Positions 1 through 64,000 of a DNA stretch of 64,000 nt are shown in pieces. This DNA comes from Anaerolineaceae bacterium oral taxon 439 (lineage in GTDB: Bacteria; Chloroflexota; Anaerolineae; Anaerolineales; Anaerolineaceae), in the NCBI GenBank assembly GCA_001717545.1, contig CP017039.1, forward strand, positions 2,170,001 to 2,234,000. Reading direction: 5' to 3'. Position 1 is the stretch's first letter. Each line of letters starts with the position of its first letter. The notes under the pieces were generated by a model. It did no database searches, was not told where the DNA came from, and worked only from the letters and a program-made list of their open reading frames with translations. A program made the translations under genes and the position numbers.

Positions 1-755
1 ATCCGCGGGTCGCGCTTCCGATAATTCAGGCGAAGACGCTCCGATCTCTCGACCGCGCCGTCCTCCGCGGTCAACTCAATTTCCGTATCAGCGGTAAGCC
101 GAAGCGTTTCTTCGCTCCGGAACCGCGCTGGATCGAGAGGCTGCGTTTCCGAACCGATAATCAGAAGGACGCGCGCGTCCTTCGGGGCGTCAACCTCCCA
201 TTTTAACAGATAAGTATTCGGCCCCGTCTCCTCGCTGTCGAGTCGAAGCGAAATTGGCCGCCGCGTCGCCGCGACGGTCGCGGTTGCAGGAACCGTCTTC
301 GAAAACGAAGGGACTGCCGTTGCGGATACCAAAGCTGAAACCGGCGCGTCGTTTGGAGAACGGTGATCCCTGAGAAAAAGCGCCCAAACGCCGCCAAACA
401 GGAGCAGGATCGCCGGAATCACCGCAATTAAAGAAAAACGCCGCCCGATAGCGGCCTTTTCAGCTTCAAGATAAAGCTGCGTATTGTCGACCTGAAGCGT
501 ATCGCCGGGACAAAGCGGTATTTCACGATGTGGAGCGAAAGGAAGCGCTTTTCCGGAACGCGTCACGCTGAGTCGATCTGAAAACGGGATCAGGGAGAAT
601 CGTCCGTCCTGATTTTTTATCTGGAAATGAAGCGGAAGAATATCCGGTCCTGCTAACGGAACGTCGCACCCCACATGGGTTCCGAATGAAGTCAGGGGCT
701 GCGTCAGGCGGATTTCTTTCTCCCACCCATTCTCCAAACGAATACGGAGATTCAT
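1..755 (-). CDS. FHA-domain single-pass membrane protein (partial, runs off the window)
   Basis: An uninterrupted reading frame runs from an ATG at 755 to the window edge, giving at least 251 residues without a stop. The first ~95 residues read as a forkhead-associated (FHA) phosphopeptide-binding fold: short beta strands, a GTHVGCDVPL segment like the FHA Gly/Ser region, and LHFQI at the usual His position. One membrane helix follows (about 108-127, rich in Ile/Leu/Ala), then a Thr/Ala/Pro linker and an Ig-like beta segment (SLRLDSEETGPNTYLLKWEV). FHA domains bind phosphothreonine partners, so a signalling role is likely, but no partner is visible. The C-terminus is missing. Confidence 0.72.
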   Translation of the reverse strand, partial: MNLRIRLENGWEKEIRLTQPLTSFGTHVGCDVPLAGPDILPLHFQIKNQDGRFSLIPFSDRLSVTRSGKALPFAPHREIPLCPGDTLQVDNTQLYLEAEKAAIGRRFSLIAVIPAILLLFGGVWALFLRDHRSPNDAPVSALVSATAVPSFSKTVPATATVAATRRPISLRLDSEETGPNTYLLKWEVDAPKDARVLLIIGSETQPLDPARFRSEETLRLTADTEIELTAEDGAVERSERLRLNYRKRDPR

Positions 756-839
756 GCGTCCCTACCTTTCTATAAATCCATATGATTGTTTCCTATAAGG
801 AATCATAGTATAGCAGGACTGCAGCGTTTTGGCAAGGGT

Positions 840-864
840 ATTCGTGGAATGAAATTTAAACTTT
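840..864 (+). repeat. 25-bp direct repeat, left copy (target-site duplication candidate)
   Basis: This copy begins ATTCGTGGAATG and ends AAACTTT. It is identical base for base to 1927-1951. It directly abuts the left inverted repeat of the insertion sequence at 865, as a target-site duplication would. Confidence 0.85.
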
Positions 865-894
865 TGTAGGATTACCATAGATGCGTTACAAATT
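865..894 (+). repeat. IS left terminal inverted repeat
   Basis: It starts TGTAGGATTACCATAG and continues ATGCGTTACAAATT. Mismatches to the reverse complement of the right end fall at positions 4, 7, 11, 14, 15 and 28. Confidence 0.8.
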
Positions 895-975
895 AGAGAA
901 AAAGAAAAGCGAATGAAGAAATCTCGTTTATAGTTGAGTCTGCGAAAACCAAAGAAAAGGAGATACCCATTCGCT

Positions 976-1905
976 ATGAAGACGATAACACAAATTCTTA
1001 GATTCAGGGAGTCCATAGTAAAGTATTGTGAAAAGCATGGAGTTAGTGAAACAGCAAGAAAATACAAGGTCAGCCGCCCAACTGTATACAGATGGATGAA
1101 ACGGTATGACGGGACACAAGATTCTTTGCGGGATTTCTCTCATAAACCTAAAAGTCATCCGAATCAGCATACAGAAGAAGAGCTCAAGCTGATTCATAAC
1201 ATGCGAAAACGGAATCCGCATGCCGGATTAGTCGTATTCTGGGTAAAACTGCGCCAGCGAGGATATACCCGCACCATAACAGGTTTGTACCGCATCCTCT
1301 GTAAAAGTGGAAAAATGGCGATCAAGGTCAAAAATCCAAAATATATTCCTAAGACATACGAAGCGATGCAATATCCGGGACAACGCGTTCAAATTGATGT
1401 CAAGCACGTTCCTCCCGCTTGTATTGCTTCTAATTCATTCGGAAGTAAGAAATACTACCAATATACTGCTATCGATGAATATTCTCGCTTTCGTTACGTT
1501 GAAGGCTTCGATGAGCTGAGTACCTTTTCCTCTGCTGCCTTCCTGGAGAATATGCTTAAAGCCTTCAAATTCAAGGTTGAATGCGTTCAAACCGATAACG
1601 GTTCCGAATTCACAAACCGATTTACCTCGAATCGCGATCGCCCCACGCTGTTTGAGCAGCTGCTCAAACAGCGTGGTATCGTCCACAAACTCATTCGTCC
1701 CTATACCCCTCGTCATAACGGTAAGGTCGAACGTTCACACCGTAAAGATAATGAGTACTTTTACGCAACTCATCGCTTCTATTCGCTAAACGATTTTAAG
1801 AAACAACTGAAGGTTCATAACCATTGGTACAACAATTTCCCGATGCGTCCTCTCGCCTGGCTTTCACCTTCTCAGTTCCTTAAGATTCATCTTTCAAACT
1901 TGTAA
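976..1905 (+). CDS. DDE-type transposase (helix-turn-helix plus rve integrase core)
   Basis: This 309-residue protein catalyses movement of the surrounding IS. I chose the ATG at 976 because AAGGAGAT lies just upstream; a longer start at 934 has no such site. Residues ~15-45 form a helix-turn-helix (GVSETARKYKVSRPTVYRWM). The catalytic triad is visible as D in VQIDVKHVP, D in VQTDNGSEF and E in NGKVERSHRKD, followed by the usual WYNNFPMRP end. No frameshift or internal stop is seen, so the enzyme may be active. A perfect palindrome lies in the gene between the second Asp and the Glu. The stop codon is inside the right inverted repeat. Confidence 0.93.
   Translation: MKTITQILRFRESIVKYCEKHGVSETARKYKVSRPTVYRWMKRYDGTQDSLRDFSHKPKSHPNQHTEEELKLIHNMRKRNPHAGLVVFWVKLRQRGYTRTITGLYRILCKSGKMAIKVKNPKYIPKTYEAMQYPGQRVQIDVKHVPPACIASNSFGSKKYYQYTAIDEYSRFRYVEGFDELSTFSSAAFLENMLKAFKFKVECVQTDNGSEFTNRFTSNRDRPTLFEQLLKQRGIVHKLIRPYTPRHNGKVERSHRKDNEYFYATHRFYSLNDFKKQLKVHNHWYNNFPMRPLAWLSPSQFLKIHLSNL
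1643..1676 (+). repeat. 34-bp perfect palindrome inside the transposase gene
   Basis: Each 17-base arm is the exact reverse complement of the other (CCACGCTGTTTGAGCAG and CTGCTCAAACAGCGTGG), with no spacer. It encodes residues of the TLFEQLLKQRG segment. In DNA or RNA it could form a 17-bp cruciform or hairpin. Confidence 0.9.
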
Positions 1906-1926
1906 CGCATCATTGATAAACCAACA
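1897..1926 (-). repeat. IS right terminal inverted repeat
   Basis: Read on the minus strand it starts TGTTGGTTTATCAATG and continues ATGCGTTACAAGTT. The TAA stop of the transposase (1903-1905) lies within it. Confidence 0.8.
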
Positions 1927-1951
1927 ATTCGTGGAATGAAATTTAAACTTT
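1927..1951 (+). repeat. 25-bp direct repeat, right copy
   Basis: It is identical to 840-864 and abuts the right inverted repeat. Beyond it the sequences flanking the two copies differ (GTGATTAG here). Confidence 0.85.
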
Positions 1952-1977
1952 GTGATTAGTTTGTGGTATTGTCTTAG

Positions 1978-2127
1978 AGAAGTTTTTTGGAGCCTTCTGT
2001 CGATGATCGTTTTCTTGCGCTGCACGAGGTACAAAAGAATGCTTCTTCTCCGCCTGGATTTGATTTCCCTGCTCCGCCTATGAACCATCCATGGCGCTAT
2101 TCTTCTTTTTTCCAGTGCTCAGGATAA
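1978..2127 (+). pseudogene. C-terminal remnant of a second, different transposase
   Basis: The frame following a TAG at 1975-1977 encodes 49 residues ending at TAA 2125-2127. It contains DDRFLALHEVQK, a Pro/Phe-rich run and MNHPWRYSSF. A terminal HPWR motif after a short linker is typical, as I recall, of ISNCY/IS1202-like transposases. Nothing of the catalytic domain remains. This is an inference from a short tail and could be coincidental. Downstream to 2227 no gene is visible. Confidence 0.4.
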
Positions 2128-2227
2128 AGCCCATCGTCACTTCAGGATTTCTTAATCTACCTGGGGCTTTCTTTCTCACTGATGCCCCCCTTATTTTTAG
2201 GTCACTTCCCCTTGTTATTGACAGGAT

Positions 2228-2267
2228 ATTCGCTGAATAAAATTAAAAATCATGTAAGATTACCATA
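2228..2267 (+). repeat. Degenerate copy of the IS target plus IS-end sequence
   Basis: Bases 2228-2252 match the 25-bp direct repeat at 18 of 25 positions. The following 15 bases (TGTAAGATTACCATA) match the start of the left inverted repeat at 14 of 15. It looks like the left end of a decayed related element, in the same orientation and at the same kind of site. Confidence 0.6.
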
Positions 2268-2307
2268 ATTCGCGGGCCAATTCTGAAGGCAAGATTTCCG
2301 CCTGTCC

Positions 2308-2928
2308 TCAGCGGATATCGATAATCTCACGGACATGCGACGCGAGCGCCTGCTTCAGGGCATACTTCTCCACCCCGTCGACCTTCACCGTAACCAGCTG
2401 GTAGTCCTTCTGGTCCGGAGTAAAGGTACTCAGCGAGCGGACGCTCCCGTTCAGGTCCATAACCGTCAGCAGCAGATTTTTGATCACATTCGGATCGTTA
2501 TCCACCGTATACGTCACGCGCACGCCGTCCGATCGCGAACTCGTCATTTCCATCACCATCCGCAGGATCGCGCTATCGTCAATCATCCCGACGACAAACC
2601 CGCCGCGAACGACCGGGAGCGACGAAATCCCATAATCGACAATAATCCGCGCAGCCTCTTCGATCGGCGTATTCTCCGTTACCGTCAGTACATCCCGCTC
2701 CATGACCTCTTCAACGACCGAATCGTCGACAACCGCCGAATTTTCTGAATGCCGCTCGACAAACTGCTCAAGGTCTTCATCCGTCGTAATTCCCAGGAGC
2801 CGGCCCTGACGATCAACGACGGGTAAAGTTCGGATCGCTTCCGCCCCGATCAGGTCGATCGCAGTCCGGATGGACGCGCGCGCGTTGACGGTAATCGCAG
2901 GATGAACCATTCTCATACAAACCAGCAT
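2308..2928 (-). CDS. Tandem CBS-domain protein with C-terminal ACT-like domain (AcuB-like)
   Basis: This 206-residue protein has two CBS motifs (about 5-60, with TLPVVDRQGRLLGITTDEDL, and 70-125, with SLPVVRGGFVVGMIDDSAIL) and a final ~70 residues (VRVTYTVDNDPNVIKNLLLT) that fit an ACT fold. Such proteins sense adenine nucleotides or amino acids; the target is unknown here. I set the start at ATG 2928 because GAGGGGG lies four bases upstream. The TTG at 2952, eight codons earlier, has no ribosome site. It is a single gene with a long A/T-rich upstream region shared with dinG on the other strand. Confidence 0.85.
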   Translation of the reverse strand: MLVCMRMVHPAITVNARASIRTAIDLIGAEAIRTLPVVDRQGRLLGITTDEDLEQFVERHSENSAVVDDSVVEEVMERDVLTVTENTPIEEAARIIVDYGISSLPVVRGGFVVGMIDDSAILRMVMEMTSSRSDGVRVTYTVDNDPNVIKNLLLTVMDLNGSVRSLSTFTPDQKDYQLVTVKVDGVEKYALKQALASHVREIIDIR

Positions 2929-3167
2929 TTTCCCCCTCAGCGTTACATTCAAAATTCGGTCTATTGAACCTTTGAAATGTAAAAGCTCCCGTAACCATAG
3001 TGCATTTAATCATGAAGCCACATGACAAATATCATTCTAACACAAGCTCATTTCACAATTTATCGGTTATGACAGAAAAATATGTAACAAATTTACCTAT
3101 TTGAGCATAAACTGCTTTCGGCACATCGAACCGCAGGGAAAAATGAAACGCCGACCGACGGGACATG

Positions 3168-3173
3168 TATAAT
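3168..3173 (+). promoter_or_regulatory. Possible -10 box for dinG
   Basis: TATAAT preceded directly by TG lies 87 bases before the dinG start in the divergent gap 2929-3259. No convincing -35 box is seen. The rest of the gap is A/T-rich and holds no recognisable gene. Confidence 0.35.
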
Positions 3174-3259
3174 AAAACGAAATCCACGGATTCAGGCGAA
3201 CTCAGACTTCGGCTCAATCCGACGGCAGCGCAGCGGAAAGCAGGATAACGCGAACGGAC

Positions 3260-6043
3260 ATGATCGCGATTGATATTGAAACGACGGGATTAAACCCGAA
3301 AGAAGATAAGATTACCGAAATCGCGGGCGTCCGATTCGAAGGGAACGTCGTTCTCGACGAATTCCAATCGCTCGTAAACCCCAACCGTCCCATTCCTCAA
3401 AACGTTATTCACCTGACGCATATTACCAACGACATGGTCCGCGGCGCACCGCAGGTCCTCGAAGTCATTGAGAAATTCGGCGCATTCGTCGGCCGCGAAC
3501 CGGTCGTCGGTCATAACATTGCTTTCGACCTCTCTTTCCTGCGGCAGGGCGGAATCCTGCGCGGCAATCCCGCTTACGATACCTACGCGCTGGCGTCCGT
3601 CCTGATTCCCGACGCCCCAAGATATAACTTAGCCGCTCTGGCCCAGCAGCTCGAAATTCCCGTTTCCACAGCCCATCGCGCACTGGCGGACTGCCAGACG
3701 ACATTTCGCGTCTTCAATAAGCTTATTGAAAGAGCGTACGACCTCCCGCTGACGCTGCTGATGGTCCTGATACGTCTCGGCGATCGGATCGGATGGAACG
3801 AAGCCACGCTCCTGAACCAGGTCGCGGCGGCGCGGATCAAAGCCGGGGAAAAGACCGGAAAAAGATACGTAATCCCCTTCCCCTCGTTCGATGACACGTT
3901 TTCAAGCGACATCCCGATTCTCGAGCCGAACGAAATCACGCTGCCGCTCGACGTCAACGAAGCCGCTTCGCTGATCGAATCCGGCGGCGCGCTGAACCGC
4001 GGCATCGACCATTTTGAAACCCGTCCGCAGCAGATCGAGATGCTCCATGCCGTCGCCAACGGCTTCACCAGGGGCCATCACCAACTGATCGAGGCCGGAA
4101 CCGGAACGGGAAAATCGTTCGCGTACCTGATCCCGGCGGCAAAATGGGCCCTCCTGAACGGCGAACGCGTCGTCATTTCGACCAACACGATCAATCTCCA
4201 GGATCAGCTGATCCAAAAAGATATCCCTGCGCTGAAACGCATGCTCGACGAAGAAATCCGCGCCGTCGTTCTTAAAGGGAAAATCAATTTTCTCTGCCCG
4301 CGGAATGTATTACGGCTGCAAACGCGCGGAGCCGACGCTCCGGATGAATTCCGCGTCCTGGCGAAAATCCTCGTCTGGCTGAGCCAGGGCGGAACCGGCG
4401 ACCGCGGCGGAATTACGCTGATCGGGCCCTGCGAACGCGATATCTGGCGGAAGCTCAGCGCCGAAACCGAAGGCTGCCGGCCGAAAGCCTGCCCATTTTT
4501 CCGGGATCACCGCTGCGCCTATTTCGCGCGACAGGCCGAAGCGCTCCGGGCTCACCTGATCGTCGTGAATCATTCGCTCCTGCTCTCGGACATGGCGATC
4601 GGCAACCGCATCCTTCCCGACTATCGCTACCTGATCATCGACGAAGGTCATCATCTCGAAAACGCCGCGACGAACGCGTTTTCAAAACGCCTCACGAAAT
4701 TTGACCTCCTCCGACTTGAAAACGAAATCGGCGGTCCAAACAGCGGCGCGCTCGGACGGCTTCTCATCGCGCTCGTCAACCGGACGACCCCGGACCAGTC
4801 CGCCGACTTCGCCGAAAAGGTTCAAACCGCGTCCGAAACCGCCGCCAAACTGAAGCTTCGAATCCAAACGCTCTTCGACGTATTCGACGAATATCTCCGA
4901 AACGAACGGGATGGCGCGGAGCTTACCGTATACGGTCAGCAGCAACGCCTGACCCCCGCCTCGCGGACAGCGTCGAACTGGACCAACGTCGAAATCGTCT
5001 GGGACGAAACCGAATCCGTTTTCCGCGAATGGCTTTCCGAACTAAAAAAAATCCATCAGGCGCTCGAAGACCTCGGCGAAACGGACGACGACCTCGCCGA
5101 AATCTCCGATATCCTGAACGAATTAACCCGGAATATTGACGAAGCGAAATCGCTGCTCGAAGAACTGATCATGAAACCGAAGCCGGATTATATTTACTGG
5201 CTCGAAATTACGGCGGTCCAGAATTACCTCTCGCTCAACGCCGCCCCGCTTCAGGTCGGGGACATGATCGACCGCTTTTTTTGGATGGAAAAAGAATGCG
5301 TTATCCTGACCTCCGCGACGCTGACCGCGGATAACAGCTTCGATTACATCCGCGACCGCCTCGGCGCGCGCGAAGCGGAAGAACTCGTCGTCGGCTCGCC
5401 GTTTGACTACGAAAAATCCGTCCTGCTGTACCTGCCGACCGATATCCCTGAACCCAACCAGGGCGCGGCGCAGCACATGGTCGAAACCAGTATCACCCGC
5501 CTCGCGCAGGCGACGCACGGACGCATGCTCGTCCTGTTTACGTCCTATGCGCAATTAAAACGGACGTCAAGCGCGCTGACCGCCGCGCTGAAAACTGAGG
5601 GCTTTTCAATCTTCGAACAGGGCGAAGGCGCGTCGCCGACCGCGCTCCTCGAAACCTTCCGGAAGTCCGAAAAAGCGATCCTGCTCGGAACCCGCTCGTT
5701 CTGGGAAGGCGTCGATATCCAGGGAGAAAAATTATCCTGCGTCGTTATCGTCAAGCTTCCTTTCGACGTTCCTTCCGATCCGATTATCGCCGCTCGATCC
5801 GAAATCTTCGATAACCCCTTCGCGCAATACAGCTTACCGGAAGCGATCCTGAAATTCCGTCAGGGATTCGGCCGGTTGATCCGCGCGTCGGGCGACCGCG
5901 GGATCGTCGCCGTTCTCGATTCCCGCCTGCTGACGAAACGCTATGGGCAGGATTTCATCAACTCAATTCCCAGATGCACCGAAAAACGCGGCTCGATCCG
6001 CGACCTCGCGCGCGAATCCGCCGCCTGGCTCCAAAAGAAATAA
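3260..6043 (+). CDS. dinG: DinG-type Fe-S helicase fused to DnaQ-like 3'-5' exonuclease
   Basis: The 927-residue protein has an N-terminal DEDD exonuclease domain (1-~170: AIDIETTGLN, GHNIAFDLSFL, HRALADCQTT) and an XPD/DinG superfamily 2 helicase domain. Walker A is EAGTGTGKSFAY near residue 277, and motif II is IIDEGHHLENAA. Cysteines in FLCPRN, GPCERD and the cluster CRPKACPFFRDHRC could hold an Fe-S cluster. The C-terminal helicase motifs include GTRSFWEGVDIQG and QGFGRLIRASGDRG. This exonuclease-helicase fusion is the Gram-positive form of DinG and is expected to unwind and trim damaged or structured DNA. It starts at ATG with only a weak ribosome site, CAGGA. It stands alone. Confidence 0.93.
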   Translation: MIAIDIETTGLNPKEDKITEIAGVRFEGNVVLDEFQSLVNPNRPIPQNVIHLTHITNDMVRGAPQVLEVIEKFGAFVGREPVVGHNIAFDLSFLRQGGILRGNPAYDTYALASVLIPDAPRYNLAALAQQLEIPVSTAHRALADCQTTFRVFNKLIERAYDLPLTLLMVLIRLGDRIGWNEATLLNQVAAARIKAGEKTGKRYVIPFPSFDDTFSSDIPILEPNEITLPLDVNEAASLIESGGALNRGIDHFETRPQQIEMLHAVANGFTRGHHQLIEAGTGTGKSFAYLIPAAKWALLNGERVVISTNTINLQDQLIQKDIPALKRMLDEEIRAVVLKGKINFLCPRNVLRLQTRGADAPDEFRVLAKILVWLSQGGTGDRGGITLIGPCERDIWRKLSAETEGCRPKACPFFRDHRCAYFARQAEALRAHLIVVNHSLLLSDMAIGNRILPDYRYLIIDEGHHLENAATNAFSKRLTKFDLLRLENEIGGPNSGALGRLLIALVNRTTPDQSADFAEKVQTASETAAKLKLRIQTLFDVFDEYLRNERDGAELTVYGQQQRLTPASRTASNWTNVEIVWDETESVFREWLSELKKIHQALEDLGETDDDLAEISDILNELTRNIDEAKSLLEELIMKPKPDYIYWLEITAVQNYLSLNAAPLQVGDMIDRFFWMEKECVILTSATLTADNSFDYIRDRLGAREAEELVVGSPFDYEKSVLLYLPTDIPEPNQGAAQHMVETSITRLAQATHGRMLVLFTSYAQLKRTSSALTAALKTEGFSIFEQGEGASPTALLETFRKSEKAILLGTRSFWEGVDIQGEKLSCVVIVKLPFDVPSDPIIAARSEIFDNPFAQYSLPEAILKFRQGFGRLIRASGDRGIVAVLDSRLLTKRYGQDFINSIPRCTEKRGSIRDLARESAAWLQKK

Positions 6044-6255
6044 TCAGCTCACAATCAACGAGCGCGAAACGTTCATCGCGAAAAATCCCGCGAACATTTA
6101 GTCAATCACAGGATTTTTCGAGGAACGGATTGAAGATCGGGAACTGCTCATTTAATGAGTAATAATTGTCTATACTGAATCCTCCTCATCAGAGCGGCTG
6201 ATGTCTGACAACTATGTGACTAATTGCACTTTTCCCAAAATCGGGACCTGAAAAC

Positions 6256-6286
6256 TCTGATGTTATCAGACAATTACGCTTATAAT
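6256..6286 (+). promoter_or_regulatory. Promoter with overlapping palindromic operator candidate for the purine operon
   Basis: TATAAT (6281-6286) is a consensus -10 box. The -35 region is covered by a perfect inverted repeat, TCTGAT-GTT-ATCAGA (6256-6270). A related half-site, CTGATGTCTGACAA, occurs upstream near 6198. This layout fits repressor control of the operon at 6444. The regulator is not in the window. No purine riboswitch core was recognised in 6044-6443. Confidence 0.5.
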
Positions 6287-6379
6287 TTTCATATTGAATC
6301 AAACGGGCCGGTCATTCCCCGGAACGGAGGAGGTTTGATTAGTCTTCGTTTTTTATCCCCCTGAAGGAGTAATATTCAT

Positions 6380-6412
6380 ATGTTGACACTTCGGCTCCGG
6401 CCGGATGCATAA
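6380..6412 (+). CDS. Possible 10-codon leader peptide
   Basis: ATG at 6380 follows AAGGAG (6364-6369) at good distance, and the frame reads MLTLRLRPDA before TAA. It ends 31 bases before the binding-protein start. The GC-rich CGGCTCCGGCCGG inside could pair. It may act in translation-coupled control, but there is no run of a single amino acid, so classical attenuation is not indicated. It could be fortuitous. Confidence 0.35.
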   Translation: MLTLRLRPDA

Positions 6413-6443
6413 TCAATCCCAATCTGGAAGTAAGGAGTAAATT

Positions 6444-7631
6444 ATGGTACGTAAGTTTTCAGTTTTGTTGGTCTTTGTTGCGCTTCTTGTCGCTATCGTT
6501 CCCGCTTTCGCTCAGGGTGGCGTTCAGATCCCGGAGGTCGTTGAAGGGAAAACGAACGTCGCGGTCGTCCTGATCGGCCCGATCAACGATGGCGGTTGGT
6601 CGCAGGCCCATTACGACGGCGCCGTTTACATGAAAGAAAACCTTGAAAACGCCAACGTTGTCTACCTTGAAAACGTTGAAGAAGGAACCAACAGCGAGCA
6701 AGTCTTCCGTTCGCTGGCGCAGAAAGGTTTCGACGTTATTTTCGGCACCTCGTTCGGTTTCATGGATCCAATGGAAGCCGTAGCGGAAGAATTCGAAGAC
6801 ACGTATTTCATTCACGTCTCCGGCTATAAATCCAACGGAACCAACTTCGGCAACCTTATGGGCGCCATGGAACACATGAAATACCTCTCCGGCTACCTCT
6901 CCGGTCAGCGCGCGGCGATGGACGGTGAAACTGTCCTCGGTTACATGTACACGTTCCCGATTCCGGAAGAACTCCGCCTGGGCAACGCCTTCATGCTCGG
7001 CGCGAAGAAAACCTGCCCGGAATGTACGATGATCGTCACTCCGATCAACAGCTGGCACGATCCGATCGCCGAAAAGGAAGCCGCGAAGGCGCTCTTCGAT
7101 AAAGGCGCGTACGTCGTCTTCACCGGCGCCGATACGCCCGCTCCGGCCGACATGGCTAAAGACTACACGGACGGCAACGGCAAATGGGGGATCCCATACG
7201 ACTGGTCCGGCTCCTGCGTCTCCGAACGCTGCTTAACGCTGCCCTATTGGAACTGGGGCCCGATCTACGCTTCGATCGTCGAAGGGATCGTCGAAGGAAC
7301 CTACGTTCCGGGACGCCATTATTTTGACGGCGACGCCAGAGGCTTAGGCCTCGTCGGTTTCATGGAAGGCGAGGAACTTCCGAAGGGCCTTCAGGACATG
7401 CCGGAAGAAGCGCTCGAATACGTCCGCAATTACATCGCCGATCTCGAAGCCGGAAAGATCGACCGCTTCGATCTCTTCGCCGGTCCGATCGTTGACAACA
7501 AAGGCAACACCGTCATCGCCGAAGGCGAAAAGATGGAAGACTCCGACCTCGATACCTTCGATTGCAGCGAAATGGGCTGCAAATATGGTATGCACTGGTG
7601 GGCTGACGGAATTCAGGCCGAACTCCCGTAA
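6444..7631 (+). CDS. Bmp-family purine/nucleoside-binding protein of an ABC importer
   Basis: This 395-residue exported protein has a signal peptide (MVRKFSVLLVFVALLVAIVPAFA) cleaved before QGG. There is no lipobox cysteine, unlike many Bmp relatives. The mature part shows Bmp-family features: VAVVLIGPINDGGWSQAHYDGA, LAQKGFDVIFGTSFGFMDP and YVVFTGADTP. It is predicted to bind a purine base or nucleoside outside the membrane and pass it to the permeases downstream. AAGGAG lies nine bases upstream of the ATG. It is the first gene of a five-gene operon ending in adenine deaminase, which supports a purine ligand. Confidence 0.88.
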   Translation: MVRKFSVLLVFVALLVAIVPAFAQGGVQIPEVVEGKTNVAVVLIGPINDGGWSQAHYDGAVYMKENLENANVVYLENVEEGTNSEQVFRSLAQKGFDVIFGTSFGFMDPMEAVAEEFEDTYFIHVSGYKSNGTNFGNLMGAMEHMKYLSGYLSGQRAAMDGETVLGYMYTFPIPEELRLGNAFMLGAKKTCPECTMIVTPINSWHDPIAEKEAAKALFDKGAYVVFTGADTPAPADMAKDYTDGNGKWGIPYDWSGSCVSERCLTLPYWNWGPIYASIVEGIVEGTYVPGRHYFDGDARGLGLVGFMEGEELPKGLQDMPEEALEYVRNYIADLEAGKIDRFDLFAGPIVDNKGNTVIAEGEKMEDSDLDTFDCSEMGCKYGMHWWADGIQAELP

Positions 7632-7658
7632 AGACCCGAGATCAGGTTAAACCGAACC

Positions 7659-7687
7659 GGCGGGCCGGCCGAATAAGCCGGCCCGCC
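7659..7687 (+). terminator. Strong GC hairpin after the binding-protein gene
   Basis: An 11-bp perfect stem GGCGGGCCGGC / GCCGGCCCGCC closes a 7-base loop. There is no T-run, so partial readthrough or mRNA protection, giving more binding protein than permease, is more likely than full termination. A second hairpin (GAGAAG...CTTCTC) follows near 7709-7731. Confidence 0.6.
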
Positions 7688-7888
7688 GTCCGGGAAAGGA
7701 CTCATTGCGAGAAGGGCCCGGCGCGCTTCTCAGGCAGAGACAAGGTTTATTATAGATTTCCATCAACTTTCACCAGAAACTTGATTTCATGCTGCGCCGC
7801 GCCGCTTTGAAAGTTGATTCGAATCACCAATAAACGTAGCAATAAAAAGCAGGACCTTTACATATTCTTTTGTACTGGGAGTAAATCT

Positions 7889-9460
7889 ATGGAGAATGAA
7901 CGTCCTTATGTCGTTGAAATGAAGGGCATCCGGAAAGAATTCCCCGGCATGGTCGCGAACGACAACGTCAATTTTTCGCTTCGACAAGGCGAAATCCATA
8001 CGCTGTTAGGGGAAAATGGCGCAGGGAAAAGCACGTTGATGAACATCCTCGCTGGATTGTATCAGCCAGAAGCCGGCTCGATTAAAATCCATGGCAAGCC
8101 GGTCCTCCTGAAATCGCCGAAGCTGGCGATGCAGGAAGGGATCGGCATGATCCACCAGCATTTCATGCTCGTTCGGACGCAGACCGTAACCGAGAACATC
8201 CTTCTTGGGCTGGACGATCCGAAATTCGTCATGAATATTCATAAATACGAAAAACAGGTTCGCGCGCTGGGAAAAGAAAACAACCTCGAAGTCGATCCCG
8301 CCGCATTCATCTGGCAGCTGACCGTCGGGGAACAGCAGCGCGTCGAAATCCTGAAGATGCTCTATCGCGGCTGCGATATCCTGATCATGGACGAACCGAC
8401 GGCCGTTCTCGCGCCACAGGAAATCGAAGTCCTGTTTAATACGCTGCGGACGATGACCGCGAACGGGAAATCGATTATTTTTATCAGCCACAAGCTGAAC
8501 GAAATTCTCGAAATTGCCGACCGCGTAACCGTCCTGCGGCATGGAAAAATCACGGCGGAAGACGTCTCGACCAGAGATATCACGCGCGAAGATCTGGCGT
8601 CGCTGATGGTCGGGAGGAAGGTTATCTTCTCGTTCGATAAAAACCCATGTCGCTGCGGCGGTCCGGTCCTTGATATCCGTAATATCTCTGCGCTGAACGA
8701 CAAGGGACTCCCGGCGCTCCGCAACGTATCGCTGCACGTTTGCAGCGGAGAAATCGTCGGAATTGCCGGCGTCGCCGGCAACGGCCAGACAATCCTGGCG
8801 GAGTGCGCCGCCGGAATGCGTCCCACGACCGAAGGAACGATCCATACCGACCGGCTGGATATCGGGAAAGCTACGATCAAGCAGACCATTCAGGACGGGA
8901 TCGCTTATATTCCGGAAGACCGTCATCACGTCGCAACCGCCGGGAACATGAGCGTCGCCAACAACGTCATCATGAAAAGCTACGATCGAAAACCGATTTC
9001 GACCGGCTGGAAGCTTAACCAGCCTGCGGTCCGGACCTACGCCGAACGGCTTAAGGACGATTACCAGATCTCGATCCCGACGATCGATAAGCCGATGCGG
9101 CTCCTCTCCGGAGGGAATATTCAGCGCGCAATCCTCGCCCGCGAGCTGGATAACATGAAACAGCTCCTCATCGCCGTTCAGCCAACCCGAGGGCTCGACG
9201 TCGGCGCGATCGAAGGGATCCAGCGCATGATCCTCGCCCAGCGCGACGCCGGCGCAGGCGTACTCCTGATATCCGAAGAGCTCGAAGAACTGGTCACACT
9301 GAGCGACCGGATCTACGTTATGTTTGAAGGTCAGATCATGGGCGAAATTCTCGACGGCGACATCCGGAAAATCGGTCTGATGATGACCGGGACTCGTCTC
9401 GAAGATATTCCTGATGAAGACCCTGCCGCCGTTTCTCAGGCCGAAACTCCCGAAAAATAA
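7889..9460 (+). CDS. Double-domain ABC ATPase of the purine/nucleoside importer
   Basis: This 523-residue protein energises import. It has two nucleotide-binding halves. The first has Walker A GENGAGKST, signature LTVGEQQRVEIL and Walker B ILIMDEPTAVL. In the second half, Walker A is degenerate (GVAGNGQTIL), with signature LSGGNIQRAIL and LLIAVQPTRGLD in place of the Walker B/D-loop. A degenerate second site is usual in this sugar/nucleoside class. I start it at ATG 7889, with GGGAG seven bases upstream; an upstream ATG at 7814 lacks a ribosome site. It follows the binding protein by 257 bases with hairpins and precedes the permeases closely. Confidence 0.92.
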   Translation: MENERPYVVEMKGIRKEFPGMVANDNVNFSLRQGEIHTLLGENGAGKSTLMNILAGLYQPEAGSIKIHGKPVLLKSPKLAMQEGIGMIHQHFMLVRTQTVTENILLGLDDPKFVMNIHKYEKQVRALGKENNLEVDPAAFIWQLTVGEQQRVEILKMLYRGCDILIMDEPTAVLAPQEIEVLFNTLRTMTANGKSIIFISHKLNEILEIADRVTVLRHGKITAEDVSTRDITREDLASLMVGRKVIFSFDKNPCRCGGPVLDIRNISALNDKGLPALRNVSLHVCSGEIVGIAGVAGNGQTILAECAAGMRPTTEGTIHTDRLDIGKATIKQTIQDGIAYIPEDRHHVATAGNMSVANNVIMKSYDRKPISTGWKLNQPAVRTYAERLKDDYQISIPTIDKPMRLLSGGNIQRAILARELDNMKQLLIAVQPTRGLDVGAIEGIQRMILAQRDAGAGVLLISEELEELVTLSDRIYVMFEGQIMGEILDGDIRKIGLMMTGTRLEDIPDEDPAAVSQAETPEK

Positions 9461-9474
9461 GGATATAACGGAAT

Positions 9475-10641
9475 ATGACTAACAAATCAACCTTTTCAAA
9501 CCGCTTCAGGTTTCCGTACCATATCAATATCGAGGAGAGGACGGACGAATCGCCGAAATGGCTTTCGCCGATCCTGACCCTTATTTCCGTGATCGCCGCG
9601 CTGATTTTCTCGGGGATCCTGATCGCGTCGGTCGGCGGCGATCCGCTGTACACGTATTCACGCATGTGGAACGCGGCATTCGGGTCCTGGTTCGCGCTTT
9701 CCGACTCGTTTACGAAAGCGATTCCGCTGATTCTCTGCGGGACGGCCTGCGCGCTGGCGTTTCAGATGAAAATCTGGAATATCGGCGCGGAAGGGCAGTT
9801 CTTCCTTGGGGCGTTCGGCGCCAGCCTCGTCGTCCTCGCCCCGATCGTCCCCGAAGGCTCTCCATCCTGGGTTTATATTCCGGTCATGATGCTTTCCGGG
9901 ATGGTCTTCGGCGCGCTCTGGGGCGTCATTCCCGGCCTGCTGAAAGCCAGATTAAACGTCAACGAGATCATCTCAACTTTGATGCTGAACTATATCGCGA
10001 TCGCCTGGAACAACTTCTTCCTGTTCGGGATGTGGTCCGATAAGGGGTTCCAGATGTCGAAAAAGTTTCCGAAGGAAGCGCTCCTGACGCGGCTCTCGGA
10101 CATCGCGAAAACCTACGATATTAAAGCGCTGCGCGGCATGACGCTGCACCTGGGGCTCTTTTTCGCGATCTTCATGGCGATCATGATTTACATCATGATT
10201 TACAAAAGCAAATGGGGCTATGAGATTAAGCTCCTCGGCGAAAGCCGCGAAGTCGCGCGCTACGCCGGGATCAATATTTCCCGCAATATCGTGCTGATCA
10301 TGGTCGTTTCCGGCGCAATCGCCGGTCTCGCCGGCGCGACCGAAATCTCCGGCGTTGTTAAGCGTTTCCAGGGCTCAATCTCCGATGGCTACGGCTACAC
10401 CGGGATTATTATTGCCTGGCTGGCGAAGCTGAACCCGCTGCTGACGATCCCCGTATCGCTCTTTTTCGGCGGATTGATTATCGCCGGACGCGAAATCCAG
10501 CCTTCCGGAATACCGACGATGATTCAGGGGATTATCCTCGTCTGCCTGATTGCGTTCGATTTCTTCCTGAACTATCGAATCCGGATCACGTCCGTCAGTT
10601 CCAGCCAATCTATGATAGAAGAACAAAAGGAGACAGCCTGA
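9475..10641 (+). CDS. ABC permease 1 of the purine/nucleoside importer
   Basis: This 388-residue, multi-pass inner-membrane protein belongs to the branched-chain/ribose/nucleoside permease family. Eight or more hydrophobic segments follow a polar ~35-residue start. Family motifs include WNIGAEGQFFLGAFGA, LNVNEIISTLMLNYIA and YAGINISRNIVLIMVVSGAIAG. AAGGA lies ten bases before the ATG. It follows the ATPase by 14 bases and overlaps the next permease by one base (TGATG), so the two are probably made in equal amounts as a heterodimer. Confidence 0.92.
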   Translation: MTNKSTFSNRFRFPYHINIEERTDESPKWLSPILTLISVIAALIFSGILIASVGGDPLYTYSRMWNAAFGSWFALSDSFTKAIPLILCGTACALAFQMKIWNIGAEGQFFLGAFGASLVVLAPIVPEGSPSWVYIPVMMLSGMVFGALWGVIPGLLKARLNVNEIISTLMLNYIAIAWNNFFLFGMWSDKGFQMSKKFPKEALLTRLSDIAKTYDIKALRGMTLHLGLFFAIFMAIMIYIMIYKSKWGYEIKLLGESREVARYAGINISRNIVLIMVVSGAIAGLAGATEISGVVKRFQGSISDGYGYTGIIIAWLAKLNPLLTIPVSLFFGGLIIAGREIQPSGIPTMIQGIILVCLIAFDFFLNYRIRITSVSSSQSMIEEQKETA

Positions 10642-11624
10642 TGCAGCTCTTTCAACTCTTAGCCGCCGCTCTTTCCGGCGGGACCGTCCTGTTATTCGGA
10701 ATGCTCGGCGGAATTTTCACCGAAACCTCCGGCGTCATGAACCTGGCGATCGAAGGATACATGCTTCTTGGCGCGACGATCAGCTACTCCGTCTCCGCTT
10801 CGACCGGGAATCCCTGGATCGGCCTGCTGATGGGCGCGGTTTCCGCCGCGATTCTGGGAATCCTGCATGCGATCATCTGCGTCACGCTGAAAGCCGATCA
10901 AGTCGTCAGCGGTCTCGCGACCAATTTTGTCGGAACCGGCGTCAGCCTCGTTCTCGGCGCGAACCTGTCGAGTCTGGTCGGAAAAGTTCCGCTCCTCCCC
11001 GGTATCGAATTCCCGGGCCTGCTGAATTACGGTTGGTTCGGCGAAGGCTTGTATCACCTGACCAAACAGAACGTCATGGTCTACATCGGGATCCTGATTA
11101 TCCCTATCGCGCAATGGTACCTGAAGAAGACGCGGCCGGGGATGCACCTGCGCGCAATCGGTGAAAACCCGGAAGCGGCCGACGCGATGGGCGTTAATGT
11201 CAACGGACTGCGCTACGTGTACGCGATTTTCGGCGCGGCGCTCGCCGGAATCGGCGGCGCGGCGATCTCGATCGCGATCTACTCCGGCTGGTTCTCCGAA
11301 CTGACGGTCAACGGGCGCGGATGGATCTGCGTCGGGCTGGTCATCTTCGCGCAGTGGGACCCGGTTCGCGGAGCGCTCGGCGCGTACTTTTTCGGAATCC
11401 TGTCGCGCCTCGTTCTCGACTTGAAAATTCCCTCGAAGCTTTTCGGCGGCTTAGTTGCCAACCCCTTCTTCCTTCATCCGAACTACACGTTCTTTTTGGA
11501 GATGCTCCCGTATATCTTTACGCTGGTCGTAATGATTATTGGCGCCAACAGCGCCAGGAAAAAACATATCGGTACCCCCTCCGCCCTCGGAAGACCTTAC
11601 TCCCGCGGAGAGAAAGGAAAATAA
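10641..11624 (+). CDS. ABC permease 2 of the purine/nucleoside importer
   Basis: The second channel subunit has 327 residues and eight to nine hydrophobic segments. Characteristic stretches are ETSGVMNLAIEGYMLLGA near the start, GENPEAADAMGVNV in the cytoplasmic coupling loop and NGRGWICVGLVIFAQWDPVRG. The TGATG overlap with the previous gene indicates translational coupling. Adenine deaminase begins three bases after it, so uptake and first catabolic step are co-transcribed. Confidence 0.92.
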   Translation: MQLFQLLAAALSGGTVLLFGMLGGIFTETSGVMNLAIEGYMLLGATISYSVSASTGNPWIGLLMGAVSAAILGILHAIICVTLKADQVVSGLATNFVGTGVSLVLGANLSSLVGKVPLLPGIEFPGLLNYGWFGEGLYHLTKQNVMVYIGILIIPIAQWYLKKTRPGMHLRAIGENPEAADAMGVNVNGLRYVYAIFGAALAGIGGAAISIAIYSGWFSELTVNGRGWICVGLVIFAQWDPVRGALGAYFFGILSRLVLDLKIPSKLFGGLVANPFFLHPNYTFFLEMLPYIFTLVVMIIGANSARKKHIGTPSALGRPYSRGEKGK

Positions 11625-11627
11625 CTT

Positions 11628-13463
11628 ATGAAAGCGGAATCCACTTTCCGTAGAATACCGATCGGAGAGGTCACGCGGGATCTCGTCGCCGTCGCGATGG
11701 GGCGCATGCCCGCCGATCTGATGATCATCAACGGACGACTCGTCAACGTCAATATCGGCCAGATTCAGCCGGACATGGACGTCGTCGTCAAGCATGGATA
11801 TGTCGTCTATATCGGTAAAGACGCCTTATCTAAAATCCAGCGCGACGATCGAACCGTCGTCGTCGACGCCGCCGGACGCTGGGTCGCGCCGGGCCTGATC
11901 GATTCGCACGTGCATATCGAATCGTCGATGGTCGACCCGGTTCATTTCGCCGCCGGCTGCCTCGCGCACGGGACGACAACGATCTGCCCGGATAATCATG
12001 AAATTACCAACGTCCTCGGCCTCGAAGCTGTTCGGCTCTTTCATGACGTGCTTAAGGACTTACCGATCAAGTCGTTCCTGGCAATGCCGGTCTGCGTTCC
12101 CGCCGTCGCCGGGCTCGAAAATACCGGCGCCGAAATTCACGGGAAAGAAGTCGCCGAAGCCTACCGGAACGGCTGGGCTCAGCTCCAGGGCGAAGAAATG
12201 AACTTTCCCGGCGTTATCTACGGCGATCCGGGGACGCATGAAATCCTGAAAGCGTCGCATGACGCCGGCGTCGTCATGACGGGGCACTACTCCTCGATGG
12301 AGTTGGACCAGGGGCTGAACGCGTTCGCCGCCGCTGGAATGAACGCCTGCCACGAGGTTCGCAGCGCCGAAGAGGTCCTGAAGCGCAGCGAAATCGGCTT
12401 TTACAGCCAGCTCCGCTACGGATCGGCTTGGCTCGACGTCCCCAATACGATCCGCGCCTATACGGATAATCCCAACGCGGATACGCGCTTCCTGACGCTC
12501 TGTACCGACGACGTCAACGCTGCGACGATTGCCCGCGAAGGGCAGATGGACCGCTGCGTCCGCGTTGCAATCCGCAACGGCGTCCCGCCGGTAACCGCGA
12601 TCCAGATGGCGACGCTCAACAACGCGCAGCTGATCGAAAAGGCGCGGCGGATCGGCTCGATCGCGCCCGGCCGAAGCGCGGATATCCTGATCCTCAGCGA
12701 TCTCGTCAATTTCAAAGTCGATCAAGTCTATTCGGACGGCGTCCTCGTCGCAGAAAACGGAAAGATGACGGTCGAACTGACACCGTATTCGTATCCGGAA
12801 GCTGCGCTGAAAACGATGAAGCTCAACCCGCGAAAAAAATCCGATTTCGCGATTCCCGCGCCCTCGAACGATCCGCAGAAAATCCGCGTCATCGAAATCC
12901 GCCCCGGCGACGTCGTCGCTAAGGAACTCCAGCTTATCGTTGAACCGAAGGACGGATTCTTCGTCGCCGACGCTGACAACGATATCGCCAAAGGCGTGAT
13001 CTTCTATCGGCATGAACCCGATCCGTCGATCCCGCCGCGCGGAGCCGGCTTTATCCGCGGAACGAAATTCCGCCCCGGCTGCGCCTATGCGTCAACGATT
13101 TCGCATGATTGCCATAACCTGCTCGTCGTGGGAACCGACGACGACGCGATGACGCTGGCGGCGAACGCCGTGATCGAAGCGAACGGCGGAATTGCGATCG
13201 TCGTCGACGGGAAAATCGACGCGGTCCTGCCGCTTCCGCTGGCAGGATTGATGAGCCTTGAACCGATCGGGGAAACCGCTCTGAAACTGAACGCGATCGA
13301 AAAGGCGCTCGGGAAAGCCGGCGCGGTCAGCGAATCGATCGAAATGACGATGAGCCTGATCGGATTGATCGTTATCCCCGAACTCAGGATCAGCAACCAT
13401 GGGCTGGTTGAACTGAAGGGCAGCAACCCGCTGAAGCTCGTCGACCTCGTCGTAACCGATTAG
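11628..13463 (+). CDS. ade: Adenine deaminase
   Basis: This 611-residue amidohydrolase converts adenine to hypoxanthine and ammonia. Metal and active-site motifs are intact: GLIDSHVHIESSM (HxH), HGTTTICPDNHEI, MTGHYSSMELDQGLNA and LCTDDVNA. The C-terminal ade domain (GFIRGTKFRPGCAYASTISHDCHNLLVVGTDD) is complete, and the length matches bacterial Ade enzymes. RBS AAGGAAAA precedes ATG 11628. Its place directly after the purine ABC genes makes the imported ligand probably adenine or a nucleoside that yields adenine. Confidence 0.95.
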   Translation: MKAESTFRRIPIGEVTRDLVAVAMGRMPADLMIINGRLVNVNIGQIQPDMDVVVKHGYVVYIGKDALSKIQRDDRTVVVDAAGRWVAPGLIDSHVHIESSMVDPVHFAAGCLAHGTTTICPDNHEITNVLGLEAVRLFHDVLKDLPIKSFLAMPVCVPAVAGLENTGAEIHGKEVAEAYRNGWAQLQGEEMNFPGVIYGDPGTHEILKASHDAGVVMTGHYSSMELDQGLNAFAAAGMNACHEVRSAEEVLKRSEIGFYSQLRYGSAWLDVPNTIRAYTDNPNADTRFLTLCTDDVNAATIAREGQMDRCVRVAIRNGVPPVTAIQMATLNNAQLIEKARRIGSIAPGRSADILILSDLVNFKVDQVYSDGVLVAENGKMTVELTPYSYPEAALKTMKLNPRKKSDFAIPAPSNDPQKIRVIEIRPGDVVAKELQLIVEPKDGFFVADADNDIAKGVIFYRHEPDPSIPPRGAGFIRGTKFRPGCAYASTISHDCHNLLVVGTDDDAMTLAANAVIEANGGIAIVVDGKIDAVLPLPLAGLMSLEPIGETALKLNAIEKALGKAGAVSESIEMTMSLIGLIVIPELRISNHGLVELKGSNPLKLVDLVVTD

Positions 13464-13522
13464 TTCCCGGAAATTTCCCGAGACCTCCACCTCCTTCCAG
13501 ATCACCTGCTCGGGGAAACCGG

Positions 13523-13558
13523 AACGGGAGAAAGAGACCGTACGTTCTTTCTCCCGTT
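13523..13558 (+). terminator. Hairpin terminator of the purine operon
   Basis: A 13-bp perfect stem (AACGGGAGAAAGA / TCTTTCTCCCGTT) with a 10-base loop lies 60 bases after ade. Only a short T/A stretch follows. Confidence 0.7.
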
Positions 13559-13699
13559 TCACGTTAAACCGTCGGGATCATTTCAGGGAATTCAGAAAAC
13601 CCCGCCCCCGCGTTTCCCGCTATCTATTTTCAGGGGACAATCGCCCTTGTTTGTCATAATCCGAGCCAGGAACGCTGAAATCCGGTTTATTTTCAGGCA

Positions 13700-13705
13700 T
13701 ATAAT
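13700..13705 (+). promoter_or_regulatory. Likely -10 box for the antiporter gene
   Basis: TATAAT lies 27 bases before the start codon at 13732. No clear -35 box is present. Confidence 0.4.
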
Positions 13706-13731
13706 AGGAGCTTCTGTGAAAGGAAACGTTG

Positions 13732-14763
13732 ATGCTTATCTTACCTGATTCATTATTCCTTGCTGTTGCCGTCGGATCCATTGCGCTCGCGGTCATGATA
13801 CTCGCCAGCAACCACGCCGTTACCAAGCTCATCGGCATCGCCTCCTATTTCGATTTGTCCAGTACGTTCATGGGCATGACCGTCGTTTCAATCGCGACGT
13901 CCCTTCCGGAAATCGTCGCGCATTTCACCGCGTCGGTCAGAATCCTGGCCGGTCGAATGGATTATAAAACCGGCTCCGCGATCGTCCTCGGATCGAATAT
14001 CGGCTCCGACGTCGTTCAGCAGACGCTTATTTTCGGACTCGTCGTCTTTCTCGCCGGATCGCTGACCTACCGCCGCTACTTCGTCTGGAAAAATATGATT
14101 CCCATGGTCGGGACGACAGTTCTCTGTATCCTGCTCGGGCTGGACGGAACCTATTCCCGGATCGACGGCGCGATCCTGTTCGGCTGCTTTATCCTGTACA
14201 GCTTCTATCTTTATCAGGACGAGCGGAAATTTTATAATAAGGACGCAAATCAGATTCAAGACGAAGACGTCGCCGCCGGCGTCCCGACCAACGGAAAAGA
14301 AGTCGTCCGCGATATCCTGATCGCAATCCTGATGCTACTGTTGACGATCGCGGGCGCGTCCGTCGTTCTTCAGCTTACCGAACGCATCGTTAACGAAACC
14401 GGGATCGCCGGGTCGCTGATCGGGGTCGTAACGCTCGGACTCGCTTCCGCTTTACCCGAACTCACGACGGCTATCGTCGGAATCCAGAAAAAAGAAGCCG
14501 GAATCTCGCTCGGGACGCTCGTCGGTTCAAATATCGTCAACCCGCTCCTCGCGATCGGCGGCGGCGCGCTGATTTCCGGATACGCCGTCCCGCTCCCGCT
14601 CGTCCGCTGGGACCTGCCGTGGGAAACGCTGACCGGCGCGATCCTCTGGCTGATCCTCCTGAAAGCGAACGGAAAAATCGGGAAGAAAGTCGCGGTCTAC
14701 CTGATGATCATCTATTTCATGTATATCGTTTCGCGCGCCTTCCTCTTCCGGGCCGATTTCTGA
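13732..14763 (+). CDS. CaCA-family sodium/calcium-type antiporter
   Basis: This 343-residue, ten-helix-like membrane protein should exchange Ca2+ (or a related cation) for Na+ or H+. The two inverted alpha repeats are visible. The first holds SIATSLPEIVAH and GSAIVLGSNIGSDV, the second GLASALPELTTAIVG and LGTLVGSNIVNPLLAIG. A charged cytoplasmic loop (~165-190, ERKFYNKDANQIQDEDV) separates the halves. ATG 13732 has AAAGGA seven bases upstream; the TTG one codon earlier is less likely. It is a single gene converging on the minus-strand nuclease, with nine bases between the stops. Confidence 0.9.
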   Translation: MLILPDSLFLAVAVGSIALAVMILASNHAVTKLIGIASYFDLSSTFMGMTVVSIATSLPEIVAHFTASVRILAGRMDYKTGSAIVLGSNIGSDVVQQTLIFGLVVFLAGSLTYRRYFVWKNMIPMVGTTVLCILLGLDGTYSRIDGAILFGCFILYSFYLYQDERKFYNKDANQIQDEDVAAGVPTNGKEVVRDILIAILMLLLTIAGASVVLQLTERIVNETGIAGSLIGVVTLGLASALPELTTAIVGIQKKEAGISLGTLVGSNIVNPLLAIGGGALISGYAVPLPLVRWDLPWETLTGAILWLILLKANGKIGKKVAVYLMIIYFMYIVSRAFLFRADF

Positions 14764-14772
14764 CCACCGCCG

Positions 14773-15564
14773 TTAAAAGTTATCCGGCGGAAAGAGAAAA
14801 TCGTCCGGTTCCGGCTCGAAATCCGCCTCGTCGAACGCGCCCGGCGGTCCTTCCGGGCGGCAGTACGTCCGATAGCGGCACCAGGAACACGTCTTCAAAT
14901 CCTGCGTCCGCGGATAATCGGCCTCATCCTCCGACCGCATCAGCGCCGCGTACGCTTCCAGCCGGCGCAGGTCCTCCCGGTACGCCGCCTCCGAATAATC
15001 ATCGAACTCGATCGGGCGATCCGGGAAATTCGCGAACCAGTACGCCATCCGAAGCCGGGGAAAAACGTCCGCCGGCAGCCCCAGATCGACACGGTTTTCC
15101 ACTGCCAGCGCGCGGTAAAGTCCTGTCTGCGGCGCGGCGGCGTAGGCTTCGCGCCGGGCAGCCTTCCGCGCCGTTTTCCAATCATAAATCGTCAGCCCGC
15201 CGCCGTCGACGGTCAATAAATCGATTTTCCCGTTCCAAAGAACGTCCGCCTGACGCATCGTCAACCGCATCTCAGCGTAGACGGTCCCTTCCGCCGGAAG
15301 CCGAACCGTATCGCGGAACCGCTGAAGCCAAAGCTGGATTTCGCCGTCCGCATTGCTGATCGCGCGCTCGATCGGTAAAAGCCCCTGCGCAACGCGCTGA
15401 ACCGTGAGATGAAACTCGGAGCCCATCCGCGTCAGCTGGTCCGCCTTAAGATAATCGCGGTCAAACGGTTCCGGCCAATCCAGCCGCTGCACAGAACTAT
15501 AATAATACTTCCGGCGACAGCTCAACAACGCCGAAACCTGCGACGCGCTGAATTCCAACGTCAT
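14773..15564 (-). CDS. Stand-alone Fe-S PD-(D/E)XK nuclease (AddB/RecB C-terminal type)
   Basis: This 263-residue protein matches the nuclease module normally found at the C-terminus of AddB or in Cas4-like proteins. Nuclease motifs are NGKIDLL (D near 115) and IYDWKTA (D128, K130). One cysteine near residue 16 (LLSCRRKYYY) and three near 226-235 (CSWCRYRTYC) fit the C...CxxCxxxxxC pattern of a 4Fe-4S nuclease. I place the start at ATG 15564, where GGAGGGG precedes it; the start overlaps the helicase stop as ATGA. It is the last gene of a three-gene repair-like operon and would cut DNA unwound by the helicase. Confidence 0.85.
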   Translation of the reverse strand: MTLEFSASQVSALLSCRRKYYYSSVQRLDWPEPFDRDYLKADQLTRMGSEFHLTVQRVAQGLLPIERAISNADGEIQLWLQRFRDTVRLPAEGTVYAEMRLTMRQADVLWNGKIDLLTVDGGGLTIYDWKTARKAARREAYAAAPQTGLYRALAVENRVDLGLPADVFPRLRMAYWFANFPDRPIEFDDYSEAAYREDLRRLEAYAALMRSEDEADYPRTQDLKTCSWCRYRTYCRPEGPPGAFDEADFEPEPDDFLFPPDNF

Positions 15565-17879
15565 TTCGCTTTCCCCTCCCGATCCGCCCCGCCGAAGCTT
15601 TCCCTGAGCGCGCGGACCGCGACCGCCTCGCACATCGGCGTCCGCATTTTCCCCAGGTTTCGCGACCCGTACAGACCTTTCTTCGCCCGGGTAATCCCAA
15701 CGTACAGCAGCCGCAGCCGCTCCGCCGCGTAGGCGTCGGCGCTCCGCCGCGTCGCCTCCCCTTCGATATAGGTCCGGGGCGGCTCGGAACAGAGGCAGAC
15801 CATCTGCTCGATCGTTTCCGACTGCAAATCCAAACGCCCGCGCGCGTAATAGACCTCGGACCGATAAAACTCCGTATAGCCGTTTTCTTTATATCCTTTT
15901 CCGATCGGAAAATCATAATTATTCAGCGAAGTCAGGTATACCTGGTCCCATTCCAGGCCTTTCGCCTTATGATACGTCGTGACGACGATCTTCCCGCGAT
16001 AAAGCCCGGGATCAAACTCGCCTTCGTCGCCGCCCTGTCCCGCGACGACCTCGGGACGCTTCGAAGCTTCGATGATCTGCTCCGCCATGGTATCGAAATT
16101 CGCGAACGGGTCAGCCTGCGTCGCGCGCAGCACCGCGCCGGCCAGCCGGTTGGCAATACTCAGGTCGACCGGATCGATAAAAACGTCCTGCGCGATCAGG
16201 AGGACCAGCTGATCGATCCGGATCCCGCGCGCTTCGAGCCATTTCCGAGCCAGTTCCCGGATCCGGACGATCGTCTGGAATACGATCTCGTCCCCGCCGA
16301 TCGACCGGAGGCACGTCTCGAAATCGTCCTCCGAAGCCGGATAGAAGAAATCGACAACTTTTTCCTGCCGGAACTGCGTCAGAATTCGGAAAACCTGTTC
16401 CCGTTCCGGCTCAGTCAGGTAAAAATCGAGCTCCCGCGGACGGGCCAATAAAACCTTGACAACGTCGATAAACTCGTTCTTCATCACCCGCGGACGCGCC
16501 AGCCATTTAAAAATTGTCGATAAAATCTTCCCGGCGTCCCGGTCCTGCGGCGAACTTTGCAGGAATTCGACAACCTCGATCTCGGAACTCCGCAGATAAT
16601 CGGAAAACCTGACCCCGCGATCGTTCGTCGGCGCCAGGATCGCGATCGTCTCGTCCGGATACAGCTGCGTATGGCGAACGGCCAGATTCCCAATCACGGC
16701 GACTTCCTGATCCGCCGTGTATCCCTTCGGATCAAAGACGACCCGAAGCGGCTCATCGCGCGGGTTCGGGCTCGAATCGTTCCCGGGCGTCAGGTGAATA
16801 TACGGCTCCGTCAGCGCGGCGCGCATCATCGGGATCGGATGATCCCCGATTGTCCAGCGAATCAGCCGGTTCGCGCAGCTCAGGATCGACTTCGTCGACC
16901 GCCCGGAACAATCCAGGTCGACCGTCCGGTCCGCCTCCGCCAAAAAGTTTTTCAGGTACGCCGGATTCGACGTCGTAAACGAAACGTTAATCGCCTGATT
17001 CGGGTCGCCGACGCGAACCCAGTTCCCCCGCTCGCCGACCAGCAGCCGCAGCACGTTTTCCTGAATCGCCGAACTGTCCTGCGCCTCGTCCTCAAGGATA
17101 AAAGGCCAGCGCTCACGCGCGCGCTTCAGGCTGACGCCGTCCGAGCTCAGGATCCGATACGCGTACGTCATTAAATCCTCATAATCCATCCCCGGATACG
17201 CCGCCAGCTTCGCCTGATACTCGGTGTAAACGTCCGCGGTCAGCGAAAGCAGCCGATAATCCCCGAGTTCGTCGTCCTCCGCTTCCGCCAGCGCGCCATG
17301 CAGCTGACGCGCGCTGATCCCCAGGTCCTTCGCCCGTTTGATCACGTTTTGACAGATCGATAAAACCTTATCCTTCCAGGAATCCTGAAAAACCTGTTCC
17401 AGGTAATTCGCCTTCATCGAATCGGACCGGACCGCGTCGAAGGCTTCCCGAAGCCGCGCGGTCGGGAGCCGGTCGATAATCTTTTCTAAGATATACGACG
17501 AAGTCAGCGCGTCAATAATCGTCGCTTCCGGGTCCAGCCCCAGATTCGCGCCGCCGCCGCGAACGATATCCGCGGCCATCGAATGCAGCGTGCGAACCTC
17601 GTACCCCACCCCGGGAACCAAACCCCGCTCGCTCATCAGCCCGGCAATCCGCGCCTTGAAGTTATTGACCGCCGAATTCGAAAACGTCACGACGAGAACG
17701 ACAGGTTCCGTTCCAGGAATAAACGGACTGCTATACGAATGAATAATCGCTTCCGCCAGCTTCGCCGCCAGCATCGCAAGCGTATGCGTCTTTCCGCTTC
17801 CGGGAACGGCGGAAACGCCCAGCGTCCCGCTTTCGTAAGTCAGGATTTCAGCCTGCGCCTTGCGCGGAATAAATTTCAT
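15561..17879 (-). CDS. UvrD/Rep/AddA-like superfamily 1 DNA helicase
   Basis: The 772-residue protein has the full set of SF1A motifs: Walker A AVPGSGKTHT (K30), motif II FILEDEAQDSS, motif III VRVGDPNQAI, motif V TYHKAKGLEWDQVYL and motif VI LLYVGITRAKKGLYG. It should translocate on single-stranded DNA and unwind duplex. It lacks the C-terminal nuclease domain of AddA, which fits a separate nuclease gene. ATG 17879 has GGAGGG seven bases upstream, and its ATGA overlaps the stop of the gene before. The coupling at both ends suggests a stoichiometric complex. Confidence 0.92.
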   Translation of the reverse strand: MKFIPRKAQAEILTYESGTLGVSAVPGSGKTHTLAMLAAKLAEAIIHSYSSPFIPGTEPVVLVVTFSNSAVNNFKARIAGLMSERGLVPGVGYEVRTLHSMAADIVRGGGANLGLDPEATIIDALTSSYILEKIIDRLPTARLREAFDAVRSDSMKANYLEQVFQDSWKDKVLSICQNVIKRAKDLGISARQLHGALAEAEDDELGDYRLLSLTADVYTEYQAKLAAYPGMDYEDLMTYAYRILSSDGVSLKRARERWPFILEDEAQDSSAIQENVLRLLVGERGNWVRVGDPNQAINVSFTTSNPAYLKNFLAEADRTVDLDCSGRSTKSILSCANRLIRWTIGDHPIPMMRAALTEPYIHLTPGNDSSPNPRDEPLRVVFDPKGYTADQEVAVIGNLAVRHTQLYPDETIAILAPTNDRGVRFSDYLRSSEIEVVEFLQSSPQDRDAGKILSTIFKWLARPRVMKNEFIDVVKVLLARPRELDFYLTEPEREQVFRILTQFRQEKVVDFFYPASEDDFETCLRSIGGDEIVFQTIVRIRELARKWLEARGIRIDQLVLLIAQDVFIDPVDLSIANRLAGAVLRATQADPFANFDTMAEQIIEASKRPEVVAGQGGDEGEFDPGLYRGKIVVTTYHKAKGLEWDQVYLTSLNNYDFPIGKGYKENGYTEFYRSEVYYARGRLDLQSETIEQMVCLCSEPPRTYIEGEATRRSADAYAAERLRLLYVGITRAKKGLYGSRNLGKMRTPMCEAVAVRALRESFGGADREGKAK

Positions 17880-20086
17880 TCGCCCTCCGCTTCGCTTTCC
17901 GACCCATCCTGAGCGAGCGTTTCGAACCAGTTCTCGTCCCAAAGCCCGGCCTCCGCCGGATCGTTGCCCGCGATCGGAGGCATGTATTCGATCGGGAGCT
18001 TCGGCTGGAGCCGCGCGCTCAGGTCGGCGAACAGGTACAGCAGGTTTGACTTCTGATCCAGGCCCGACTCGTTCAGCTCGCTCGCGTAAACGTAAATCCG
18101 CTCGCCGCAGCGCGCCAACAACGACTGCACCAACCGCTGCATTTCAACCTGGTTCCGCTCGTATTTCCGATAATCGTCCCAAACGTCGCCCTCGCGCCAT
18201 CCCGTCGAGAGGACGGCGTCGTTCGTCAGCGTCCCCATGATCCGTTCCCACCAGCGCGGAGACCCGGCGTTCAGCCAAACCTGATAACGGAACGGCCGGT
18301 TCAGACCGATAAACCCGCCAGCCAGCGTCATCAGGATCGAATTTTCCGGAAATATCGCCGCGTTATCGCGAACCGTCGCCGAAACCATGCCGTCGGCAAC
18401 CGCGCGCATGTACATTCGCCAGGTCAGCCGGCCTTCCGGAAGCGCATCCATCGCTTTCCGATACTTCTTGAGCGAATCGATCAACTTGATAAAACAAAGC
18501 GGAAACGATTCGGCGACCGACCCATGCGCGGCAAAACCCGGCTGTGTCAGGACGTTATGAAAAAAATCGGAGACGGCCTGATCCGGGGGCGTTTCGTCGT
18601 CACGACGCGCTAAGATCCATTCGCTCATGCGGTCGAACGCGCTCAGAAACACGGGGGAACATTCCCTCGTATCTTTCTCGGCCATCTCTTTCAACCGCTT
18701 CGGCGTAAAACGGACCGTTCCGTCCGGCTCGGCCGCCGTTTCAAACGCTTTGACGACGAAAAGCTGAAGCCGAAGCGGATCGATTCCCGGGATAAAAAAC
18801 CGGAGCGTCTGGACCAGGTCCAGGTTCCGGATCGGATATCCCCAGCCGGGCCGCAGCAGCGCCAAAAACGTCAACAGGCAGCGCGACTCGATTTCCACCG
18901 CCAGGCCGCGCGACGCCCGAAACGCGAACGCGCGCAGGTTTTTCAGCCGCAGTTCCCGCTCGAACATCGTATACGTCACATCCGAAAGCAGCGGCGCAAT
19001 AATCACAATATCGCGGCAGTCTACCCCCTGTCCATGAACCAGCGCGGCGATATCGCGCGCCGCGTCCTTAATCATGCGCGGGTAATAATGCGTCAGGTGG
19101 AAACGGAAAGCCTCGACCGGGTTCCCCGGAAGCGACGCGGACGGGGCGTTCGGATTTTCGATCACCGCCGCCAGCGCCCTGACCGAACCGGAGGATACGA
19201 ACGAGTCGCTCAAGACGCCGGTCCGGTCCGCCCCATCGCGCAACTTCCGCGCCGAATCCGGATCGCCGCCCATAAACGTCCGGAACCCGCCGAGCTCGTC
19301 GTAAATCGCCAGCGAGGAATCGACGATATCGCGAATCGAGAGTCCGAACGCGTGCGCAAGCGGGATATCCTCTTCGACATTGTCATGGACAAAGAACTGA
19401 ATATGGTCCTGGAGCCAGCGCCGGTAGAGCGGATTTCCCGCCAGGCAGCGCTGATAAATTTCAAGCTGGAGCGCGAAATCGAGCATGTTATCCGCACGGC
19501 AGGTCTCCTTAAACGAGAGCCCCAGCCGTTGAATCAGATCGAAAACGGATCGCATCGTCCCGTCGCCGCTCCAACTCGACTTCATGCGTTCGGCGTACGT
19601 CTCGAACGGGAAACCCGCCGCCGCCATTTTATGCATCGCCATCGTCGCCTGATTCAGGAACCGGCTCAGCGTCCATTGCAGAACGTTAAACGCGCCGCCT
19701 TCCCAAAGCGGTTCGGCGACCGATTGGAGAACGACCTGCGCCGTTTCAATCGTCAGGAATAAAGGCGCGGATCCGCCCGCCGAATAACCCGCCTCCTCCG
19801 CGATCAGCGGCCAGAACAGGTTGAGATTCTGCTGCACGAAGCCGTTAAACGTCGTCACCCACGCGCTTCGTCCATCTTCAGTCCGAATCCCACGGTACGC
19901 CTCCCCAGCGGACGCGACCGGCGTAAAAACGAGCGTCCGCTTTCCCGCCCGCTGGGCGCTGAGCATGCGCCGGACGCGCGCGCAGCCGACCGTCGTCTTT
20001 CCGGCGCCGGGAATCCCTTCAATAAAGACGCGCCCGGTTAACGGCGCTTCCACGATATTTTTTTGCGCTTCCGTAAGTCGATCCAT
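17876..20086 (-). CDS. AddB-like P-loop protein with degenerate helicase motif II
   Basis: This 736-residue protein starts with an SF1-like Walker A (FIEGIPGAGKTT, K30) and FTPVASAGEAYRGI as motif Ia. Where helicases have DExQD it reads FFVHDNVEEDIPLAHAF. Later segments include VDCRDIVIIAPLLSDVTYTMFE and ASRGLAVEIESR, as in the AddB/RecC second half, but there is no nuclease domain. I infer a structural or regulatory partner of the downstream helicase. ATG 20086 is chosen because homology-like sequence begins there; upstream codons read as random. Its ribosome site is weak. It overlaps the helicase by four bases. Confidence 0.75.
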   Translation of the reverse strand: MDRLTEAQKNIVEAPLTGRVFIEGIPGAGKTTVGCARVRRMLSAQRAGKRTLVFTPVASAGEAYRGIRTEDGRSAWVTTFNGFVQQNLNLFWPLIAEEAGYSAGGSAPLFLTIETAQVVLQSVAEPLWEGGAFNVLQWTLSRFLNQATMAMHKMAAAGFPFETYAERMKSSWSGDGTMRSVFDLIQRLGLSFKETCRADNMLDFALQLEIYQRCLAGNPLYRRWLQDHIQFFVHDNVEEDIPLAHAFGLSIRDIVDSSLAIYDELGGFRTFMGGDPDSARKLRDGADRTGVLSDSFVSSGSVRALAAVIENPNAPSASLPGNPVEAFRFHLTHYYPRMIKDAARDIAALVHGQGVDCRDIVIIAPLLSDVTYTMFERELRLKNLRAFAFRASRGLAVEIESRCLLTFLALLRPGWGYPIRNLDLVQTLRFFIPGIDPLRLQLFVVKAFETAAEPDGTVRFTPKRLKEMAEKDTRECSPVFLSAFDRMSEWILARRDDETPPDQAVSDFFHNVLTQPGFAAHGSVAESFPLCFIKLIDSLKKYRKAMDALPEGRLTWRMYMRAVADGMVSATVRDNAAIFPENSILMTLAGGFIGLNRPFRYQVWLNAGSPRWWERIMGTLTNDAVLSTGWREGDVWDDYRKYERNQVEMQRLVQSLLARCGERIYVYASELNESGLDQKSNLLYLFADLSARLQPKLPIEYMPPIAGNDPAEAGLWDENWFETLAQDGSESEAEGE

Positions 20087-20227
20087 AGTTCGTTCGTCAA
20101 TCCTGATAGTATACCTGATTCGCCGTGGACAGGAAAAAGAAAAATGGAAGGGAAAGAAAAATAAACTCCCCGGAACTTTTCGCGCCGTTTCCGCGTCATA
20201 ATAACAACTGGCAGATAATTCCTCAGG

Positions 20228-20233
20228 TACAAT
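20228..20233 (+). promoter_or_regulatory. Possible -10 box for the LRR lipoprotein
   Basis: TACAAT lies 50 bases upstream of the ATG in the 196-base divergent gap. No -35 match is clear. Confidence 0.3.
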
Positions 20234-20282
20234 ATGAATTGTAAAGCGCATCGATTCTAAGAAGAAAGCAGGTGTCCCCACA

Positions 20283-22619
20283 ATGAAAAACCAGAACCAA
20301 ACCGTCAAAGTTTTAAACCTCCTCCTGACCGTTCTCGCGGTCTTAACGCTGTTCGCCGCGGCCTGCGCGCAGGAGCAGCCTGAAACCGATGAAGAAGACC
20401 TGATCGAATACCCCAATCCTGAAAGCCCCGACGAGAACGCTGAATTCCCGCCCGAAACTCCCGACGAGACGGGATACTTCGGCGTCAGCGCCGAGGACCT
20501 CGCCGCTTTGGACCAGATCTATAACCAGATGACTGAATTCGGGCGTTCGAATTCCGGCTGGTTCGGCGCGAACCCCGATGTCTGTTCCTGGATGGGATTA
20601 GGCTGTGAAAACGGCTCGATTGTCCGCTTTTCGTTCGATAACGTCGAGTTTTTCTGCGAAATACCGTCCGCTTTAACGGCGCTTCCGGCGCTTCGCGAAA
20701 TCCACCTGACGAACACGCTCCTCCGCGGAGTCGTTCCGGATAATTTCCTTCAGAAGGATACCCTCGAACAGGTTGACCTCAGCAATAACCTGTTGACCGG
20801 GCCAATCCCGGAAAACATCTACGCTCCAGGCCTGCAAAATCTTACGTTATCCGGAAATAAGCTGACCGGAGAAAAACAGCAGATGCTGAACGAACGGCCC
20901 AATCTGGCGCAATGTGAGGCGAACCTGACGATCGACCCCTATCGGGAAATCGATCTGACGCCCGGAATCGACGGCGGAATTCCGCCGTCGATCGGAGGCT
21001 TATCGGTAATGAGCCGGCTCGATCTTTCCGGGAACAACCTTTCCGGCGCGCTGCCATACGAAATGACGTATCTATGGTCTTTGGGCTCGCTTTTCCTGAA
21101 CGACAATAACACTGAGCAGCCGTTGATGACCGATCACCCCGAAGTTATCGCCAAATTAGAAATGATTCCGGATAAAAATATCGACGGCGTCGTACTGGCA
21201 AGCCCGCCGACAGTCGAGATTCCGACCGAAGTTCCGACTGATACGCCGGAGCCGACCTGGACGGAAATCCCGACTGAAATTCCGACCGACACGCCGGAGC
21301 CGACCTGGACGGAAATCCCGACCGAAATTCCGACCGACACGCCGGAGCCGACCTGGACGGAAATCCCGACCGAAATTCCGACCGACACGCCGGAGCCGAC
21401 CTGGACAGAAATCCCGACCGAAATTCCGACTGACACGCCGGAGCCGACCTGGACGGAAATCCTGACCGAAATTCCGACCGACACGCCGGAGCCGACCTGG
21501 ACAGAAATCCCGACCGAAGTTCCGACCGACACGCCGGAGCCGCCGACAGCCGTTCCGCCGACGGCCGTTCCACCGACAGCCGTTCCACCAACAGCCGTTC
21601 CACCGACAGCCGTTCCACCGACAGCCGTTCCGCCGACAGCCGTTCCACCAACGGCCGTTCCGCCGACGGCCGTTCCGCCAACGGCCGTTCCACCGACAGC
21701 CGTTCCACCGACAGCCGTTCCACCGACAGCCGTTCCGCCGACGGCCGTTCCGCCGACGGCCGTTCCGCCGACGCCGATCGTTATTACAGTCATTCCACCA
21801 ACCGCTGTCCCGCCAACACCGATCGTCATCACGGTCATTCCCCCGACGCCTGTCCCGCCGACCACCGGTCCTATCATTATTGAGTGGGTCACGGCAACGA
21901 GCCAGCCGTTCTACTGGGCTACCGCCACGCCGCAGCGCAACTGGATGACTGCGACCCCGTATTGGCGATATCAGACCGCGACGCCGATGCCGTATGTTCC
22001 GCCGATCTGGGTGTATCCGACCGCGCCGTCGAATCCCAATTACGTCTATCCAACGTCGCAGCCCAACGTCAATCCGAATCCGCAGCCGCAGTCGACCTAT
22101 TACACGCCGCCGCGGCGGACCGCAGCGCCGCCGAGTAACTGGACTCCGTTCGCGCAGGTCCCGACGGCGACAAAAGCGCCGACCGTCAACCCCGCCTCTC
22201 AATTCGGCTTCACGTACGATTCGGCAGCAATGACCGCGGAACGGCTCCCGGTCTCCTGGAAATATACGGGGATGGACTCATACATGATCAATTACCTGAC
22301 TAAAAATAAGACGCTCTTCCCCGGATTCGCGATGGAATGGACAACGGCTGATAAACTCTGCACCGGGACATCCTGCAAATTTGAGATCCTGAATATCCCG
22401 ATGGACCTGCTCAAAGACGGCGTCTTCTATATCCAGCTCCAGGGACGCGATAAATCAGGACGCGTCTATCAGAGCGATCCGATCGGTCTCCAGGCCGCCG
22501 TAACGCCGGAACCGTCCGCAACGCCGGTCCCGGAAGAAGTCGAGGAAGGGAACTGGTTTACCCGCTTCCTGAAATGGCTCTTTGGACCGATTATCCGCTT
22601 GTTCGGAGGCGACGCATAA
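20283..22619 (+). CDS. Leucine-rich-repeat lipoprotein with two long Pro/Thr repeat arrays
   Basis: This is a 778-residue surface protein. Residues 1-28 form a lipoprotein signal (LLTVLAVLTLFAAAC, Cys28). After an acidic linker, residues ~60-285 contain plant-type leucine-rich repeats (LEQVDLSNNLLTGPIPENI, MSRLDLSGNNLSGALP). Then come about seven 16-residue units of IPTEIPTDTPEPTWTE and fifteen PPTAV units, a Tyr/Trp/Thr/Pro stretch, a globular Ig-like C-domain (~635-740) and an amphipathic end (NWFTRFLKWLFGPIIRLFGG). The arrays probably act as a stiff spacer across the envelope that presents the LRR or C-domain. No enzymatic motif is visible. Such Pro/Thr linkers are common in Anaerolineae. 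Confidence 0.85.
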   Translation: MKNQNQTVKVLNLLLTVLAVLTLFAAACAQEQPETDEEDLIEYPNPESPDENAEFPPETPDETGYFGVSAEDLAALDQIYNQMTEFGRSNSGWFGANPDVCSWMGLGCENGSIVRFSFDNVEFFCEIPSALTALPALREIHLTNTLLRGVVPDNFLQKDTLEQVDLSNNLLTGPIPENIYAPGLQNLTLSGNKLTGEKQQMLNERPNLAQCEANLTIDPYREIDLTPGIDGGIPPSIGGLSVMSRLDLSGNNLSGALPYEMTYLWSLGSLFLNDNNTEQPLMTDHPEVIAKLEMIPDKNIDGVVLASPPTVEIPTEVPTDTPEPTWTEIPTEIPTDTPEPTWTEIPTEIPTDTPEPTWTEIPTEIPTDTPEPTWTEIPTEIPTDTPEPTWTEILTEIPTDTPEPTWTEIPTEVPTDTPEPPTAVPPTAVPPTAVPPTAVPPTAVPPTAVPPTAVPPTAVPPTAVPPTAVPPTAVPPTAVPPTAVPPTAVPPTAVPPTPIVITVIPPTAVPPTPIVITVIPPTPVPPTTGPIIIEWVTATSQPFYWATATPQRNWMTATPYWRYQTATPMPYVPPIWVYPTAPSNPNYVYPTSQPNVNPNPQPQSTYYTPPRRTAAPPSNWTPFAQVPTATKAPTVNPASQFGFTYDSAAMTAERLPVSWKYTGMDSYMINYLTKNKTLFPGFAMEWTTADKLCTGTSCKFEILNIPMDLLKDGVFYIQLQGRDKSGRVYQSDPIGLQAAVTPEPSATPVPEEVEEGNWFTRFLKWLFGPIIRLFGGDA
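21219..21539 (+). repeat. 48-bp tandem repeat (about 7 units) in the LRR lipoprotein
   Basis: Units encode IPTEIPTDTPEPTWTE with small changes (one Leu for Pro, Val for Ile at the ends). High DNA identity between units suggests recent slippage or recombination. Confidence 0.9.
21540..21764 (+). repeat. 15-bp tandem repeat, 15 units, in the LRR lipoprotein
   Basis: Fifteen consecutive PPTAV codon blocks, each of the form CCG-CCG-ACR-GCC-GTT with silent changes. Length variation between strains is likely. Confidence 0.93.
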
Positions 22620-22620
22620 A

Positions 22621-23421
22621 ATGGATTGGTTCGTCTATTTATCCAAGCTGCTGCCGACGCTGATCTATCCGATCGGCCTGACCTTCATCCTCTTAGCCGC
22701 TGCGCTGCTCTCGTTCAGGTCCGAGAAATGCCGAAGGCGGTTCCTGACCGCGGCGTTCCTGATTCTCTGGGTTACCGGGCTGCCTTTTCCCACCGCATGG
22801 CTGACCCGCTCACTCGAGACGTCGGCTCCCCCGCTTCCGGCAGGCGAATCCGCGGAGGTCGCCGTCGTCCTCGGAGGCGGGACGGAATCGTTCGAAGCCC
22901 CGCGCCAGATGGTTGAAATCGGCGGCGCGGGCGACCGAATCCTCTACGCAGCGAAACTGTATCATGAAGGACGGGTCGGGAAGCTTCTTTTCGGCGGCGC
23001 ATATTTCGCGCCGCTGAGCGGAAAGAAGCCCTCGGTCGCCGCCGAAATGGCCGATATCGCGGAGCGGCTCGGCGTCCCGAAGGAAGATATCCTGATCCAG
23101 GAGACGTCGCTAAATACCGCTGAGGAAGCCGCCGCGGACGCGGTCATCCTGCGCGAGATGGACGTTGAAAAAATAATCGTCGTCACCTCCGCGACGCATA
23201 TATTCCGCGCTGTGAATCTCTTCAAAAAACAGGGCTTCGACGTCGTCGCCGCGCCAACCGATTTCACGTACTCGGACGCGGAATGGGAAGACCTGACCCA
23301 TCCAACAGCGGAAAGCTGGTACCGCTATGTCATTCCGCAATCGGGAAACATTCGTGCGTTCGAGACCGCGGTTAAGGAGTACCTTGGCGTACTGATGTAT
23401 CGGATCCGCGGATGGCTTTAG
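22621..23421 (+). CDS. ElyC/YdcF-like DUF218 membrane protein
   Basis: This 266-residue protein has two N-terminal membrane helices (~5-30 and 36-58) and a DUF218 domain. Motifs are VAVVLGGGTESF, GRVGKLLFGG, GVPKEDILIQETSLNTAEEA and KIIVVTSATHIFRAVNLFKKQG. Family members affect envelope biogenesis and lipid-carrier metabolism or reduce vancomycin sensitivity, but their chemistry is not settled. ATG 22621 is one base after the preceding stop, so it is translated from the lipoprotein mRNA; the frame also opens at 22582 without support. A bidirectional terminator follows. Confidence 0.82.
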   Translation: MDWFVYLSKLLPTLIYPIGLTFILLAAALLSFRSEKCRRRFLTAAFLILWVTGLPFPTAWLTRSLETSAPPLPAGESAEVAVVLGGGTESFEAPRQMVEIGGAGDRILYAAKLYHEGRVGKLLFGGAYFAPLSGKKPSVAAEMADIAERLGVPKEDILIQETSLNTAEEAAADAVILREMDVEKIIVVTSATHIFRAVNLFKKQGFDVVAAPTDFTYSDAEWEDLTHPTAESWYRYVIPQSGNIRAFETAVKEYLGVLMYRIRGWL

Positions 23422-23443
23422 AAGAAACGCGGCCCCGCACCCC

Positions 23444-23480
23444 TATAGAAAAACCGCTCGCCGGGAGCGGTTTTTCTATA
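23444..23480. terminator. Bidirectional rho-independent terminator
   Basis: A 16-bp perfect stem (TATAGAAAAACCGCTC / GAGCGGTTTTTCTATA) closes a 5-base loop. It gives a T-run on either strand and serves both the ElyC-like gene (+) and rplT (-). Confidence 0.9.
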
Positions 23481-23509
23481 TATCCTGAATATGCTAATCC
23501 TTCGCCTGT

Positions 23510-23857
23510 TTACGCGTTCGCGGCTTTTACGATCGCGCTGAACGTCTCCGGATCGCGAACGGCCAGATCCGCCAGCATCTTCCGATTCAGGCAGATATCC
23601 GCTTTGCGAAGTCCCGAAATCAGGCGGCTATAAGAAATTCCGTTGATCCGCGCCGCAGCGTTGATCCGCGTAATCCAAAGCTTCCGCAAGTCGCGCTTCC
23701 GTACGCGGCGATCGCGAAAAGCGTAAACCAGACCGGATAACAGCGTTTCATTCGCACGGCGGTAAAGCTTCGAACGAGTCGCTCGATACCCTTCCGCTAA
23801 CTTCAATAATCTCTTGTGCCGGCGATGTCCCTGCGGACCACCCTTAACACGTGCCAT
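23510..23857 (-). CDS. rplT: 50S ribosomal protein L20
   Basis: The 115-residue basic protein binds 23S rRNA early in large-subunit assembly. The start [20 protein letters not shown] and the segments [22 protein letters not shown] and [18 protein letters not shown] are diagnostic, and length is standard. AAAGGAG lies ten bases before ATG 23857. It is the third gene of infC-rpmI-rplT, 85 bases after rpmI. Confidence 0.98.
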
Positions 23858-23942
23858 AAGCTATAAACTCCTTTGCAAACCCCCGGACGCCGGTTTTTTC
23901 AACCCGTTGCGAACATCCGACAGCCGCACTGAAACGAACCGA

Positions 23943-24173
23943 TTACGCCATATAAGGCGCGAGACGCTTGACGCGGCGGACAATCTTCTTGCCCTCCACC
24001 GGAATCATCTCTGCCAACAGTTTTTTCGTTCGCACGGACGTTCGGCGGCGTAAATGACTCTTCCCGCCTTTCGTGCGGACGATGATGCCGGACCCAGTCA
24101 TGCGAAAACGCTTGGAAGTCGCCTTGTGGGTCTTCAGCTTCAACTTACCCGATACTTTTAATTTGCGTGGCAC
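23943..24173 (-). CDS. rpmI: 50S ribosomal protein L35
   Basis: This 76-residue protein contains the L35 core KLKTHKATSKRFRMTGSG and KGGKSHLRRRTSVRTKK. I choose GTG 24173 (reading MPRKLKVSG) because AAGGAG lies seven bases upstream and L35 proteins normally begin MPK or MPR. An ATG at 24209 would add twelve unrelated residues. Compared with usual 64-66-residue L35 it has a short KLKVSG insertion at the start. Confidence 0.95.
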   Translation of the reverse strand: MPRKLKVSGKLKLKTHKATSKRFRMTGSGIIVRTKGGKSHLRRRTSVRTKKLLAEMIPVEGKKIVRRVKRLAPYMA

Positions 24174-24306
24174 AACAAAACTCCTTAATATTTTATCGCC
24201 GAGACGCATAGGAAAAGAACCGCGTCTTCGACGGATTAGCCTGTAAATTATACCCGGGATTCATCCTTCCGCCGGGAAAGACAAAAAATCAGGACGCTAA
24301 ATTGGA

Positions 24307-24933
24307 TTACGGCTCTCCTTCGCCGTCCTCCTCCTCCTCGTCATCGTACGCCTCGTCGATCTCGTCCTCGATCTCAGGTTCAGGTTCATTCGCGCGTTCT
24401 TCCTTAATTTTAGCGATTTTTTTCATGTTCGGCGCTAAGAGCATCCCCATCGTCCGCCCTTCCATACCCGGCGCCTGCTCGATCATCGCGATATCGCTCA
24501 GGTCCTGCGCAATTTCACGCAAATCCTCCAACGCAATTTCCGGATAAGTAATTTCACGCCCGCGAAACCGAATCGTCACGCGCACCTTCATCCCGCTCAT
24601 CAGCCACCGGCGGGCGTCGCGCGTCTTGAAAGATCGATGATGATCTCCTGTTTTCGGACGCAGCCGGATTTCCTTGATCTCTATTTTCGTTTGAGACTTT
24701 CGGGCTTCCTTCTCTTTTTTCATCCGCTCATACAGGAACTTGCCAAAATCCATCACACGGCAGACCGGCGGATTCCCATTCGGCGAAACCTCTACCAGAT
24801 CCAGATTTGCGTCCTGCGCCATTTTTAACGCTTCGTAGGTCGATATGACGCCGATGTTATTGCCCTGATGATCGATGACCCGAACCTCGGGAACCCGAAT
24901 CGATTCGTTTACGCGAAAATCTTGTGTACTAAT
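24307..24933 (-). CDS. infC: Translation initiation factor IF-3, AUU start, acidic tail
   Basis: The 208-residue factor keeps subunits apart and checks the start codon. The first in-frame ATG (24822) would delete most of the N-domain. The frame upstream encodes DFRVNESIRVPEVRVIDHQG, the conserved IF-3 beginning, and AAGGAG lies six bases before ATT at 24933. This is the classic AUU start through which IF-3 represses its own synthesis. The N-domain (to ~80), linker and C-domain (IKEIRLRPKTGDHH, KVRVTIRFRGRE) are complete. The last ~31 residues are almost all Glu/Asp, beyond the usual IF-3 end. Confidence 0.95.
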   Translation of the reverse strand: MSTQDFRVNESIRVPEVRVIDHQGNNIGVISTYEALKMAQDANLDLVEVSPNGNPPVCRVMDFGKFLYERMKKEKEARKSQTKIEIKEIRLRPKTGDHHRSFKTRDARRWLMSGMKVRVTIRFRGREITYPEIALEDLREIAQDLSDIAMIEQAPGMEGRTMGMLLAPNMKKIAKIKEERANEPEPEIEDEIDEAYDDEEEEDGEGEP

Positions 24934-25071
24934 CTTATGCTCCTTCCAACTTGCCGGCGAATTTCAGGTCAGGCCAGCAAATTACCAGTCAAATATATCA
25001 TAATCCGCGATTTTCCGCAATCATGACCTTTGTCAGGTCTGCAAAAACCCGTCACGATATCCGGAATCCGC

Positions 25072-25077
25072 TATAAT
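25072..25077 (+). promoter_or_regulatory. -10 box placing the rsmG mRNA start near its ATG
   Basis: TATAAT lies only seven bases before ATG 25085, so transcription would begin at or next to the start codon. No Shine-Dalgarno sequence is present. This suggests a leaderless mRNA. Confidence 0.45.
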
Positions 25078-25084
25078 AATCGGC

Positions 25085-25816
25085 ATGACGCCCCTGAACG
25101 AACTCGCAACCGCGGCTCAGCCTTTCCTCGGCTTCCAGCTCACCCCGTCACAACTCGACCAGTTTGAGCGCTTTCTATTCGAAATCCTCGAATGGAACGC
25201 GAAATTCAACCTGACCGCGATCCGCGACCCTGAATCGATTCGCGTGAAACATTTCCTCGATTCCCTGACCGTCGCGACAGGGACCGGCGATCTGAACCGG
25301 AAGACGCTCGCCGACGTCGGGACCGGGGGAGGCTTCCCGGGAATCCCGCTGAAAATCGCGTTCCCGGAACTGAAGCTGACGCTGATCGATTCGATCGGGA
25401 AAAAGCTGAAATTCTGTGAACGCGTCTGCGCGCTTTTCGGCTGGACCGACGTCGTGACGCTGCATGCCCGGGCCGAAGACGCGGGCCGCATGGCGCAGCT
25501 TCGGGAGCGGCAGGATTTCGCGGTCGCCCGCGCCGTATCGCGTCTCCCGGTTCTCTGCGAGTACCTGATGCCGCTCGTGACCGTTGGCGGCGCCATGCTT
25601 GCGCAGAAATCCGCTGACTGCGACGAGGAAATCGCCAGCGCGAAAAAGGCGATCACGCTCCTCGGCGGCGCGTTCGAGTCAAGCCTCCGATTCGAACTCC
25701 CAGGCGCCGGCGGCGAAACGTCCGGCCGCGCCCTCGTCGTCATCCGCAAGCGCAGCTCAACGCCGGCGGCTTACCCGCGTCAGGCCGGGATTCCGCTCAA
25801 AAAACCGCTCGGCTAA
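25085..25816 (+). CDS. rsmG: 16S rRNA (guanine-527-N7)-methyltransferase
   Basis: This 243-residue protein uses SAM to methylate G527 in the 530 loop of 16S rRNA. Characteristic segments are WNAKFNLTAIRDPESIRVKHFLDSL, the SAM-binding DVGTGGGFPGIPLKI, TLIDSIGKKLKFCERV, RAEDAGRM and the C-terminal YPRQAGIPLKKPLG. It has no ribosome site and probably a leaderless message. Its stop overlaps the recF stop on the other strand (25813-25816). Confidence 0.96.
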   Translation: MTPLNELATAAQPFLGFQLTPSQLDQFERFLFEILEWNAKFNLTAIRDPESIRVKHFLDSLTVATGTGDLNRKTLADVGTGGGFPGIPLKIAFPELKLTLIDSIGKKLKFCERVCALFGWTDVVTLHARAEDAGRMAQLRERQDFAVARAVSRLPVLCEYLMPLVTVGGAMLAQKSADCDEEIASAKKAITLLGGAFESSLRFELPGAGGETSGRALVVIRKRSSTPAAYPRQAGIPLKKPLG

Positions 25817-27012
25817 ACCATTCCCTCTTTCAGCAGGATACCATCACGGACTTCCCAAATCGTCCGGCTCCCCAGGAACTCAGACGAAAAAAACTTCAAG
25901 TCCGTCGTCGTCACGATCCCCTGACCGCATTCGTCCAGCAGCCGCATCAGCTCCCCACGCCGTCCCGCGTCCAGCTCAGAAAACGTCTCGTCGAGGAGCA
26001 GCAGCGGCGCCGTCCCCTTCGCCTCCCGAATCCAGTCGACCTCGGCAAATTTCAGCGCCAGCAGGACCGTTCGGACCTGACCGCGGGAGCCATAAACGCC
26101 GACATCAATTCCATTCGTCACAACGCGCATTTCATCACGATGCGGCCCGATCGTCGAAACGCCGCGCCGGATATCCTGCCTGCGTCCGGATTCGAGCGCC
26201 GTCCGGACCGCCATGGTAATTCCGGCGATCGCTTCGGGTTCCGCTTTCCCGTCCGCGCCGACGAGCTCCGTCAGCGTCAGATCTGCATCGCTCAGCGCCG
26301 GCCGGTACCTGAGCGACATCACCTCGTTCCGCCCCGTCAGTCGCTGCAGCGCGGTATCCGCCAGCCGCTCCAGCGTTGCGATCGCCCGGGCGCGATGATA
26401 AATCAGGAACGCCCCCTGCCCGGCCAGGAGCTCATCCCAATAAGCCAGCTGCCCCGGATCGCCGCCGCGCTCGTTTAGCGTCCGAAGAAGCGCGTTCCGC
26501 TGCAGGACCGCACGCGCATAGCGGCTCAGCGTCCGAGCGTAACCCGGAACCGACTGCGACAGGAGGATATTCAGGTAGCGCCGCCGCTCCGCGGGCGGTC
26601 CGCTGATCATCTCCGTCATCTGCGGAAGGAACAGAACCGCCGGGAACTCGCCGACGGCGGATTGCGCCGTCGTTTTCCGCCCGTCGAGGAGGATTTCTTT
26701 CCGAAGCCGCCGGGTTTCCCGCTCGCCTTCTAATATCAATCGGATTTCCAGCTTCCGCTTCTTTTCCCCAACCGCGTATGCAGCAACGATCCGCGCGACA
26801 GCCGGGTCCTCCTCTTCCGCCTGAAACCGGATGAGCTGCCGATCCTGACCCGCAAGAGACGTCGAAAACGTCGCGCAATAAAATAAACTTTCGAGAATGC
26901 TCGTTTTCCCAACCGCGTTCCCGCCCCGCAATAACAAAATCCCGTTCGGAATATCGCTTTCCAAACGGGCGTAAGAACGAAAATTCGTCAGCGACAGCCG
27001 TTCAAGCCGCAA
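25813..27012 (-). CDS. recF: DNA replication and repair protein RecF
   Basis: This 399-residue SMC-like ATPase helps load RecA at gaps. Motifs are LTNFRSYARLE, Walker A RGGNAVGKTSILESL, the signature region YGSRGQVRTVLLALKFAE and Walker B APLLLLDETFSELDAGRRGELM. It is longer than the usual ~360 residues, from extra residues in the middle. The start is TTG 27012 with GAGGCGG upstream. It lies 14 bases after def on the same strand, away from dnaA and dnaN, which are its common neighbours. Confidence 0.95.
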   Translation of the reverse strand: MRLERLSLTNFRSYARLESDIPNGILLLRGGNAVGKTSILESLFYCATFSTSLAGQDRQLIRFQAEEEDPAVARIVAAYAVGEKKRKLEIRLILEGERETRRLRKEILLDGRKTTAQSAVGEFPAVLFLPQMTEMISGPPAERRRYLNILLSQSVPGYARTLSRYARAVLQRNALLRTLNERGGDPGQLAYWDELLAGQGAFLIYHRARAIATLERLADTALQRLTGRNEVMSLRYRPALSDADLTLTELVGADGKAEPEAIAGITMAVRTALESGRRQDIRRGVSTIGPHRDEMRVVTNGIDVGVYGSRGQVRTVLLALKFAEVDWIREAKGTAPLLLLDETFSELDAGRRGELMRLLDECGQGIVTTTDLKFFSSEFLGSRTIWEVRDGILLKEGMV

Positions 27013-27026
27013 GGTTCCGCCTCGCT

Positions 27027-27557
27027 TCAGCCCTTCTCGTCTGCCGTAACCGCGGCTTCCATTTCATCGTCTTCAGCGTCAAGCTGCCAGACGTTCGACG
27101 ATCGATCCACGTAGCAGACTCCATCTAAATGGTCGATTTCATGCTGAAAGATCCGCGCGATCCAGCCCTTCAAGTCATATTTTACCGGCCGGCCATAAAC
27201 GTCGAGCCCACGAACCTTAACGGCTTCATGCCGCTCGACTTCGCCCGCCAGGCCCGGAATCGACAGGCAGCCTTCCACGCCTATGACCATTTCCTCCGAA
27301 CGCCAGATAATTTCAGGATTGACAACCTGATACGTCCGCAGCGGCGAATCCTCCTTTTCATCGTCCTCAGGGAACTCGACGACGATCAGGCGAACCAGCT
27401 CGCCGACCTGCGGCGCGGCCAGGCCAACCCCATGCGCCTCACGCATCGTCTCCAGCATTTCATTCGCGAGCCGCCGCGTCTCGGCGGTAATCCGCGAAAT
27501 CTTATGACTTTTCTTCCGTAAAACCGGATTTCCAATTTGAACAATCGGCAAACTCAT
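27027..27557 (-). CDS. def: Peptide deformylase
   Basis: The enzyme removes the formyl group from nascent proteins with a metal ion. All three motifs are present: GVGLAAPQVG, EGCLSIPG and the metal-binding QHEIDHLDG. I start at ATG 27557 (MSLPIVQIGNPVLRKKS), where GGAG lies nine bases upstream; the ATG at 27590 adds eleven residues without support. Protein length is 176 residues, with a slightly extended acidic C-terminus (DAEDDEMEAAVTADEKG). Confidence 0.96.
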   Translation of the reverse strand: MSLPIVQIGNPVLRKKSHKISRITAETRRLANEMLETMREAHGVGLAAPQVGELVRLIVVEFPEDDEKEDSPLRTYQVVNPEIIWRSEEMVIGVEGCLSIPGLAGEVERHEAVKVRGLDVYGRPVKYDLKGWIARIFQHEIDHLDGVCYVDRSSNVWQLDAEDDEMEAAVTADEKG

Positions 27558-27706
27558 TGATCCTGACTCCATGATCCACATCCGGCCCATAGCCGGAATT
27601 CAGTTACGATTAAATCTTTCCATAATTGTAACTGTTTTTCTGGGAATAAACGTTCCCGGTCCGAAAAAATAAATAATCGTTCCGGGACCTGGCGCCGCCC
27701 GATGAA

Positions 27707-28999
27707 TCAGGCCTCGAACCATTGATTCCTCGCGGGAACCTTCAACGCCCTGAACGCGTTCCCCGCTGCCTTTCGCAGCGGCTTCGAGCCGCAGACGAAA
27801 ACGTCATAGCGGTCGCGCTCCCGCGGATAAACGCGCCGGATCGATTCCGCCGAAATCGGTTCTCCAATCGACCTCACAACCGTCAGCTTCAACCGTTCCT
27901 CCAGCCTCGTCAGCTCCTCTGCAAACCAGACCGCCGTTTCGCTGTCGGCGCGGTAAATCAGCGTCAGCTTCCGTGGGTCGCGTCTTTCCGCCAGCGTTCT
28001 AAGCGACGCTATCGCCGCCGCGATCCCGTACCCATCGACGATAAAGACGAATCCGTCCGCTCCGAGCCGATCCAGCCGGAAATTCCCATGCGCGATCCCC
28101 ACCGCCGCTTTCGTCCCGACGCGAAGCGAATCGCGTCCGCCCGGAAACGCAGCGCGCAGCGTACCATCCTTCCCAACGCCGCTGATATAAAACAGCGGCT
28201 TTCCGGAAAAGGCGCCGCCGTTCAGCGCCAGTCCAACCGACTGGCCCGGGAGAACGACGGCGTGACCCGATTTCCGTACGAACGTCGCCTCGACCGCATC
28301 CGCGCCGATCTCAACAAGCTCGCTGATCTCATAGCGCGCCGATCGAAGCGGCAGGATCACCCCGCCAACCGCGACGCCCATCACCGCTGCGAGGAGCAGC
28401 GCGCCCCACAGCCAGAAAACGACAGGACTCAGATCAGGCGCTTCCGCAAAATACGCCTGCGCCAGCGCGAAAGCGACCACCGCCGCCGTGAGCCAGAATC
28501 GTCCGATCCGGAGCGCGCTGTGAATCCCGCCACGCCAGGGATCGGCCGTCAACCGTAAAACCGCCAGTACCGCCAACGCGCCGGCGATCGCGACGAACGT
28601 CGGACCTGGCAGCAGGCCCCCGCGCTCCGCGGGCAGAACGTGAACGACCTCCGGAAGCTGACGAAACTTCAGGAGCAAATGCGCAGCGGCAAAGGTCAGC
28701 CCGGTCAGCCCGACAGCGCGATCGATCGACGCCGCTTCGCGCGGATTAAACCGTCCTGCGACGCAGGGCAAATCAGCGAACGGGACCAGCGACAGCGTCA
28801 GCAGCGACAGCCCCATCACGCCGCAAAGCCGCGCGGCAATCCACCCGGCATCCAGCCCCCCCCCGCTTCGAAGCGTAAACAGCGCCGCCCCCGTCGGGAG
28901 CAGCGCGGCCAAAACCAAACCAGCAATAAAAAACGTCCGGGAAGATCGGAGCGCCGCGACGAACGCGCGGCGTTCCGATCGATTTACAGCAGCGTTCAT
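27707..28999 (-). CDS. Ferric-reductase-like membrane flavoprotein
   Basis: This 430-residue protein has six hydrophobic segments in the first ~215 residues, then a ferredoxin-reductase-like half. FAD-binding resembles FVRKSGHAVVLPGQSVGLAL, and the NAD-binding part has VDGYGIAAAIASLRTLAE and YDVFVCGSKPLRKA. It should pass electrons from NAD(P)H through FAD toward the membrane. Histidines in the membrane part (AAAHLLLKF, EVVHVLPAE, GGIHSALRIG) are not in the usual paired spacing of ferric reductases, so heme binding is uncertain. ATG 28999 has AAGGAA upstream. A 28-residue membrane peptide gene lies directly before it. Confidence 0.7.
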   Translation of the reverse strand: MNAAVNRSERRAFVAALRSSRTFFIAGLVLAALLPTGAALFTLRSGGGLDAGWIAARLCGVMGLSLLTLSLVPFADLPCVAGRFNPREAASIDRAVGLTGLTFAAAHLLLKFRQLPEVVHVLPAERGGLLPGPTFVAIAGALAVLAVLRLTADPWRGGIHSALRIGRFWLTAAVVAFALAQAYFAEAPDLSPVVFWLWGALLLAAVMGVAVGGVILPLRSARYEISELVEIGADAVEATFVRKSGHAVVLPGQSVGLALNGGAFSGKPLFYISGVGKDGTLRAAFPGGRDSLRVGTKAAVGIAHGNFRLDRLGADGFVFIVDGYGIAAAIASLRTLAERRDPRKLTLIYRADSETAVWFAEELTRLEERLKLTVVRSIGEPISAESIRRVYPRERDRYDVFVCGSKPLRKAAGNAFRALKVPARNQWFEA

Positions 29000-29033
29000 G
29001 CCTGAATTTCCTTTCCAAATTTACCTGTTGCGG

Positions 29034-29120
29034 CTACCCGATACGCCGGACGATCAACCCGGCGATAACCGTCACCGCGACGAAAAAGCCGATGACGACA
29101 AAAACAAGCGTATTTATCAT
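29034..29120 (-). CDS. 28-residue single-helix membrane peptide
   Basis: GGAGGCGCAGT places a strong ribosome site six bases before ATG 29120. The frame reads MINTLVFVVIGFFVAVTVIA then GLIVRRIG and stops at TAG 29036-29034. It has one long hydrophobic helix and a positive C-terminal end, so it would sit in the membrane with that end inside. It ends 34 bases before the flavoprotein start on the same strand, so it is probably a co-transcribed small subunit. Function unknown. Confidence 0.6.
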   Translation of the reverse strand: MINTLVFVVIGFFVAVTVIAGLIVRRIG

Positions 29121-29350
29121 ACTGCGCCTCCATTTCGAATTCCACTTCATTATACAGTCTTCCTCTGGAACCGACTGAAAACCGGAAATCGCGGCGCGCC
29201 GGACGCGCTCTCCCCGCCCAGATCAGGGACAGGTAAAGAACTGTCATGAAGGGAACCTGTCGAACGCCGCGGCCAACAGCAGGAATTCCCAAACGCGTAC
29301 CTTCCGCCTGAAACAGGCCGAATACAGTATCATTTTAATAAGGGGAACGC

Positions 29351-30229
29351 ATGGAAATTCAGAAGTTGCTCGATTCTTTCGTCATACAAAGCGAAAATAT
29401 CCTGAAGGACAATCTGACGGGAATCTACCTTCATGGCTCGATAGCGATGGGATGTTTCAATGGTCAAAAAAGCGATATAGATTTAATCGTCGTCGTTCAG
29501 CGTGAGCTTTCCAACGCAATAAAACGCCAATATATGGATAAGATCGTCGAACTGAACAATCAGGCGCCTGGAAAAGGGTTGGAGCTGAGCGTCGTCAGGG
29601 AGTCGGCCTGCAATCCCGTTATCTACCCGACGCCATATGAGCTGCATTTTTCGGCAATTCACTTGAACCGATACGCTTCGGATCCCGAGGAGTACATCGA
29701 AAAGATGAAGGGGATGGATAAGGACCTGGCAGCGCATTTCAAAATCATCCGCCATCGGGGAAAAACCATATATGGAAGAAACGTATCCTCCGTTTTTTCC
29801 GAAGTCAGCGATCAGAACTATATGGACAGCGTCTGGTCGGACGTTGAAAAGGCAGAAGAAGGCATCAACGGAAATCCGACATACGTTATCCTGAATTTAT
29901 GCAGAGTACTGGCGTACGCCAGCGAAAAGCTGATCTTGTCCAAGCGGGAAGGCGGAGAATGGGCGCTGCGGCGAATTCCCAGTCAAGGATTCAAAAGAAT
30001 CATAGCGGCCGCGATCGAAGATTACAGAGGCGGCAGGGTTATAAAGACAGATTCTCCAGCTGCGGTAGAGTTTGCGGAAACCATGCTGCGGGAGATTCGC
30101 GATTCAGGATCGGTCTTTTTTCGAAACACGCGGAACGACGAATCAATTGGACACTGCGGAATCAGAGAGGAAGCCAGACTGATTTCGGGCCATCCGGTTG
30201 ATCCCGGTGAAAATGAAGAAGCGGCATGA
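29351..30229 (+). CDS. Aminoglycoside-adenylyltransferase-like nucleotidyltransferase (AadA/DUF4111 type)
   Basis: This 292-residue protein has the Pol-beta nucleotidyltransferase signature GIYLHGSIAMGCFNGQKSDIDLIVV near residues 24-48, with both metal-binding Asp residues, and a helical C-domain like AadA (NPTYVILNLCRVLAYASEK, GGEWALRRIP). AadA-type enzymes adenylylate streptomycin or spectinomycin; related proteins may have other targets. The C-terminus runs ~30 residues beyond AadA. AAGGGGAACGC gives a ribosome site, and TATCAT at 29328 could be a -10 box. The next gene starts 34 bases later. I cannot tell resistance from another role. Confidence 0.78.
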   Translation: MEIQKLLDSFVIQSENILKDNLTGIYLHGSIAMGCFNGQKSDIDLIVVVQRELSNAIKRQYMDKIVELNNQAPGKGLELSVVRESACNPVIYPTPYELHFSAIHLNRYASDPEEYIEKMKGMDKDLAAHFKIIRHRGKTIYGRNVSSVFSEVSDQNYMDSVWSDVEKAEEGINGNPTYVILNLCRVLAYASEKLILSKREGGEWALRRIPSQGFKRIIAAAIEDYRGGRVIKTDSPAAVEFAETMLREIRDSGSVFFRNTRNDESIGHCGIREEARLISGHPVDPGENEEAA

Positions 30230-30263
30230 TGATCTTCAAGCCGAAAAGAAAGGAAGGGAACGC

Positions 30264-31091
30264 ATGCAAACGTTCAATCGAAACGCCAGGAGCGAAAGCC
30301 TACGCGAAAATTCAGAGCAGAACGACGCGAACGATTATGCGTTCCGTGACGCCGACGAACGCGTCGAAGCCTTTCTTGACGTCTACCGTCGCCTTGAAAA
30401 AGCTCTGAAATCGAACAGGCGCTACGCCCAAAATAATCCGTACGACAACGTTATTATCCGCTTCAGCAACTCGAACGAAGGCAAGGCATATAAAGAATCG
30501 CTCGACCTTATCCGTGAGATCCGGAACCTGCTGACCCATTCGCCGAAAGTCGCCGGCGATTACCCGGTCGAGCCTTCTCCCGCGCTGTACCGAATCCTGA
30601 AAGAGGTCCTGGAGATCGTCGAGAATCCCGAACTCGCGGTCAATTACGCGATCCGCGCGGATCAGGTCTTCAAGACCTCGCTTCATGAAAACGCGCTGAA
30701 CGTCATGCGTAAAATGGAGTCTGCCGGCTTTTCGCACGTTCCCGTCGTCATCCGCGACGAGCTCCTCGGCGTCTTCAGCAAAACCAGCGTCTTTTCGTAC
30801 ATTATTAAAAGCGGAGAAAAACAGATCGGCACAGCGTTGAAAATCAGCGATTTTCTTCCCTATATCGACCTGAATTATCCGAATGGGGACCGGTATGAAT
30901 TCGCGACGAAGGACGCCCTCGCCGCCGACGTCCGCGACCTGTTCGACATGAGTCTCAACCGCCGCTCGCGTCGGATCTCCGCTGTCTTTCTGACCGAAAC
31001 CGGCGAACCGAAAGCGAAACTGGTCGGAATGATCACCCCGTGGGATATCCTGAAAAACGCGAACGACGCGCGCTCGGGCGCGGGGAAGTAA
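30264..31091 (+). CDS. CBS-pair protein with HEPN-like N-terminal helical part
   Basis: This 275-residue protein has an N-terminal helical region with LDLIREIRNLLTHSPK, where RNLLTH fits the Rx4H motif of HEPN domains. A CBS pair follows (~140-270: NALNVMRKMESAGFSHVPVVIRDELLGVFS and RRISAVFLTETGEPKAKLVGMITPWDIL). CBS pairs bind adenine nucleotides. I start it at ATG 30264, after GGAAGGGAACGC; a frame open from 30198 overlaps the previous gene. It is probably co-transcribed with the nucleotidyltransferase. Function unknown. Confidence 0.7.
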   Translation: MQTFNRNARSESLRENSEQNDANDYAFRDADERVEAFLDVYRRLEKALKSNRRYAQNNPYDNVIIRFSNSNEGKAYKESLDLIREIRNLLTHSPKVAGDYPVEPSPALYRILKEVLEIVENPELAVNYAIRADQVFKTSLHENALNVMRKMESAGFSHVPVVIRDELLGVFSKTSVFSYIIKSGEKQIGTALKISDFLPYIDLNYPNGDRYEFATKDALAADVRDLFDMSLNRRSRRISAVFLTETGEPKAKLVGMITPWDILKNANDARSGAGK

Positions 31092-31117
31092 GCGCCGCGG
31101 ATTTCTTACGCTCGTCT

Positions 31118-31123
31118 TATAAT
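31118..31123 (+). promoter_or_regulatory. Possible -10 box for the Clp gene
   Basis: TATAAT lies 67 bases before the clpC-type start. No CIRCE-like or CtsR-like repeat was seen around it. Confidence 0.35.
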
Positions 31124-31189
31124 CGTCGAGTAAATTTAAACGAGACGCTTGATGATTTATCATGAGTTGAAAATTTGAAAGGAACGTAC

Positions 31190-33637
31190 ATGATTCGATT
31201 CGATCGATTTACAAAAGAAGCTCAGGACGTCGCGCAGCGCGCGATTGAGCTTTTAAAAGACTATAAACATAATCAACTTGCAACTGAACATATCTTACTG
31301 GCGCTGATCGAGAACCCGGAATCCGCGGCGGCGTCGCTCCTGTCACAGATGGACGTCAGCGCTGAGACGCTCGCTGACCGGATCGACTTCATGCTCCGAA
31401 CGCGGGTCAAAGCCGATTTCTATAGCGGCGGCTCCGGCCAGCTCTTTATTACGCCCGAGGTCCGCTCGATTATTGATAAAGCTCCAGCCGAAGCCAGCCG
31501 GCTGAAAGCCGATCTCGCCGGCCCGGAACATATGTTCCTGGCGATCCTGACCGAAAAAGGCACGGCCGTTTCGCGCCTGATGCAGGAGTTTGATCTCAAC
31601 TGGACCAAGGCGTATAATCTCCTCGCCCAGAAAAGCCAGAGCGCTTCGCAGAACCGGAAAACGATCAACACGAAATATAAAAACGTCGCAAAGTATTCCC
31701 GCGACCTGACGGATCAGGCCGCTAACGGCAAGCTCGATCCGGTTATCGGCCGAGACGCCGAGATTTTACGCGTGATTCAGGTCCTTTGCCGCCGGACGAA
31801 AAATAATCCGGTCCTGATCGGGGCCGCCGGCGTCGGAAAGACCGCGATCGCCGAAGGCCTGGCGCAGAAAATCTCCGTCAACGACGTTCCCGAACCGCTG
31901 ATGGATAAAAAGGTCATGTCGCTCGATATCGGCGCGATGGTCGCCGGATCGAAGTTCCGTGGCGAATTCGAAGAGCGGCTGAAAGCCGTAATCGAGGAGG
32001 TCCGCGCTTCCGAAGGCGAAATTATCCTGTTCATCGACGAGCTGCATACGGTCGTCGGCGCGGGCGCGTCGCAGGGCGCGATCGACGCCTCCAACATGCT
32101 CAAGCCGGCCCTGGCGCGCGGCGAACTGCAGTGCATCGGCGCGACAACATTCGATGAATACCGAAAATATATTGAAAAGGACGCGGCGCTCGAACGCCGT
32201 TTCGCTTCCGTCTACGTTGAAGAACCGAGCGATGGAGTTACGATCGCGATGCTCCGCGGGCTGAAGGATCGCTACGAGGATCATCATAAAATCAAGTTCG
32301 ACGATGCCGCGCTTGAAGCCGCCGTCCATCTCTCATCGCGCTACGTGACCGACCGCTATCAGCCGGATAAAGCGATCGACCTGATCGACGAATCGGCGGC
32401 GAAACGGCGCGTCGCGCTCTTCTCGATCCCGGACGAACTGCGGCAGATGAAAAATAAGATCAGCGCGCTGACGCAGGAGGAGGAGGAAGCCGGAAACGAC
32501 CGCGACTACGAACGCGCCGCCCGAATTAAAGCGGAACGGATCCGAATCGAGAGCGAATTCGAGAAAAAAAGCCGCGCCTGGAAAACGGACCAGAAGCTCG
32601 ACGATATCGTCAAAGTCGACGATATCGCCCAGGTCGTCGCCCAATGGACCGGAATCCCGGTCAACGCGATGCTTGAAAACGAAACCGAGCGGTTGATCAA
32701 GATGGAAGAACGGCTCGCCGAACGGATTATCGGTCAGAAAGAAGCGGTTCACGGTTTGTCGGACGCGATCCGCCGCGCCCGAACCGGATTCAAGGATCCG
32801 AAACGCCCGATCGGCTCGTTTATCTTCATCGGCCCGTCCGGCGTCGGGAAAACCGAGCTCGCGAAAGCGCTGGCGGAGTTCCTTTTTGACGACGAGGACG
32901 CGCTCGTCCGAATTGACATGAGCGAGTATCGCGAACGCCATACCGCGTCTCGATTATTCGGCGCGCCGCCAGGATACGTCGGCTATGAAGAAGGCGGTCA
33001 GCTGACCGAGGCCGTCCGCCGCCGCCCCTATCGCGTTATCCTTTTCGACGAAATCGAAAAAGCGCACCCCGAAGTCTGGAACTCGCTGCTGCAAATCCTT
33101 GACGACGGACGGCTGACCGACGGGCAGGGACAGATCGTCGACTTCCGCAACACTGTCCTAATCATGACCTCAAATCTCGGAACGGAATATATCAGCCGCA
33201 GCGGCACGCTCGGCTTTCTCGGCACGGGCGAAAACAATGAAGACCGCGACGCGAAGATCAAGATTGACCGCGCGCTCAAGGATACGTTCCGTCCCGAATT
33301 CCTTAACCGGATCGACGAAATTATCATGTTCTCGCGACTGAGCGTTGACGAGATGAAAGAGATTGTCGATCTGCAGCTCAAGGAAATCTGCGGACGGATC
33401 GTCGACATGGGGCTCACGCTCAACCTCGACGACAGCGCGCGGACCTGGCTGGCGACCGTCGGCTATGACCCCGCCTTCGGAGCACGCCCAATGCGCCGCG
33501 CGCTCCAGAAGTACCTTGAAAGCCCGTTGTCGATGAAGTTCCTGTCCGGCGAGGTCGTCAGCGGCGACATCGTCAGCGTGACCAAGGATCCGGAACGGGA
33601 CGCGCTCGTTATCACGAGAGAAACCGCGGAAGATTAA
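31190..33637 (+). CDS. clpC: ClpC-type AAA+ unfoldase
   Basis: This 815-residue hexameric chaperone unfolds proteins for ClpP or for refolding. It has an N-domain with two repeats (1-145: [33 protein letters not shown]), a first AAA+ domain ([26 protein letters not shown]), a short middle region with UVR-like residues ([18 protein letters not shown]) and a second AAA+ domain ([28 protein letters not shown]). The short middle region fits ClpC rather than ClpB. ATG 31190 follows GAAAGGA; the TTG at 31175 is less likely. No mcsA, mcsB or ctsR lies beside it. Confidence 0.9.
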
Positions 33638-33738
33638 ATTAACGACGTGAATCTTTCAATCCATCGTTCCTCGAAGCTGATCGCCCCGGGGAACGATGGA
33701 CAGCGCTGCCGCCGCAAGGACGCCCAAAGATACCGACG

Positions 33739-34000
33739 CTACAACGCGATAGCCCCGTCATCCGGAAGAAACTGCTCGATCCCAAGATACAGAATTCCGG
33801 ATTCATCTCTCCAGGGCCGGATAAAATCGCGGACAACAACCATCTTGGCGAATGAATCAGGAATGCGAATCAGCGAAGCGATTTCCTGCCTTCGCTTTTC
33901 CGGATCGTCGACCGATAAAGCTGACTGGATGTAATACCCTCTGATCCCCGCGATTGACGATAAAATCAACTTCCAGCTGTTTCCGGATTTTCTTTCCTTT
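33739..34000 (-). pseudogene. Frameshifted C-terminal remnant of an AAA/DUF4143 ATPase
   Basis: On the minus strand one frame encodes KKIRKQLEVDFIVNRG, and another continues as GYYIQSALSVDDPEKRRQEI, then DDSF-like IPDSFAKMVVVRDFIRPW and GILYLGIEQFL before a stop. Joined, they match the end of DUF4143 family ATPases, where KQLEVDF and YYIQSAL are consecutive. A frameshift near 33955 separates them, and the ATPase domain is missing. A different remnant of the same family (the N-terminus) is at 63760. Confidence 0.75.
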
Positions 34001-34082
34001 TCTCCGTTTCGCCTGAAAGCGGTTCATAACCAGTTTTATCGCCAGGCCGTCCCGCCTTTTCGCCTGAGGAGAGATGAAATGA

Positions 34083-34088
34083 TAGAAT
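34083..34088 (+). promoter_or_regulatory. Possible -10 box directly before the PH-domain gene
   Basis: TAGAAT lies seven bases before ATG 34096, and there is no ribosome site near the start, again suggesting a leaderless message. Confidence 0.3.
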
Positions 34089-34095
34089 ATTCCTC

Positions 34096-35046
34096 ATGAA
34101 CGAAAGCGATACCAACCGGCGCGTGCTGACGCTTTTCCTGATCGGAACGGCGGTTTATGGCCTGACGCTGATTCTCTGCCTGATCATCAAGAAGCATGCG
34201 CTGACCGCCGCGATCAGCGCCGTCGGCGCTATCGCCTATATCGCTTTTGCGCTCTATCTGCTTTGGCTCAGGCGCAGCGGCTTCAACCTCAGCGAAAGTG
34301 CACGCCCTGCGCGCCGGCGACCGGAAGCGGGAAACGCCCGGCCGATCGAGGAAGCGATCCGGCAGGAAAATCCGCTCAGAATCCATATCGATCTCCCGAA
34401 AAATCCGACTCCGGACGAAGACAGAACCGTATCGGAAGAAACGCCTGATTCCGCCGCGTCCTCCCGCCTGGCTGCGCAGCAAACGGACGAAATCGCTCCG
34501 AACGGAACGATCCTCTTCAAAACACACGCCCACTGGATGAAATTTTTTCGAAGCAGCTTCAGCGTCCTGCTGATCGGGATCGCGTGCCTGGCTTTCGGAA
34601 TATATGGCTCGACCGGATCGAAACCGTTCCTGCCGTCGGAATTTCGCTCTGTCGTCGGGGCTGCGATTCTCGCCTGCGCTGCCGTCGCGCTGACCCTTTG
34701 GATAGACTGCGCCAACGATGAATTCCGGATTGAGAATGACCGCGTCGCCGAGGTTTACCGGAAGCCCTTCGGCTTTGAACGGGAAAGAACCGCCCTGTTG
34801 AATAAAATCCAGACAGTCGAGATCGCCCGGAAGAACCTCTTTGCCTTCCTGTTTAACTATGGCGACGTCGCGATTAACATCGGCGAATCCGTTTTGCACT
34901 TCGAATACGTTCCCGATCCGAAGGCCTTCCGAGAACGAATCTTCGCCCAAATCGCCGCCTGCGAAACGCTCGATCGGGAGCGCGCCAACCATGCACAGCG
35001 TCAATTTATCGAAGAAATCGTCACGGCAATCCGGCTTGAAAAATAG
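34096..35046 (+). CDS. Membrane protein with bacterial PH-like domain
   Basis: This 316-residue protein has two N-terminal helices (~10-30 and 36-57), a charged Pro/Glu/Arg linker (~60-150), two more helices (~157-176 and 188-206) and a C-terminal domain (~210-285: EFRIENDRVAEVYRKPFGFERERTALLNKIQTVEI and GDVAINIG). The latter resembles bPH_2/YdbS-YdbT domains. Function is unknown; such proteins lie in the inner membrane. The opposite strand is also open over this span, but only this frame gives coherent helices and domain motifs. Confidence 0.68.
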   Translation: MNESDTNRRVLTLFLIGTAVYGLTLILCLIIKKHALTAAISAVGAIAYIAFALYLLWLRRSGFNLSESARPARRRPEAGNARPIEEAIRQENPLRIHIDLPKNPTPDEDRTVSEETPDSAASSRLAAQQTDEIAPNGTILFKTHAHWMKFFRSSFSVLLIGIACLAFGIYGSTGSKPFLPSEFRSVVGAAILACAAVALTLWIDCANDEFRIENDRVAEVYRKPFGFERERTALLNKIQTVEIARKNLFAFLFNYGDVAINIGESVLHFEYVPDPKAFRERIFAQIAACETLDRERANHAQRQFIEEIVTAIRLEK

Positions 35047-35447
35047 CTTTCGAAGTATCTTTCATACAGCAATTACTCGGACAAAGAATAAACTGATAAC
35101 ATATTGGAGTCCTGAAACTGAGCAAGCCGTTCTTGAACGATTATCACTTTAAGGAATCAAGCAAAGATGCATATTTACTCGCGCAGATTTCATCGCTTAG
35201 TATGGTCTGAAATGTTGAAGCAAGACTGGGTTCCATATTCCTTCTCGACACTTAATCTTCCTATCCAACATTGGAGTCGCAGCTTAACTGGCAGTTTTTT
35301 TACTCCTCTCGCCCCCTATCGCACGCCCATCCCACCAGCCGCACGGAGAACCCGGCGCCGCATATCTTTCCGCGCTTCGGCTCGGCGGTCGGACAGCCTT
35401 GCTGTATAATGGGAAAAAATTTCAAAAATAGACGTCCTGGAGGCAGT
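35047..35447 (+). other. Long leader region before leuS
   Basis: These 401 bases hold no convincing gene; an 80-codon frame at 35167 has no ribosome site and no recognisable motif. TATAAT at 35405-35410, preceded by TG, is a good -10 box 38 bases before leuS. I looked for a T-box element and did not find its conserved terminator-side sequence. Confidence 0.5.
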
Positions 35448-37907
35448 ATGGATAAAACGATCGTTCCGATTTATGATCCGGCGAAAATTGAAAAGAAATG
35501 GCATGGGTTATGGGAGGAAAATCGTCTGGATTATTCCGATATTGACCTGACCAAACCGAAACACTATGCGCTGACGATGCTCCCGTATCCGTCGGGAAAT
35601 CTTCATATCGGCCACTGGTACGCGATTACCCCGTCCGACGCGCACGCGCGCTTTATGCGGATGCAGGGGTATAACGTTTTATTTCCGATGGGGTTCGATG
35701 CGTTCGGGCTCCCCGCCGAAAACGCCGCCATCAAGCATAATATCCACCCGGCAGAATGGACGTTTAAAAATATCGACCACATGCGCGATCAGCTTAAATC
35801 GATGGGCTGCATGTTTGACTGGCGCCGTGAGATTATCAGCGCGAAACCTGAGTATTACCGCTGGACGCAATGGTTTTTCATTCAGCTGCTGAAAAACGGG
35901 CTGGCGTATCAGAAATTCTCGCCGGTCGACTGGTGCCCCACGTGCAACACGACGCTCGCCCGGGAACAGGTCTGGGGTGACGATCGGCATTGCGAACGCT
36001 GCGGAACGCCGGTTATCAAGAAAAACCTGAATCAATGGTACTTCAGGACGACCCAATACGCCGATCAGCTCCTCGATTTTTCCGGGATGGACTGGCCGGA
36101 ACGCGTTCGAACGCTTCAGACGAACTGGATCGGCCGATCGGAAGGCGCGTCCGTGACGTTCGAAACCGAATCCGGCGACCCGCTCGTCGTTTTCACGACG
36201 CGACCCGATACGCTCTGGGGCGCGACGTTCATGGTCCTTGCCCCGGAACATCCGCTGGTCGGGAAGCTCACAACCCAGTCGCAGAAGGCGGCGATCGGCG
36301 CCTATATCGAAGAAGCAGCGCGACAAACGGACATCCAGCGCGAAGCGGAAGGGCGGGAGAAGACCGGCGTCTTCACCGGTTCCTACGCGATCAACCCAGT
36401 CAATGGGAAACGGATCCCGATCTGGATCGCTGACTACGTCCTGATGGGGTATGGAACCGGCGCGATTATGGCGGTCCCGGCGCATGACCAGCGCGATTTC
36501 GATTTCGCCAGGAAATTCGGGCTTGAAATTATCGTCGTCGTTCAGCCGGACGACATGGAACCCCTCGATGGAAAAACGATGAGCGAGGCGGTCCCGGCGC
36601 AGGGGAAACTCGTCAATTCCGACGAGATGAACGGCGTTTCCGGCGACGAAGCGATACCGCGCGTGATCGCCTGGCTCGAAGAAAAAAAGATCGGCGAACG
36701 GAAGATTACCTATCGCCTCCGCGACTGGCTGATCAGCCGGCAGCGCTACTGGGGAACGCCGATCCCGATAATCTACTGCCCGGAACATGGCGCCGTTCCT
36801 GTTCCCGAGGACCAGCTCCCGGTCAGACTCCCGGACGACGTCCAATGGACCCCAACCGGCGAAAGCCCGCTCAAGCTGCATCCAACCTGGAAGTACGCGA
36901 AATGCCCAATCTGCGGTCGGGACGCGGAACGCGAGACCGATACGCTGGATACGTTCCTCTGTTCCAGCTGGTACCATCTTGGGTATCTCAGCCCATATCA
37001 TCAGGGTTATCCATTCGCGCAGGAAGAATACGATTACTGGATGCCGGTCGACGTCTACACGGGCGGTATCGAGCACGCGACCATGCACCTGATCTATACG
37101 CGGTTCTTCCATAAAGCCGGACGCGATATCGGCGTCATGAAAGGCAAAGAACCGATGATCGCGCTCCGGAACCAGGGAATCGTCCTCGGAGAAGACAGCG
37201 AAAAAATGTCGAAGAGCCGCGGAAACGTCGTCGATCCGGATAAGCTCATCGAGTTTTACGGCGCCGATACCGTACGCGCGTACCTGATGTTTTTTGCGCG
37301 CTGGGAACTGGGCGCTCCCTGGAACAGCTCCGGAATCGAAGGCAGCTCGCGTTGGATTCGCCGAACCTGGTCAACAATCCTCGAACCGGCGGATAACGAC
37401 GACGACGCGAGCGAAGATACGCTCCGAGAACTTCGCCGCAAGGTACATCAGACGCTGAAATCGGTAACGCGTGATTTCGAATCGTTCTCGTTCAATACGA
37501 TCGTATCCAGCCTGATGGAACTGCTGAATAAGATGATCAAAGCGAAGCAGGCCGGCGCGTTCAGGACGGAAGCCTGGGACGAAGCGGTCGAAATTTACCT
37601 GAAAATGATGGCGCCGATCGCGCCGCATATCACCGAAGAGCTCTGGTCGCTCCTCGGAAAATCAGGCTCGGTCCACGTTCAGCGCTGGCCCGAACTCGAC
37701 GCCGAAGCCGCGAAAGCCGACGAAATAACGCTCGTCGTTCAGGTCAACGGGAAGCTCCGCGACCGGATCACGCTCCCCGCGGAATACGCCGAAGCCGAAG
37801 CGAAAGCCGCCGCGCTCGAAAGCGCGAACGTCAGGGCCGCGCTGGCCGGACGCGAGCCGAAAAAAATCATCGTTGTCCCCGGGAAGCTGGTCAATATCGT
37901 CGGATAA
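35448..37907 (+). CDS. leuS: Leucyl-tRNA synthetase
   Basis: This 819-residue class I synthetase charges tRNA-Leu. HIGH appears as PYPSGNLHIGHWYA near residues 43-56, the editing domain lies around 220-410 (TTRPDTLWGATFMVLAPEHP, YGTGAIMAVPAHDQRDFDFA), and KMSKS is in GEDSEKMSKSRGNVVDP. Two CxxC pairs are present (CPTCN...CERC and CPIC). The C-terminal LVVQVNGKLRDRI domain is complete. ATG 35448 follows CTGGAGGCAGT; upstream in-frame codons are not part of the gene. A rho-independent terminator follows. Confidence 0.98.
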   Translation: MDKTIVPIYDPAKIEKKWHGLWEENRLDYSDIDLTKPKHYALTMLPYPSGNLHIGHWYAITPSDAHARFMRMQGYNVLFPMGFDAFGLPAENAAIKHNIHPAEWTFKNIDHMRDQLKSMGCMFDWRREIISAKPEYYRWTQWFFIQLLKNGLAYQKFSPVDWCPTCNTTLAREQVWGDDRHCERCGTPVIKKNLNQWYFRTTQYADQLLDFSGMDWPERVRTLQTNWIGRSEGASVTFETESGDPLVVFTTRPDTLWGATFMVLAPEHPLVGKLTTQSQKAAIGAYIEEAARQTDIQREAEGREKTGVFTGSYAINPVNGKRIPIWIADYVLMGYGTGAIMAVPAHDQRDFDFARKFGLEIIVVVQPDDMEPLDGKTMSEAVPAQGKLVNSDEMNGVSGDEAIPRVIAWLEEKKIGERKITYRLRDWLISRQRYWGTPIPIIYCPEHGAVPVPEDQLPVRLPDDVQWTPTGESPLKLHPTWKYAKCPICGRDAERETDTLDTFLCSSWYHLGYLSPYHQGYPFAQEEYDYWMPVDVYTGGIEHATMHLIYTRFFHKAGRDIGVMKGKEPMIALRNQGIVLGEDSEKMSKSRGNVVDPDKLIEFYGADTVRAYLMFFARWELGAPWNSSGIEGSSRWIRRTWSTILEPADNDDDASEDTLRELRRKVHQTLKSVTRDFESFSFNTIVSSLMELLNKMIKAKQAGAFRTEAWDEAVEIYLKMMAPIAPHITEELWSLLGKSGSVHVQRWPELDAEAAKADEITLVVQVNGKLRDRITLPAEYAEAEAKAAALESANVRAALAGREPKKIIVVPGKLVNIVG

Positions 37908-37943
37908 TCCTGAAGGCGAAAGAAAAGGAAGAAAAAGATATCA

Positions 37944-37974
37944 AAACTGCGCTGTTTTCTGATCAGCGCAGTTT
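37944..37974 (+). terminator. Rho-independent terminator after leuS
   Basis: An 11-bp stem (AAACTGCGCTG / CAGCGCAGTTT) with a 9-base loop is followed by AGTTTT. Confidence 0.88.
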
Positions 37975-38020
37975 AGTTTTCAAATCCGGGAAACAGTTCC
38001 GGCTGAAATTCCGCTCAAGC

Positions 38021-38671
38021 TTATAACAAACGCAGTTCCGAGCCCTGTAAAGACGGCGCCCGCTCGATCTCCGCGCGTTCAATCGTCATCCGCTCCGGAG
38101 CGATCGGACGCAGCAGGTCGGAAACTTCGCGCGGATCATCGCATGTCAGCCATCGGTCGCGATCCTTCCGGTCTATAATAACCGGCATACGCGAATGGAC
38201 CCGCGCAGCGATTTCGTTCGCTGCCGTCGTGATCATCGTCGCTGAATAGACTTCGTTTCCCTCCGCGTCCATCCAATAATCCCAAAGACCGGCAAACGTG
38301 AAGATCTTCGTATCGGGGAGAAAAAACCGATACGGGGTTTTCGTCCCGCCTTCCGAAGTCCATTCATAATACGACGTCGCCGGGATCAGCGCGCGCCGTC
38401 TCCGGAATGCGTTCCGGAACGACGCCCGTTCCAGGAGCGTTTCAGCCCGCGCGTTGAACGTTTTCCGCGCGATTGAAACGTCCTTCGCCCAGGACGGAAC
38501 CAGTCCCCAATAAAAGTATTCCAGCTTCCGACGCTTCGCGTCGATCAGGATCGCGATCCCACTCCCGGGCGTGACCTGATCTCTGGGTTCAAAACGCGGC
38601 GGAAGCACCAACAGGTTCAGTTCCTCCGCCAGCGCCGCCAGCTCTGTCATCAATGAATATCGGCCGCACAT
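38021..38671 (-). CDS. SRAP-domain protein (YedK/HMCES-type abasic-site DNA-protein crosslinker)
   Basis: This 216-residue protein shields abasic sites in single-stranded DNA by linking through Cys2. The start MCGRYSLM keeps the catalytic Cys, and NARAETL, ATSYYEW (catalytic Glu) and HSRMPVI (catalytic His) complete the active site. Length is standard. It has no SOS-box that I can see. It is downstream of the hydrolase and deoC on the same strand, 13 bases after the hydrolase stop. Confidence 0.93.
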   Translation of the reverse strand: MCGRYSLMTELAALAEELNLLVLPPRFEPRDQVTPGSGIAILIDAKRRKLEYFYWGLVPSWAKDVSIARKTFNARAETLLERASFRNAFRRRRALIPATSYYEWTSEGGTKTPYRFFLPDTKIFTFAGLWDYWMDAEGNEVYSATMITTAANEIAARVHSRMPVIIDRKDRDRWLTCDDPREVSDLLRPIAPERMTIERAEIERAPSLQGSELRLL

Positions 38672-38684
38672 ATCCGATTTCAGC

Positions 38685-39509
38685 TCAATCTTCCAAAAAC
38701 CGGTCCGTCAAAAACGTCTTGATCGCTTTAATCGAACCGGCGCGGTCGTCGCGCGAAACGCTGTGGCCCGAGATCGGCGAATAATACCAGCTCCAGTTTG
38801 GGTGAGCCGCGAGGAGTCCGCGCACGATTTCGGGCGTAACGATTCCGTTCAGCTCCGGATTCCCGGTCATCAGCAACGCCGGGAGCGTCATTTTCGCCGT
38901 GATCCGGTCCCAGTCTTTTACCAACTCCGGCAGGATCGCCAACGATTCAAACGTCGCCTGCTGCTTGGCTTTCGCCCAGGCGCGGTAATCTTCCTCCGCC
39001 CAGTTTGGATTTCGCGCCCGGATTTCCACGATCAGGTCCGCGTAAGACGCCGCATGATACGCCGTCAGGTCCGAGCGGAAACTATCGATCCCGGCGGCGA
39101 TCCGTTCCTCGGTAACCAGCGCTGGATCGAACCAGGGCGGATCGATCAGGACCACGCCCCGCGTCAGCTCGCGATACTCAGCGCCCAGGTACGCCGTAAC
39201 CGCCGCGCCCATCGAATGCCCAATGACGACCGGACGGTCCAATTCGTATTCCCGGATCAGCGCGGCCGCGTCGCCCGCCATCGCCGCGATCGAATAGTCG
39301 TTATCAGCGGCCTTATCCGAAGCGCCATGTCCGCGCATATCGGGGAAGACAACGTCATACGAAAACGCAAGCGCCGCGACGAGACTGCTCCAGAGCATGC
39401 CGCTGTCGGTCAGTCCATGAAGAAGAACGACAGCCGGGAGCTCGCCGCCGGTACGATGCACCGTGAGTCTCGTTTTTCCAGCTTCAAAGCTCCCGCGATA
39501 CAGGTTCAA
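38685..39509 (-). CDS. Alpha/beta-fold hydrolase
   Basis: This 274-residue enzyme has oxyanion region VVLLHGLTDSGMLW, nucleophile elbow VIGHSMGAAV, RGHGASDK and the catalytic His in ISGHSVSRDD. The substrate cannot be read from sequence; esterase, lactonase or C-C hydrolase are all possible. Its ATG overlaps the deoC stop (ATGA at 39506-39509), so it is translationally coupled to deoC. It may act on a nucleoside-breakdown product, but that is only inferred from context. Confidence 0.85.
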   Translation of the reverse strand: MNLYRGSFEAGKTRLTVHRTGGELPAVVLLHGLTDSGMLWSSLVAALAFSYDVVFPDMRGHGASDKAADNDYSIAAMAGDAAALIREYELDRPVVIGHSMGAAVTAYLGAEYRELTRGVVLIDPPWFDPALVTEERIAAGIDSFRSDLTAYHAASYADLIVEIRARNPNWAEEDYRAWAKAKQQATFESLAILPELVKDWDRITAKMTLPALLMTGNPELNGIVTPEIVRGLLAAHPNWSWYYSPISGHSVSRDDRAGSIKAIKTFLTDRFLED

Positions 39510-40420
39510 TTTTCAACCTCATTTACGATCGCTACGCCTGAGCTGGTCCCGATTCGGGTCGCCCCCGCGTCGATCATCTTCCGAACGTCCGCCAGCGTTC
39601 GAATCCCTCCCGACGCTTTCACCTCAACCTCTTCGTCAACCCATTTCCGCATGTTGCGGACGTCTTCGACCTTCGCTCCGCCGGTCGAGAATCCGGTCGA
39701 CGTTTTCACGAACATCGCGCCGCAGGCCTGACTCACCAGGCAAGCGATTTTCATTTCCTCTTCGGTCAGCAGGCAGGTCTCCAGAATCACCTTAACGATG
39801 GCTTTATCTCTGACCGCGTAAACGACCTGCAGGATATCGTTCGCAACAGTCCGATAATCCTTCCCCTTCAACGCGCCGATATTCAGGACCATGTCGACTT
39901 CTTTCGCGCCGTTTTCAGCGGCAAGTTCCGCCTCAAAAGCTTTCGCCTTCGTCGCCATCGCGCCTAACGGGAAGCCAACGACCGTACAGACCCGGACATT
40001 CGTTCCGCGTAAAAGCTCAACGCACAGCGGGACCCAGGTCCCGTTGACACAGACAGAAGCGAAATGATTTTCGCGCGCTTCATTGCAGAGTTTAACAATC
40101 TGATCCTGCGTCGCGTCAGCTTTCAGGAGCGTATGATCGATCATGCAAGCAATTTTCGCTTTTTCGCTGAACGGGATTTGCTTCGATTCGTCCTGAACAA
40201 GAGCTTCCCAAACGGAATCCGATTCATCTAAGAAGATCAGCGCGTGCGTATCCCCGTAGGCCGCGTGCAGGGGGTGCGACGCAAATTCGGGCAGATCCCC
40301 TTGTTCCTCGGTTTCCAGATCTGAAAATTTATCCCAATCCGGTTCCGGTTCGTACCGCGCTTCGCTCACGAACGACTCATACTTTTCCATATTCTTTTTC
40401 TTTTTATGATCCTGCGCCAT
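39506..40420 (-). CDS. deoC: Deoxyribose-phosphate aldolase with N-terminal extension
   Basis: The enzyme splits 2-deoxyribose-5-phosphate into glyceraldehyde-3-phosphate and acetaldehyde. The core (from about residue 88, IACMIDHTLLKADAT) has VVGFPLGA, EVDMVLNIG and the Schiff-base lysine in FVKTSTGFSTGGA. At 304 residues it is ~80 longer than usual; the extra N-terminus is acidic and contains LHAAYGDTHALIFLDES. ATG 40420 has AGGAG upstream, so the extension is real in this sequence. The acetaldehyde product could feed an alcohol dehydrogenase such as the one at 48713, but they are not adjacent. Confidence 0.94.
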   Translation of the reverse strand: MAQDHKKKKNMEKYESFVSEARYEPEPDWDKFSDLETEEQGDLPEFASHPLHAAYGDTHALIFLDESDSVWEALVQDESKQIPFSEKAKIACMIDHTLLKADATQDQIVKLCNEARENHFASVCVNGTWVPLCVELLRGTNVRVCTVVGFPLGAMATKAKAFEAELAAENGAKEVDMVLNIGALKGKDYRTVANDILQVVYAVRDKAIVKVILETCLLTEEEMKIACLVSQACGAMFVKTSTGFSTGGAKVEDVRNMRKWVDEEVEVKASGGIRTLADVRKMIDAGATRIGTSSGVAIVNEVEN

Positions 40421-40687
40421 TGTCTTTTTTCTCCTCTGAGTTATCCTGTAGACTCAATCGTTGTTCACTACGGATAATTATAGTCCATTCGGGTCCAATT
40501 TCCGCCAGGCTCAGACCGAAGAAAAACCGACCGCGCCGGAATCCGCTCCCGCCCAATCCGTGCCCTCCCACCGAACATCGCTGACAGCCTGATCCGGAAT
40601 TTTTCGGGATCGCCAGGATCGGAACGATCAAAAACAACCTCCGGCTCATCGTCGGAAGCCCGCTTCCAGCGCTATAATTCACTGAAA

Positions 40688-40730
40688 AGCCGGAAGGCCG
40701 GCGGGGAGAAACTCCGCCAGCTTTCCGGCT
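40688..40730 (-). terminator. Two-part hairpin after the truncated transporter
   Basis: An outer stem AGCCGGAA / TTCCGGCT encloses an inner GGCGG / CCGCC pair. It lies just downstream of the minus-strand transporter stop at 40738 and would have terminated that gene. Confidence 0.6.
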
Positions 40731-40737
40731 AACGCGA

Positions 40738-40890
40738 TCAGCGTGGAAACGCAATCATCGCGCCGATTGCCAGAAACAGGATCTGAATCAGGTACATCGG
40801 AACCGCGAATTTCAGGAAGTCTTTCAACTTATACTTCCCCATCCCCAGAATCAACGCCGGCAGTCCGTCAATCGGCAGGAACCCGCCGCC
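40738..40890 (-). pseudogene. C-terminal remnant of an SLC13/DASS-like anion permease
   Basis: The minus strand encodes GGGFLPIDGLPALILGMG, then KYKLKDFLKFAVPMYLIQ and ILFLAIGAMIAFPR before TGA 40738. A lysine-rich KDFLK turn followed by a last hydrophobic helix is typical of the end of DASS-type carboxylate/sulfate permeases. Upstream the frame is lost at about 40890 (TGA at 40894), where base composition turns A/T-rich. The rest of the gene is absent. Confidence 0.6.
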
Positions 40891-41134
40891 TATTCAGAGA
40901 TTGGCAATCGATCATCCGCGTTCTCAAAAGCAAAACCAGTTCACAGAACATTCATCATCCAATACAATATCGGAGAAACATAGAACGGAGTTATTTTTCC
41001 GATTAAGAAGTTTTACTTCGCTTTCGTTACATTCATCATATTTACCGTGCTCTATCAAGCCATTAGAATTTTAATAATAAGCGAAATCAGAAGCAAAATA
41101 TCATATCCGCCAGATTTTTGGAGCAATACTTCAA
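40891..41134 (+). other. Left boundary of the A/T-rich sugar island; no gene recognised
   Basis: Composition shifts sharply here. A short frame encodes RDWQSIIRVLKSK-like sequence with no recognised family. The stretch next to 41135 is A/T-rich and probably holds the promoter for the RpiR gene. No inverted repeats or integrase gene are seen. Confidence 0.4.
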
Positions 41135-41953
41135 ATGATTTTAGAAGAAATTCAAAAGAAAATGCCGGGATTTACAAAATCCGAAAAACAAGTCGCAGAA
41201 TACATTCTCGCACACGCCAACGCCGTCATCGAGCTAAGTATCTCCGAAATTGCAGCGTTGACAAATACGAGCGACGCGACCATTATCCGATTTTGCAAAC
41301 GGTTAGGATTAAACGGCGTTTATCAATTAAAAATCAATCTTTCAAACGAATTAGGAAATTCCGGTTACCTCGTCGGCGGAAAGCAAGAAGATACAAATCA
41401 CTTTTCGAAGTACTGGAAAAAAGTCGAATCAAATATCACAAGTCTTTCACAGAATCTGGACGAAAAAATCATTGAAGACAGTATTGAAACGATTATTACG
41501 GCAAAACAAATCCATATTTCAGGGTGGGGGAATACCGGAATGGTCGCCGCCGACTTCGCACATCGCCTGACAATGTTCGGTTTCAATACTTTTTTCACAA
41601 CGGTCCCGGAATATGCAATGCGAAACCTGGCGACATCACAGGAGCAAACAATCCTCATCGCATTTTCACATTCCGGATCCTCCATTCATATTATCGACAT
41701 GTTGAAACTAGCCAGATCGTTGAATCGAAAAACAATCCTCATCACAAACACGGAAGGATCGCCTGCAAATAAATATGCCGACTTATCACTGATCGCTAAT
41801 ATCAGGAACGAATTATTCAAGGATTTAGGCGCGGCGTCGCATATTTCGGAATACATCATCATCGACTTACTTTTATACGGCGTCTTATCCCAAAAAGGAC
41901 CCGCGCAAATTTCGGACCAGGCGGAAGTTCTTCTATCAAGGCACAAACTGTAA
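41135..41953 (+). CDS. MurR/RpiR-family transcriptional regulator
   Basis: This 272-residue regulator has an N-terminal helix-turn-helix of the RpiR type (MPGFTKSEKQVAEYILAHA, TNTSDATIIRFCKRLGLNG) and a C-terminal SIS sugar-phosphate domain (QIHISGWGNTGMVAADFAHRL, IAFSHSGSSIHIIDMLKLAR). It should sense a phosphosugar made by the downstream enzymes and control the operon. GGAG lies eleven bases before the ATG. It reads in the same direction as the ABC genes, which start 14 bases later. Confidence 0.92.
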   Translation: MILEEIQKKMPGFTKSEKQVAEYILAHANAVIELSISEIAALTNTSDATIIRFCKRLGLNGVYQLKINLSNELGNSGYLVGGKQEDTNHFSKYWKKVESNITSLSQNLDEKIIEDSIETIITAKQIHISGWGNTGMVAADFAHRLTMFGFNTFFTTVPEYAMRNLATSQEQTILIAFSHSGSSIHIIDMLKLARSLNRKTILITNTEGSPANKYADLSLIANIRNELFKDLGAASHISEYIIIDLLLYGVLSQKGPAQISDQAEVLLSRHKL

Positions 41954-41967
41954 GGAAGGAGAAAACG

Positions 41968-43500
41968 TTGGCCGATCCAGTCGATTCATTATTTTATTGT
42001 AAAAACATATCAAAATCCTTTGGCGGAACGAAAGCTTTAAAAAACGTCCAATTAGCAGTCGCGAGAGGCGAAGTTCACGCGCTATTAGGGGAGAATGGCG
42101 CTGGCAAGTCAACACTCATGAAAATTATCATCGGACTTTACCGTGAAGATTCCGGCGAAATGTTTTTCTCCGGAGAAAGATATAAGATTGCAGGCCCTTC
42201 AGAAGCGTTATCGAAGGGAATTTCAATGATCCATCAGGAATTAAATCCCGAGCCTCATCTGACCATCGCGGAAAGCATCTTTCTAAATCGGGAAGACACC
42301 TTTGGGAAAACTATTTTTTTAAATAAAAAAGCGACAAACCAAAGGGCTCAAGCGCTCCTCAATAAGTTCGGGATCAGATTTTCCGCCGATAGGGAAATCA
42401 GCTCGCTATCGCTTGCGCAAACTCAGATGATTGAAATTGTCAAAGCGGTGTCTATGAACGCAAAAATGATTATCATGGACGAACCGACATCATCTCTGGA
42501 CTTCGACGAAACGAAGAGACTATTCGAAACAATCCGAGACCTGAAATCTCAAGGCGTATCTATCATCTATATTTCACATCGGATGGATGAAATTTTTGAG
42601 ATCTGTGACCGCGTTTCCGTATTCCGCGACGGCTCGTATATATCCACCCACAGCCTGACCGATATCACAAAAGATAAATTAATCAGCCTGATGGTTGGGA
42701 AAAAAGTCGAATCTATTTTTCCAAAAATAACCTGCCCGATTGGAGACGTCGTTCTAAAAGTTGAAAATTTATCAGGCGACGGATTTTCAAACATTACGTT
42801 TGAAGTCAGAGCTGGAGAAATTCTCGGATTATCCGGATTAGTCGGATCTGGACGAAGCGAGACCGCCTGCGCGATTTTCGGCCTTCGGGAGCGGCGCTCA
42901 GGAATGATTTACTTGAACGGGAGGAATTTAAAAATAAATAAACCGATCGATGCAATTCAAAATGGAATTTGTATGGTAAATGAAGATCGAAAGAATTTCG
43001 GATTATGCCTGAATCGTCCGATTCGCGAAAATATAACGCTACCCGCTATTCAGGACTTCGTTTCTTATCTGTTGATCAACCATAAAAAAGAAAGGGAAGT
43101 TTCCAGCTCTATTTCAAAGAAAATAACGCTCAACGCGAAAAACCTTGATTTAGACGCTTTCTCGCTGAGCGGAGGAAACCAGCAAAAAGTCGTTCTATCC
43201 AAATGGCTGCTGACGAATCTGAAAGTCCTGATTCTGGATGAGCCGACGAGAGGCGTCGACGTTGGGGCGAAAGCCGATATTCATAGAGTTATGGGAGAGC
43301 TGGCTTCGCAGGGGTTGGCGATCATCATGATCTCATCCGAATTACCGGAGATTATCGGTATCAGCGATCGAATTATTGTCTATCATGAAGGGAAAATCAA
43401 TGGGATCATCGACCGCGAAATGATTCTAAATGGAGAAATTTCAGAAGAAGAAATATTAAGTTTGGAATTTGGGGAAGAAATGGAGATGATCGAAAGATGA
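41968..43500 (+). CDS. RbsA-type double ATPase of a sugar ABC importer
   Basis: This 510-residue protein has two nucleotide-binding domains. The first has GENGAGKSTLMK, LSLAQTQMIEIVKAV and MIIMDEPTSSLD, the second GLVGSGRSETACAIFG, LSGGNQQKVVLSKWL and LILDEPTRGVD. The degenerate second Walker A is usual in this class. TTG 41968 is the start, supported by AAGGAG seven bases upstream. Its last four bases overlap the permease start (ATGA). Codon use is A/T-richer than in the purine importer ATPase at 7889, consistent with separate origin. Confidence 0.93.
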   Translation: MADPVDSLFYCKNISKSFGGTKALKNVQLAVARGEVHALLGENGAGKSTLMKIIIGLYREDSGEMFFSGERYKIAGPSEALSKGISMIHQELNPEPHLTIAESIFLNREDTFGKTIFLNKKATNQRAQALLNKFGIRFSADREISSLSLAQTQMIEIVKAVSMNAKMIIMDEPTSSLDFDETKRLFETIRDLKSQGVSIIYISHRMDEIFEICDRVSVFRDGSYISTHSLTDITKDKLISLMVGKKVESIFPKITCPIGDVVLKVENLSGDGFSNITFEVRAGEILGLSGLVGSGRSETACAIFGLRERRSGMIYLNGRNLKINKPIDAIQNGICMVNEDRKNFGLCLNRPIRENITLPAIQDFVSYLLINHKKEREVSSSISKKITLNAKNLDLDAFSLSGGNQQKVVLSKWLLTNLKVLILDEPTRGVDVGAKADIHRVMGELASQGLAIIMISSELPEIIGISDRIIVYHEGKINGIIDREMILNGEISEEEILSLEFGEEMEMIER

Positions 43501-44462
43501 AAGAACGAAAACTTTTTGGAATGACAAAGGAATTATTCCTGAGACGCTACGGTATTACGTTCATCTTTATTGCGATGGTTATTCTCCTGTCGATCGTCTC
43601 GCCGGTATTCAGGACATGGCGGAATTGGGTCAGTATTCTTCAACAGGTTTCGACAAATGGCATTTTGGCGTTAGGGATGGTATTCGTCATTACGGCAGGC
43701 GGAATTGATTTGTCCATTGGCTCAATGTTGGCGCTGACGAGCGTAGTCGTCGGCGAAACGCTTATTGCTACGAATTCAATTCCATTAGCAATCTTTGCCG
43801 CTATTGTCATATGTTCAATATTTGGCTTTATAAACGGCATTTTGGTAGCCAGGTTTGACCTGTTCCCATTCGTTGTTACGCTCGCTACACAGCTCGTTAT
43901 TCGAGGAATGGCGTATATTGTTTCCGGGGGGCAATCAAAAGTTATCATGCATCCAAACTATCGGGATATCGGCTTGGGAAAAATAGGTGGGATCATCCCA
44001 TTCTCAGTTCTGATTCTTCTTGGCGTTGCAACCGCATCGTACATACTGCTGCATCAAACTACATTTGGTCGTTATATTTATGCGGTAGGGGGAAACAAAG
44101 ACGCAGCGCGAGCCTCGGGCGTAAACGTTGAAAAAACAATAATTCAATCATATATTCTGATGGGAGGATGTTCGGCAATATCCGGCGTAATCTTAGCGTC
44201 CCGAATTAACGCGTCGCAGCCCAACATCGGCATGGGATATGAAACAGACGCAATCGCAGCCTGCGTTATCGGAGGAACCTCGTTCGCAGGAGGCGTTTCT
44301 ACAATTCCGGGCGCAATGATTGGAATTTTCATGATCGGAATTATTTACAACGGAATGAACCTGCTCCAGGTCCAATCCTATTGGCAAACTGTTATCAAAG
44401 GTTTGCTTATTCTTCTTGCGGTACTTCTTGACATGTATCTCAATAAAAAACGCAGTAAATAA
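43497..44462 (+). CDS. RbsC-type permease of the sugar ABC importer
   Basis: The 321-residue channel subunit has eight to nine hydrophobic segments and the family motifs GIDLSIGSMLALTSVV, NGILVARFDLFPFVVTLATQ, AVGGNKDAARASGVNVEKT and AACVIGGTSFAGGVSTIPGAMIG. It overlaps the ATPase gene by four bases. Only one permease gene is present, so it probably works as a homodimer. Confidence 0.94.
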   Translation: MKERKLFGMTKELFLRRYGITFIFIAMVILLSIVSPVFRTWRNWVSILQQVSTNGILALGMVFVITAGGIDLSIGSMLALTSVVVGETLIATNSIPLAIFAAIVICSIFGFINGILVARFDLFPFVVTLATQLVIRGMAYIVSGGQSKVIMHPNYRDIGLGKIGGIIPFSVLILLGVATASYILLHQTTFGRYIYAVGGNKDAARASGVNVEKTIIQSYILMGGCSAISGVILASRINASQPNIGMGYETDAIAACVIGGTSFAGGVSTIPGAMIGIFMIGIIYNGMNLLQVQSYWQTVIKGLLILLAVLLDMYLNKKRSK

Positions 44463-44492
44463 CGGGAATACCCGTAAAAAAGGAGAGAAAAA

Positions 44493-45449
44493 ATGAAAAA
44501 CAAAGTTTTATACATATTGCTGTCAGCCGCTGTTCTCACTTTGATCACAGGCTGCACATCCGGAGATAAACCGTCGGAAACCAAAGTAGTCGTCGGTTGG
44601 CTCCAGAAGAACCAAACGAATGTTTTCGAAACGTACATCAATAAAGGAGGCGAAACGGTTCTAAACGAAAAAAAGAAAACTGGAGAAATCACGGACTTCA
44701 TCCTTCTCGATGGGAATACCGATCCTTCCACACAGATTAATCAGGCAAACGATCTGATTAACTCAAGTGTATCCGCCGCTATTCTGCAGCCAGCGGAAGC
44801 CGATGGAAGCGCTCCAGCGCTAAAAGCCCTTACAGACGCCGGGATTCCAGTCGTCGTCGTAAACGCACGAACAAACAATACGGATGAACTCGCCTCCGCA
44901 TACGTCGGGTCTAACGACATTGTCGCCGGCGAAATGATGGGGAAGTTCGTCCTCGATAAGCTGGGGGAATCTGGCGGCTATGCGCATCTTATGGGTATGG
45001 TCGGGAACTCAGCAGCTGTTGAACGCACCACAGGGATTCATAACATTATGGATACAGCGTCCGGATGGACCTTGCTTGACGAACAATCAGCGGAATGGCA
45101 GGGAGATAAAGCGAGTAAGTTTGCGCAAGACTGGATCAATCTCCATGGCGACAATCTGGATGCAATTATCTGCGACAACGATGATATGGCAATCGCCGCA
45201 AAATTAGCCTGTATCGAAGCTGGACGAGATGACATCGTTGTCATTGGCGTTGATGGAATTCAAAGCGCGCTCCAGATGGTCAAATCAGGCGAGTTAGACG
45301 GTACTGTTTTTCAAGACGGCAACGGACAAGGGAAGAAAGCTGCCGAGCTCGCGATCGAATTAACCAAAGGGAATCAGATTCAAAAAGAATACTGGATCGA
45401 CTTCGTCCTCGTCACGCAAGATAATGTTGATCAATACATTTCAGAATAA
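44493..45449 (+). CDS. RbsB-type sugar-binding lipoprotein
   Basis: The 318-residue lipoprotein has a signal peptide ending LITGC (Cys21). The mature domain is a periplasmic-binding-protein-I fold: KVVVGWLQKNQTNVFETYINKG, AAILQPAEADGSAPALKALTDAGIPVVVVNART, AIICDNDDMAIAAKLACIEAG and IVVIGVDGIQSALQM. It should bind a monosaccharide outside the membrane; ligand unknown. AAGGAGAG precedes the ATG, with a small ACGGG/CCCGT hairpin (44462-44475) before it. The gene follows the permease by 30 bases. Confidence 0.92.
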   Translation: MKNKVLYILLSAAVLTLITGCTSGDKPSETKVVVGWLQKNQTNVFETYINKGGETVLNEKKKTGEITDFILLDGNTDPSTQINQANDLINSSVSAAILQPAEADGSAPALKALTDAGIPVVVVNARTNNTDELASAYVGSNDIVAGEMMGKFVLDKLGESGGYAHLMGMVGNSAAVERTTGIHNIMDTASGWTLLDEQSAEWQGDKASKFAQDWINLHGDNLDAIICDNDDMAIAAKLACIEAGRDDIVVIGVDGIQSALQMVKSGELDGTVFQDGNGQGKKAAELAIELTKGNQIQKEYWIDFVLVTQDNVDQYISE

Positions 45450-45462
45450 ATCTTGGTATTAA

Positions 45463-45498
45463 GGAGGAGACCGGTTATCTTCAAAAATGGCCTCCTCC
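45463..45498 (+). promoter_or_regulatory. Intra-operon hairpin after the binding-protein gene
   Basis: GGAGGAG and CTCCTCC form a 7-bp stem with a 22-base loop. Such hairpins often protect or terminate transcripts so that binding protein is made in excess over the genes below. Confidence 0.5.
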
Positions 45499-45520
45499 CC
45501 AAAAAACAGGTGGAGAAAAA

Positions 45521-46345
45521 ATGTACGAATTAACGAATAGCGGTCTACCCCTTTACTATATTGAAGAAACAGGAATGATCGCCTTAAGTGGAGAACTATC
45601 GTTCGATGGATATTCTCGAAAATATGCGAGCCAAATGGAAGGATTATTCTATACAAAAAAAACGTTATCCTCAAGCGAGGCAATTTACGACGTTTACCGT
45701 GGAATCCGATTTCCCAAAGACAAGGCGCTTTTAGATGATTTTGAGTTACGCTACGATATCACAGTGATCTACGACGGAACGATCGACGGAGAAAGAAAAA
45801 AAACCTCCGGGCATTATCATGGCTACAATCCAGCCAGAACGGCGACATACGCGGAAGTATATGAGGTTATTAAAGGAAAAGCGCTGTATATTCTTCAACG
45901 TGCGGATAATTTCAGCGACACAACCGCTGAAATCCAAGTCAATGACCTGAAATTCGCTATCGTCAATGAAGGAGAAGCGATTATCATTCCGCCAAATTAT
46001 GGTCATTGTTCTATCAACATCGGAAGCGGGCCCCTGATTTTCAGCAATTTAGCCTACATCCCTTGCAGCGTACATTATGCCCAGGTCCAACGATACCATG
46101 GAATGAATTACTACATATTCAACGATAAAGAAAATGAGTTTAATGTAATTCCGAACAGGCTATATCCCCGCAGCCCCAATTATGAGATTGTGACCGTAAA
46201 AGAAGCGCCAAACCTCGGGATCAAGTTCGGAGTTCCCATCTACAAGAGCTTCCAGGAAAATCCAAAAGCGTTTAGTTATTTAGGCGACCCAGCGCCCTAC
46301 GAAAGCCTGATTTTAGAGAACCTGACAGGAGTACAGAAAAAATGA
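45521..46345 (+). CDS. Cupin-type phosphoglucose-isomerase-like enzyme
   Basis: This 274-residue protein matches the archaeal-type (PF06560) glucose-6-phosphate isomerase cupin. Metal ligands are visible as GHYHGYN (His-x-His), AEVYEVIKGKALYILQ (Glu) and IIPPNYGHCSINIG (His). An extra N-terminal ~60 residues precede the cupin. By family it interconverts an aldose 6-phosphate and its 2-ketose. Glucose itself may not be the substrate given the neighbours. GGAGAAAAA precedes the ATG, and it overlaps the next gene by four bases (ATGA). Confidence 0.85.
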   Translation: MYELTNSGLPLYYIEETGMIALSGELSFDGYSRKYASQMEGLFYTKKTLSSSEAIYDVYRGIRFPKDKALLDDFELRYDITVIYDGTIDGERKKTSGHYHGYNPARTATYAEVYEVIKGKALYILQRADNFSDTTAEIQVNDLKFAIVNEGEAIIIPPNYGHCSINIGSGPLIFSNLAYIPCSVHYAQVQRYHGMNYYIFNDKENEFNVIPNRLYPRSPNYEIVTVKEAPNLGIKFGVPIYKSFQENPKAFSYLGDPAPYESLILENLTGVQKK

Positions 46346-46986
46346 AAAAACTTCAAATTGCTCTCGACTTATTGACCTTGGAAAACGCGCTTGATGTCTT
46401 GTCAAAAGTCGCGGAATACGTCGACATTATTGAAGTCGGGACTCCATTAATCATTTCCGAAGGATGCAAAGCGGTAGAAACAATCAAGCGCAAGTATCCC
46501 CAAAAAACTGTCTTCGCGGATATTAAAGTCATGGACGGAGGTTCTGTTGTCCCAAAAATCGCTTTTAGCGCGGGAGCCGATATGGTTTCCGTCTTAGCCG
46601 CTGCGGATGATAAAACGATATTGGCCACGTTGGATTGCGCGAAAGCATTCAGTGGGAAAGTCCTTGTCGACATGTGTTCCGTTGCAGATTTGACCAAAAG
46701 AGGAATCGAGATTGACAAGATGGGCATCGATTATGTTTGCGTTCATGTGGGCTACGATCTTCAAGATCTGAATATTGACCCAGTAGAAGAATTAAAAAAA
46801 ATATCGTCGATGAAAACGAAAAAGGCAATCGCAGGAGGAATCCGCTTAGAGTCTTTTCAGGATGCCGTGAAGAGCGCGGCCGATATTATCGTCGTCGGAG
46901 GGGGTTTATATAATCAGCCAGAAATGGTATCGACAGCAAGGGAAATGCACCATATCATCGAAAGTTTTAATGGAAAACAGGGTTAG
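46342..46986 (+). CDS. hxlA: 3-hexulose-6-phosphate synthase
   Basis: This 214-residue TIM-barrel enzyme of the OMP-decarboxylase superfamily joins formaldehyde to ribulose-5-phosphate, or splits hexulose-6-phosphate in reverse. It has QIALDLLTLENAL, IEVGTPLIISEG, the catalytic VFADIKVMDGG (D-x-K-x-x-D) and IIVVGGGLYNQ. Related members are 3-keto-L-gulonate-6-phosphate decarboxylases, so the exact reaction could differ. The partner isomerase follows immediately, which supports this assignment. Start overlaps the stop of the cupin gene. Confidence 0.88.
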   Translation: MKKLQIALDLLTLENALDVLSKVAEYVDIIEVGTPLIISEGCKAVETIKRKYPQKTVFADIKVMDGGSVVPKIAFSAGADMVSVLAAADDKTILATLDCAKAFSGKVLVDMCSVADLTKRGIEIDKMGIDYVCVHVGYDLQDLNIDPVEELKKISSMKTKKAIAGGIRLESFQDAVKSAADIIVVGGGLYNQPEMVSTAREMHHIIESFNGKQG

Positions 46987-47550
46987 ATGATGGAAATCAA
47001 ACAGATTACACTCAGCGCCACAGATGAATTACGCCAGATTTTCGAGAAATTAGAAGAGGATCAGGTCAAAACGTTAATCGAAAACATCACACAAGCAGAT
47101 AAGATATTCGTATCCGGAGCAGGACGATCTTTGCTCATGCTTCGCGGATTTGCGATGCGACTGATGCATTTAGGATTTAGGAGCTATGTCGTCGGCGATA
47201 CAATAACGCCTGCCTTCAGCGAAAACGATTTGCTGATCATCGGTTCGGGCTCCGGAGAAACGAGAACGCTGATTTCAATAGCGATAAAAGCCAAGGAAAT
47301 CGGAGGAAAAATCACGTTGATTTCAACACGTGAGAAATCTACCCTCAGTAAATTGTCATACGATACAATAATTATTCCAGCGTATACGGATAAAGTTGAC
47401 GAACCGTCCCAGAGAAAGCCGCTGCTTCCCGGCGGATCATTATTCGAAGAAGCGCTTCTGGTCCTTCTTGATTCGGTCGTTCTCCCTCTATCGGAGGTGC
47501 ATTCCATACCCACGACCAAAGCATTTTCATTCCATGCGAATTTGGAATAA
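46987..47550 (+). CDS. hxlB: 6-phospho-3-hexuloisomerase
   Basis: This 187-residue SIS-domain enzyme converts D-arabino-3-hexulose-6-phosphate to fructose-6-phosphate. Motifs are VSGAGRSLLMLRGFAMRLMH, YVVGDTITPAFSENDLLIIGSGSGETRT, and a C-terminal PLLPGGSLFEEALLVLLDSVV typical of this family. The start is one of two adjacent ATGs at 46987 and 46990, directly after the previous stop. HPS and PHI in tandem normally form the ribulose-monophosphate pathway. Confidence 0.9.
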   Translation: MMEIKQITLSATDELRQIFEKLEEDQVKTLIENITQADKIFVSGAGRSLLMLRGFAMRLMHLGFRSYVVGDTITPAFSENDLLIIGSGSGETRTLISIAIKAKEIGGKITLISTREKSTLSKLSYDTIIIPAYTDKVDEPSQRKPLLPGGSLFEEALLVLLDSVVLPLSEVHSIPTTKAFSFHANLE

Positions 47551-47552
47551 CC

Positions 47553-48524
47553 ATGAAAGATACTTTTGTTGGAATTGACGTTGGGGGGACAAATATTAAG
47601 ATCATGCTCATGGATTGTGAAAAGACAATCATAGCAGATCACTCAATTCCAACAGAAAAAGAAAAAGGACGTAACTCTATTACAGACAAGATCATTAACA
47701 TAATTATACAGATGTTAACAAACAATCAGGTATCAAGAAACAGAGTAGCCTGCGTCTGCATGGGATTACCGGGAGCTATTAACATCAGAGAGCAAAAAAC
47801 CATACATCTGGCTTATCTTGATTGGAACAATCTTAACCCAACGGATGAAATCGGGAAATTCTTCAATTGTCCGACCTTGATTGATAATGATGCAAGTCTG
47901 AACGCATGGGGGGAGTATCATTTTTCATATGCGAATCAATATAAAAACATCGTTCTTCTGACGTTAGGAACGGGCGTCGGCTGCGGCGTTATCCTCAATG
48001 GAGAGATATTTCGGGGATCGTCTTATCTTGGCGCGGAAATTGGGCATATGACAATCGATGCGTCGAGTCCTGAATTATGCCTTTGCGGCAGGGCTGGACA
48101 TTTTGAAGCGTTCTGCTCAGGGAAAGCCCTGGCCCGCTATACCTTGGATCAATTAAAACGCTATCCTGACTCAAAGGTCCAGCGCTTATCACAGGAGGCG
48201 GGAGGGAATTTCAACCCGATCATGATAGACAGAGCCGCGCTGGATGGGGATTGGTTAGCATGTAAAATTTTCGCACGATTTAATACATATCTATCAATCG
48301 GGATCGCCAATCTTGTAAATATTTTCAATCCTGAGTTAATACTAATCGGAGGCGGTTTAGCTGCGGCAAAGAACATTCAGATTCCTGCAATAAAGGCCGC
48401 CGTCATCGAGCGGATCCTTTCGCCGGATCAAATGTGCCAGATTGAAAAAACAAAACTTGGCGGAAAAGCAGGGATGTATGGAGCATGCCTGAAGGCCATG
48501 GAACATCTGGAGCAGGTAAGGTAA
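47553..48524 (+). CDS. ROK-family sugar kinase
   Basis: This 323-residue kinase phosphorylates a hexose with ATP. It begins with GIDVGGTNIKIMLMD (phosphate 1), has TLIDNDASLNAWGEY (catalytic Asp), LLTLGTGVGCGVILNGE and GAEIGHMTID. The ROK zinc motif, usually CxCGxxGCxE, reads CLCGRAGHFEAFC, with His in place of the third Cys. It lies two bases after the isomerase gene with no strong ribosome site, so translation may be coupled. It is the last gene of the island. Confidence 0.92.
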   Translation: MKDTFVGIDVGGTNIKIMLMDCEKTIIADHSIPTEKEKGRNSITDKIINIIIQMLTNNQVSRNRVACVCMGLPGAINIREQKTIHLAYLDWNNLNPTDEIGKFFNCPTLIDNDASLNAWGEYHFSYANQYKNIVLLTLGTGVGCGVILNGEIFRGSSYLGAEIGHMTIDASSPELCLCGRAGHFEAFCSGKALARYTLDQLKRYPDSKVQRLSQEAGGNFNPIMIDRAALDGDWLACKIFARFNTYLSIGIANLVNIFNPELILIGGGLAAAKNIQIPAIKAAVIERILSPDQMCQIEKTKLGGKAGMYGACLKAMEHLEQVR

Positions 48525-48712
48525 GCAGCGCTTTTTACCGAGATACTTTCACCCCTCCTTTCCACGCAAGCTCCATCCGTTCATAGCCTTCTTATAAAAA
48601 TACCGCCTGACAGAGCAACCGGTAGTATAATCAGGATAAGTGAAAGAACGCACAATCTCGATGATCCGACGTTCCTTCAAACATAAAGACAAAGGAAGTA
48701 GAAGGAGAATAT

Positions 48713-49930
48713 ATGATTCGTTTTACCTTGCCGCGTGATCTGTATCACGGAAAAGACGCACTTGCTGCGCTGAAGACCTTAACCGGAAAAAAAGCCATGA
48801 TTTGCACCGGCGGAAGCTCGATGAAGAAATTCGGATTCCTCGACAAAACGAAGAAATATCTTGAAGAAGCCGGAATGGAAGTCGCGATCTTCGAAGGGAT
48901 TGAACCGGATCCGTCCGTTGAAACCGTCATGCGCGGGGCTGCCGCCATGCTCGAATTCGAACCGGATTGGATCGTCGCGATCGGCGGCGGCTCTCCGATC
49001 GACGCGGCCAAAGCCATGTGGATCAAGTATGAATATCCACAGACGACCTTCGAGGACATGTGCGTAGTTTTCGGTATCCCGAAACTACGCAACAAAGCTC
49101 GTTTCTGCGCTATTTCGTCAACCTCCGGAACCGCTACCGAAGTCACCGCCTTCTCGATCATCACCGACTATCAGAAGGGCGTAAAATACCCGATCGCCGA
49201 TTACGAAATTACTCCGGACGTTGCGATCGTCGATCCTGAATTAGCGATGACCATGCCGACCAAACTGGTTGCGCATACCGGTATGGACGCGATGACCCAC
49301 GCGATTGAAGCGTTCGTCTCGACCGCCAACAGCGATTACACCGATCCGCTCGCGCTCCATGCGATCGAAATGGTCAAAGCTGATCTCGTTCCGTCGTTCA
49401 ATAAAGACACCGATGCCCGCGCCCGCATGCACGACGCGCAGTGCCTCGCCGGAATGGCGTTCACTAACGCGCTCCTCGGTATCGTCCACTCGATGGCGCA
49501 CAAAACCGGCGCCGCGTTCGACGATTTCGGAGCGCATATTATCCACGGCGCCGCTAACTCGATGTACCTCCCGAAAGTCATCGCCTACAACGCGAAAGAA
49601 CCGACCGCTAAGAAACGCTACGCCGCCATCGCCGATTTCATTAAGCTCGGCGGGGCCTCTGACGACGAAAAGATTGCGCGGCTGATCAAGCTGCTCCGCA
49701 ACATGAACGACGAACTCCGCATTCCACACTGTATCAAACATTACGGCGCGGACAGCTACGCGGCCGAAGTCGGCTTTGTTCCGGAAAAAGTCTTCCTCGA
49801 ACGATTGCCGAAAATTGCTGAATTGGCAATCGCCGACGCCTGCACGGGATCGAACCCGCGCCAGCCTTCGCAGGAAGAAATGGAAAAACTGCTGAAGTGC
49901 TGCTATTACGATCTGGACGTCGATTTCTAA
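48713..49930 (+). CDS. Iron-containing alcohol dehydrogenase (group III)
   Basis: This 405-residue NAD(P)-dependent enzyme reduces short aldehydes or oxidises alcohols, as in butanol or 1,3-propanediol dehydrogenases. NAD-binding IVAIGGGSPIDAAKAMW and STSGTATEVTAFS are present, and Fe ligands fall in TGMDAMTHAIEAF, GIVHSMAHKTGA and GAHIIHGAANS. GAAGGAGAATAT precedes the ATG. Its codon use returns to the GC-rich backbone type, so it is probably not part of the island. It ends in a terminator with a T-run. Confidence 0.92.
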   Translation: MIRFTLPRDLYHGKDALAALKTLTGKKAMICTGGSSMKKFGFLDKTKKYLEEAGMEVAIFEGIEPDPSVETVMRGAAAMLEFEPDWIVAIGGGSPIDAAKAMWIKYEYPQTTFEDMCVVFGIPKLRNKARFCAISSTSGTATEVTAFSIITDYQKGVKYPIADYEITPDVAIVDPELAMTMPTKLVAHTGMDAMTHAIEAFVSTANSDYTDPLALHAIEMVKADLVPSFNKDTDARARMHDAQCLAGMAFTNALLGIVHSMAHKTGAAFDDFGAHIIHGAANSMYLPKVIAYNAKEPTAKKRYAAIADFIKLGGASDDEKIARLIKLLRNMNDELRIPHCIKHYGADSYAAEVGFVPEKVFLERLPKIAELAIADACTGSNPRQPSQEEMEKLLKCCYYDLDVDF

Positions 49931-49962
49931 TCCGCGCGTTCGCTGAATCTGAATCGTAAGCC

Positions 49963-50006
49963 AACCTGTCCCGCCGCGATTATCGTCCGCATGGGACAGG
50001 TTTTTT
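49963..50006 (+). terminator. Rho-independent terminator after the alcohol dehydrogenase
   Basis: A 10-bp stem (AACCTGTCCC / GGGACAGGTT) with a 20-base loop is followed by TTTT. The next gene's ribosome site begins eight bases later. Confidence 0.8.
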
Positions 50007-50026
50007 CATACAAGGAAGGAAACCTC

Positions 50027-50488
50027 ATGAAACCACTTATCATTTATCGCAGTTTTCATCATCACAATACCGAAGCCATCGTCAAAGCAATCGCTCCCAT
50101 CATCAACGCCGATATCATTTCCGCTGACAAGCCGGATGAAATCGATATTGCCGGACGCGATTGTATCGGATTCGCCTCAGGAATCTACATGAGCAACTTT
50201 GATAAGACGATTTATCGTATCATCGAACGGTTGGGGCCCAAGCCGGGAACGAAAACTTTTACAGTCTTCACATCCGGCGCGAATCTCCGTCGCCCGCCGC
50301 GGCGGCTAACCAAAATCCTCGCGGAAAACGGATACGAGAATCTCGGGAATTTCAGTTGCAAAGCGTTCGACACCTGGGGGCCTCTCCGATTCATCGGTGG
50401 AACCAACAGGAATCGTCCGAATGAGGCCGATCTGGAAGCAGCCCGCGAATTCGCGGCAGGCTTACTTCCGAAGATCAACGAACAGTAG
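50027..50488 (+). CDS. Flavodoxin-family protein
   Basis: The 153-residue protein has a flavodoxin-like fold: LIIYRSFHHHNTEAIVKAIA as a divergent FMN-phosphate loop, DCIGFASGIYMSNF and KTFTVFTSGAN. It probably carries electrons or reduces a small substrate with FMN. I use ATG 50027 because CAAGGAAGGAAACCTC lies before it; an ATG at 49991 falls inside the terminator stem. A single gene. Confidence 0.8.
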   Translation: MKPLIIYRSFHHHNTEAIVKAIAPIINADIISADKPDEIDIAGRDCIGFASGIYMSNFDKTIYRIIERLGPKPGTKTFTVFTSGANLRRPPRRLTKILAENGYENLGNFSCKAFDTWGPLRFIGGTNRNRPNEADLEAAREFAAGLLPKINEQ

Positions 50489-50572
50489 CCGTCTCACCCA
50501 ATATCTACACGAAGCCGGCGAACAGGTTTATTACTTGCCGCCTGCTTTAATATCAGCGTTATAAAAATAAAA

Positions 50573-50611
50573 GCGGCTGCGTTTTCAGAGCTCATCTGAC
50601 TTCGCAGCCGC
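50573..50611 (-). terminator. Terminator of the rhodanese gene (minus strand)
   Basis: GCGGCTGCG and CGCAGCCGC form a 9-bp stem. On the minus strand it is followed by TTTTATTTTT. Confidence 0.8.
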
Positions 50612-50635
50612 GAAAAAAACAGAGATACGTCCGGG

Positions 50636-51073
50636 CTATTCGTCAGTCTCGATCTCATACGGCCAATTCATAATCCCGCCAAAGTCATAGACCTTCGTAT
50701 ACCCCAAATCCTTCAGGATCTTCGCCGCCTCCCCGCTGCGATTTCCTGACCGGCAATACACCAACAGCATCGCGTCCAAGCTCGGAAGCGCGGTTTTCGC
50801 CTGCGCAGCGAGCGAATCGAGCGGAACCAACGCCGCACCCGGAACATGCCCCATCGCATATTCCGCCGCCGAGCGAACGTCGACAACCGTAACCCCGCCG
50901 GCATCCATCATCTTTTTCGCTTCTTCCGCGCTGATTTTTTGATTAATCACGGTCTCTCCCTGCGGCCTGCGCTCAGGTTCGACCGTCAGCGTCGGAGTCA
51001 GTTCCGTCGCACAGCCGGTCAACGTCGCTGCCGAAATGAGTGCCAAAATAAAAAAAGAAATAAATCGCTTCAC
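50636..51073 (-). CDS. Rhodanese-domain lipoprotein
   Basis: This 145-residue lipoprotein has the signal MKRFISFFILALISAATLTG ending at Cys21, a short Thr/Pro linker and one rhodanese domain (~50-140) with VTVVDVRSAAEYAMGHVPGA and active-site loop VYCRSGNRSGEAA. It would transfer sulfur or act on phosphate analogues outside the cytoplasmic membrane. I start it at GTG 51073, which gives a normal signal peptide and has AGGA upstream. A GTG at 51121 overlaps the DUF368 stop but would add 16 odd residues before the signal. Confidence 0.85.
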   Translation of the reverse strand: MKRFISFFILALISAATLTGCATELTPTLTVEPERRPQGETVINQKISAEEAKKMMDAGGVTVVDVRSAAEYAMGHVPGAALVPLDSLAAQAKTALPSLDAMLLVYCRSGNRSGEAAKILKDLGYTKVYDFGGIMNWPYEIETDE

Positions 51074-51117
51074 AATTCCTGATTCCTTTTCCCCGCGAAC
51101 CGGACCGGCAGCCAGGC

Positions 51118-51984
51118 TCACCCGCCAATCAACGGTTTCCGCTCGACCTTTTCTTCAAAACGACTGAACAGGTACGAAACAATCACGCCAATAATCAGCA
51201 TCAGAAGGCAGATCAACAGCGCAACCGGAAAAGATAAACCTGACGCGGCCAGCCCTTCCCCGCTGAGCGCGGGAAAAACGACGACCGGAAAAATGACCAG
51301 AGACGAACCGATAACCGTTCCAAGGATAAAATGATGCGTACCGGCGTAAAACCGATCGAATAAGAAAGCCATCAGCCGGGATAACAGTAAAACGCACGCC
51401 ACCGCGCCTAAACCGAACGGAATCATCATCGTGAAATCCAGATTTTTGATCCCCTCCGCCATTTTGTCATAAAGTCCAAAATAAATCAGGAAATTCGACG
51501 GCGACATCCCCGGGACAATAAATCCAAGAGCGAAAACCATGCCGCTGAAGAACCAGACCACCAGATTCGGGGTAACCTGCGTCAGGCTCTGCTGCCCCAT
51601 CATCAGCATCGCGAACAGCAGCGCCGCGGTAACCGCCATGATCAGCAGGTGCCCACCGGAACGTCCGCGCTCGCCCGCCGTCCGAATCAGCGACGGAAGC
51701 GTTCCCAGAACGAATCCGATGAACAGGCAGACAAACTGCGCCTCATATTTACCGAAGGCAGCGGAAACGACCGCCGAGAACAGGATAAAGCCAAGCCCGA
51801 CGCCGATCACGATCGGCAGAAAATATCGGAAATTTTTGACAAAATCCTTCCGAATATCGGCGAGAAAACGAATCAACGGATCGTAAATCCCGAAAATAAC
51901 CGCCATGACGCCGCCGGAAAGTCCGGGCAATATTGCGCCAATCCCAACAATCGTACCTTTAATTAGGCGAATGAACCAATCCAT
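51118..51984 (-). CDS. DUF368 polytopic membrane protein (undecaprenyl-phosphate translocase type, PopT)
   Basis: This 288-residue protein has eight or more helices and two family repeats: KGTIVGIGAILPGLSGGVMAV near the start and ALGFIVPGMSPSNFLIYFG in the middle. DUF368 proteins have recently been shown to return the lipid carrier undecaprenyl phosphate across the membrane for cell-wall synthesis. AGGAGGAACACGG precedes ATG 51984. A palindrome covering a -10-like box lies just upstream. The rhodanese gene follows on the same strand. Confidence 0.88.
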   Translation of the reverse strand: MDWFIRLIKGTIVGIGAILPGLSGGVMAVIFGIYDPLIRFLADIRKDFVKNFRYFLPIVIGVGLGFILFSAVVSAAFGKYEAQFVCLFIGFVLGTLPSLIRTAGERGRSGGHLLIMAVTAALLFAMLMMGQQSLTQVTPNLVVWFFSGMVFALGFIVPGMSPSNFLIYFGLYDKMAEGIKNLDFTMMIPFGLGAVACVLLLSRLMAFLFDRFYAGTHHFILGTVIGSSLVIFPVVVFPALSGEGLAASGLSFPVALLICLLMLIIGVIVSYLFSRFEEKVERKPLIGG

Positions 51985-52008
51985 CCGTGTTCCTCCTGAA
52001 AAGAATCT

Positions 52009-52025
52009 TTTGATATTGTATCAAA
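52009..52025 (-). promoter_or_regulatory. Palindromic operator candidate over the DUF368 promoter
   Basis: TTTGATA-CAA-TATCAAA (minus strand) is a perfect 7+3+7 inverted repeat. It encloses TACAAT, a good -10 box, 25-41 bases before the start codon. A repressor bound here would block transcription. Confidence 0.45.
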
Positions 52026-52088
52026 TGCACTTAATATCCTGAGCCTTTATTCGGAAAGATGTAACAGAGCTGGAACATGCCTCCAACA

Positions 52089-53807
52089 TTAGAGCTTCCT
52101 CATCCCCAGATTCAGCTCCCGCATCGCCGCCGCATCGACCTTCACCACCTCCCGGTCATACGTCACCAACCCATTCAGCTCGTCCTCCACGTCCGACAGC
52201 TGCGTATAAATCGCGGCGACCAACCCCCGCTCAACCGCAGGGGAAATCTCCTCCCGGTACAGCCGCCGCAGCCAGGCGCCAAGCTCCTCCCGTGACGACA
52301 GCCGTTTATAGCCGAAATCCTTCTCGTTATACGCATGTCCGGGAATACGCAGGTTATATCCGCCGAACTCGCTCAGCGCAGCCGCACGCCCGCGCCCGTC
52401 CGCCTCAAAACGAACCGGCTTAAAATAAACGTGCCGGCTTGAAAAATCGCCGCATCCCTGATCGTACCATCCGCTCGCCGAGTCGACGAGCCGCGTCGGG
52501 TCCGCCGCGCGCAGGTGCGTCGTCGTTTCAACGGCGTCGAACTGGCCCCAACCCTCATTAAACGGGACCCAGACGACAATCGACGGAACGTTGCGCAAAT
52601 GCGCGATCATCTCGTCCAGCTCAACCCGATACTGCGCTCGACCGGCACGATCGCCGCGCGCGAAAAGACGGTAAAACCGGTCCCGAATCGGAAGACGCAA
52701 AAAAACCGGGACCGAAATCAGCGCGGTCGAATACGTCCCTCCGCCGTTGACCATATCCTGCCACACCAGCATCCCCAGCCGGTCGCAATGATAATACCAG
52801 CGCAGCGGCTCCACCTTAATATGCTTCCGCAGCATGTTGAAACCCATCGCCTTCGCCATCGCGATATCGGCAATCAGCGCATCGTCCGACGGCGCGGTCA
52901 GCATCCCGTCGCTCCAATACCCCTGATCGAGCAATCCGCTTTGAAAAATCGCCCGGTTATTCAGCATGAACCGCGGGACCCCATCCGCGCCCTTCTCGAT
53001 CGCGACCTTCCGCATGCCAAAATAGCTCTCGACCCGATCCTCCCCCATCCGAACCGTCAGGTCATACAGCTTCGGCGTTTCCGGCGTCCAGGGCTCAAAC
53101 CCGGTCATATCCAGCCGGATCGGTCGTCCCGTCCATCCCTCAACCGTTCGCCCGTCAACCTCCGCCGAACAGCGAAGCTCCCCCACCCCGCCGTCGATCG
53201 TAATCTCAACCGCGCTGCCGTCGAAATCCGGACGGATCGTCAGCCCGCGAATAAATTCATTCGGAACGCTTTCCATCCAGACCGTCTGCCAGATTCCGGA
53301 TTGCGGCGTGTACCAGATCCCGCCGCGCTTCGTCCTCTGCTTTCCCCGGCTATGCCATGACGTATCCGTCGTATCGACAACGCGAACAATAACCTCATTC
53401 GCACCTCCGCGGTTCCATGCGGCGGTTATGTCGATCGAAAACGGCGTAAACCCGCCGACATGCCCGCCGACCTCTGTCCCGTTCACCCAAACCGTCGCAA
53501 TCTGGTCCACCGCGCCAAAATGCAGCAGCAGCCGGTCCTTCAGGAAACCGTCCGGAAGCTCGATGGCCCACCGGTACCAGAGACGCCCTTCCGGCGTCAA
53601 CGTCCGATTCACCCCGCTCAGCTCGGATTCGGGCGAAAACGGAACGAGGATCTGACCGTCATATCCGTCTGGCCGCTGGTCCGACGCCGTCATCGCATAG
53701 TCCCAGAATCCATTCAAATTCAAATAACTGTCGCGGCGCAGCTGCGGACGCGGATACTCCTGAAGGACCGCGTCAGGATCAAGCTCCTTACCCCATCTTG
53801 TCAGCAT
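52089..53807 (-). CDS. Glycoside hydrolase family 2 enzyme
   Basis: This 572-residue enzyme has the GH2 jelly-roll (25-190: YLNLNGFWDYAM, LHFGAVDQIATVWVNGTEVGGHVGGFTPFSIDIT), an Ig-like domain and a TIM barrel with acid/base Glu in VWVPFNEGWGQF and nucleophile Glu in AALSEFGGYNLR. The absence of a signal peptide implies a cytoplasmic enzyme acting on imported beta-glycosides; beta-galactosidase, -glucuronidase or -mannosidase activity cannot be distinguished. The ATG lies inside the end of the MFS gene (20-base overlap) with GGAGGG upstream, so transporter and hydrolase are coupled. Confidence 0.9.
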   Translation of the reverse strand: MLTRWGKELDPDAVLQEYPRPQLRRDSYLNLNGFWDYAMTASDQRPDGYDGQILVPFSPESELSGVNRTLTPEGRLWYRWAIELPDGFLKDRLLLHFGAVDQIATVWVNGTEVGGHVGGFTPFSIDITAAWNRGGANEVIVRVVDTTDTSWHSRGKQRTKRGGIWYTPQSGIWQTVWMESVPNEFIRGLTIRPDFDGSAVEITIDGGVGELRCSAEVDGRTVEGWTGRPIRLDMTGFEPWTPETPKLYDLTVRMGEDRVESYFGMRKVAIEKGADGVPRFMLNNRAIFQSGLLDQGYWSDGMLTAPSDDALIADIAMAKAMGFNMLRKHIKVEPLRWYYHCDRLGMLVWQDMVNGGGTYSTALISVPVFLRLPIRDRFYRLFARGDRAGRAQYRVELDEMIAHLRNVPSIVVWVPFNEGWGQFDAVETTTHLRAADPTRLVDSASGWYDQGCGDFSSRHVYFKPVRFEADGRGRAAALSEFGGYNLRIPGHAYNEKDFGYKRLSSREELGAWLRRLYREEISPAVERGLVAAIYTQLSDVEDELNGLVTYDREVVKVDAAAMRELNLGMRKL

Positions 53808-55065
53808 GCGCCCTCCTCAGGAAAAACAACGGAATCAGGACGAAAACCAGCGTAACCGCGGCCGCCAGGAAGATCTCCGGCGTCGGAATCCCCTTCGTCC
53901 GCCCCAGCTCCTCGTAAACCCCGGCACCATTCCGAATCACGAGCACGCCGATAAACGGCCCGATAATCATCGGCAGCATCACGTTAAACACCATGCGCAC
54001 ACCCTGGAAAACGCCGACCTGACCAGCGGGCGTATAATCGCGGATCAGCGCAGAAAGCGTCGCCGCGATCAGCATATACCCGGACATCATGACCACCCCA
54101 GCGACGGTCACCGCCGCGTTCGACCGCGTCAGGTACAGCCCGACCAGCCCGACGAACATCACCGCGATTCCCACCGTCGTCATCGGCAGCTTCCCTCTCC
54201 GGTCGATAACCGGGCCCATCAGGACGCTGAAAACCGAACCGGCGATCAGGACGATCGCCAAAACGACCGCATAGTCTTTCATCCCCAGAAAAAGCGAAAA
54301 ATAAATAATCAGGTACGGGAAAAAGACCTGTACCGCAATACTGAACAGGCAGAACGCCGCCATCGCCAGGTACAGCTCCCGATTTTCACGAACCGACCGA
54401 AGCGAAAACCCGTAAAAAAGCGACTTGAAAAACGGCGCGCGCTTCCGCTCGCCGCGCGAATCGTCCATCAGGAACACGCCGCAAAGCCCGACGGCGATCA
54501 CGATTCCCCCTATCAGGTTGAAAAACAGCCGCCAGTTCTCCCGCTGCACCAGCGGATCCAACGCCCCGAACACGATCAGCATCGAAACCGGCGGCAGGAT
54601 CGCCAGAACCGATTCCGTTCTTCCGCGGTTCTCCGGGACCGTCCGCTCGGTAACGTACGCGTTAAACGCCGCGTCGTTCGCAGTCGAACCGAAAAAGGTC
54701 ATCACGCAGTCCAAAATCACGATCATCGTCGCGGCGGCAATCCCCGCGTTCGCGGCCGGGAAAAGCTTCGCCGCGTTTTCCGAATTGACCTGAGCGAAGA
54801 GGAGGATCGAAATTCCCCAAAGGATATACCCGCCGGCAATAAAAATCTTCCGCCGTCCGAAACGATCGGAAATATTCCCCATGATCAGCGTCGTCAGCGT
54901 CGCGACAATCGCGCTCGCTGAGACCATCGCCGCGATAAAGCGCGGATCGGGAATCGCGACATGATACAGATATACATTCAGGTACATATTCTCGACCGTC
55001 CAGGCCAGCTGCCCCGCCAGCCCAACCACAATCAACGTAACCCAAAGCTTCAGAGAAATTTTCAC
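53788..55065 (-). CDS. MFS transporter coupled to the GH2 enzyme
   Basis: The 425-residue protein has twelve hydrophobic helices. The MFS A-motif is GNISDRFGRRKIFI after helix 2, and a related GPVIDRRGKLPMT follows helix 8. It probably imports the glycoside cleaved by the GH2 protein encoded next. Helices around residues 228-322 are duplicated at DNA level 2.4 kb away (56529-56788). ATG 55065 opens after a short gap rich in charged codons; no strong ribosome site is visible. Confidence 0.88.
   Translation of the reverse strand: MKISLKLWVTLIVVGLAGQLAWTVENMYLNVYLYHVAIPDPRFIAAMVSASAIVATLTTLIMGNISDRFGRRKIFIAGGYILWGISILLFAQVNSENAAKLFPAANAGIAAATMIVILDCVMTFFGSTANDAAFNAYVTERTVPENRGRTESVLAILPPVSMLIVFGALDPLVQRENWRLFFNLIGGIVIAVGLCGVFLMDDSRGERKRAPFFKSLFYGFSLRSVRENRELYLAMAAFCLFSIAVQVFFPYLIIYFSLFLGMKDYAVVLAIVLIAGSVFSVLMGPVIDRRGKLPMTTVGIAVMFVGLVGLYLTRSNAAVTVAGVVMMSGYMLIAATLSALIRDYTPAGQVGVFQGVRMVFNVMLPMIIGPFIGVLVIRNGAGVYEELGRTKGIPTPEIFLAAAVTLVFVLIPLFFLRRAHADKMG
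54101..54360 (-). repeat. 260-bp direct repeat, copy inside the intact MFS gene
   Basis: It matches 56529-56788 with only two clear substitutions (near 54238 and 54258) and the same orientation, offset 2,428 bp. This copy lies within an intact gene and is presumably the source. Confidence 0.95.
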
Positions 55066-55156
55066 AAGAAAGAGCCGCCTCCCCGACGGATATGGAAAGG
55101 ATAAAAAGCGAACGCCGTCCGTCCGCTTATTATAACCCGAACCGCCCAGCGAGAAA

Positions 55157-56710
55157 TCAGGCGTCCGGGTTGAATTCGTCGTAAGCGTCGAGCCGCTCGA
55201 CGCGCCAGTCCGTACGATCGATCCGATACGTATCGATCGTCACGTTCTCCGGCGTCCAGCTCGCGATCCGAACGTACAGGTAAGGCGTCCCGTCGATCAC
55301 CTGAAGATTCGACGCATGAGGCTCGTCGAGGAGAAGAGACTTCTCCCCCGTCGCCAGATCGATCCGGTAGACAAAACCGTCGCTCGAATCATCCGCATAG
55401 TACAGAAAGTCGTCGTCCACGGTATACATCCCGATCCCGCCCGCCGCGACTTTTTTCAGCGCTTTCGTCGTCAGATCGACGGAATACAGCGCGTCTTCCC
55501 GATCAATATCGAAGAAATATAAAAGATCGCCGCGAATAAAGAGCGTGAATTCGGCCCGAACGCCCGAAAGCGGGAGATCGCTCCGATCGTCCAGCGAAAA
55601 AACGCGCACTTCATTCACTGCGTTCGTATAATAGAACTTCCCATTCCGAAAAGCCAGCGCGCTCGGGTACAGGACATGCCGGATCAGGAGGGTCTCCTTC
55701 CCAGTCGTCAAGCTAACCATCTTCACGCCATGATCCGAATAGAGAAAAAGCGAATCCCCGTAAATCATGAACGGCAGGTCGCGCTTCCCCAGCGACCACA
55801 GATGCTCTTCGAGATCATCGTTCAGCAGCTTAACCTCTCCCGGCTGGCTATGATAATAAATCCTGCGCTGGTCCCAGCCCTTCAGATCGACCCCGATAAT
55901 TTCGTCATGATCATCGGTCGTCACCGAATAATATAATTGGCCTTCATGAAGAAAAATCCCCGCGACATATTTATAAATATACTCATCGTCCAGAAACGGG
56001 TCCCGGACAACGCGGTCCAGCGCGCCGGAATTCAAATCCTCGATCATGAAATCCGGGAACAGCGAAACAATATACGGATCAGCATAGGAATAATAAGAAT
56101 CATTCCCAAAATTAAAGGTCAGCGGCGTCTCCGCTTCATCCGTCGTTCCGGCCGCTGAACATCCGGCCATCGCGAGCATCACGAACGTCAGCGCCAGAAT
56201 CAGGATCGAGGCCGGGATCGAATGAGCCCTTTTTCCAGAACGCGCCTCTACATGACAGAATTGACGCCGGATCAGCGTCAGCGCGCCTGCCGAAATCGCC
56301 GTCCAGAAAACCGCGATACCGATAACGATCCCGTTCGTCAGGATAACGTCGCCCGAAAGGGCTTCCGCTCCCGTTCCCTGAACGCCGGTCGGAGCCAGAA
56401 ACGGCATCCCGAGAATCAGGCTGAACGGCGTCGGAAGCACCGCCTTCAGCGACGCGTCCAGCGGCAGCGCGTACGGGAGCGTAACCAGTCCCAGTCCCGC
56501 GATCAGCGCCGGAACGACGCTCTCCGCCGCGACGGTCACCGCCGCGTTCGACCGCGTCAGGTACAGCCCGACCAGCCCGACGAACATCACCGCGATTCCC
56601 ACCGTCGTCATCGGCAGCTTCCCTCTCCGGTCGATAACCGGGCCCATCAGGACGCTGAAAACCGAGCCGGCGATCAGGACGATCGTCAAAACGACCGCAT
56701 AGTCTTTCAT
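55157..56710 (-). CDS. Chimeric ORF: MFS fragment + membrane segment + beta-propeller-like lipoprotein
   Basis: This 517-residue frame has three parts. Residues 1-60 are the duplicated MFS piece. Residues 61-~150 (ALIAGLGLVTLPYALPLDAS, VIGIAVFWTAISAGALTLIRR) look like the last helices of an ABC-2-type permease. From ~163 a lipoprotein signal (SILILALTFVMLAMAGC, Cys184) leads into repeated beta blades (GQLYYSVTTDDHDEIIGVDL, GDLLYFFDIDREDALYSVDL, DFLYYADDSSDGFVYRIDL) like DUF5050 proteins. Only the last part looks like a natural product. I see no convincing start codon with ribosome site between parts two and three, so a frameshift may have fused them. Confidence 0.6.
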   Translation of the reverse strand: MKDYAVVLTIVLIAGSVFSVLMGPVIDRRGKLPMTTVGIAVMFVGLVGLYLTRSNAAVTVAAESVVPALIAGLGLVTLPYALPLDASLKAVLPTPFSLILGMPFLAPTGVQGTGAEALSGDVILTNGIVIGIAVFWTAISAGALTLIRRQFCHVEARSGKRAHSIPASILILALTFVMLAMAGCSAAGTTDEAETPLTFNFGNDSYYSYADPYIVSLFPDFMIEDLNSGALDRVVRDPFLDDEYIYKYVAGIFLHEGQLYYSVTTDDHDEIIGVDLKGWDQRRIYYHSQPGEVKLLNDDLEEHLWSLGKRDLPFMIYGDSLFLYSDHGVKMVSLTTGKETLLIRHVLYPSALAFRNGKFYYTNAVNEVRVFSLDDRSDLPLSGVRAEFTLFIRGDLLYFFDIDREDALYSVDLTTKALKKVAAGGIGMYTVDDDFLYYADDSSDGFVYRIDLATGEKSLLLDEPHASNLQVIDGTPYLYVRIASWTPENVTIDTYRIDRTDWRVERLDAYDEFNPDA

Positions 56711-56788
56711 CCCCAGAAAAAGCGAAAAATAAATAATCAGGTACGGGAAAAAGACCTGTACCGCAATACTGAACAGGCAGAACGCCGC
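56529..56788 (-). repeat. 260-bp direct repeat, copy at the recombinase junction
   Basis: It duplicates MFS codons from 54101-54360. One end joins the permease-like segment in frame; the other abuts the truncated recombinase at 56788/56789. Confidence 0.95.
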
Positions 56789-58452
56789 ATTCGCTCTCCG
56801 CTCAGATCAGTTATTACAGCAAACTCATTCAGGAAAATGCCGACTGGGAATATGCAAGAGTCTATACCGACAAGGCGGTCTCCGGAACAACGACTGACCG
56901 TTCGGAGTTTCAAAGAATGCTGCAGGATGCACGAGACGGGAAAATAGATATTATCCTGACAAAGTCCATCTCACGCTTTGCCAGAAACACCGTTGATCTC
57001 TTGGAGACAATTAGGGAACTGAAAGCTTTGGGGATTGAAGTTAGGTTTGAGAAGGAGAAAATCAACTCCCTCTCCGAAGACGGAGAACTCATGCTGACGC
57101 TTCTTGCTTCCTTTGCCCAGGAAGAAAGCCGCTCCATTTCCGAGAACGTGAAATGGGGCATCCGCAAGAACTTTCAAAAAGGCATCGGGAACTCCTTTCA
57201 CATCTATGGCTACCGCTGGACAGGGAAAGAGTTTGTCATCGTCGAGGAAGAAGCAGAAATCGTAAGGCTCATTTATGACAATTACCTAAACGGTATCTCG
57301 GCGGAAAAGACCGAAAAACAACTTGAAGAAATGGGAGTGAAATCTTATACAGGAGGACACTTCAGCAACAGCAGCATCCGGCAGATTCTACAGCAGGAGC
57401 GTTATACAGGAAACGCCCTGTTTCAGAAAACCTATATCGATACTTTCGGTTCAGGAAAGACAAAATACAACAATGGCGAGCTGCCGCAATACTATGCGAG
57501 AAACACCCACCCCGCCATCATAAGCGAGGAGACATTTAACAAGGTGCAAGAAATAAGGCAAAAGAAACGGAAGCTGGGTGCCTTTGCCAATCCGCATATC
57601 AAGACGACTGCTTTGACTTCTAAAATCAAATGCAAGCACTGCAACAGAAGTTTTCAAAGAACCAGCAGAAAACTCGTCAACGGCCGCAGCCGCTACTGGA
57701 TATGCGCAACAAGGAAGGCAGGTCAAGGCAACCCCTGCGGAACAGGGGACTTGCACGAAGAACAGCTAAAGAAGCTCATCAGCGAGGTTCTTGGAGTGGA
57801 CGAATTTGATGACGACCTCTTTCTTGAGAAAGTCGACCATATTGAAGTCACAGGAAAGGATCTGCTGGAGTTTTTCATGAGCGACGGCAGCTTGGTCACT
57901 CGCACCTATGTGTCCACAGCAAGAAAGGACGCTTGGACTCCGGAAGTCCGGAAAAAGGTCAGTCGCCAAAGACGAAGCAAGGATGCCCGTAGGATAAAGA
58001 ATGCTGCCAGCCCTTATACGGGATTCATCAGGTGCGGCAGATGCGGCAACAGTTTCTATGGGCAAAAATTAACCTTGAAGGATGGCACAAAAGTATGCTA
58101 TCTGAGATGCCGGACAAAACTTAGTGAATGCCCTTCAAACACCATTCAGGAGTCAACGCTGAACGCTCTGGTCTGTGATGTCTTGGGGCTTGAGGAATAT
58201 GACGAAGCAGTTATGGACAGGGCGATGGATTACTGCGAGATAACTGACAATATCGTCTCCTTCCATTTCCGTGACGGACATTTTGAAAAGAGAAGCTACG
58301 AGGAAAAGAAACGAGGCACGCCTTGGACTGAGGAACGACGCCAGAAAGCCTTAAAAGGAATGAAGGAATACTGGAGTGACCCCGAGCACCGTAAACAAAC
58401 AAGTGAACGCATGAAGAAAATCAGGAGGGAGAAAAAATGGTCAAGTCAGTAA
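56789..58452 (+). pseudogene. Large serine recombinase lacking its N-terminal catalytic start
   Basis: The frame is open from the junction at 56789 and reads SLSAQISYYSKLIQENADWEYARVYTDKAVSGTT before ATG 56917. The segment that should carry the YARVS catalytic serine (~35 residues) is gone, replaced by the MFS duplicate. The rest is intact: SISRFARNTVDLLETIRELK, AQEESRSISENVKWGIRK, a recombinase domain and two zinc-ribbon CxxC sets (CKHCN, CGRCGNSF). A product started at 56917 (511 residues) could bind DNA but not recombine it. It overlaps the next recombinase by 16 bases. Confidence 0.85.
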
Positions 58453-59984
58453 CAACAATACCTGCCAGAATCAATAAAAAGACTGCTACGCCCATTGACT
58501 CTCCCCGAAAAAGACGAGTCGCTGCTTATGCCCGTGTTTCTACCGACAGCGAAGAACAGGCAACAAGCTATGAAGCACAGGTCGACTATTACACCAATTA
58601 CATCAAGAGCCGAAATGACTGGGAGTTTGTCAGAGTCTATGCCGATGAGGGCATCACTGGAACAAACACCAAGGATCGTGTTGAATTTAAGGCAATGATA
58701 AATGATGCCCTTGACGGCAAAATCGACCTCATCATCACAAAATCTGTCAGCCGTTTTGCGAGAAATACAGTTGATACTTTGACGACGGGCAGGAAGTTGA
58801 AAGAGAAAAATATCGAGGTATGGTTCGAAAAAGAAAACATTCAAACTCTGGATTCCAAAGGCGAGCTTCTGATAACCATCATGTCCTCTCTTGCCCAGGA
58901 AGAATCCCGCTCCATTTCTGAAAACTGCACCTGGGGACAAAGAAAGCGGTTCGCTGACGGGAAAGTCACCGTGCCCTTTAGCCGTTTCTTGGGCTATGAC
59001 AGAGGAGAGGACGGCAATCTGGTCGTTAATTCCGAGGAAGCAAAAAGTGTGAAGCTTCTATACGGTCTTTTCCTTGAAGGACGCTCCTGCTACGGTGTCG
59101 CCAAAGAACTGACGGATCGAGGGATTAAAACGCCTGGCGGCAAAGACAAATGGAGTACTCGGAGTGTAAAATCCATCCTGACAAACGAAAAATACAAAGG
59201 CGATGCCCTTTTGCAGAAGTCTTTCACCGTCGACTTTCTGACCAAAAAGAAAAAGAAAAACGAAGGTGAAATTCCTCAATACTATGTGAAAAATAATCAC
59301 GAAGCCATCATCGAGCCTGAGACTTGGGATTTTGTGCAAACACTCCTTGAGCATGATTATAGGAAGTCAAAGAACAGCGTCACCATCTTTTCAGGGAAGC
59401 TGAAATGTGAAGACTGCGGAGACTGGTACGGCTCCAAGGTCTGGCATTCCAACAGCAAGTACAAACGGACTATCTGGCAGTGCAACAGCAAGTTCAAAGA
59501 GAAATGCCAAACTCCGCACTTTGCGGAGGATGAAATAAAAGATGCTTTTATGAAGGCTGTAAGTATCCTTATTAAAGACCGTGAGCAGATACAAGCGAAT
59601 TTTCAGGCTATTGAAAGCATCGCCTACAGCACAAAAGAACTGGAGATTGAACGAGACAAGCTCTATGCGGAGATGGAATCCATATCGCAGCTCATGGAGC
59701 AGGCGATTCAAAATAACGCCAGAGTGGCCTTGGATCAGGAAAAATACAATCAGGAGTTTGATGAGATGGCTGAACGGTTCAACAGTGTGAAAGAAAAATT
59801 TGATGCCATCAACGAGAAAATTGAAGACAAGAAAACCCGGCATATTCAGGCCGGGCGTTTTATAAAAACCTTGCTGGCTGAAGATGAAACGACAACCTTC
59901 AGCCCGCTTCTCTGGCAAAGTCTCCTTGATTATGCCAAGGTTTCAAGGGATGGAAATTTAGGATTGCTTATTAAAAAAACATAA
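58437..59984 (+). CDS. Large serine recombinase, complete
   Basis: This 515-residue site-specific recombinase has the resolvase domain with catalytic Ser in AAYARVSTDSEEQATSYEAQ, then GITGTNTKDRVEFKAMI, KSVSRFARNTVDTL and AQEESRSISENCTWGQRK. A recombinase DNA-binding domain, a zinc ribbon (CEDCGDWYGSK...CNSKFKEKC) and a coiled coil (~400-475) follow. The basic N-terminal tail (MVKSVTTIPARINKKTATPI) is unusual but similar tails occur in tandem recombinases of Firmicutes elements. GGAGGGAGAAAA lies before ATG 58437. The gene may still be functional. Confidence 0.92.
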   Translation: MVKSVTTIPARINKKTATPIDSPRKRRVAAYARVSTDSEEQATSYEAQVDYYTNYIKSRNDWEFVRVYADEGITGTNTKDRVEFKAMINDALDGKIDLIITKSVSRFARNTVDTLTTGRKLKEKNIEVWFEKENIQTLDSKGELLITIMSSLAQEESRSISENCTWGQRKRFADGKVTVPFSRFLGYDRGEDGNLVVNSEEAKSVKLLYGLFLEGRSCYGVAKELTDRGIKTPGGKDKWSTRSVKSILTNEKYKGDALLQKSFTVDFLTKKKKKNEGEIPQYYVKNNHEAIIEPETWDFVQTLLEHDYRKSKNSVTIFSGKLKCEDCGDWYGSKVWHSNSKYKRTIWQCNSKFKEKCQTPHFAEDEIKDAFMKAVSILIKDREQIQANFQAIESIAYSTKELEIERDKLYAEMESISQLMEQAIQNNARVALDQEKYNQEFDEMAERFNSVKEKFDAINEKIEDKKTRHIQAGRFIKTLLAEDETTTFSPLLWQSLLDYAKVSRDGNLGLLIKKT

Positions 59985-59988
59985 AACA

Positions 59989-60924
59989 TTATATAGATTC
60001 GGCTGTGTTCAATCCCCTTTTAGAATAGACCCAGAACAAAATACTATCCATTAAACGTAATGAAAACAATGCATCTTCTATTGTTGGATTTTCTTGAGTA
60101 GCTTCATTCCTATGCGTACCATAATCCGACATCATAGAATAGATCATATAGATTGTTTTTGTTTTCGTTAGTTTTCCGGCACGATTTTCATAAAAGAAAT
60201 CTGCTAAATCGTCTTTTCGAAGATCCGTATTTAACGCCTGTGACAAATCCTGTACTGAAGAAATTTTATTCTCGCCACTAGTGTTATATACACCTCGCAT
60301 CCATTTAGCGAAATCCTCTGTTCCCTTATATTTTGAGAATATACTTACCAAACAAGTTCTACATGATTCAATACATGCTCCAGCATGTCCCTGAGTATAC
60401 GCATCAATAGCTGCTTCATAAGAATCGTATACTTCACTGTGATTTTGTTTTAACCAATTTTCTACTGAAAAGAGTTCGACGACTCTTTGTCCATTACTAG
60501 CCATGCATGTTGTAACTAAAACCTTATCAGCTTCAATATTTATCGATAACCCAAGCAATCCATAAAGATGACCTAATTTTTTAAAATCATTACTCGAATG
60601 CTCTTCTATATATCCGATAGCGAATGACTTTGTTAACTCCTTCAACAGGGCTATAATTTCTTCGTTTTTTCCTTCATTGTATAAATCGGTGAAAATACTA
60701 TCTAACCCTAAGAAAGCATCATAAGTTACGTTTCGATTTTCAAAGATATATTTGTTCCTATTATTATAAGAATAAGGGATTAGGTACATAGAGTATTTGT
60801 CAAAGTATTCTCCTAATCCAACGCATTTAAGTCTTGACTTAAACTCGGAATTGCTCTTTAGGAGAAAACCACGGCTACTTAATATATCAGCTATCCTTGA
60901 CAGTATTATTTCCTTACCACCCAT
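59989..60924 (-). CDS. Putative HEPN-like abortive-infection protein
   Basis: I do not recognise a named family for this 311-residue protein. The C-terminal half has features of HEPN/Abi-C proteins: AIDAYTQGHAGACIESCRTCLVSIFSKY, like the helix that pairs with partner subunits, and SMMSDYGTHRNEATQENPTIEDALFSLRLMDSILFW, where the HEPN motif and its last helix would lie. The usual R-x4-6-H motif is not clear (THRNE order differs). It is strongly A/T-rich, stands beside the recombinases and reads toward them, as cargo genes often do. GGAG lies eight bases before ATG 60924. Defence function is inferred. Confidence 0.5.
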   Translation of the reverse strand: MGGKEIILSRIADILSSRGFLLKSNSEFKSRLKCVGLGEYFDKYSMYLIPYSYNNRNKYIFENRNVTYDAFLGLDSIFTDLYNEGKNEEIIALLKELTKSFAIGYIEEHSSNDFKKLGHLYGLLGLSINIEADKVLVTTCMASNGQRVVELFSVENWLKQNHSEVYDSYEAAIDAYTQGHAGACIESCRTCLVSIFSKYKGTEDFAKWMRGVYNTSGENKISSVQDLSQALNTDLRKDDLADFFYENRAGKLTKTKTIYMIYSMMSDYGTHRNEATQENPTIEDALFSLRLMDSILFWVYSKRGLNTAESI

Positions 60925-61085
60925 ACCAAAATCTCCATTCTTTTTTGATTCTTTTTTGATTCATTTTTTGTGATCCTTATGCTCCACTCGTTTTATTAGT
61001 AGCAACTATAAACCTATCGCAAGATTAAAACCTAGGGATGCCTTGACTTACAATACTGCACACCCCTGAAAACTTTTGAACACCC

Positions 61086-61406
61086 CTATGCGGCAACCTT
61101 TTTATAATCATTAAATTGTATCAATTTCGGTATTATCATTTCATAGTCGCGGCTATACGATTCCATCGCGGTCGCCAGGGACAGCCGGTTCGTTTCGCCG
61201 ATCACGTAATCGAGCAGTTCGCTGTCGATCGGCCCGCAGGCGCACTCGACGCAGAGCCGGTTATAATCCGATTCCGGGAACCAGGCCTGATAGACGCGGT
61301 TGGAGAGGAAGATCCCGATCAAGTTCACCGCCGTCAGGACGATAAAAGCGATCGGCACGTACGGCTTCCGGATCGCTTTCAGGATTTCAGCCTTCAGGAG
61401 CGTCAT
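61086..61406 (-). pseudogene. N-terminal part of an ABC-2-type permease, cut by the mobile element
   Basis: The 106-residue frame starts MTLLKAEILKAIRKPYVPIAF with one helix and an external segment (CVECACGPIDSELLDYVIGETNRL), as in ABC-2 permeases. It then runs into A/T-rich sequence and stops (QFNDYKKVAA). No further helices follow. A helix-rich end that could belong to the same gene lies at about 56255-56528, on the far side of the recombinase block. Its start overlaps the lipoprotein stop. Confidence 0.55.
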
Positions 61407-61953
61407 CGCGGTTCCCTCCGGTCAGGTAAATATACGCCTCCTCTAATCGCGGCGGAACGGATTCAGCGCGCTCATCCGGCCGCTCGTCCGAAACAATCCG
61501 CAACGTATAGCGCCGGACCGTCAGCTCGATCGTTTCCTCCGGCGCGATGTGGTGGACGCTGACCGCCTGAAGCTCGTCGGCGGGACGCAGCCCGTCCAGC
61601 GTCTGCGTCGAGCGGATAACCTGATGCGGCTGGACCGCGCCGTCGATAAAGAAGGCCATCCCGACGTTCGTCTCGCCGATATCGCCTTCGATCTGAAACG
61701 TCAGCTCGATCGGCGTCCCGTCGTATACGAGCGGTTCTTTGCTCAAAGGGCCATCATAGCCGATCGGTTTTACGATATAGCCGCCTAAAGCTACGCTGCG
61801 GACCTCCCGGGCTTCGACGTCGGCGTCGGCAAACGGATCCGGCGGCAGCGACGAAGGCGCCGTCAATCGTCCCTCCGGAACGTTCGCCGCGCAGCCGACA
61901 AGCCCGACGATCAGCGCCAGCGCCCAGAGCATGATTACCATTTTTTTGATCAT
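61387..61953 (-). CDS. Small exported lipoprotein of unknown function
   Basis: This 188-residue protein has a lipoprotein signal (MIKKMVIMLWALALIVGLVG then Cys21) and a beta-rich mature part: PIELTFQIEGDIGETNVGMAFFIDG, VSVHHIAPEETIELTVRRYTLRIV. I start it at ATG 61953, with GGAGGGG just upstream; the frame is open eight codons further. It probably worked with the ABC-2 permease whose start it overlaps, but no family is recognised. Confidence 0.72.
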   Translation of the reverse strand: MIKKMVIMLWALALIVGLVGCAANVPEGRLTAPSSLPPDPFADADVEAREVRSVALGGYIVKPIGYDGPLSKEPLVYDGTPIELTFQIEGDIGETNVGMAFFIDGAVQPHQVIRSTQTLDGLRPADELQAVSVHHIAPEETIELTVRRYTLRIVSDERPDERAESVPPRLEEAYIYLTGGNRDDAPEG

Positions 61954-62087
61954 ATCCCCTCCGATCAACAATCGCATAAAAAGGATCTCTTTATCTTCTG
62001 CTATTAAGTTAAAATAATTGTAAGTTGTTTTTTTACGTTTTCCATTAAATCAATCTTAAGCAAGCGCGTCTGAGGATATGGAGAAGC

Positions 62088-62807
62088 ATGCCAAATAAAA
62101 ACATCATTCAGGTAAACCATCTATCCGTGAAATATCGGGACATCGTCGCCGTCGACGACGTATCCTTCGAGGTAAGGGAGAACGAAATCTTCGGCATGAT
62201 CGGGCCCAACGGCGCAGGAAAAACCTCGCTCGTCGAGGCGATCGAAGGTCTTCGAGACACCTCTTCGGGCGAAATCTCCATATTGGAGATGAACCCCAAA
62301 GCTGACAGAATAAAACTTTATAACCAGATTGGCGTTCAATTACAGCAGACGTCTTATCCGGATCAGGCAAAAGTTGAGGATATCTGCAAACTGTTTTCCT
62401 CCTTTTACGATAACCCGGCCCCGTACGACAGGCTATTATCCGATATGAGGCTGGACAGGCGAAGAAAGACTTATATCAATAAACTATCCGGCGGCGAAAA
62501 GCAGAAGCTGTCGATTTTATTATCCTTACTGGGTTCGCCCAAAATCGTTTTTTGGGACGAGCTGACGACCGGATTAGACCCGCTCGCGAGACATGAAGTC
62601 TGGGACATGATCCGGGAATACAAAAAAGACGGATTAACGATCGTTCTGATTACGCATTTCATGGACGAAATCGAAAACCTATGCGATCGGGTCGCTTTGA
62701 TGAAAGCCGGGAAAATGATTTACATTGGGACGCCCAAAGAAGTTATCGAAAACTTTCAGGCGAAAAATCTCGATGAAGTGTTTCTGAAAATATCTGTCTC
62801 TGAATAA
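62088..62807 (+). CDS. ABC-2-type exporter ATPase
   Basis: This 239-residue ATPase has GPNGAGKTSLVEAIEGLR (Walker A), KLSGGEKQKLSILLSLLG (signature), KIVFWDELTTGLDP (Walker B, with Leu in place of the usual Pro after Glu) and LITHFMDEIENLCDRVA. It pairs with the permease starting 18 bases later. Such pairs export antibiotics, lipids or peptides; the substrate is unknown. The 134-base gap before it is A/T-rich and divergent from the lipoprotein gene. Confidence 0.92.
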   Translation: MPNKNIIQVNHLSVKYRDIVAVDDVSFEVRENEIFGMIGPNGAGKTSLVEAIEGLRDTSSGEISILEMNPKADRIKLYNQIGVQLQQTSYPDQAKVEDICKLFSSFYDNPAPYDRLLSDMRLDRRRKTYINKLSGGEKQKLSILLSLLGSPKIVFWDELTTGLDPLARHEVWDMIREYKKDGLTIVLITHFMDEIENLCDRVALMKAGKMIYIGTPKEVIENFQAKNLDEVFLKISVSE

Positions 62808-62825
62808 AAAGCAGGAGGATCAGGA

Positions 62826-63578
62826 ATGAAGAATAAAGCAATAAAAGCGTGTCTCAGATTTGAATTTATGATGTTCTGCCGGAATTTCATTACCGCCTTT
62901 TTCCTCCTGATTTTTCCTGCAATGATGCTGATCATTTTCGGGAGTATTTACGGAAATAAACCAAACGCGCTGTACGGAGGTTTTGGCGCTATCGATATGT
63001 TCATTCCAGCTTATTCAGGCATCGTGATATCCGTAACGGGTTTGATGAATATTCCGCTGACGCTCTGCGAATACCGGGAAAAAGGTGTTTTTAAAAGATA
63101 CAGGGCCACGCCTTCGGATCCATCATCCGTCATTTTGGCGCAGCTCATAATAAATTCAGTAATGACCATGATCGGAATGGCTTTTCTGATCATCATCGGA
63201 AAACTTGTATATCAGGTTAAATTACCAGCCAACATCGTCCAGTGTCTGCTGCTTTTTTTGATATCCATATTCTGTATATTCGCCATAGGCTTTTTCATCG
63301 GCGGCCTTGCCCCAGGCATGAAAGCTGCAAATTCAATCGCGTATCTTATTTTTTTCCCCATGCTCTTTTTATCCGGAGCGACGATTCCTTACGAAATACT
63401 GCCTCCGGCCGCGCGCCAGGTTTCAAAGTTCTTTCCCTTGACCTATACCGTATCAGCGATGAAATCGGTCTGGAACGGCGGAACGATATCCGAAAATATC
63501 AATGCGCTTCTTCTATTACTCGTTTTCGGCGCAGTCTTCTGGACGCTGAGCCGGTACGCTTTTAAGTGGGAAACATAA
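62826..63578 (+). CDS. ABC-2-type exporter permease
   Basis: The 250-residue membrane subunit has six helices. MKNKAIKACLRFEFMMFCRN starts it, MNIPLTLCEYREKGVFKRYRATPSDP is the usual coupling-helix region, and FFPMLFLSGATIPYEILPPAARQVSKFFPLTYTV is the conserved ABC2_membrane end motif. AGGAGG precedes the ATG. Forms an exporter with the ATPase before it. Confidence 0.92.
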   Translation: MKNKAIKACLRFEFMMFCRNFITAFFLLIFPAMMLIIFGSIYGNKPNALYGGFGAIDMFIPAYSGIVISVTGLMNIPLTLCEYREKGVFKRYRATPSDPSSVILAQLIINSVMTMIGMAFLIIIGKLVYQVKLPANIVQCLLLFLISIFCIFAIGFFIGGLAPGMKAANSIAYLIFFPMLFLSGATIPYEILPPAARQVSKFFPLTYTVSAMKSVWNGGTISENINALLLLLVFGAVFWTLSRYAFKWET

Positions 63579-63702
63579 GAATAAAACCAGAAGCGTATCG
63601 TCCGCCCCCATATCTCCGCCGCCGACCGCCTCGGTGATCAGAGGGAATCAACGCTTCACAAAATTCAGATTTTCCGGAGTTTGTAGATTTGAGTTAACAA
63701 AC

Positions 63703-63731
63703 TTGATTCCCCCGTCCATTTGCGGTATAGT
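63703..63731 (+). promoter_or_regulatory. Sigma-70-type promoter
   Basis: TTGATT and TATAGT are separated by exactly 17 bases. The promoter lies 29 bases before the truncated ATPase start. Confidence 0.65.
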
Positions 63732-63759
63732 AGCGTATGAAGAGAAAGGAGACGGCGCG

Positions 63760-63897
63760 ATGCTGACCGCGAAATTAAAAAACCGCGACCTGTACCTGAA
63801 CCGCATGATCGCGTTTCAGGATACCGGGATGATTAAGGTCATGACCGGGATTCGCCGCTGCGGAAAGTCCAGCCTGATGAAAAGAACGTGTTGCTGA
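63760..63897 (+). pseudogene. N-terminal fragment of an AAA/DUF4143 ATPase
   Basis: ATG 63760 after AAAGGAGACGGCGCG encodes DLYLNRMIAFQDTGMIKVMT and the Walker A GIRRCGKSSLMK, the typical start of DUF4143 family ATPases. It stops after 45 residues, right behind the P-loop. The remaining ~350 residues are missing. The intact promoter and ribosome site suggest a recent truncation. Confidence 0.8.
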
Positions 63898-63900
63898 CGG

Positions 63901-63950
63901 GCTGCCTGAACCAGCTGGCTTCCATCAGATTTCCAGCCGGTTCAGGCAGC
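63901..63950. terminator. Hairpin after the truncated ATPase
   Basis: GCTGCCTGAACCAGCTGG pairs with CCAGCCGGTTCAGGCAGC (one mismatch) around a 14-base loop. No T-run follows. The last 50 bases of the window show no further feature. Confidence 0.6.
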
Positions 63951-64000
63951 GCCATCGCCTCCTGACAGTTACCTTACGTCCAAAGAGCGGACGCCCGCTC

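Follow-up and report, generated by a model that had tools for sequence, protein, structure and literature searches.

In AddAB, the Fe-S nuclease is the C-terminal domain of AddB, and a second nuclease ends AddA. In AdnAB, both subunits have a nuclease as part of the same chain, and in RecBCD, RecC is a helicase-fold partner of the RecB motor that has no motor motifs. RecC is also described as carrying a dead nuclease domain (PMC1185551). It has been reported that the AddB nuclease of AddAB degrades the 5′-ended strand, so that a 3′ overhang is produced (PMC4824097). In addition, a two-gene operon of UvrD and a Cas4-like protein is known, mostly from Clostridiales, and its context was judged non-defensive by its authors (PMC5704561).

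The locus considered here lies on the minus strand of the window, that is, the whole stretch of 64,000 nucleotides of Anaerolineaceae bacterium oral taxon 439 that was analysed. It consists of genes for a pseudo-helicase (736 aa), a UvrD-type helicase (772 aa) and a Fe-S nuclease of the RecB family (263 aa), coupled to each other by ATGA overlaps, with the following features:

17876..20086, minus strand: gene 1, SF1A pseudo-helicase of 736 aa, AddB-like layout with the nuclease domain absent (translation, AF2 model)
19994..20017, minus strand: Walker A of gene 1, GIPGAGKT, K30 conserved
19370..19384, minus strand: DNVEE of gene 1 at the motif II (DExxQ) position, with Asn instead of the catalytic Glu
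17876..17879, minus strand: ATGA overlap of the gene 1 stop and the gene 2 start, four bases
15561..17879, minus strand: gene 2, UvrD/PcrA-type SF1A helicase of 772 aa, nuclease domain absent (PF00580, E 6e-38)
17076..17090, minus strand: motif II of gene 2, DEAQD (motif reading, alignment)
15561..15564, minus strand: ATGA overlap of the gene 2 stop and the gene 3 start, four bases
14773..15564, minus strand: gene 3, free Fe-S RecB-family (PDDEXK_1) nuclease of 263 aa, AddB-type (PF12705, E 1.6e-24)
15175..15183, minus strand: catalytic DWK of gene 3 (39/39 sequences)
14860..14889, minus strand: CxxCx5C of gene 3, which supplies three predicted Fe-S cysteines out of four (C16 is the remaining one)

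The coordinates, lengths and strand are all as given in an earlier interpretation made from the letters alone (the sequence-only reading). It had also taken the ATGA at both joints to imply a fixed-ratio complex; the four-base overlaps are indeed there, but the ratio does not follow from them, since translational coupling is no proof of ratio. The neighbours of the trio in the window look, from their translations only, like transporter, ribosomal-protein and other household genes.

Components of the trio

Gene 1 has the Walker A GIPGAGKT, DNVEE at the motif II position and no nuclease match in the domain search, just as the sequence-only reading described it. That reading was wrong, however, in treating DNVE as a departure from AddB, because the catalytic Glu is equally absent from an alignment of 13 canonical AddB proteins, where the consensus is VDGF. 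After 19 of 87 distinct matches had been removed for coverage below 70%, 68 gene 1 sequences were kept, which include differently cut copies of one gene and are not 68 independent genomes. N236 of DNxEE is N in 68/68 of them, D235 is D in 65/68, and the Walker lysine K30 is K in all 66 that are ungapped there. Judging from these motifs, the protein can probably bind ATP yet not hydrolyse it.

The AF2 model of gene 1 (pLDDT 85.5) has the UvrD/AdnB/AddB fold across residues 1–697, which bears out the kinship in fold that had been suggested. The match to the AdnB structure has a Z of 25.4 (621 aligned, 4.4 Å) and that to AddB a Z of 21.4 (576 aligned, 5.8 Å), while UvrD-type entries score a higher Z than AddB. 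Structural comparisons of genes 1 and 2 gave UvrD, PcrA, Rep, AdnB, AddA, AddB and RecB rows, among which no single family stands out. In HHalign, the gene 1 profile does match AddB (E 5e-14, 596 columns), collinearly all the way to the C-terminus of gene 1, but PcrA is matched equally well (E 1e-14, 472 columns), so that the profile search against AddB proposed by the sequence-only reading gives a match that does not single AddB out. AddB was considered as the singled-out closest relative and dropped, since its advantage was gone once an 11-sequence PcrA profile was used. Given the tie in E-value and the higher Z of UvrD-type entries, common origin with AddB does not follow. ADDB_N was matched weakly by 3 of 21 gene 1 members (best E 0.016). 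A long loop of gene 1 lies near the position of the AddB ionic latch (E129–R629), where the salt-bridge residues align without clarity.

Gene 2 has the full set of helicase motifs, invariant in 18 aligned sequences; the conservation was taken from this set because a larger alignment (52 of 98 sequences kept) may hold PcrA-type proteins. The chain stops about 40 residues past motif VI and the domain search found no nuclease match, so the earlier description of a complete helicase without nuclease holds. Its AF2 model has a pLDDT of 82.9. Against NCBIfam addA_Gpos, gene 2 reaches 60 bits, the cut-off being 708, and its profile is nearer PcrA (9e-47) than AddA (1e-31). A tree of 43 sequences groups the trio helicases in a clade of their own, separate from the 7 AddA proteins included.

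Gene 3 is the only nuclease of the trio, as had been read, with the PDDEXK_1 match given above and no nuclease match in genes 1 and 2. One upstream cysteine and the CxxCx5C are kept at all four positions in 39/39 sequences, as are the catalytic residues, and the Tyr of QxxxY is found in 38/39. The gene 3 profile matches the AddB nuclease with an E of 5e-11 and the AddA nuclease with merely 7e-4, and its best PDB sequence match is AdnB. No AddA-type nuclease was found in the trio.

Distribution of the trio and the linked recJ

A phylum sample of 300 genomes was used, 47 from the class of the window and 253 others. Gene 1 is present at full strength in 38/47 and 0/253, respectively. Gene 2 accompanies it in all 38 class carriers (E at most 1e-150) and gene 3 in 34, while both are missing from the 9 class genomes that lack gene 1 (gene 2 in 0/9, gene 3 in 0/9). 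The trio is thus a system of most sampled members of the class, and the search for the same trio in other genomes, which the sequence-only reading had proposed, found it class-wide. In the family of the source organism, gene 1 is matched in 82/91 genomes, mostly once per genome. The gene 1 profile, which did match in the 300-genome sample, gave 0/18 genomes in another search, and no phage record matched gene 1.

The three genes stand side by side in the same order at 17 of the 20 loci taken from relatives, at 25–46% protein identity to the window; the 20 were picked for spread and not at random, and the 3 without an adjacent trio fall outside the 17. Since the order is kept in 17/20 loci and N236 and the Walker lysine are conserved, the arrangement exceeds chance. 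Moreover, the pseudo-helicase and the nuclease are encoded separately, both in the window and at all 17 intact relative loci. In family f12, genes 1–3 are all found in 19/19 sampled genomes, yet scattered to a varying degree. The seemingly lone gene 1 at three f12 loci (L047, L048 and L050) was set aside, as the other two genes lie at least about 9 kb away or on other contigs. The contig of L050 ends 1.4 kb past gene 1. In family f16, genes 1 and 2 are kept without a detectable gene 3 in four genomes (G286, G368, G397 and G410), and gene 3 was detected in three (G178, G383 and G424). At two f16 loci from those four genomes, inspected by eye, no nuclease gene adjoins genes 1 and 2. An apparent 1180-aa helicase fusion in G208 proved to be merely a stop-free frame upstream.

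RecJ is a 5′–3′ single-stranded DNA exonuclease. A long recJ directly follows the nuclease gene in 12 of the 17 intact relative loci, its script-chosen start lying −29 to +36 bases from the nuclease stop, and plasmid pSR56 of Salinibacter ruber carries all four genes in the same order, recJ last. The fuller form of the system includes recJ. A second, long RecJ is found in 15 of 28 gene 1 carriers and 0/9 non-carriers; it was not found in the other 13 carriers, the source genome included, and the genus of the window appears to have lost the operon recJ. Two contig scans with single proteins and one viral profile scan gave no confirmed relative, so that the plasmid match is the sole evidence of spread beyond the phylum. 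A weak gene 1 match on a plasmid of Ilyobacter was rejected; its annotation is that of a solitary protein with a UvrD domain.

Proposed function, origin and alternatives

The analysis establishes which genes are present, their motifs and predicted folds, their co-inheritance and their operon with recJ; beyond this we infer that the proteins form a complex, which strands they act on, that Chi is not needed and that the trio has a role in recombination. It seems rather probable that the trio is a DNA-end-resection machine working like AddAB, only with 5′-strand nucleases, and it might make 3′ overhangs without Chi. In such a machine, gene 2 would be the ATP-driven 3′–5′ motor, and gene 1 the second SF1A module, serving as scaffold or 3′-strand guide like the helicase-like domain of AddB. 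Gene 3, as a separate AddB-type Fe-S nuclease, would be expected to cut the 5′-ended strand, and the operon of many relatives would also supply a long RecJ devoted to this machine. The 3′ overhang would be left for RecA directly: as the 3′-strand nuclease of AddA is missing, Chi would not be needed to silence it. In the genus of the window, gene 3 would have to serve in its place, possibly aided by a single housekeeping RecJ.

In the source genome, only two proteins have a UvrD N-terminal domain (PF00580), one being gene 2 and the other PcrA-like, which leaves no protein of the AddA/RecB/AdnAB type. Searches with PF00580, PF12705 and ADDB_N found no canonical AddAB there, the PF00580 result being the stronger compared with ADDB_N. 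A normal addAB in this genome together with an unrelated fold of the 736-aa protein had been named as grounds against the sequence-only reading; no AddAB was found, and the fold is that of AddB/AdnB/UvrD. The other PDDEXK ORF of this genome (240 aa, L002) has the CxxCx5C as a solo Cas4-like nuclease would, and no helicase ORF is present in the 3.4 kb seen. ADDB_N is insensitive to some AddB (it matched 3 of 14 control genomes, 2 above cut-off), so AddB counts are lower bounds. With this model, which misses some AddB, 31/38 carriers, the source genome included, have no AddB above cut-off, and 7 of the 9 class genomes without the trio have no ADDB_N match either; as far as these searches tell, the class can seemingly dispense with both. 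At least 7/38 carriers have a canonical AddB as well as the trio, and in six of these AddA adjoins the AddB. The absence of addAB from trio genomes, which was to be checked, agrees with these searches for the source genome and does not hold for these carriers, where the trio is not the sole resection enzyme.

This coexistence also makes the trio a separate system of the class and not a broken-up AddAB. A true descent from a split AddAB, with genes 1 and 3 derived from AddB and gene 2 from an AddA stripped of its nuclease, would be compatible with end resection and could draw on the alignment of gene 1 with the whole AddB helicase-like module and of gene 3 with the AddB C-terminal nuclease. We regard it as unlikely, because gene 2 is nearer PcrA than AddA, AddB and PcrA are equally close to gene 1, the trio helicases are separate from the 7 AddA proteins of the tree, and canonical AddB coexists with the trio in some carriers. 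The AddAB-like division of labour and the coupled operon of the sequence-only reading thus remain, but "split" and "reduced" fall away with the PcrA ties and the AddB beside the trio.

The same activities might instead mainly degrade incoming linear or plasmid DNA, as a defence or DNA-uptake barrier. The best PADLOC match of gene 2 is GajB (E 1.7e-37), the gene 1 N-terminus also matches GajB (E 1.1e-5), and the four-gene set is plasmid-borne in Salinibacter. In a transposon screen of Synechococcus elongatus, loss of six genes favoured the plasmid RSF1010 and, per the authors, also benefits natural transformation (PMC10653904). The six include cas4, uvrD, recJcy and a PD-(D/E)XK gene (PMC10653904). 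However, the GajB matches are to the UvrD core that such helicases share, and neither partner gene has a GajA match. Moreover, the presence of gene 1 in 82/91 genomes of the family, mostly in single copy, the household-like neighbours and the lack of a phage match are unlike a patchy, island-bound defence system, and defence appears improbable. Little probability is likewise given to a role in the RecFOR pathway, in which the trio would process gaps or stalled forks together with RecJ instead of resecting double-strand breaks. The recJ linkage and the coexisting AddB would suit it, but a motor, a pseudo-motor and a Fe-S RecB nuclease are the make-up of an end-resection enzyme, and most carriers lack an AddB above the cut-off of a model that misses some.

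Comparison with known systems

A literature search, mostly of titles and abstract openings, gave no description of such a DNA-end machine, though most sampled class members carry the trio. If end resection is its true function, it would offer a direct test of whether resection needs a 3′-strand nuclease and Chi control, that nuclease having seemingly been removed by nature and the rest kept, and the recJ coupling would unite the AddAB-type and RecFOR/RecJ-type textbook pathways in one operon. It is possible, though rather doubtful, that bacteria have here a fourth type of end-resection enzyme, put together independently of AddAB, AdnAB and RecBCD. Its motor, its dead second motor that still binds ATP, its AddB-type Fe-S nuclease on a gene of its own and its own RecJ would all act on the 5′ strand, giving 3′ overhangs without Chi as the plasmid-mobile default of the class.

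Compared with Gabija (GajAB), the trio shares a UvrD-type helicase (GajB), but its nuclease is from an unrelated family, and genes 1 and 3, the immediate neighbours of gene 2, match no GajA models (OLD-family ATPase-TOPRIM). By description, the UvrD/Cas4-like operon likewise has an unfused UvrD helicase beside a pfam12705 nuclease; the section on that operon mentions no pseudo-helicase, and recJ is absent from the whole paper (PMC5704561). The trio has gene 1 and, in many relatives, recJ. As in RecBCD, a RecB-type motor is joined by a helicase-fold partner, but there is no RecD-like gene in the trio and its motor has no nuclease. With AdnAB of mycobacteria it has two SF1A modules in common, and AdnB gives gene 1 its longest low-rmsd alignments; unlike there, genes 1 and 2 have neither a nuclease match nor room for one past the helicase fold, and one motor is dead. 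AddAB of the Bacillus subtilis type has the same parts, namely an active SF1A motor, an SF1A-like partner with Walker A and a dead motif II, and a four-Cys Fe-S RecB-family nuclease. The trio differs from it in that the pseudo-helicase and the Fe-S nuclease are on separate genes, the motor lacks the C-terminal RecB nuclease to which that of AddA is fused, recJ lies in the operon of many relatives, and canonical AddAB may share a genome with the trio.

The coupled genes in the window and its genome

As the sequence-only reading had proposed, three coupled genes are found here, all of them on the minus strand:

20086 to 14773, minus strand: 736-aa protein (gene 1), 772-aa helicase (gene 2) and 263-aa nuclease (gene 3), in that order

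ATGA overlaps couple both joints of this trio. In the domain search, gene 2 matched PF00580 and UvrD_C and gene 3 matched PDDEXK_1, while the sole match of gene 1 was to the N-terminal UvrD region, weak and under the cut-off. The genome is one contig of 2.95 Mb and encodes two UvrD-N proteins, namely the trio helicase and a PcrA-like protein (768 aa counted from the first Met), and two PDDEXK_1 proteins, namely the trio nuclease and a 240-aa ORF with Cas4-like cysteines.

The 240-aa ORF (fetched locus L002, 1207–1929) is a solo Cas4-like nuclease with CxxCx5C, and the gene directly after it presumably encodes an NAD kinase. Adjoining the trio on the opposite strand, window positions 20283–22619 encode a leucine-rich-repeat-like protein that carries long tandem repeats of TPEPTWTEIPTEIPTD and PPTAV. 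The ORF at 25813–27012, which we take from its motif to be recF-like, is located about 6 kb from the trio, near ribosomal-protein-like genes.

Pseudo-helicase, helicase and nuclease

The AlphaFold2 model of gene 1 (21 sequences; pLDDT 85.5, pTM 0.82) shows a complete SF1A helicase fold. Structural Z is highest for entries of UvrD, PcrA and Rep (maximum 28.9, with rmsd mostly ~9–10 Å); AdnB scores 25.4 (621 aligned, 4.4 Å) and AddB 21.4 (576 aligned, 5.8 Å). The intact Walker A and altered motif II noticed in the sequence are confirmed, the catalytic Glu of motif II being Asn in 68/68 sequences, so that ATP binding without turnover is expected from these residues; canonical AddB proteins of the same phylum have VDGF at this position. 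The profile of gene 1 does match AddB, as had been proposed for checking (5e-14, 596 columns), but it matches PcrA equally (1e-14, 472 columns), and AddA at 1e-6. A stronger AddB link, drawn from comparison with one PcrA sequence, was overstated according to this later profile comparison. A long loop of gene 1 (about residues 605–637) lies near the position of the AddB ionic latch, with no clear alignment of the latch residues.

The expectation of a helicase with all its motifs and no nuclease holds for gene 2: its SF1A motifs are invariant in 18 sequences, its predicted fold is that of UvrD/AdnB/AddA, and its profile matches PcrA at 9e-47 and AddA at 1e-31. The trio helicases form a single clade in a 43-sequence tree (printed support values 0.94 and 1.0). 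Gene 3 is likewise the free Fe-S nuclease that had been described, with four Cys and the catalytic His, Glu, Asp, DWK and QxxxY kept in 39/39 sequences, except for the Tyr of QxxxY (38/39). Its profile matches the AddB nuclease at 5e-11 and the AddA nuclease at 7e-4; among PDB sequences its best match is AdnB (E 1e-6), and AddB does not appear up to E 10.

Distribution of the trio and its association with recJ

A single-protein search with gene 1 gave matches (E <= 0.001) in 101 of 151 genomes, that is, the window's genome and 150 relatives, including 82 of the 91 same-family genomes, where some matches are fragments at contig ends. In a phylum sample of 300 genomes (>= 90% complete), strong profile matches (best E <= 1e-156) occurred in 38, all inside the same class, whose total of 47 genomes was counted from the kinship column and listing order, 161 unmatched genomes being absent from the listing. 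Weak matches (E 1.7e-11 or worse), mostly around Walker A, were found in another 81 genomes; G313 is the one class member among these, and the other 80 lie outside the class. The three genes go together within the class: the trio helicase is present in 38/38 carriers of gene 1 versus 0/9 non-carriers, whose best helicase (E = 3.6e-25) is on par with other UvrD-type proteins, and the trio nuclease in 34/38 versus 0/9. All four carriers lacking the nuclease are from a single family, f16, in which three other genomes possess it. In 18 further genomes negative by the single-protein search, the profile found no gene 1, and a trio-helicase piece appeared in two, both times at a contig end.

In two f16 loci (L169 and L170), genes 1 and 2 are kept and an adjoining nuclease gene is undetected. 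Two trio-less genomes (G306 and G431; loci L182 and L183) encode UvrD-like proteins of 1025–1026 aa with a C-terminal extension.

Twenty relatives' loci were picked to cover a wide spread; 17 of them have the three genes side by side in the same order, with overlap of genes 1 and 2 in 16/17 and of genes 2 and 3 in 12/17 (starts chosen by script). The remaining three come from family f12, whose 19 sampled genomes each have all three genes, dispersed to different extents. RecJ is a 5′–3′ ssDNA exonuclease, and a long recJ directly follows the nuclease gene in 12 of these 17 intact loci, starting −29 to +36 bases from the nuclease stop:

12 loci among L039 to L054, and L154: second, long RecJ coupled right behind the nuclease

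The long RecJ (open frame of 758–845 aa versus 567–670 aa for the housekeeping RecJ) is an extra copy. Within 37 genomes searched it occurs in carriers only (15/28), and no second copy exceeds the cut-off in the nine non-carriers; G263 has its one RecJ in an 1182-aa frame. Of the five intact loci without direct recJ, four are from the window's own genus, one having the only RecJ of its genome, of short type, 2.8 kb downstream and another being cut off by a contig end shortly past the nuclease; in the fifth, the long recJ lies 3.2 kb downstream. No second RecJ shows up in the window's genome or in four further genomes of the genus; the single copy of the window's genome is elsewhere on the chromosome, and that of G012 is in two pieces. 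Since recJ stands behind the nuclease in many relatives and the window's genus appears to lack a second copy, the full form of the system is four genes, and the window probably carries a reduced form.

A tblastn search of plasmids with gene 1 found a match on Salinibacter ruber M8 pSR56, where the genes are annotated as hypothetical protein, ATP-dependent helicase, PD-(D/E)XK nuclease and then recJ:

10001–17884 of L150 (plasmid pSR56): complete four-gene set, on a plasmid from another phylum

Its helicase falls inside the trio-helicase clade, next to L043, and this nesting in the sequence tree suggests transfer onto the plasmid from this lineage.

Relation to AddAB and to other described systems

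The ADDB_N search found no canonical AddB anywhere in the window's genome, but over the cut-off at least 21 of the 300 genomes have one, a lower bound because the model had limited sensitivity in control genomes. Thus, in the proposed check for addAB elsewhere, none was found in this genome, while AddB occurs together with the trio in at least seven carriers:

G028, G059, G101, G114, G216, G271, G352: gene-1 carriers with canonical AddB

An AddA of 1092–1167 aa adjoins AddB in six of them; the seventh has a 420-aa piece at a contig end. Only two of the nine class non-carriers (G224 and G306) exceed the ADDB_N cut-off, so AddAB does not simply compensate for a missing trio.

In AddAB, one nuclease is fused to the motor and another to the pseudo-motor, whereas the trio motor has no fused nuclease and the trio nuclease is separate. 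The proposal of an AddAB-like machine is therefore retained in part: on present evidence the trio would work like AddAB, although these two defining fusions are absent. According to PMC4824097, which also describes the ionic latch of AddB, the 5′-ended strand is degraded in AddAB by the AddB nuclease, and Chi halts the cutting of the 3′-ended strand by the AddA nuclease. The trio keeps an AddB-type nuclease and has none of AddA type, with RecJ added in the full form. As the retained parts would all be directed at the 5′ strand, it is predicted from this analogy that 3′ overhangs are produced directly, independently of Chi.

Among the papers listed for AddAB/AdnAB/RecBCD in Chloroflexi, for AddAB and RecJ in Anaerolineae, for split or three-subunit AddB and for RecJ–UvrD–Cas4-like operons, no title or abstract opening describes this system. 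PMC5704561 links UvrD–Cas4-like fusions to defence and judges a second arrangement, a UvrD/Cas4-like operon without fusion that is found mostly in Clostridiales, to be non-defensive; the section on these loci names no pseudo-helicase, and recJ is absent from the paper. According to PMC5101192, many cyanobacteria carry two recJ copies and Synechococcus PCC7942 is without recCD. In S. elongatus, loss of six genes (ago, cas4, uvrD, recJcy, rpoD2 and a PD-(D/E)XK gene) favours an RSF1010 plasmid and natural transformation, as PMC10653904 reports; by description, four of these six are of kinds strikingly similar to the trio and recJ.
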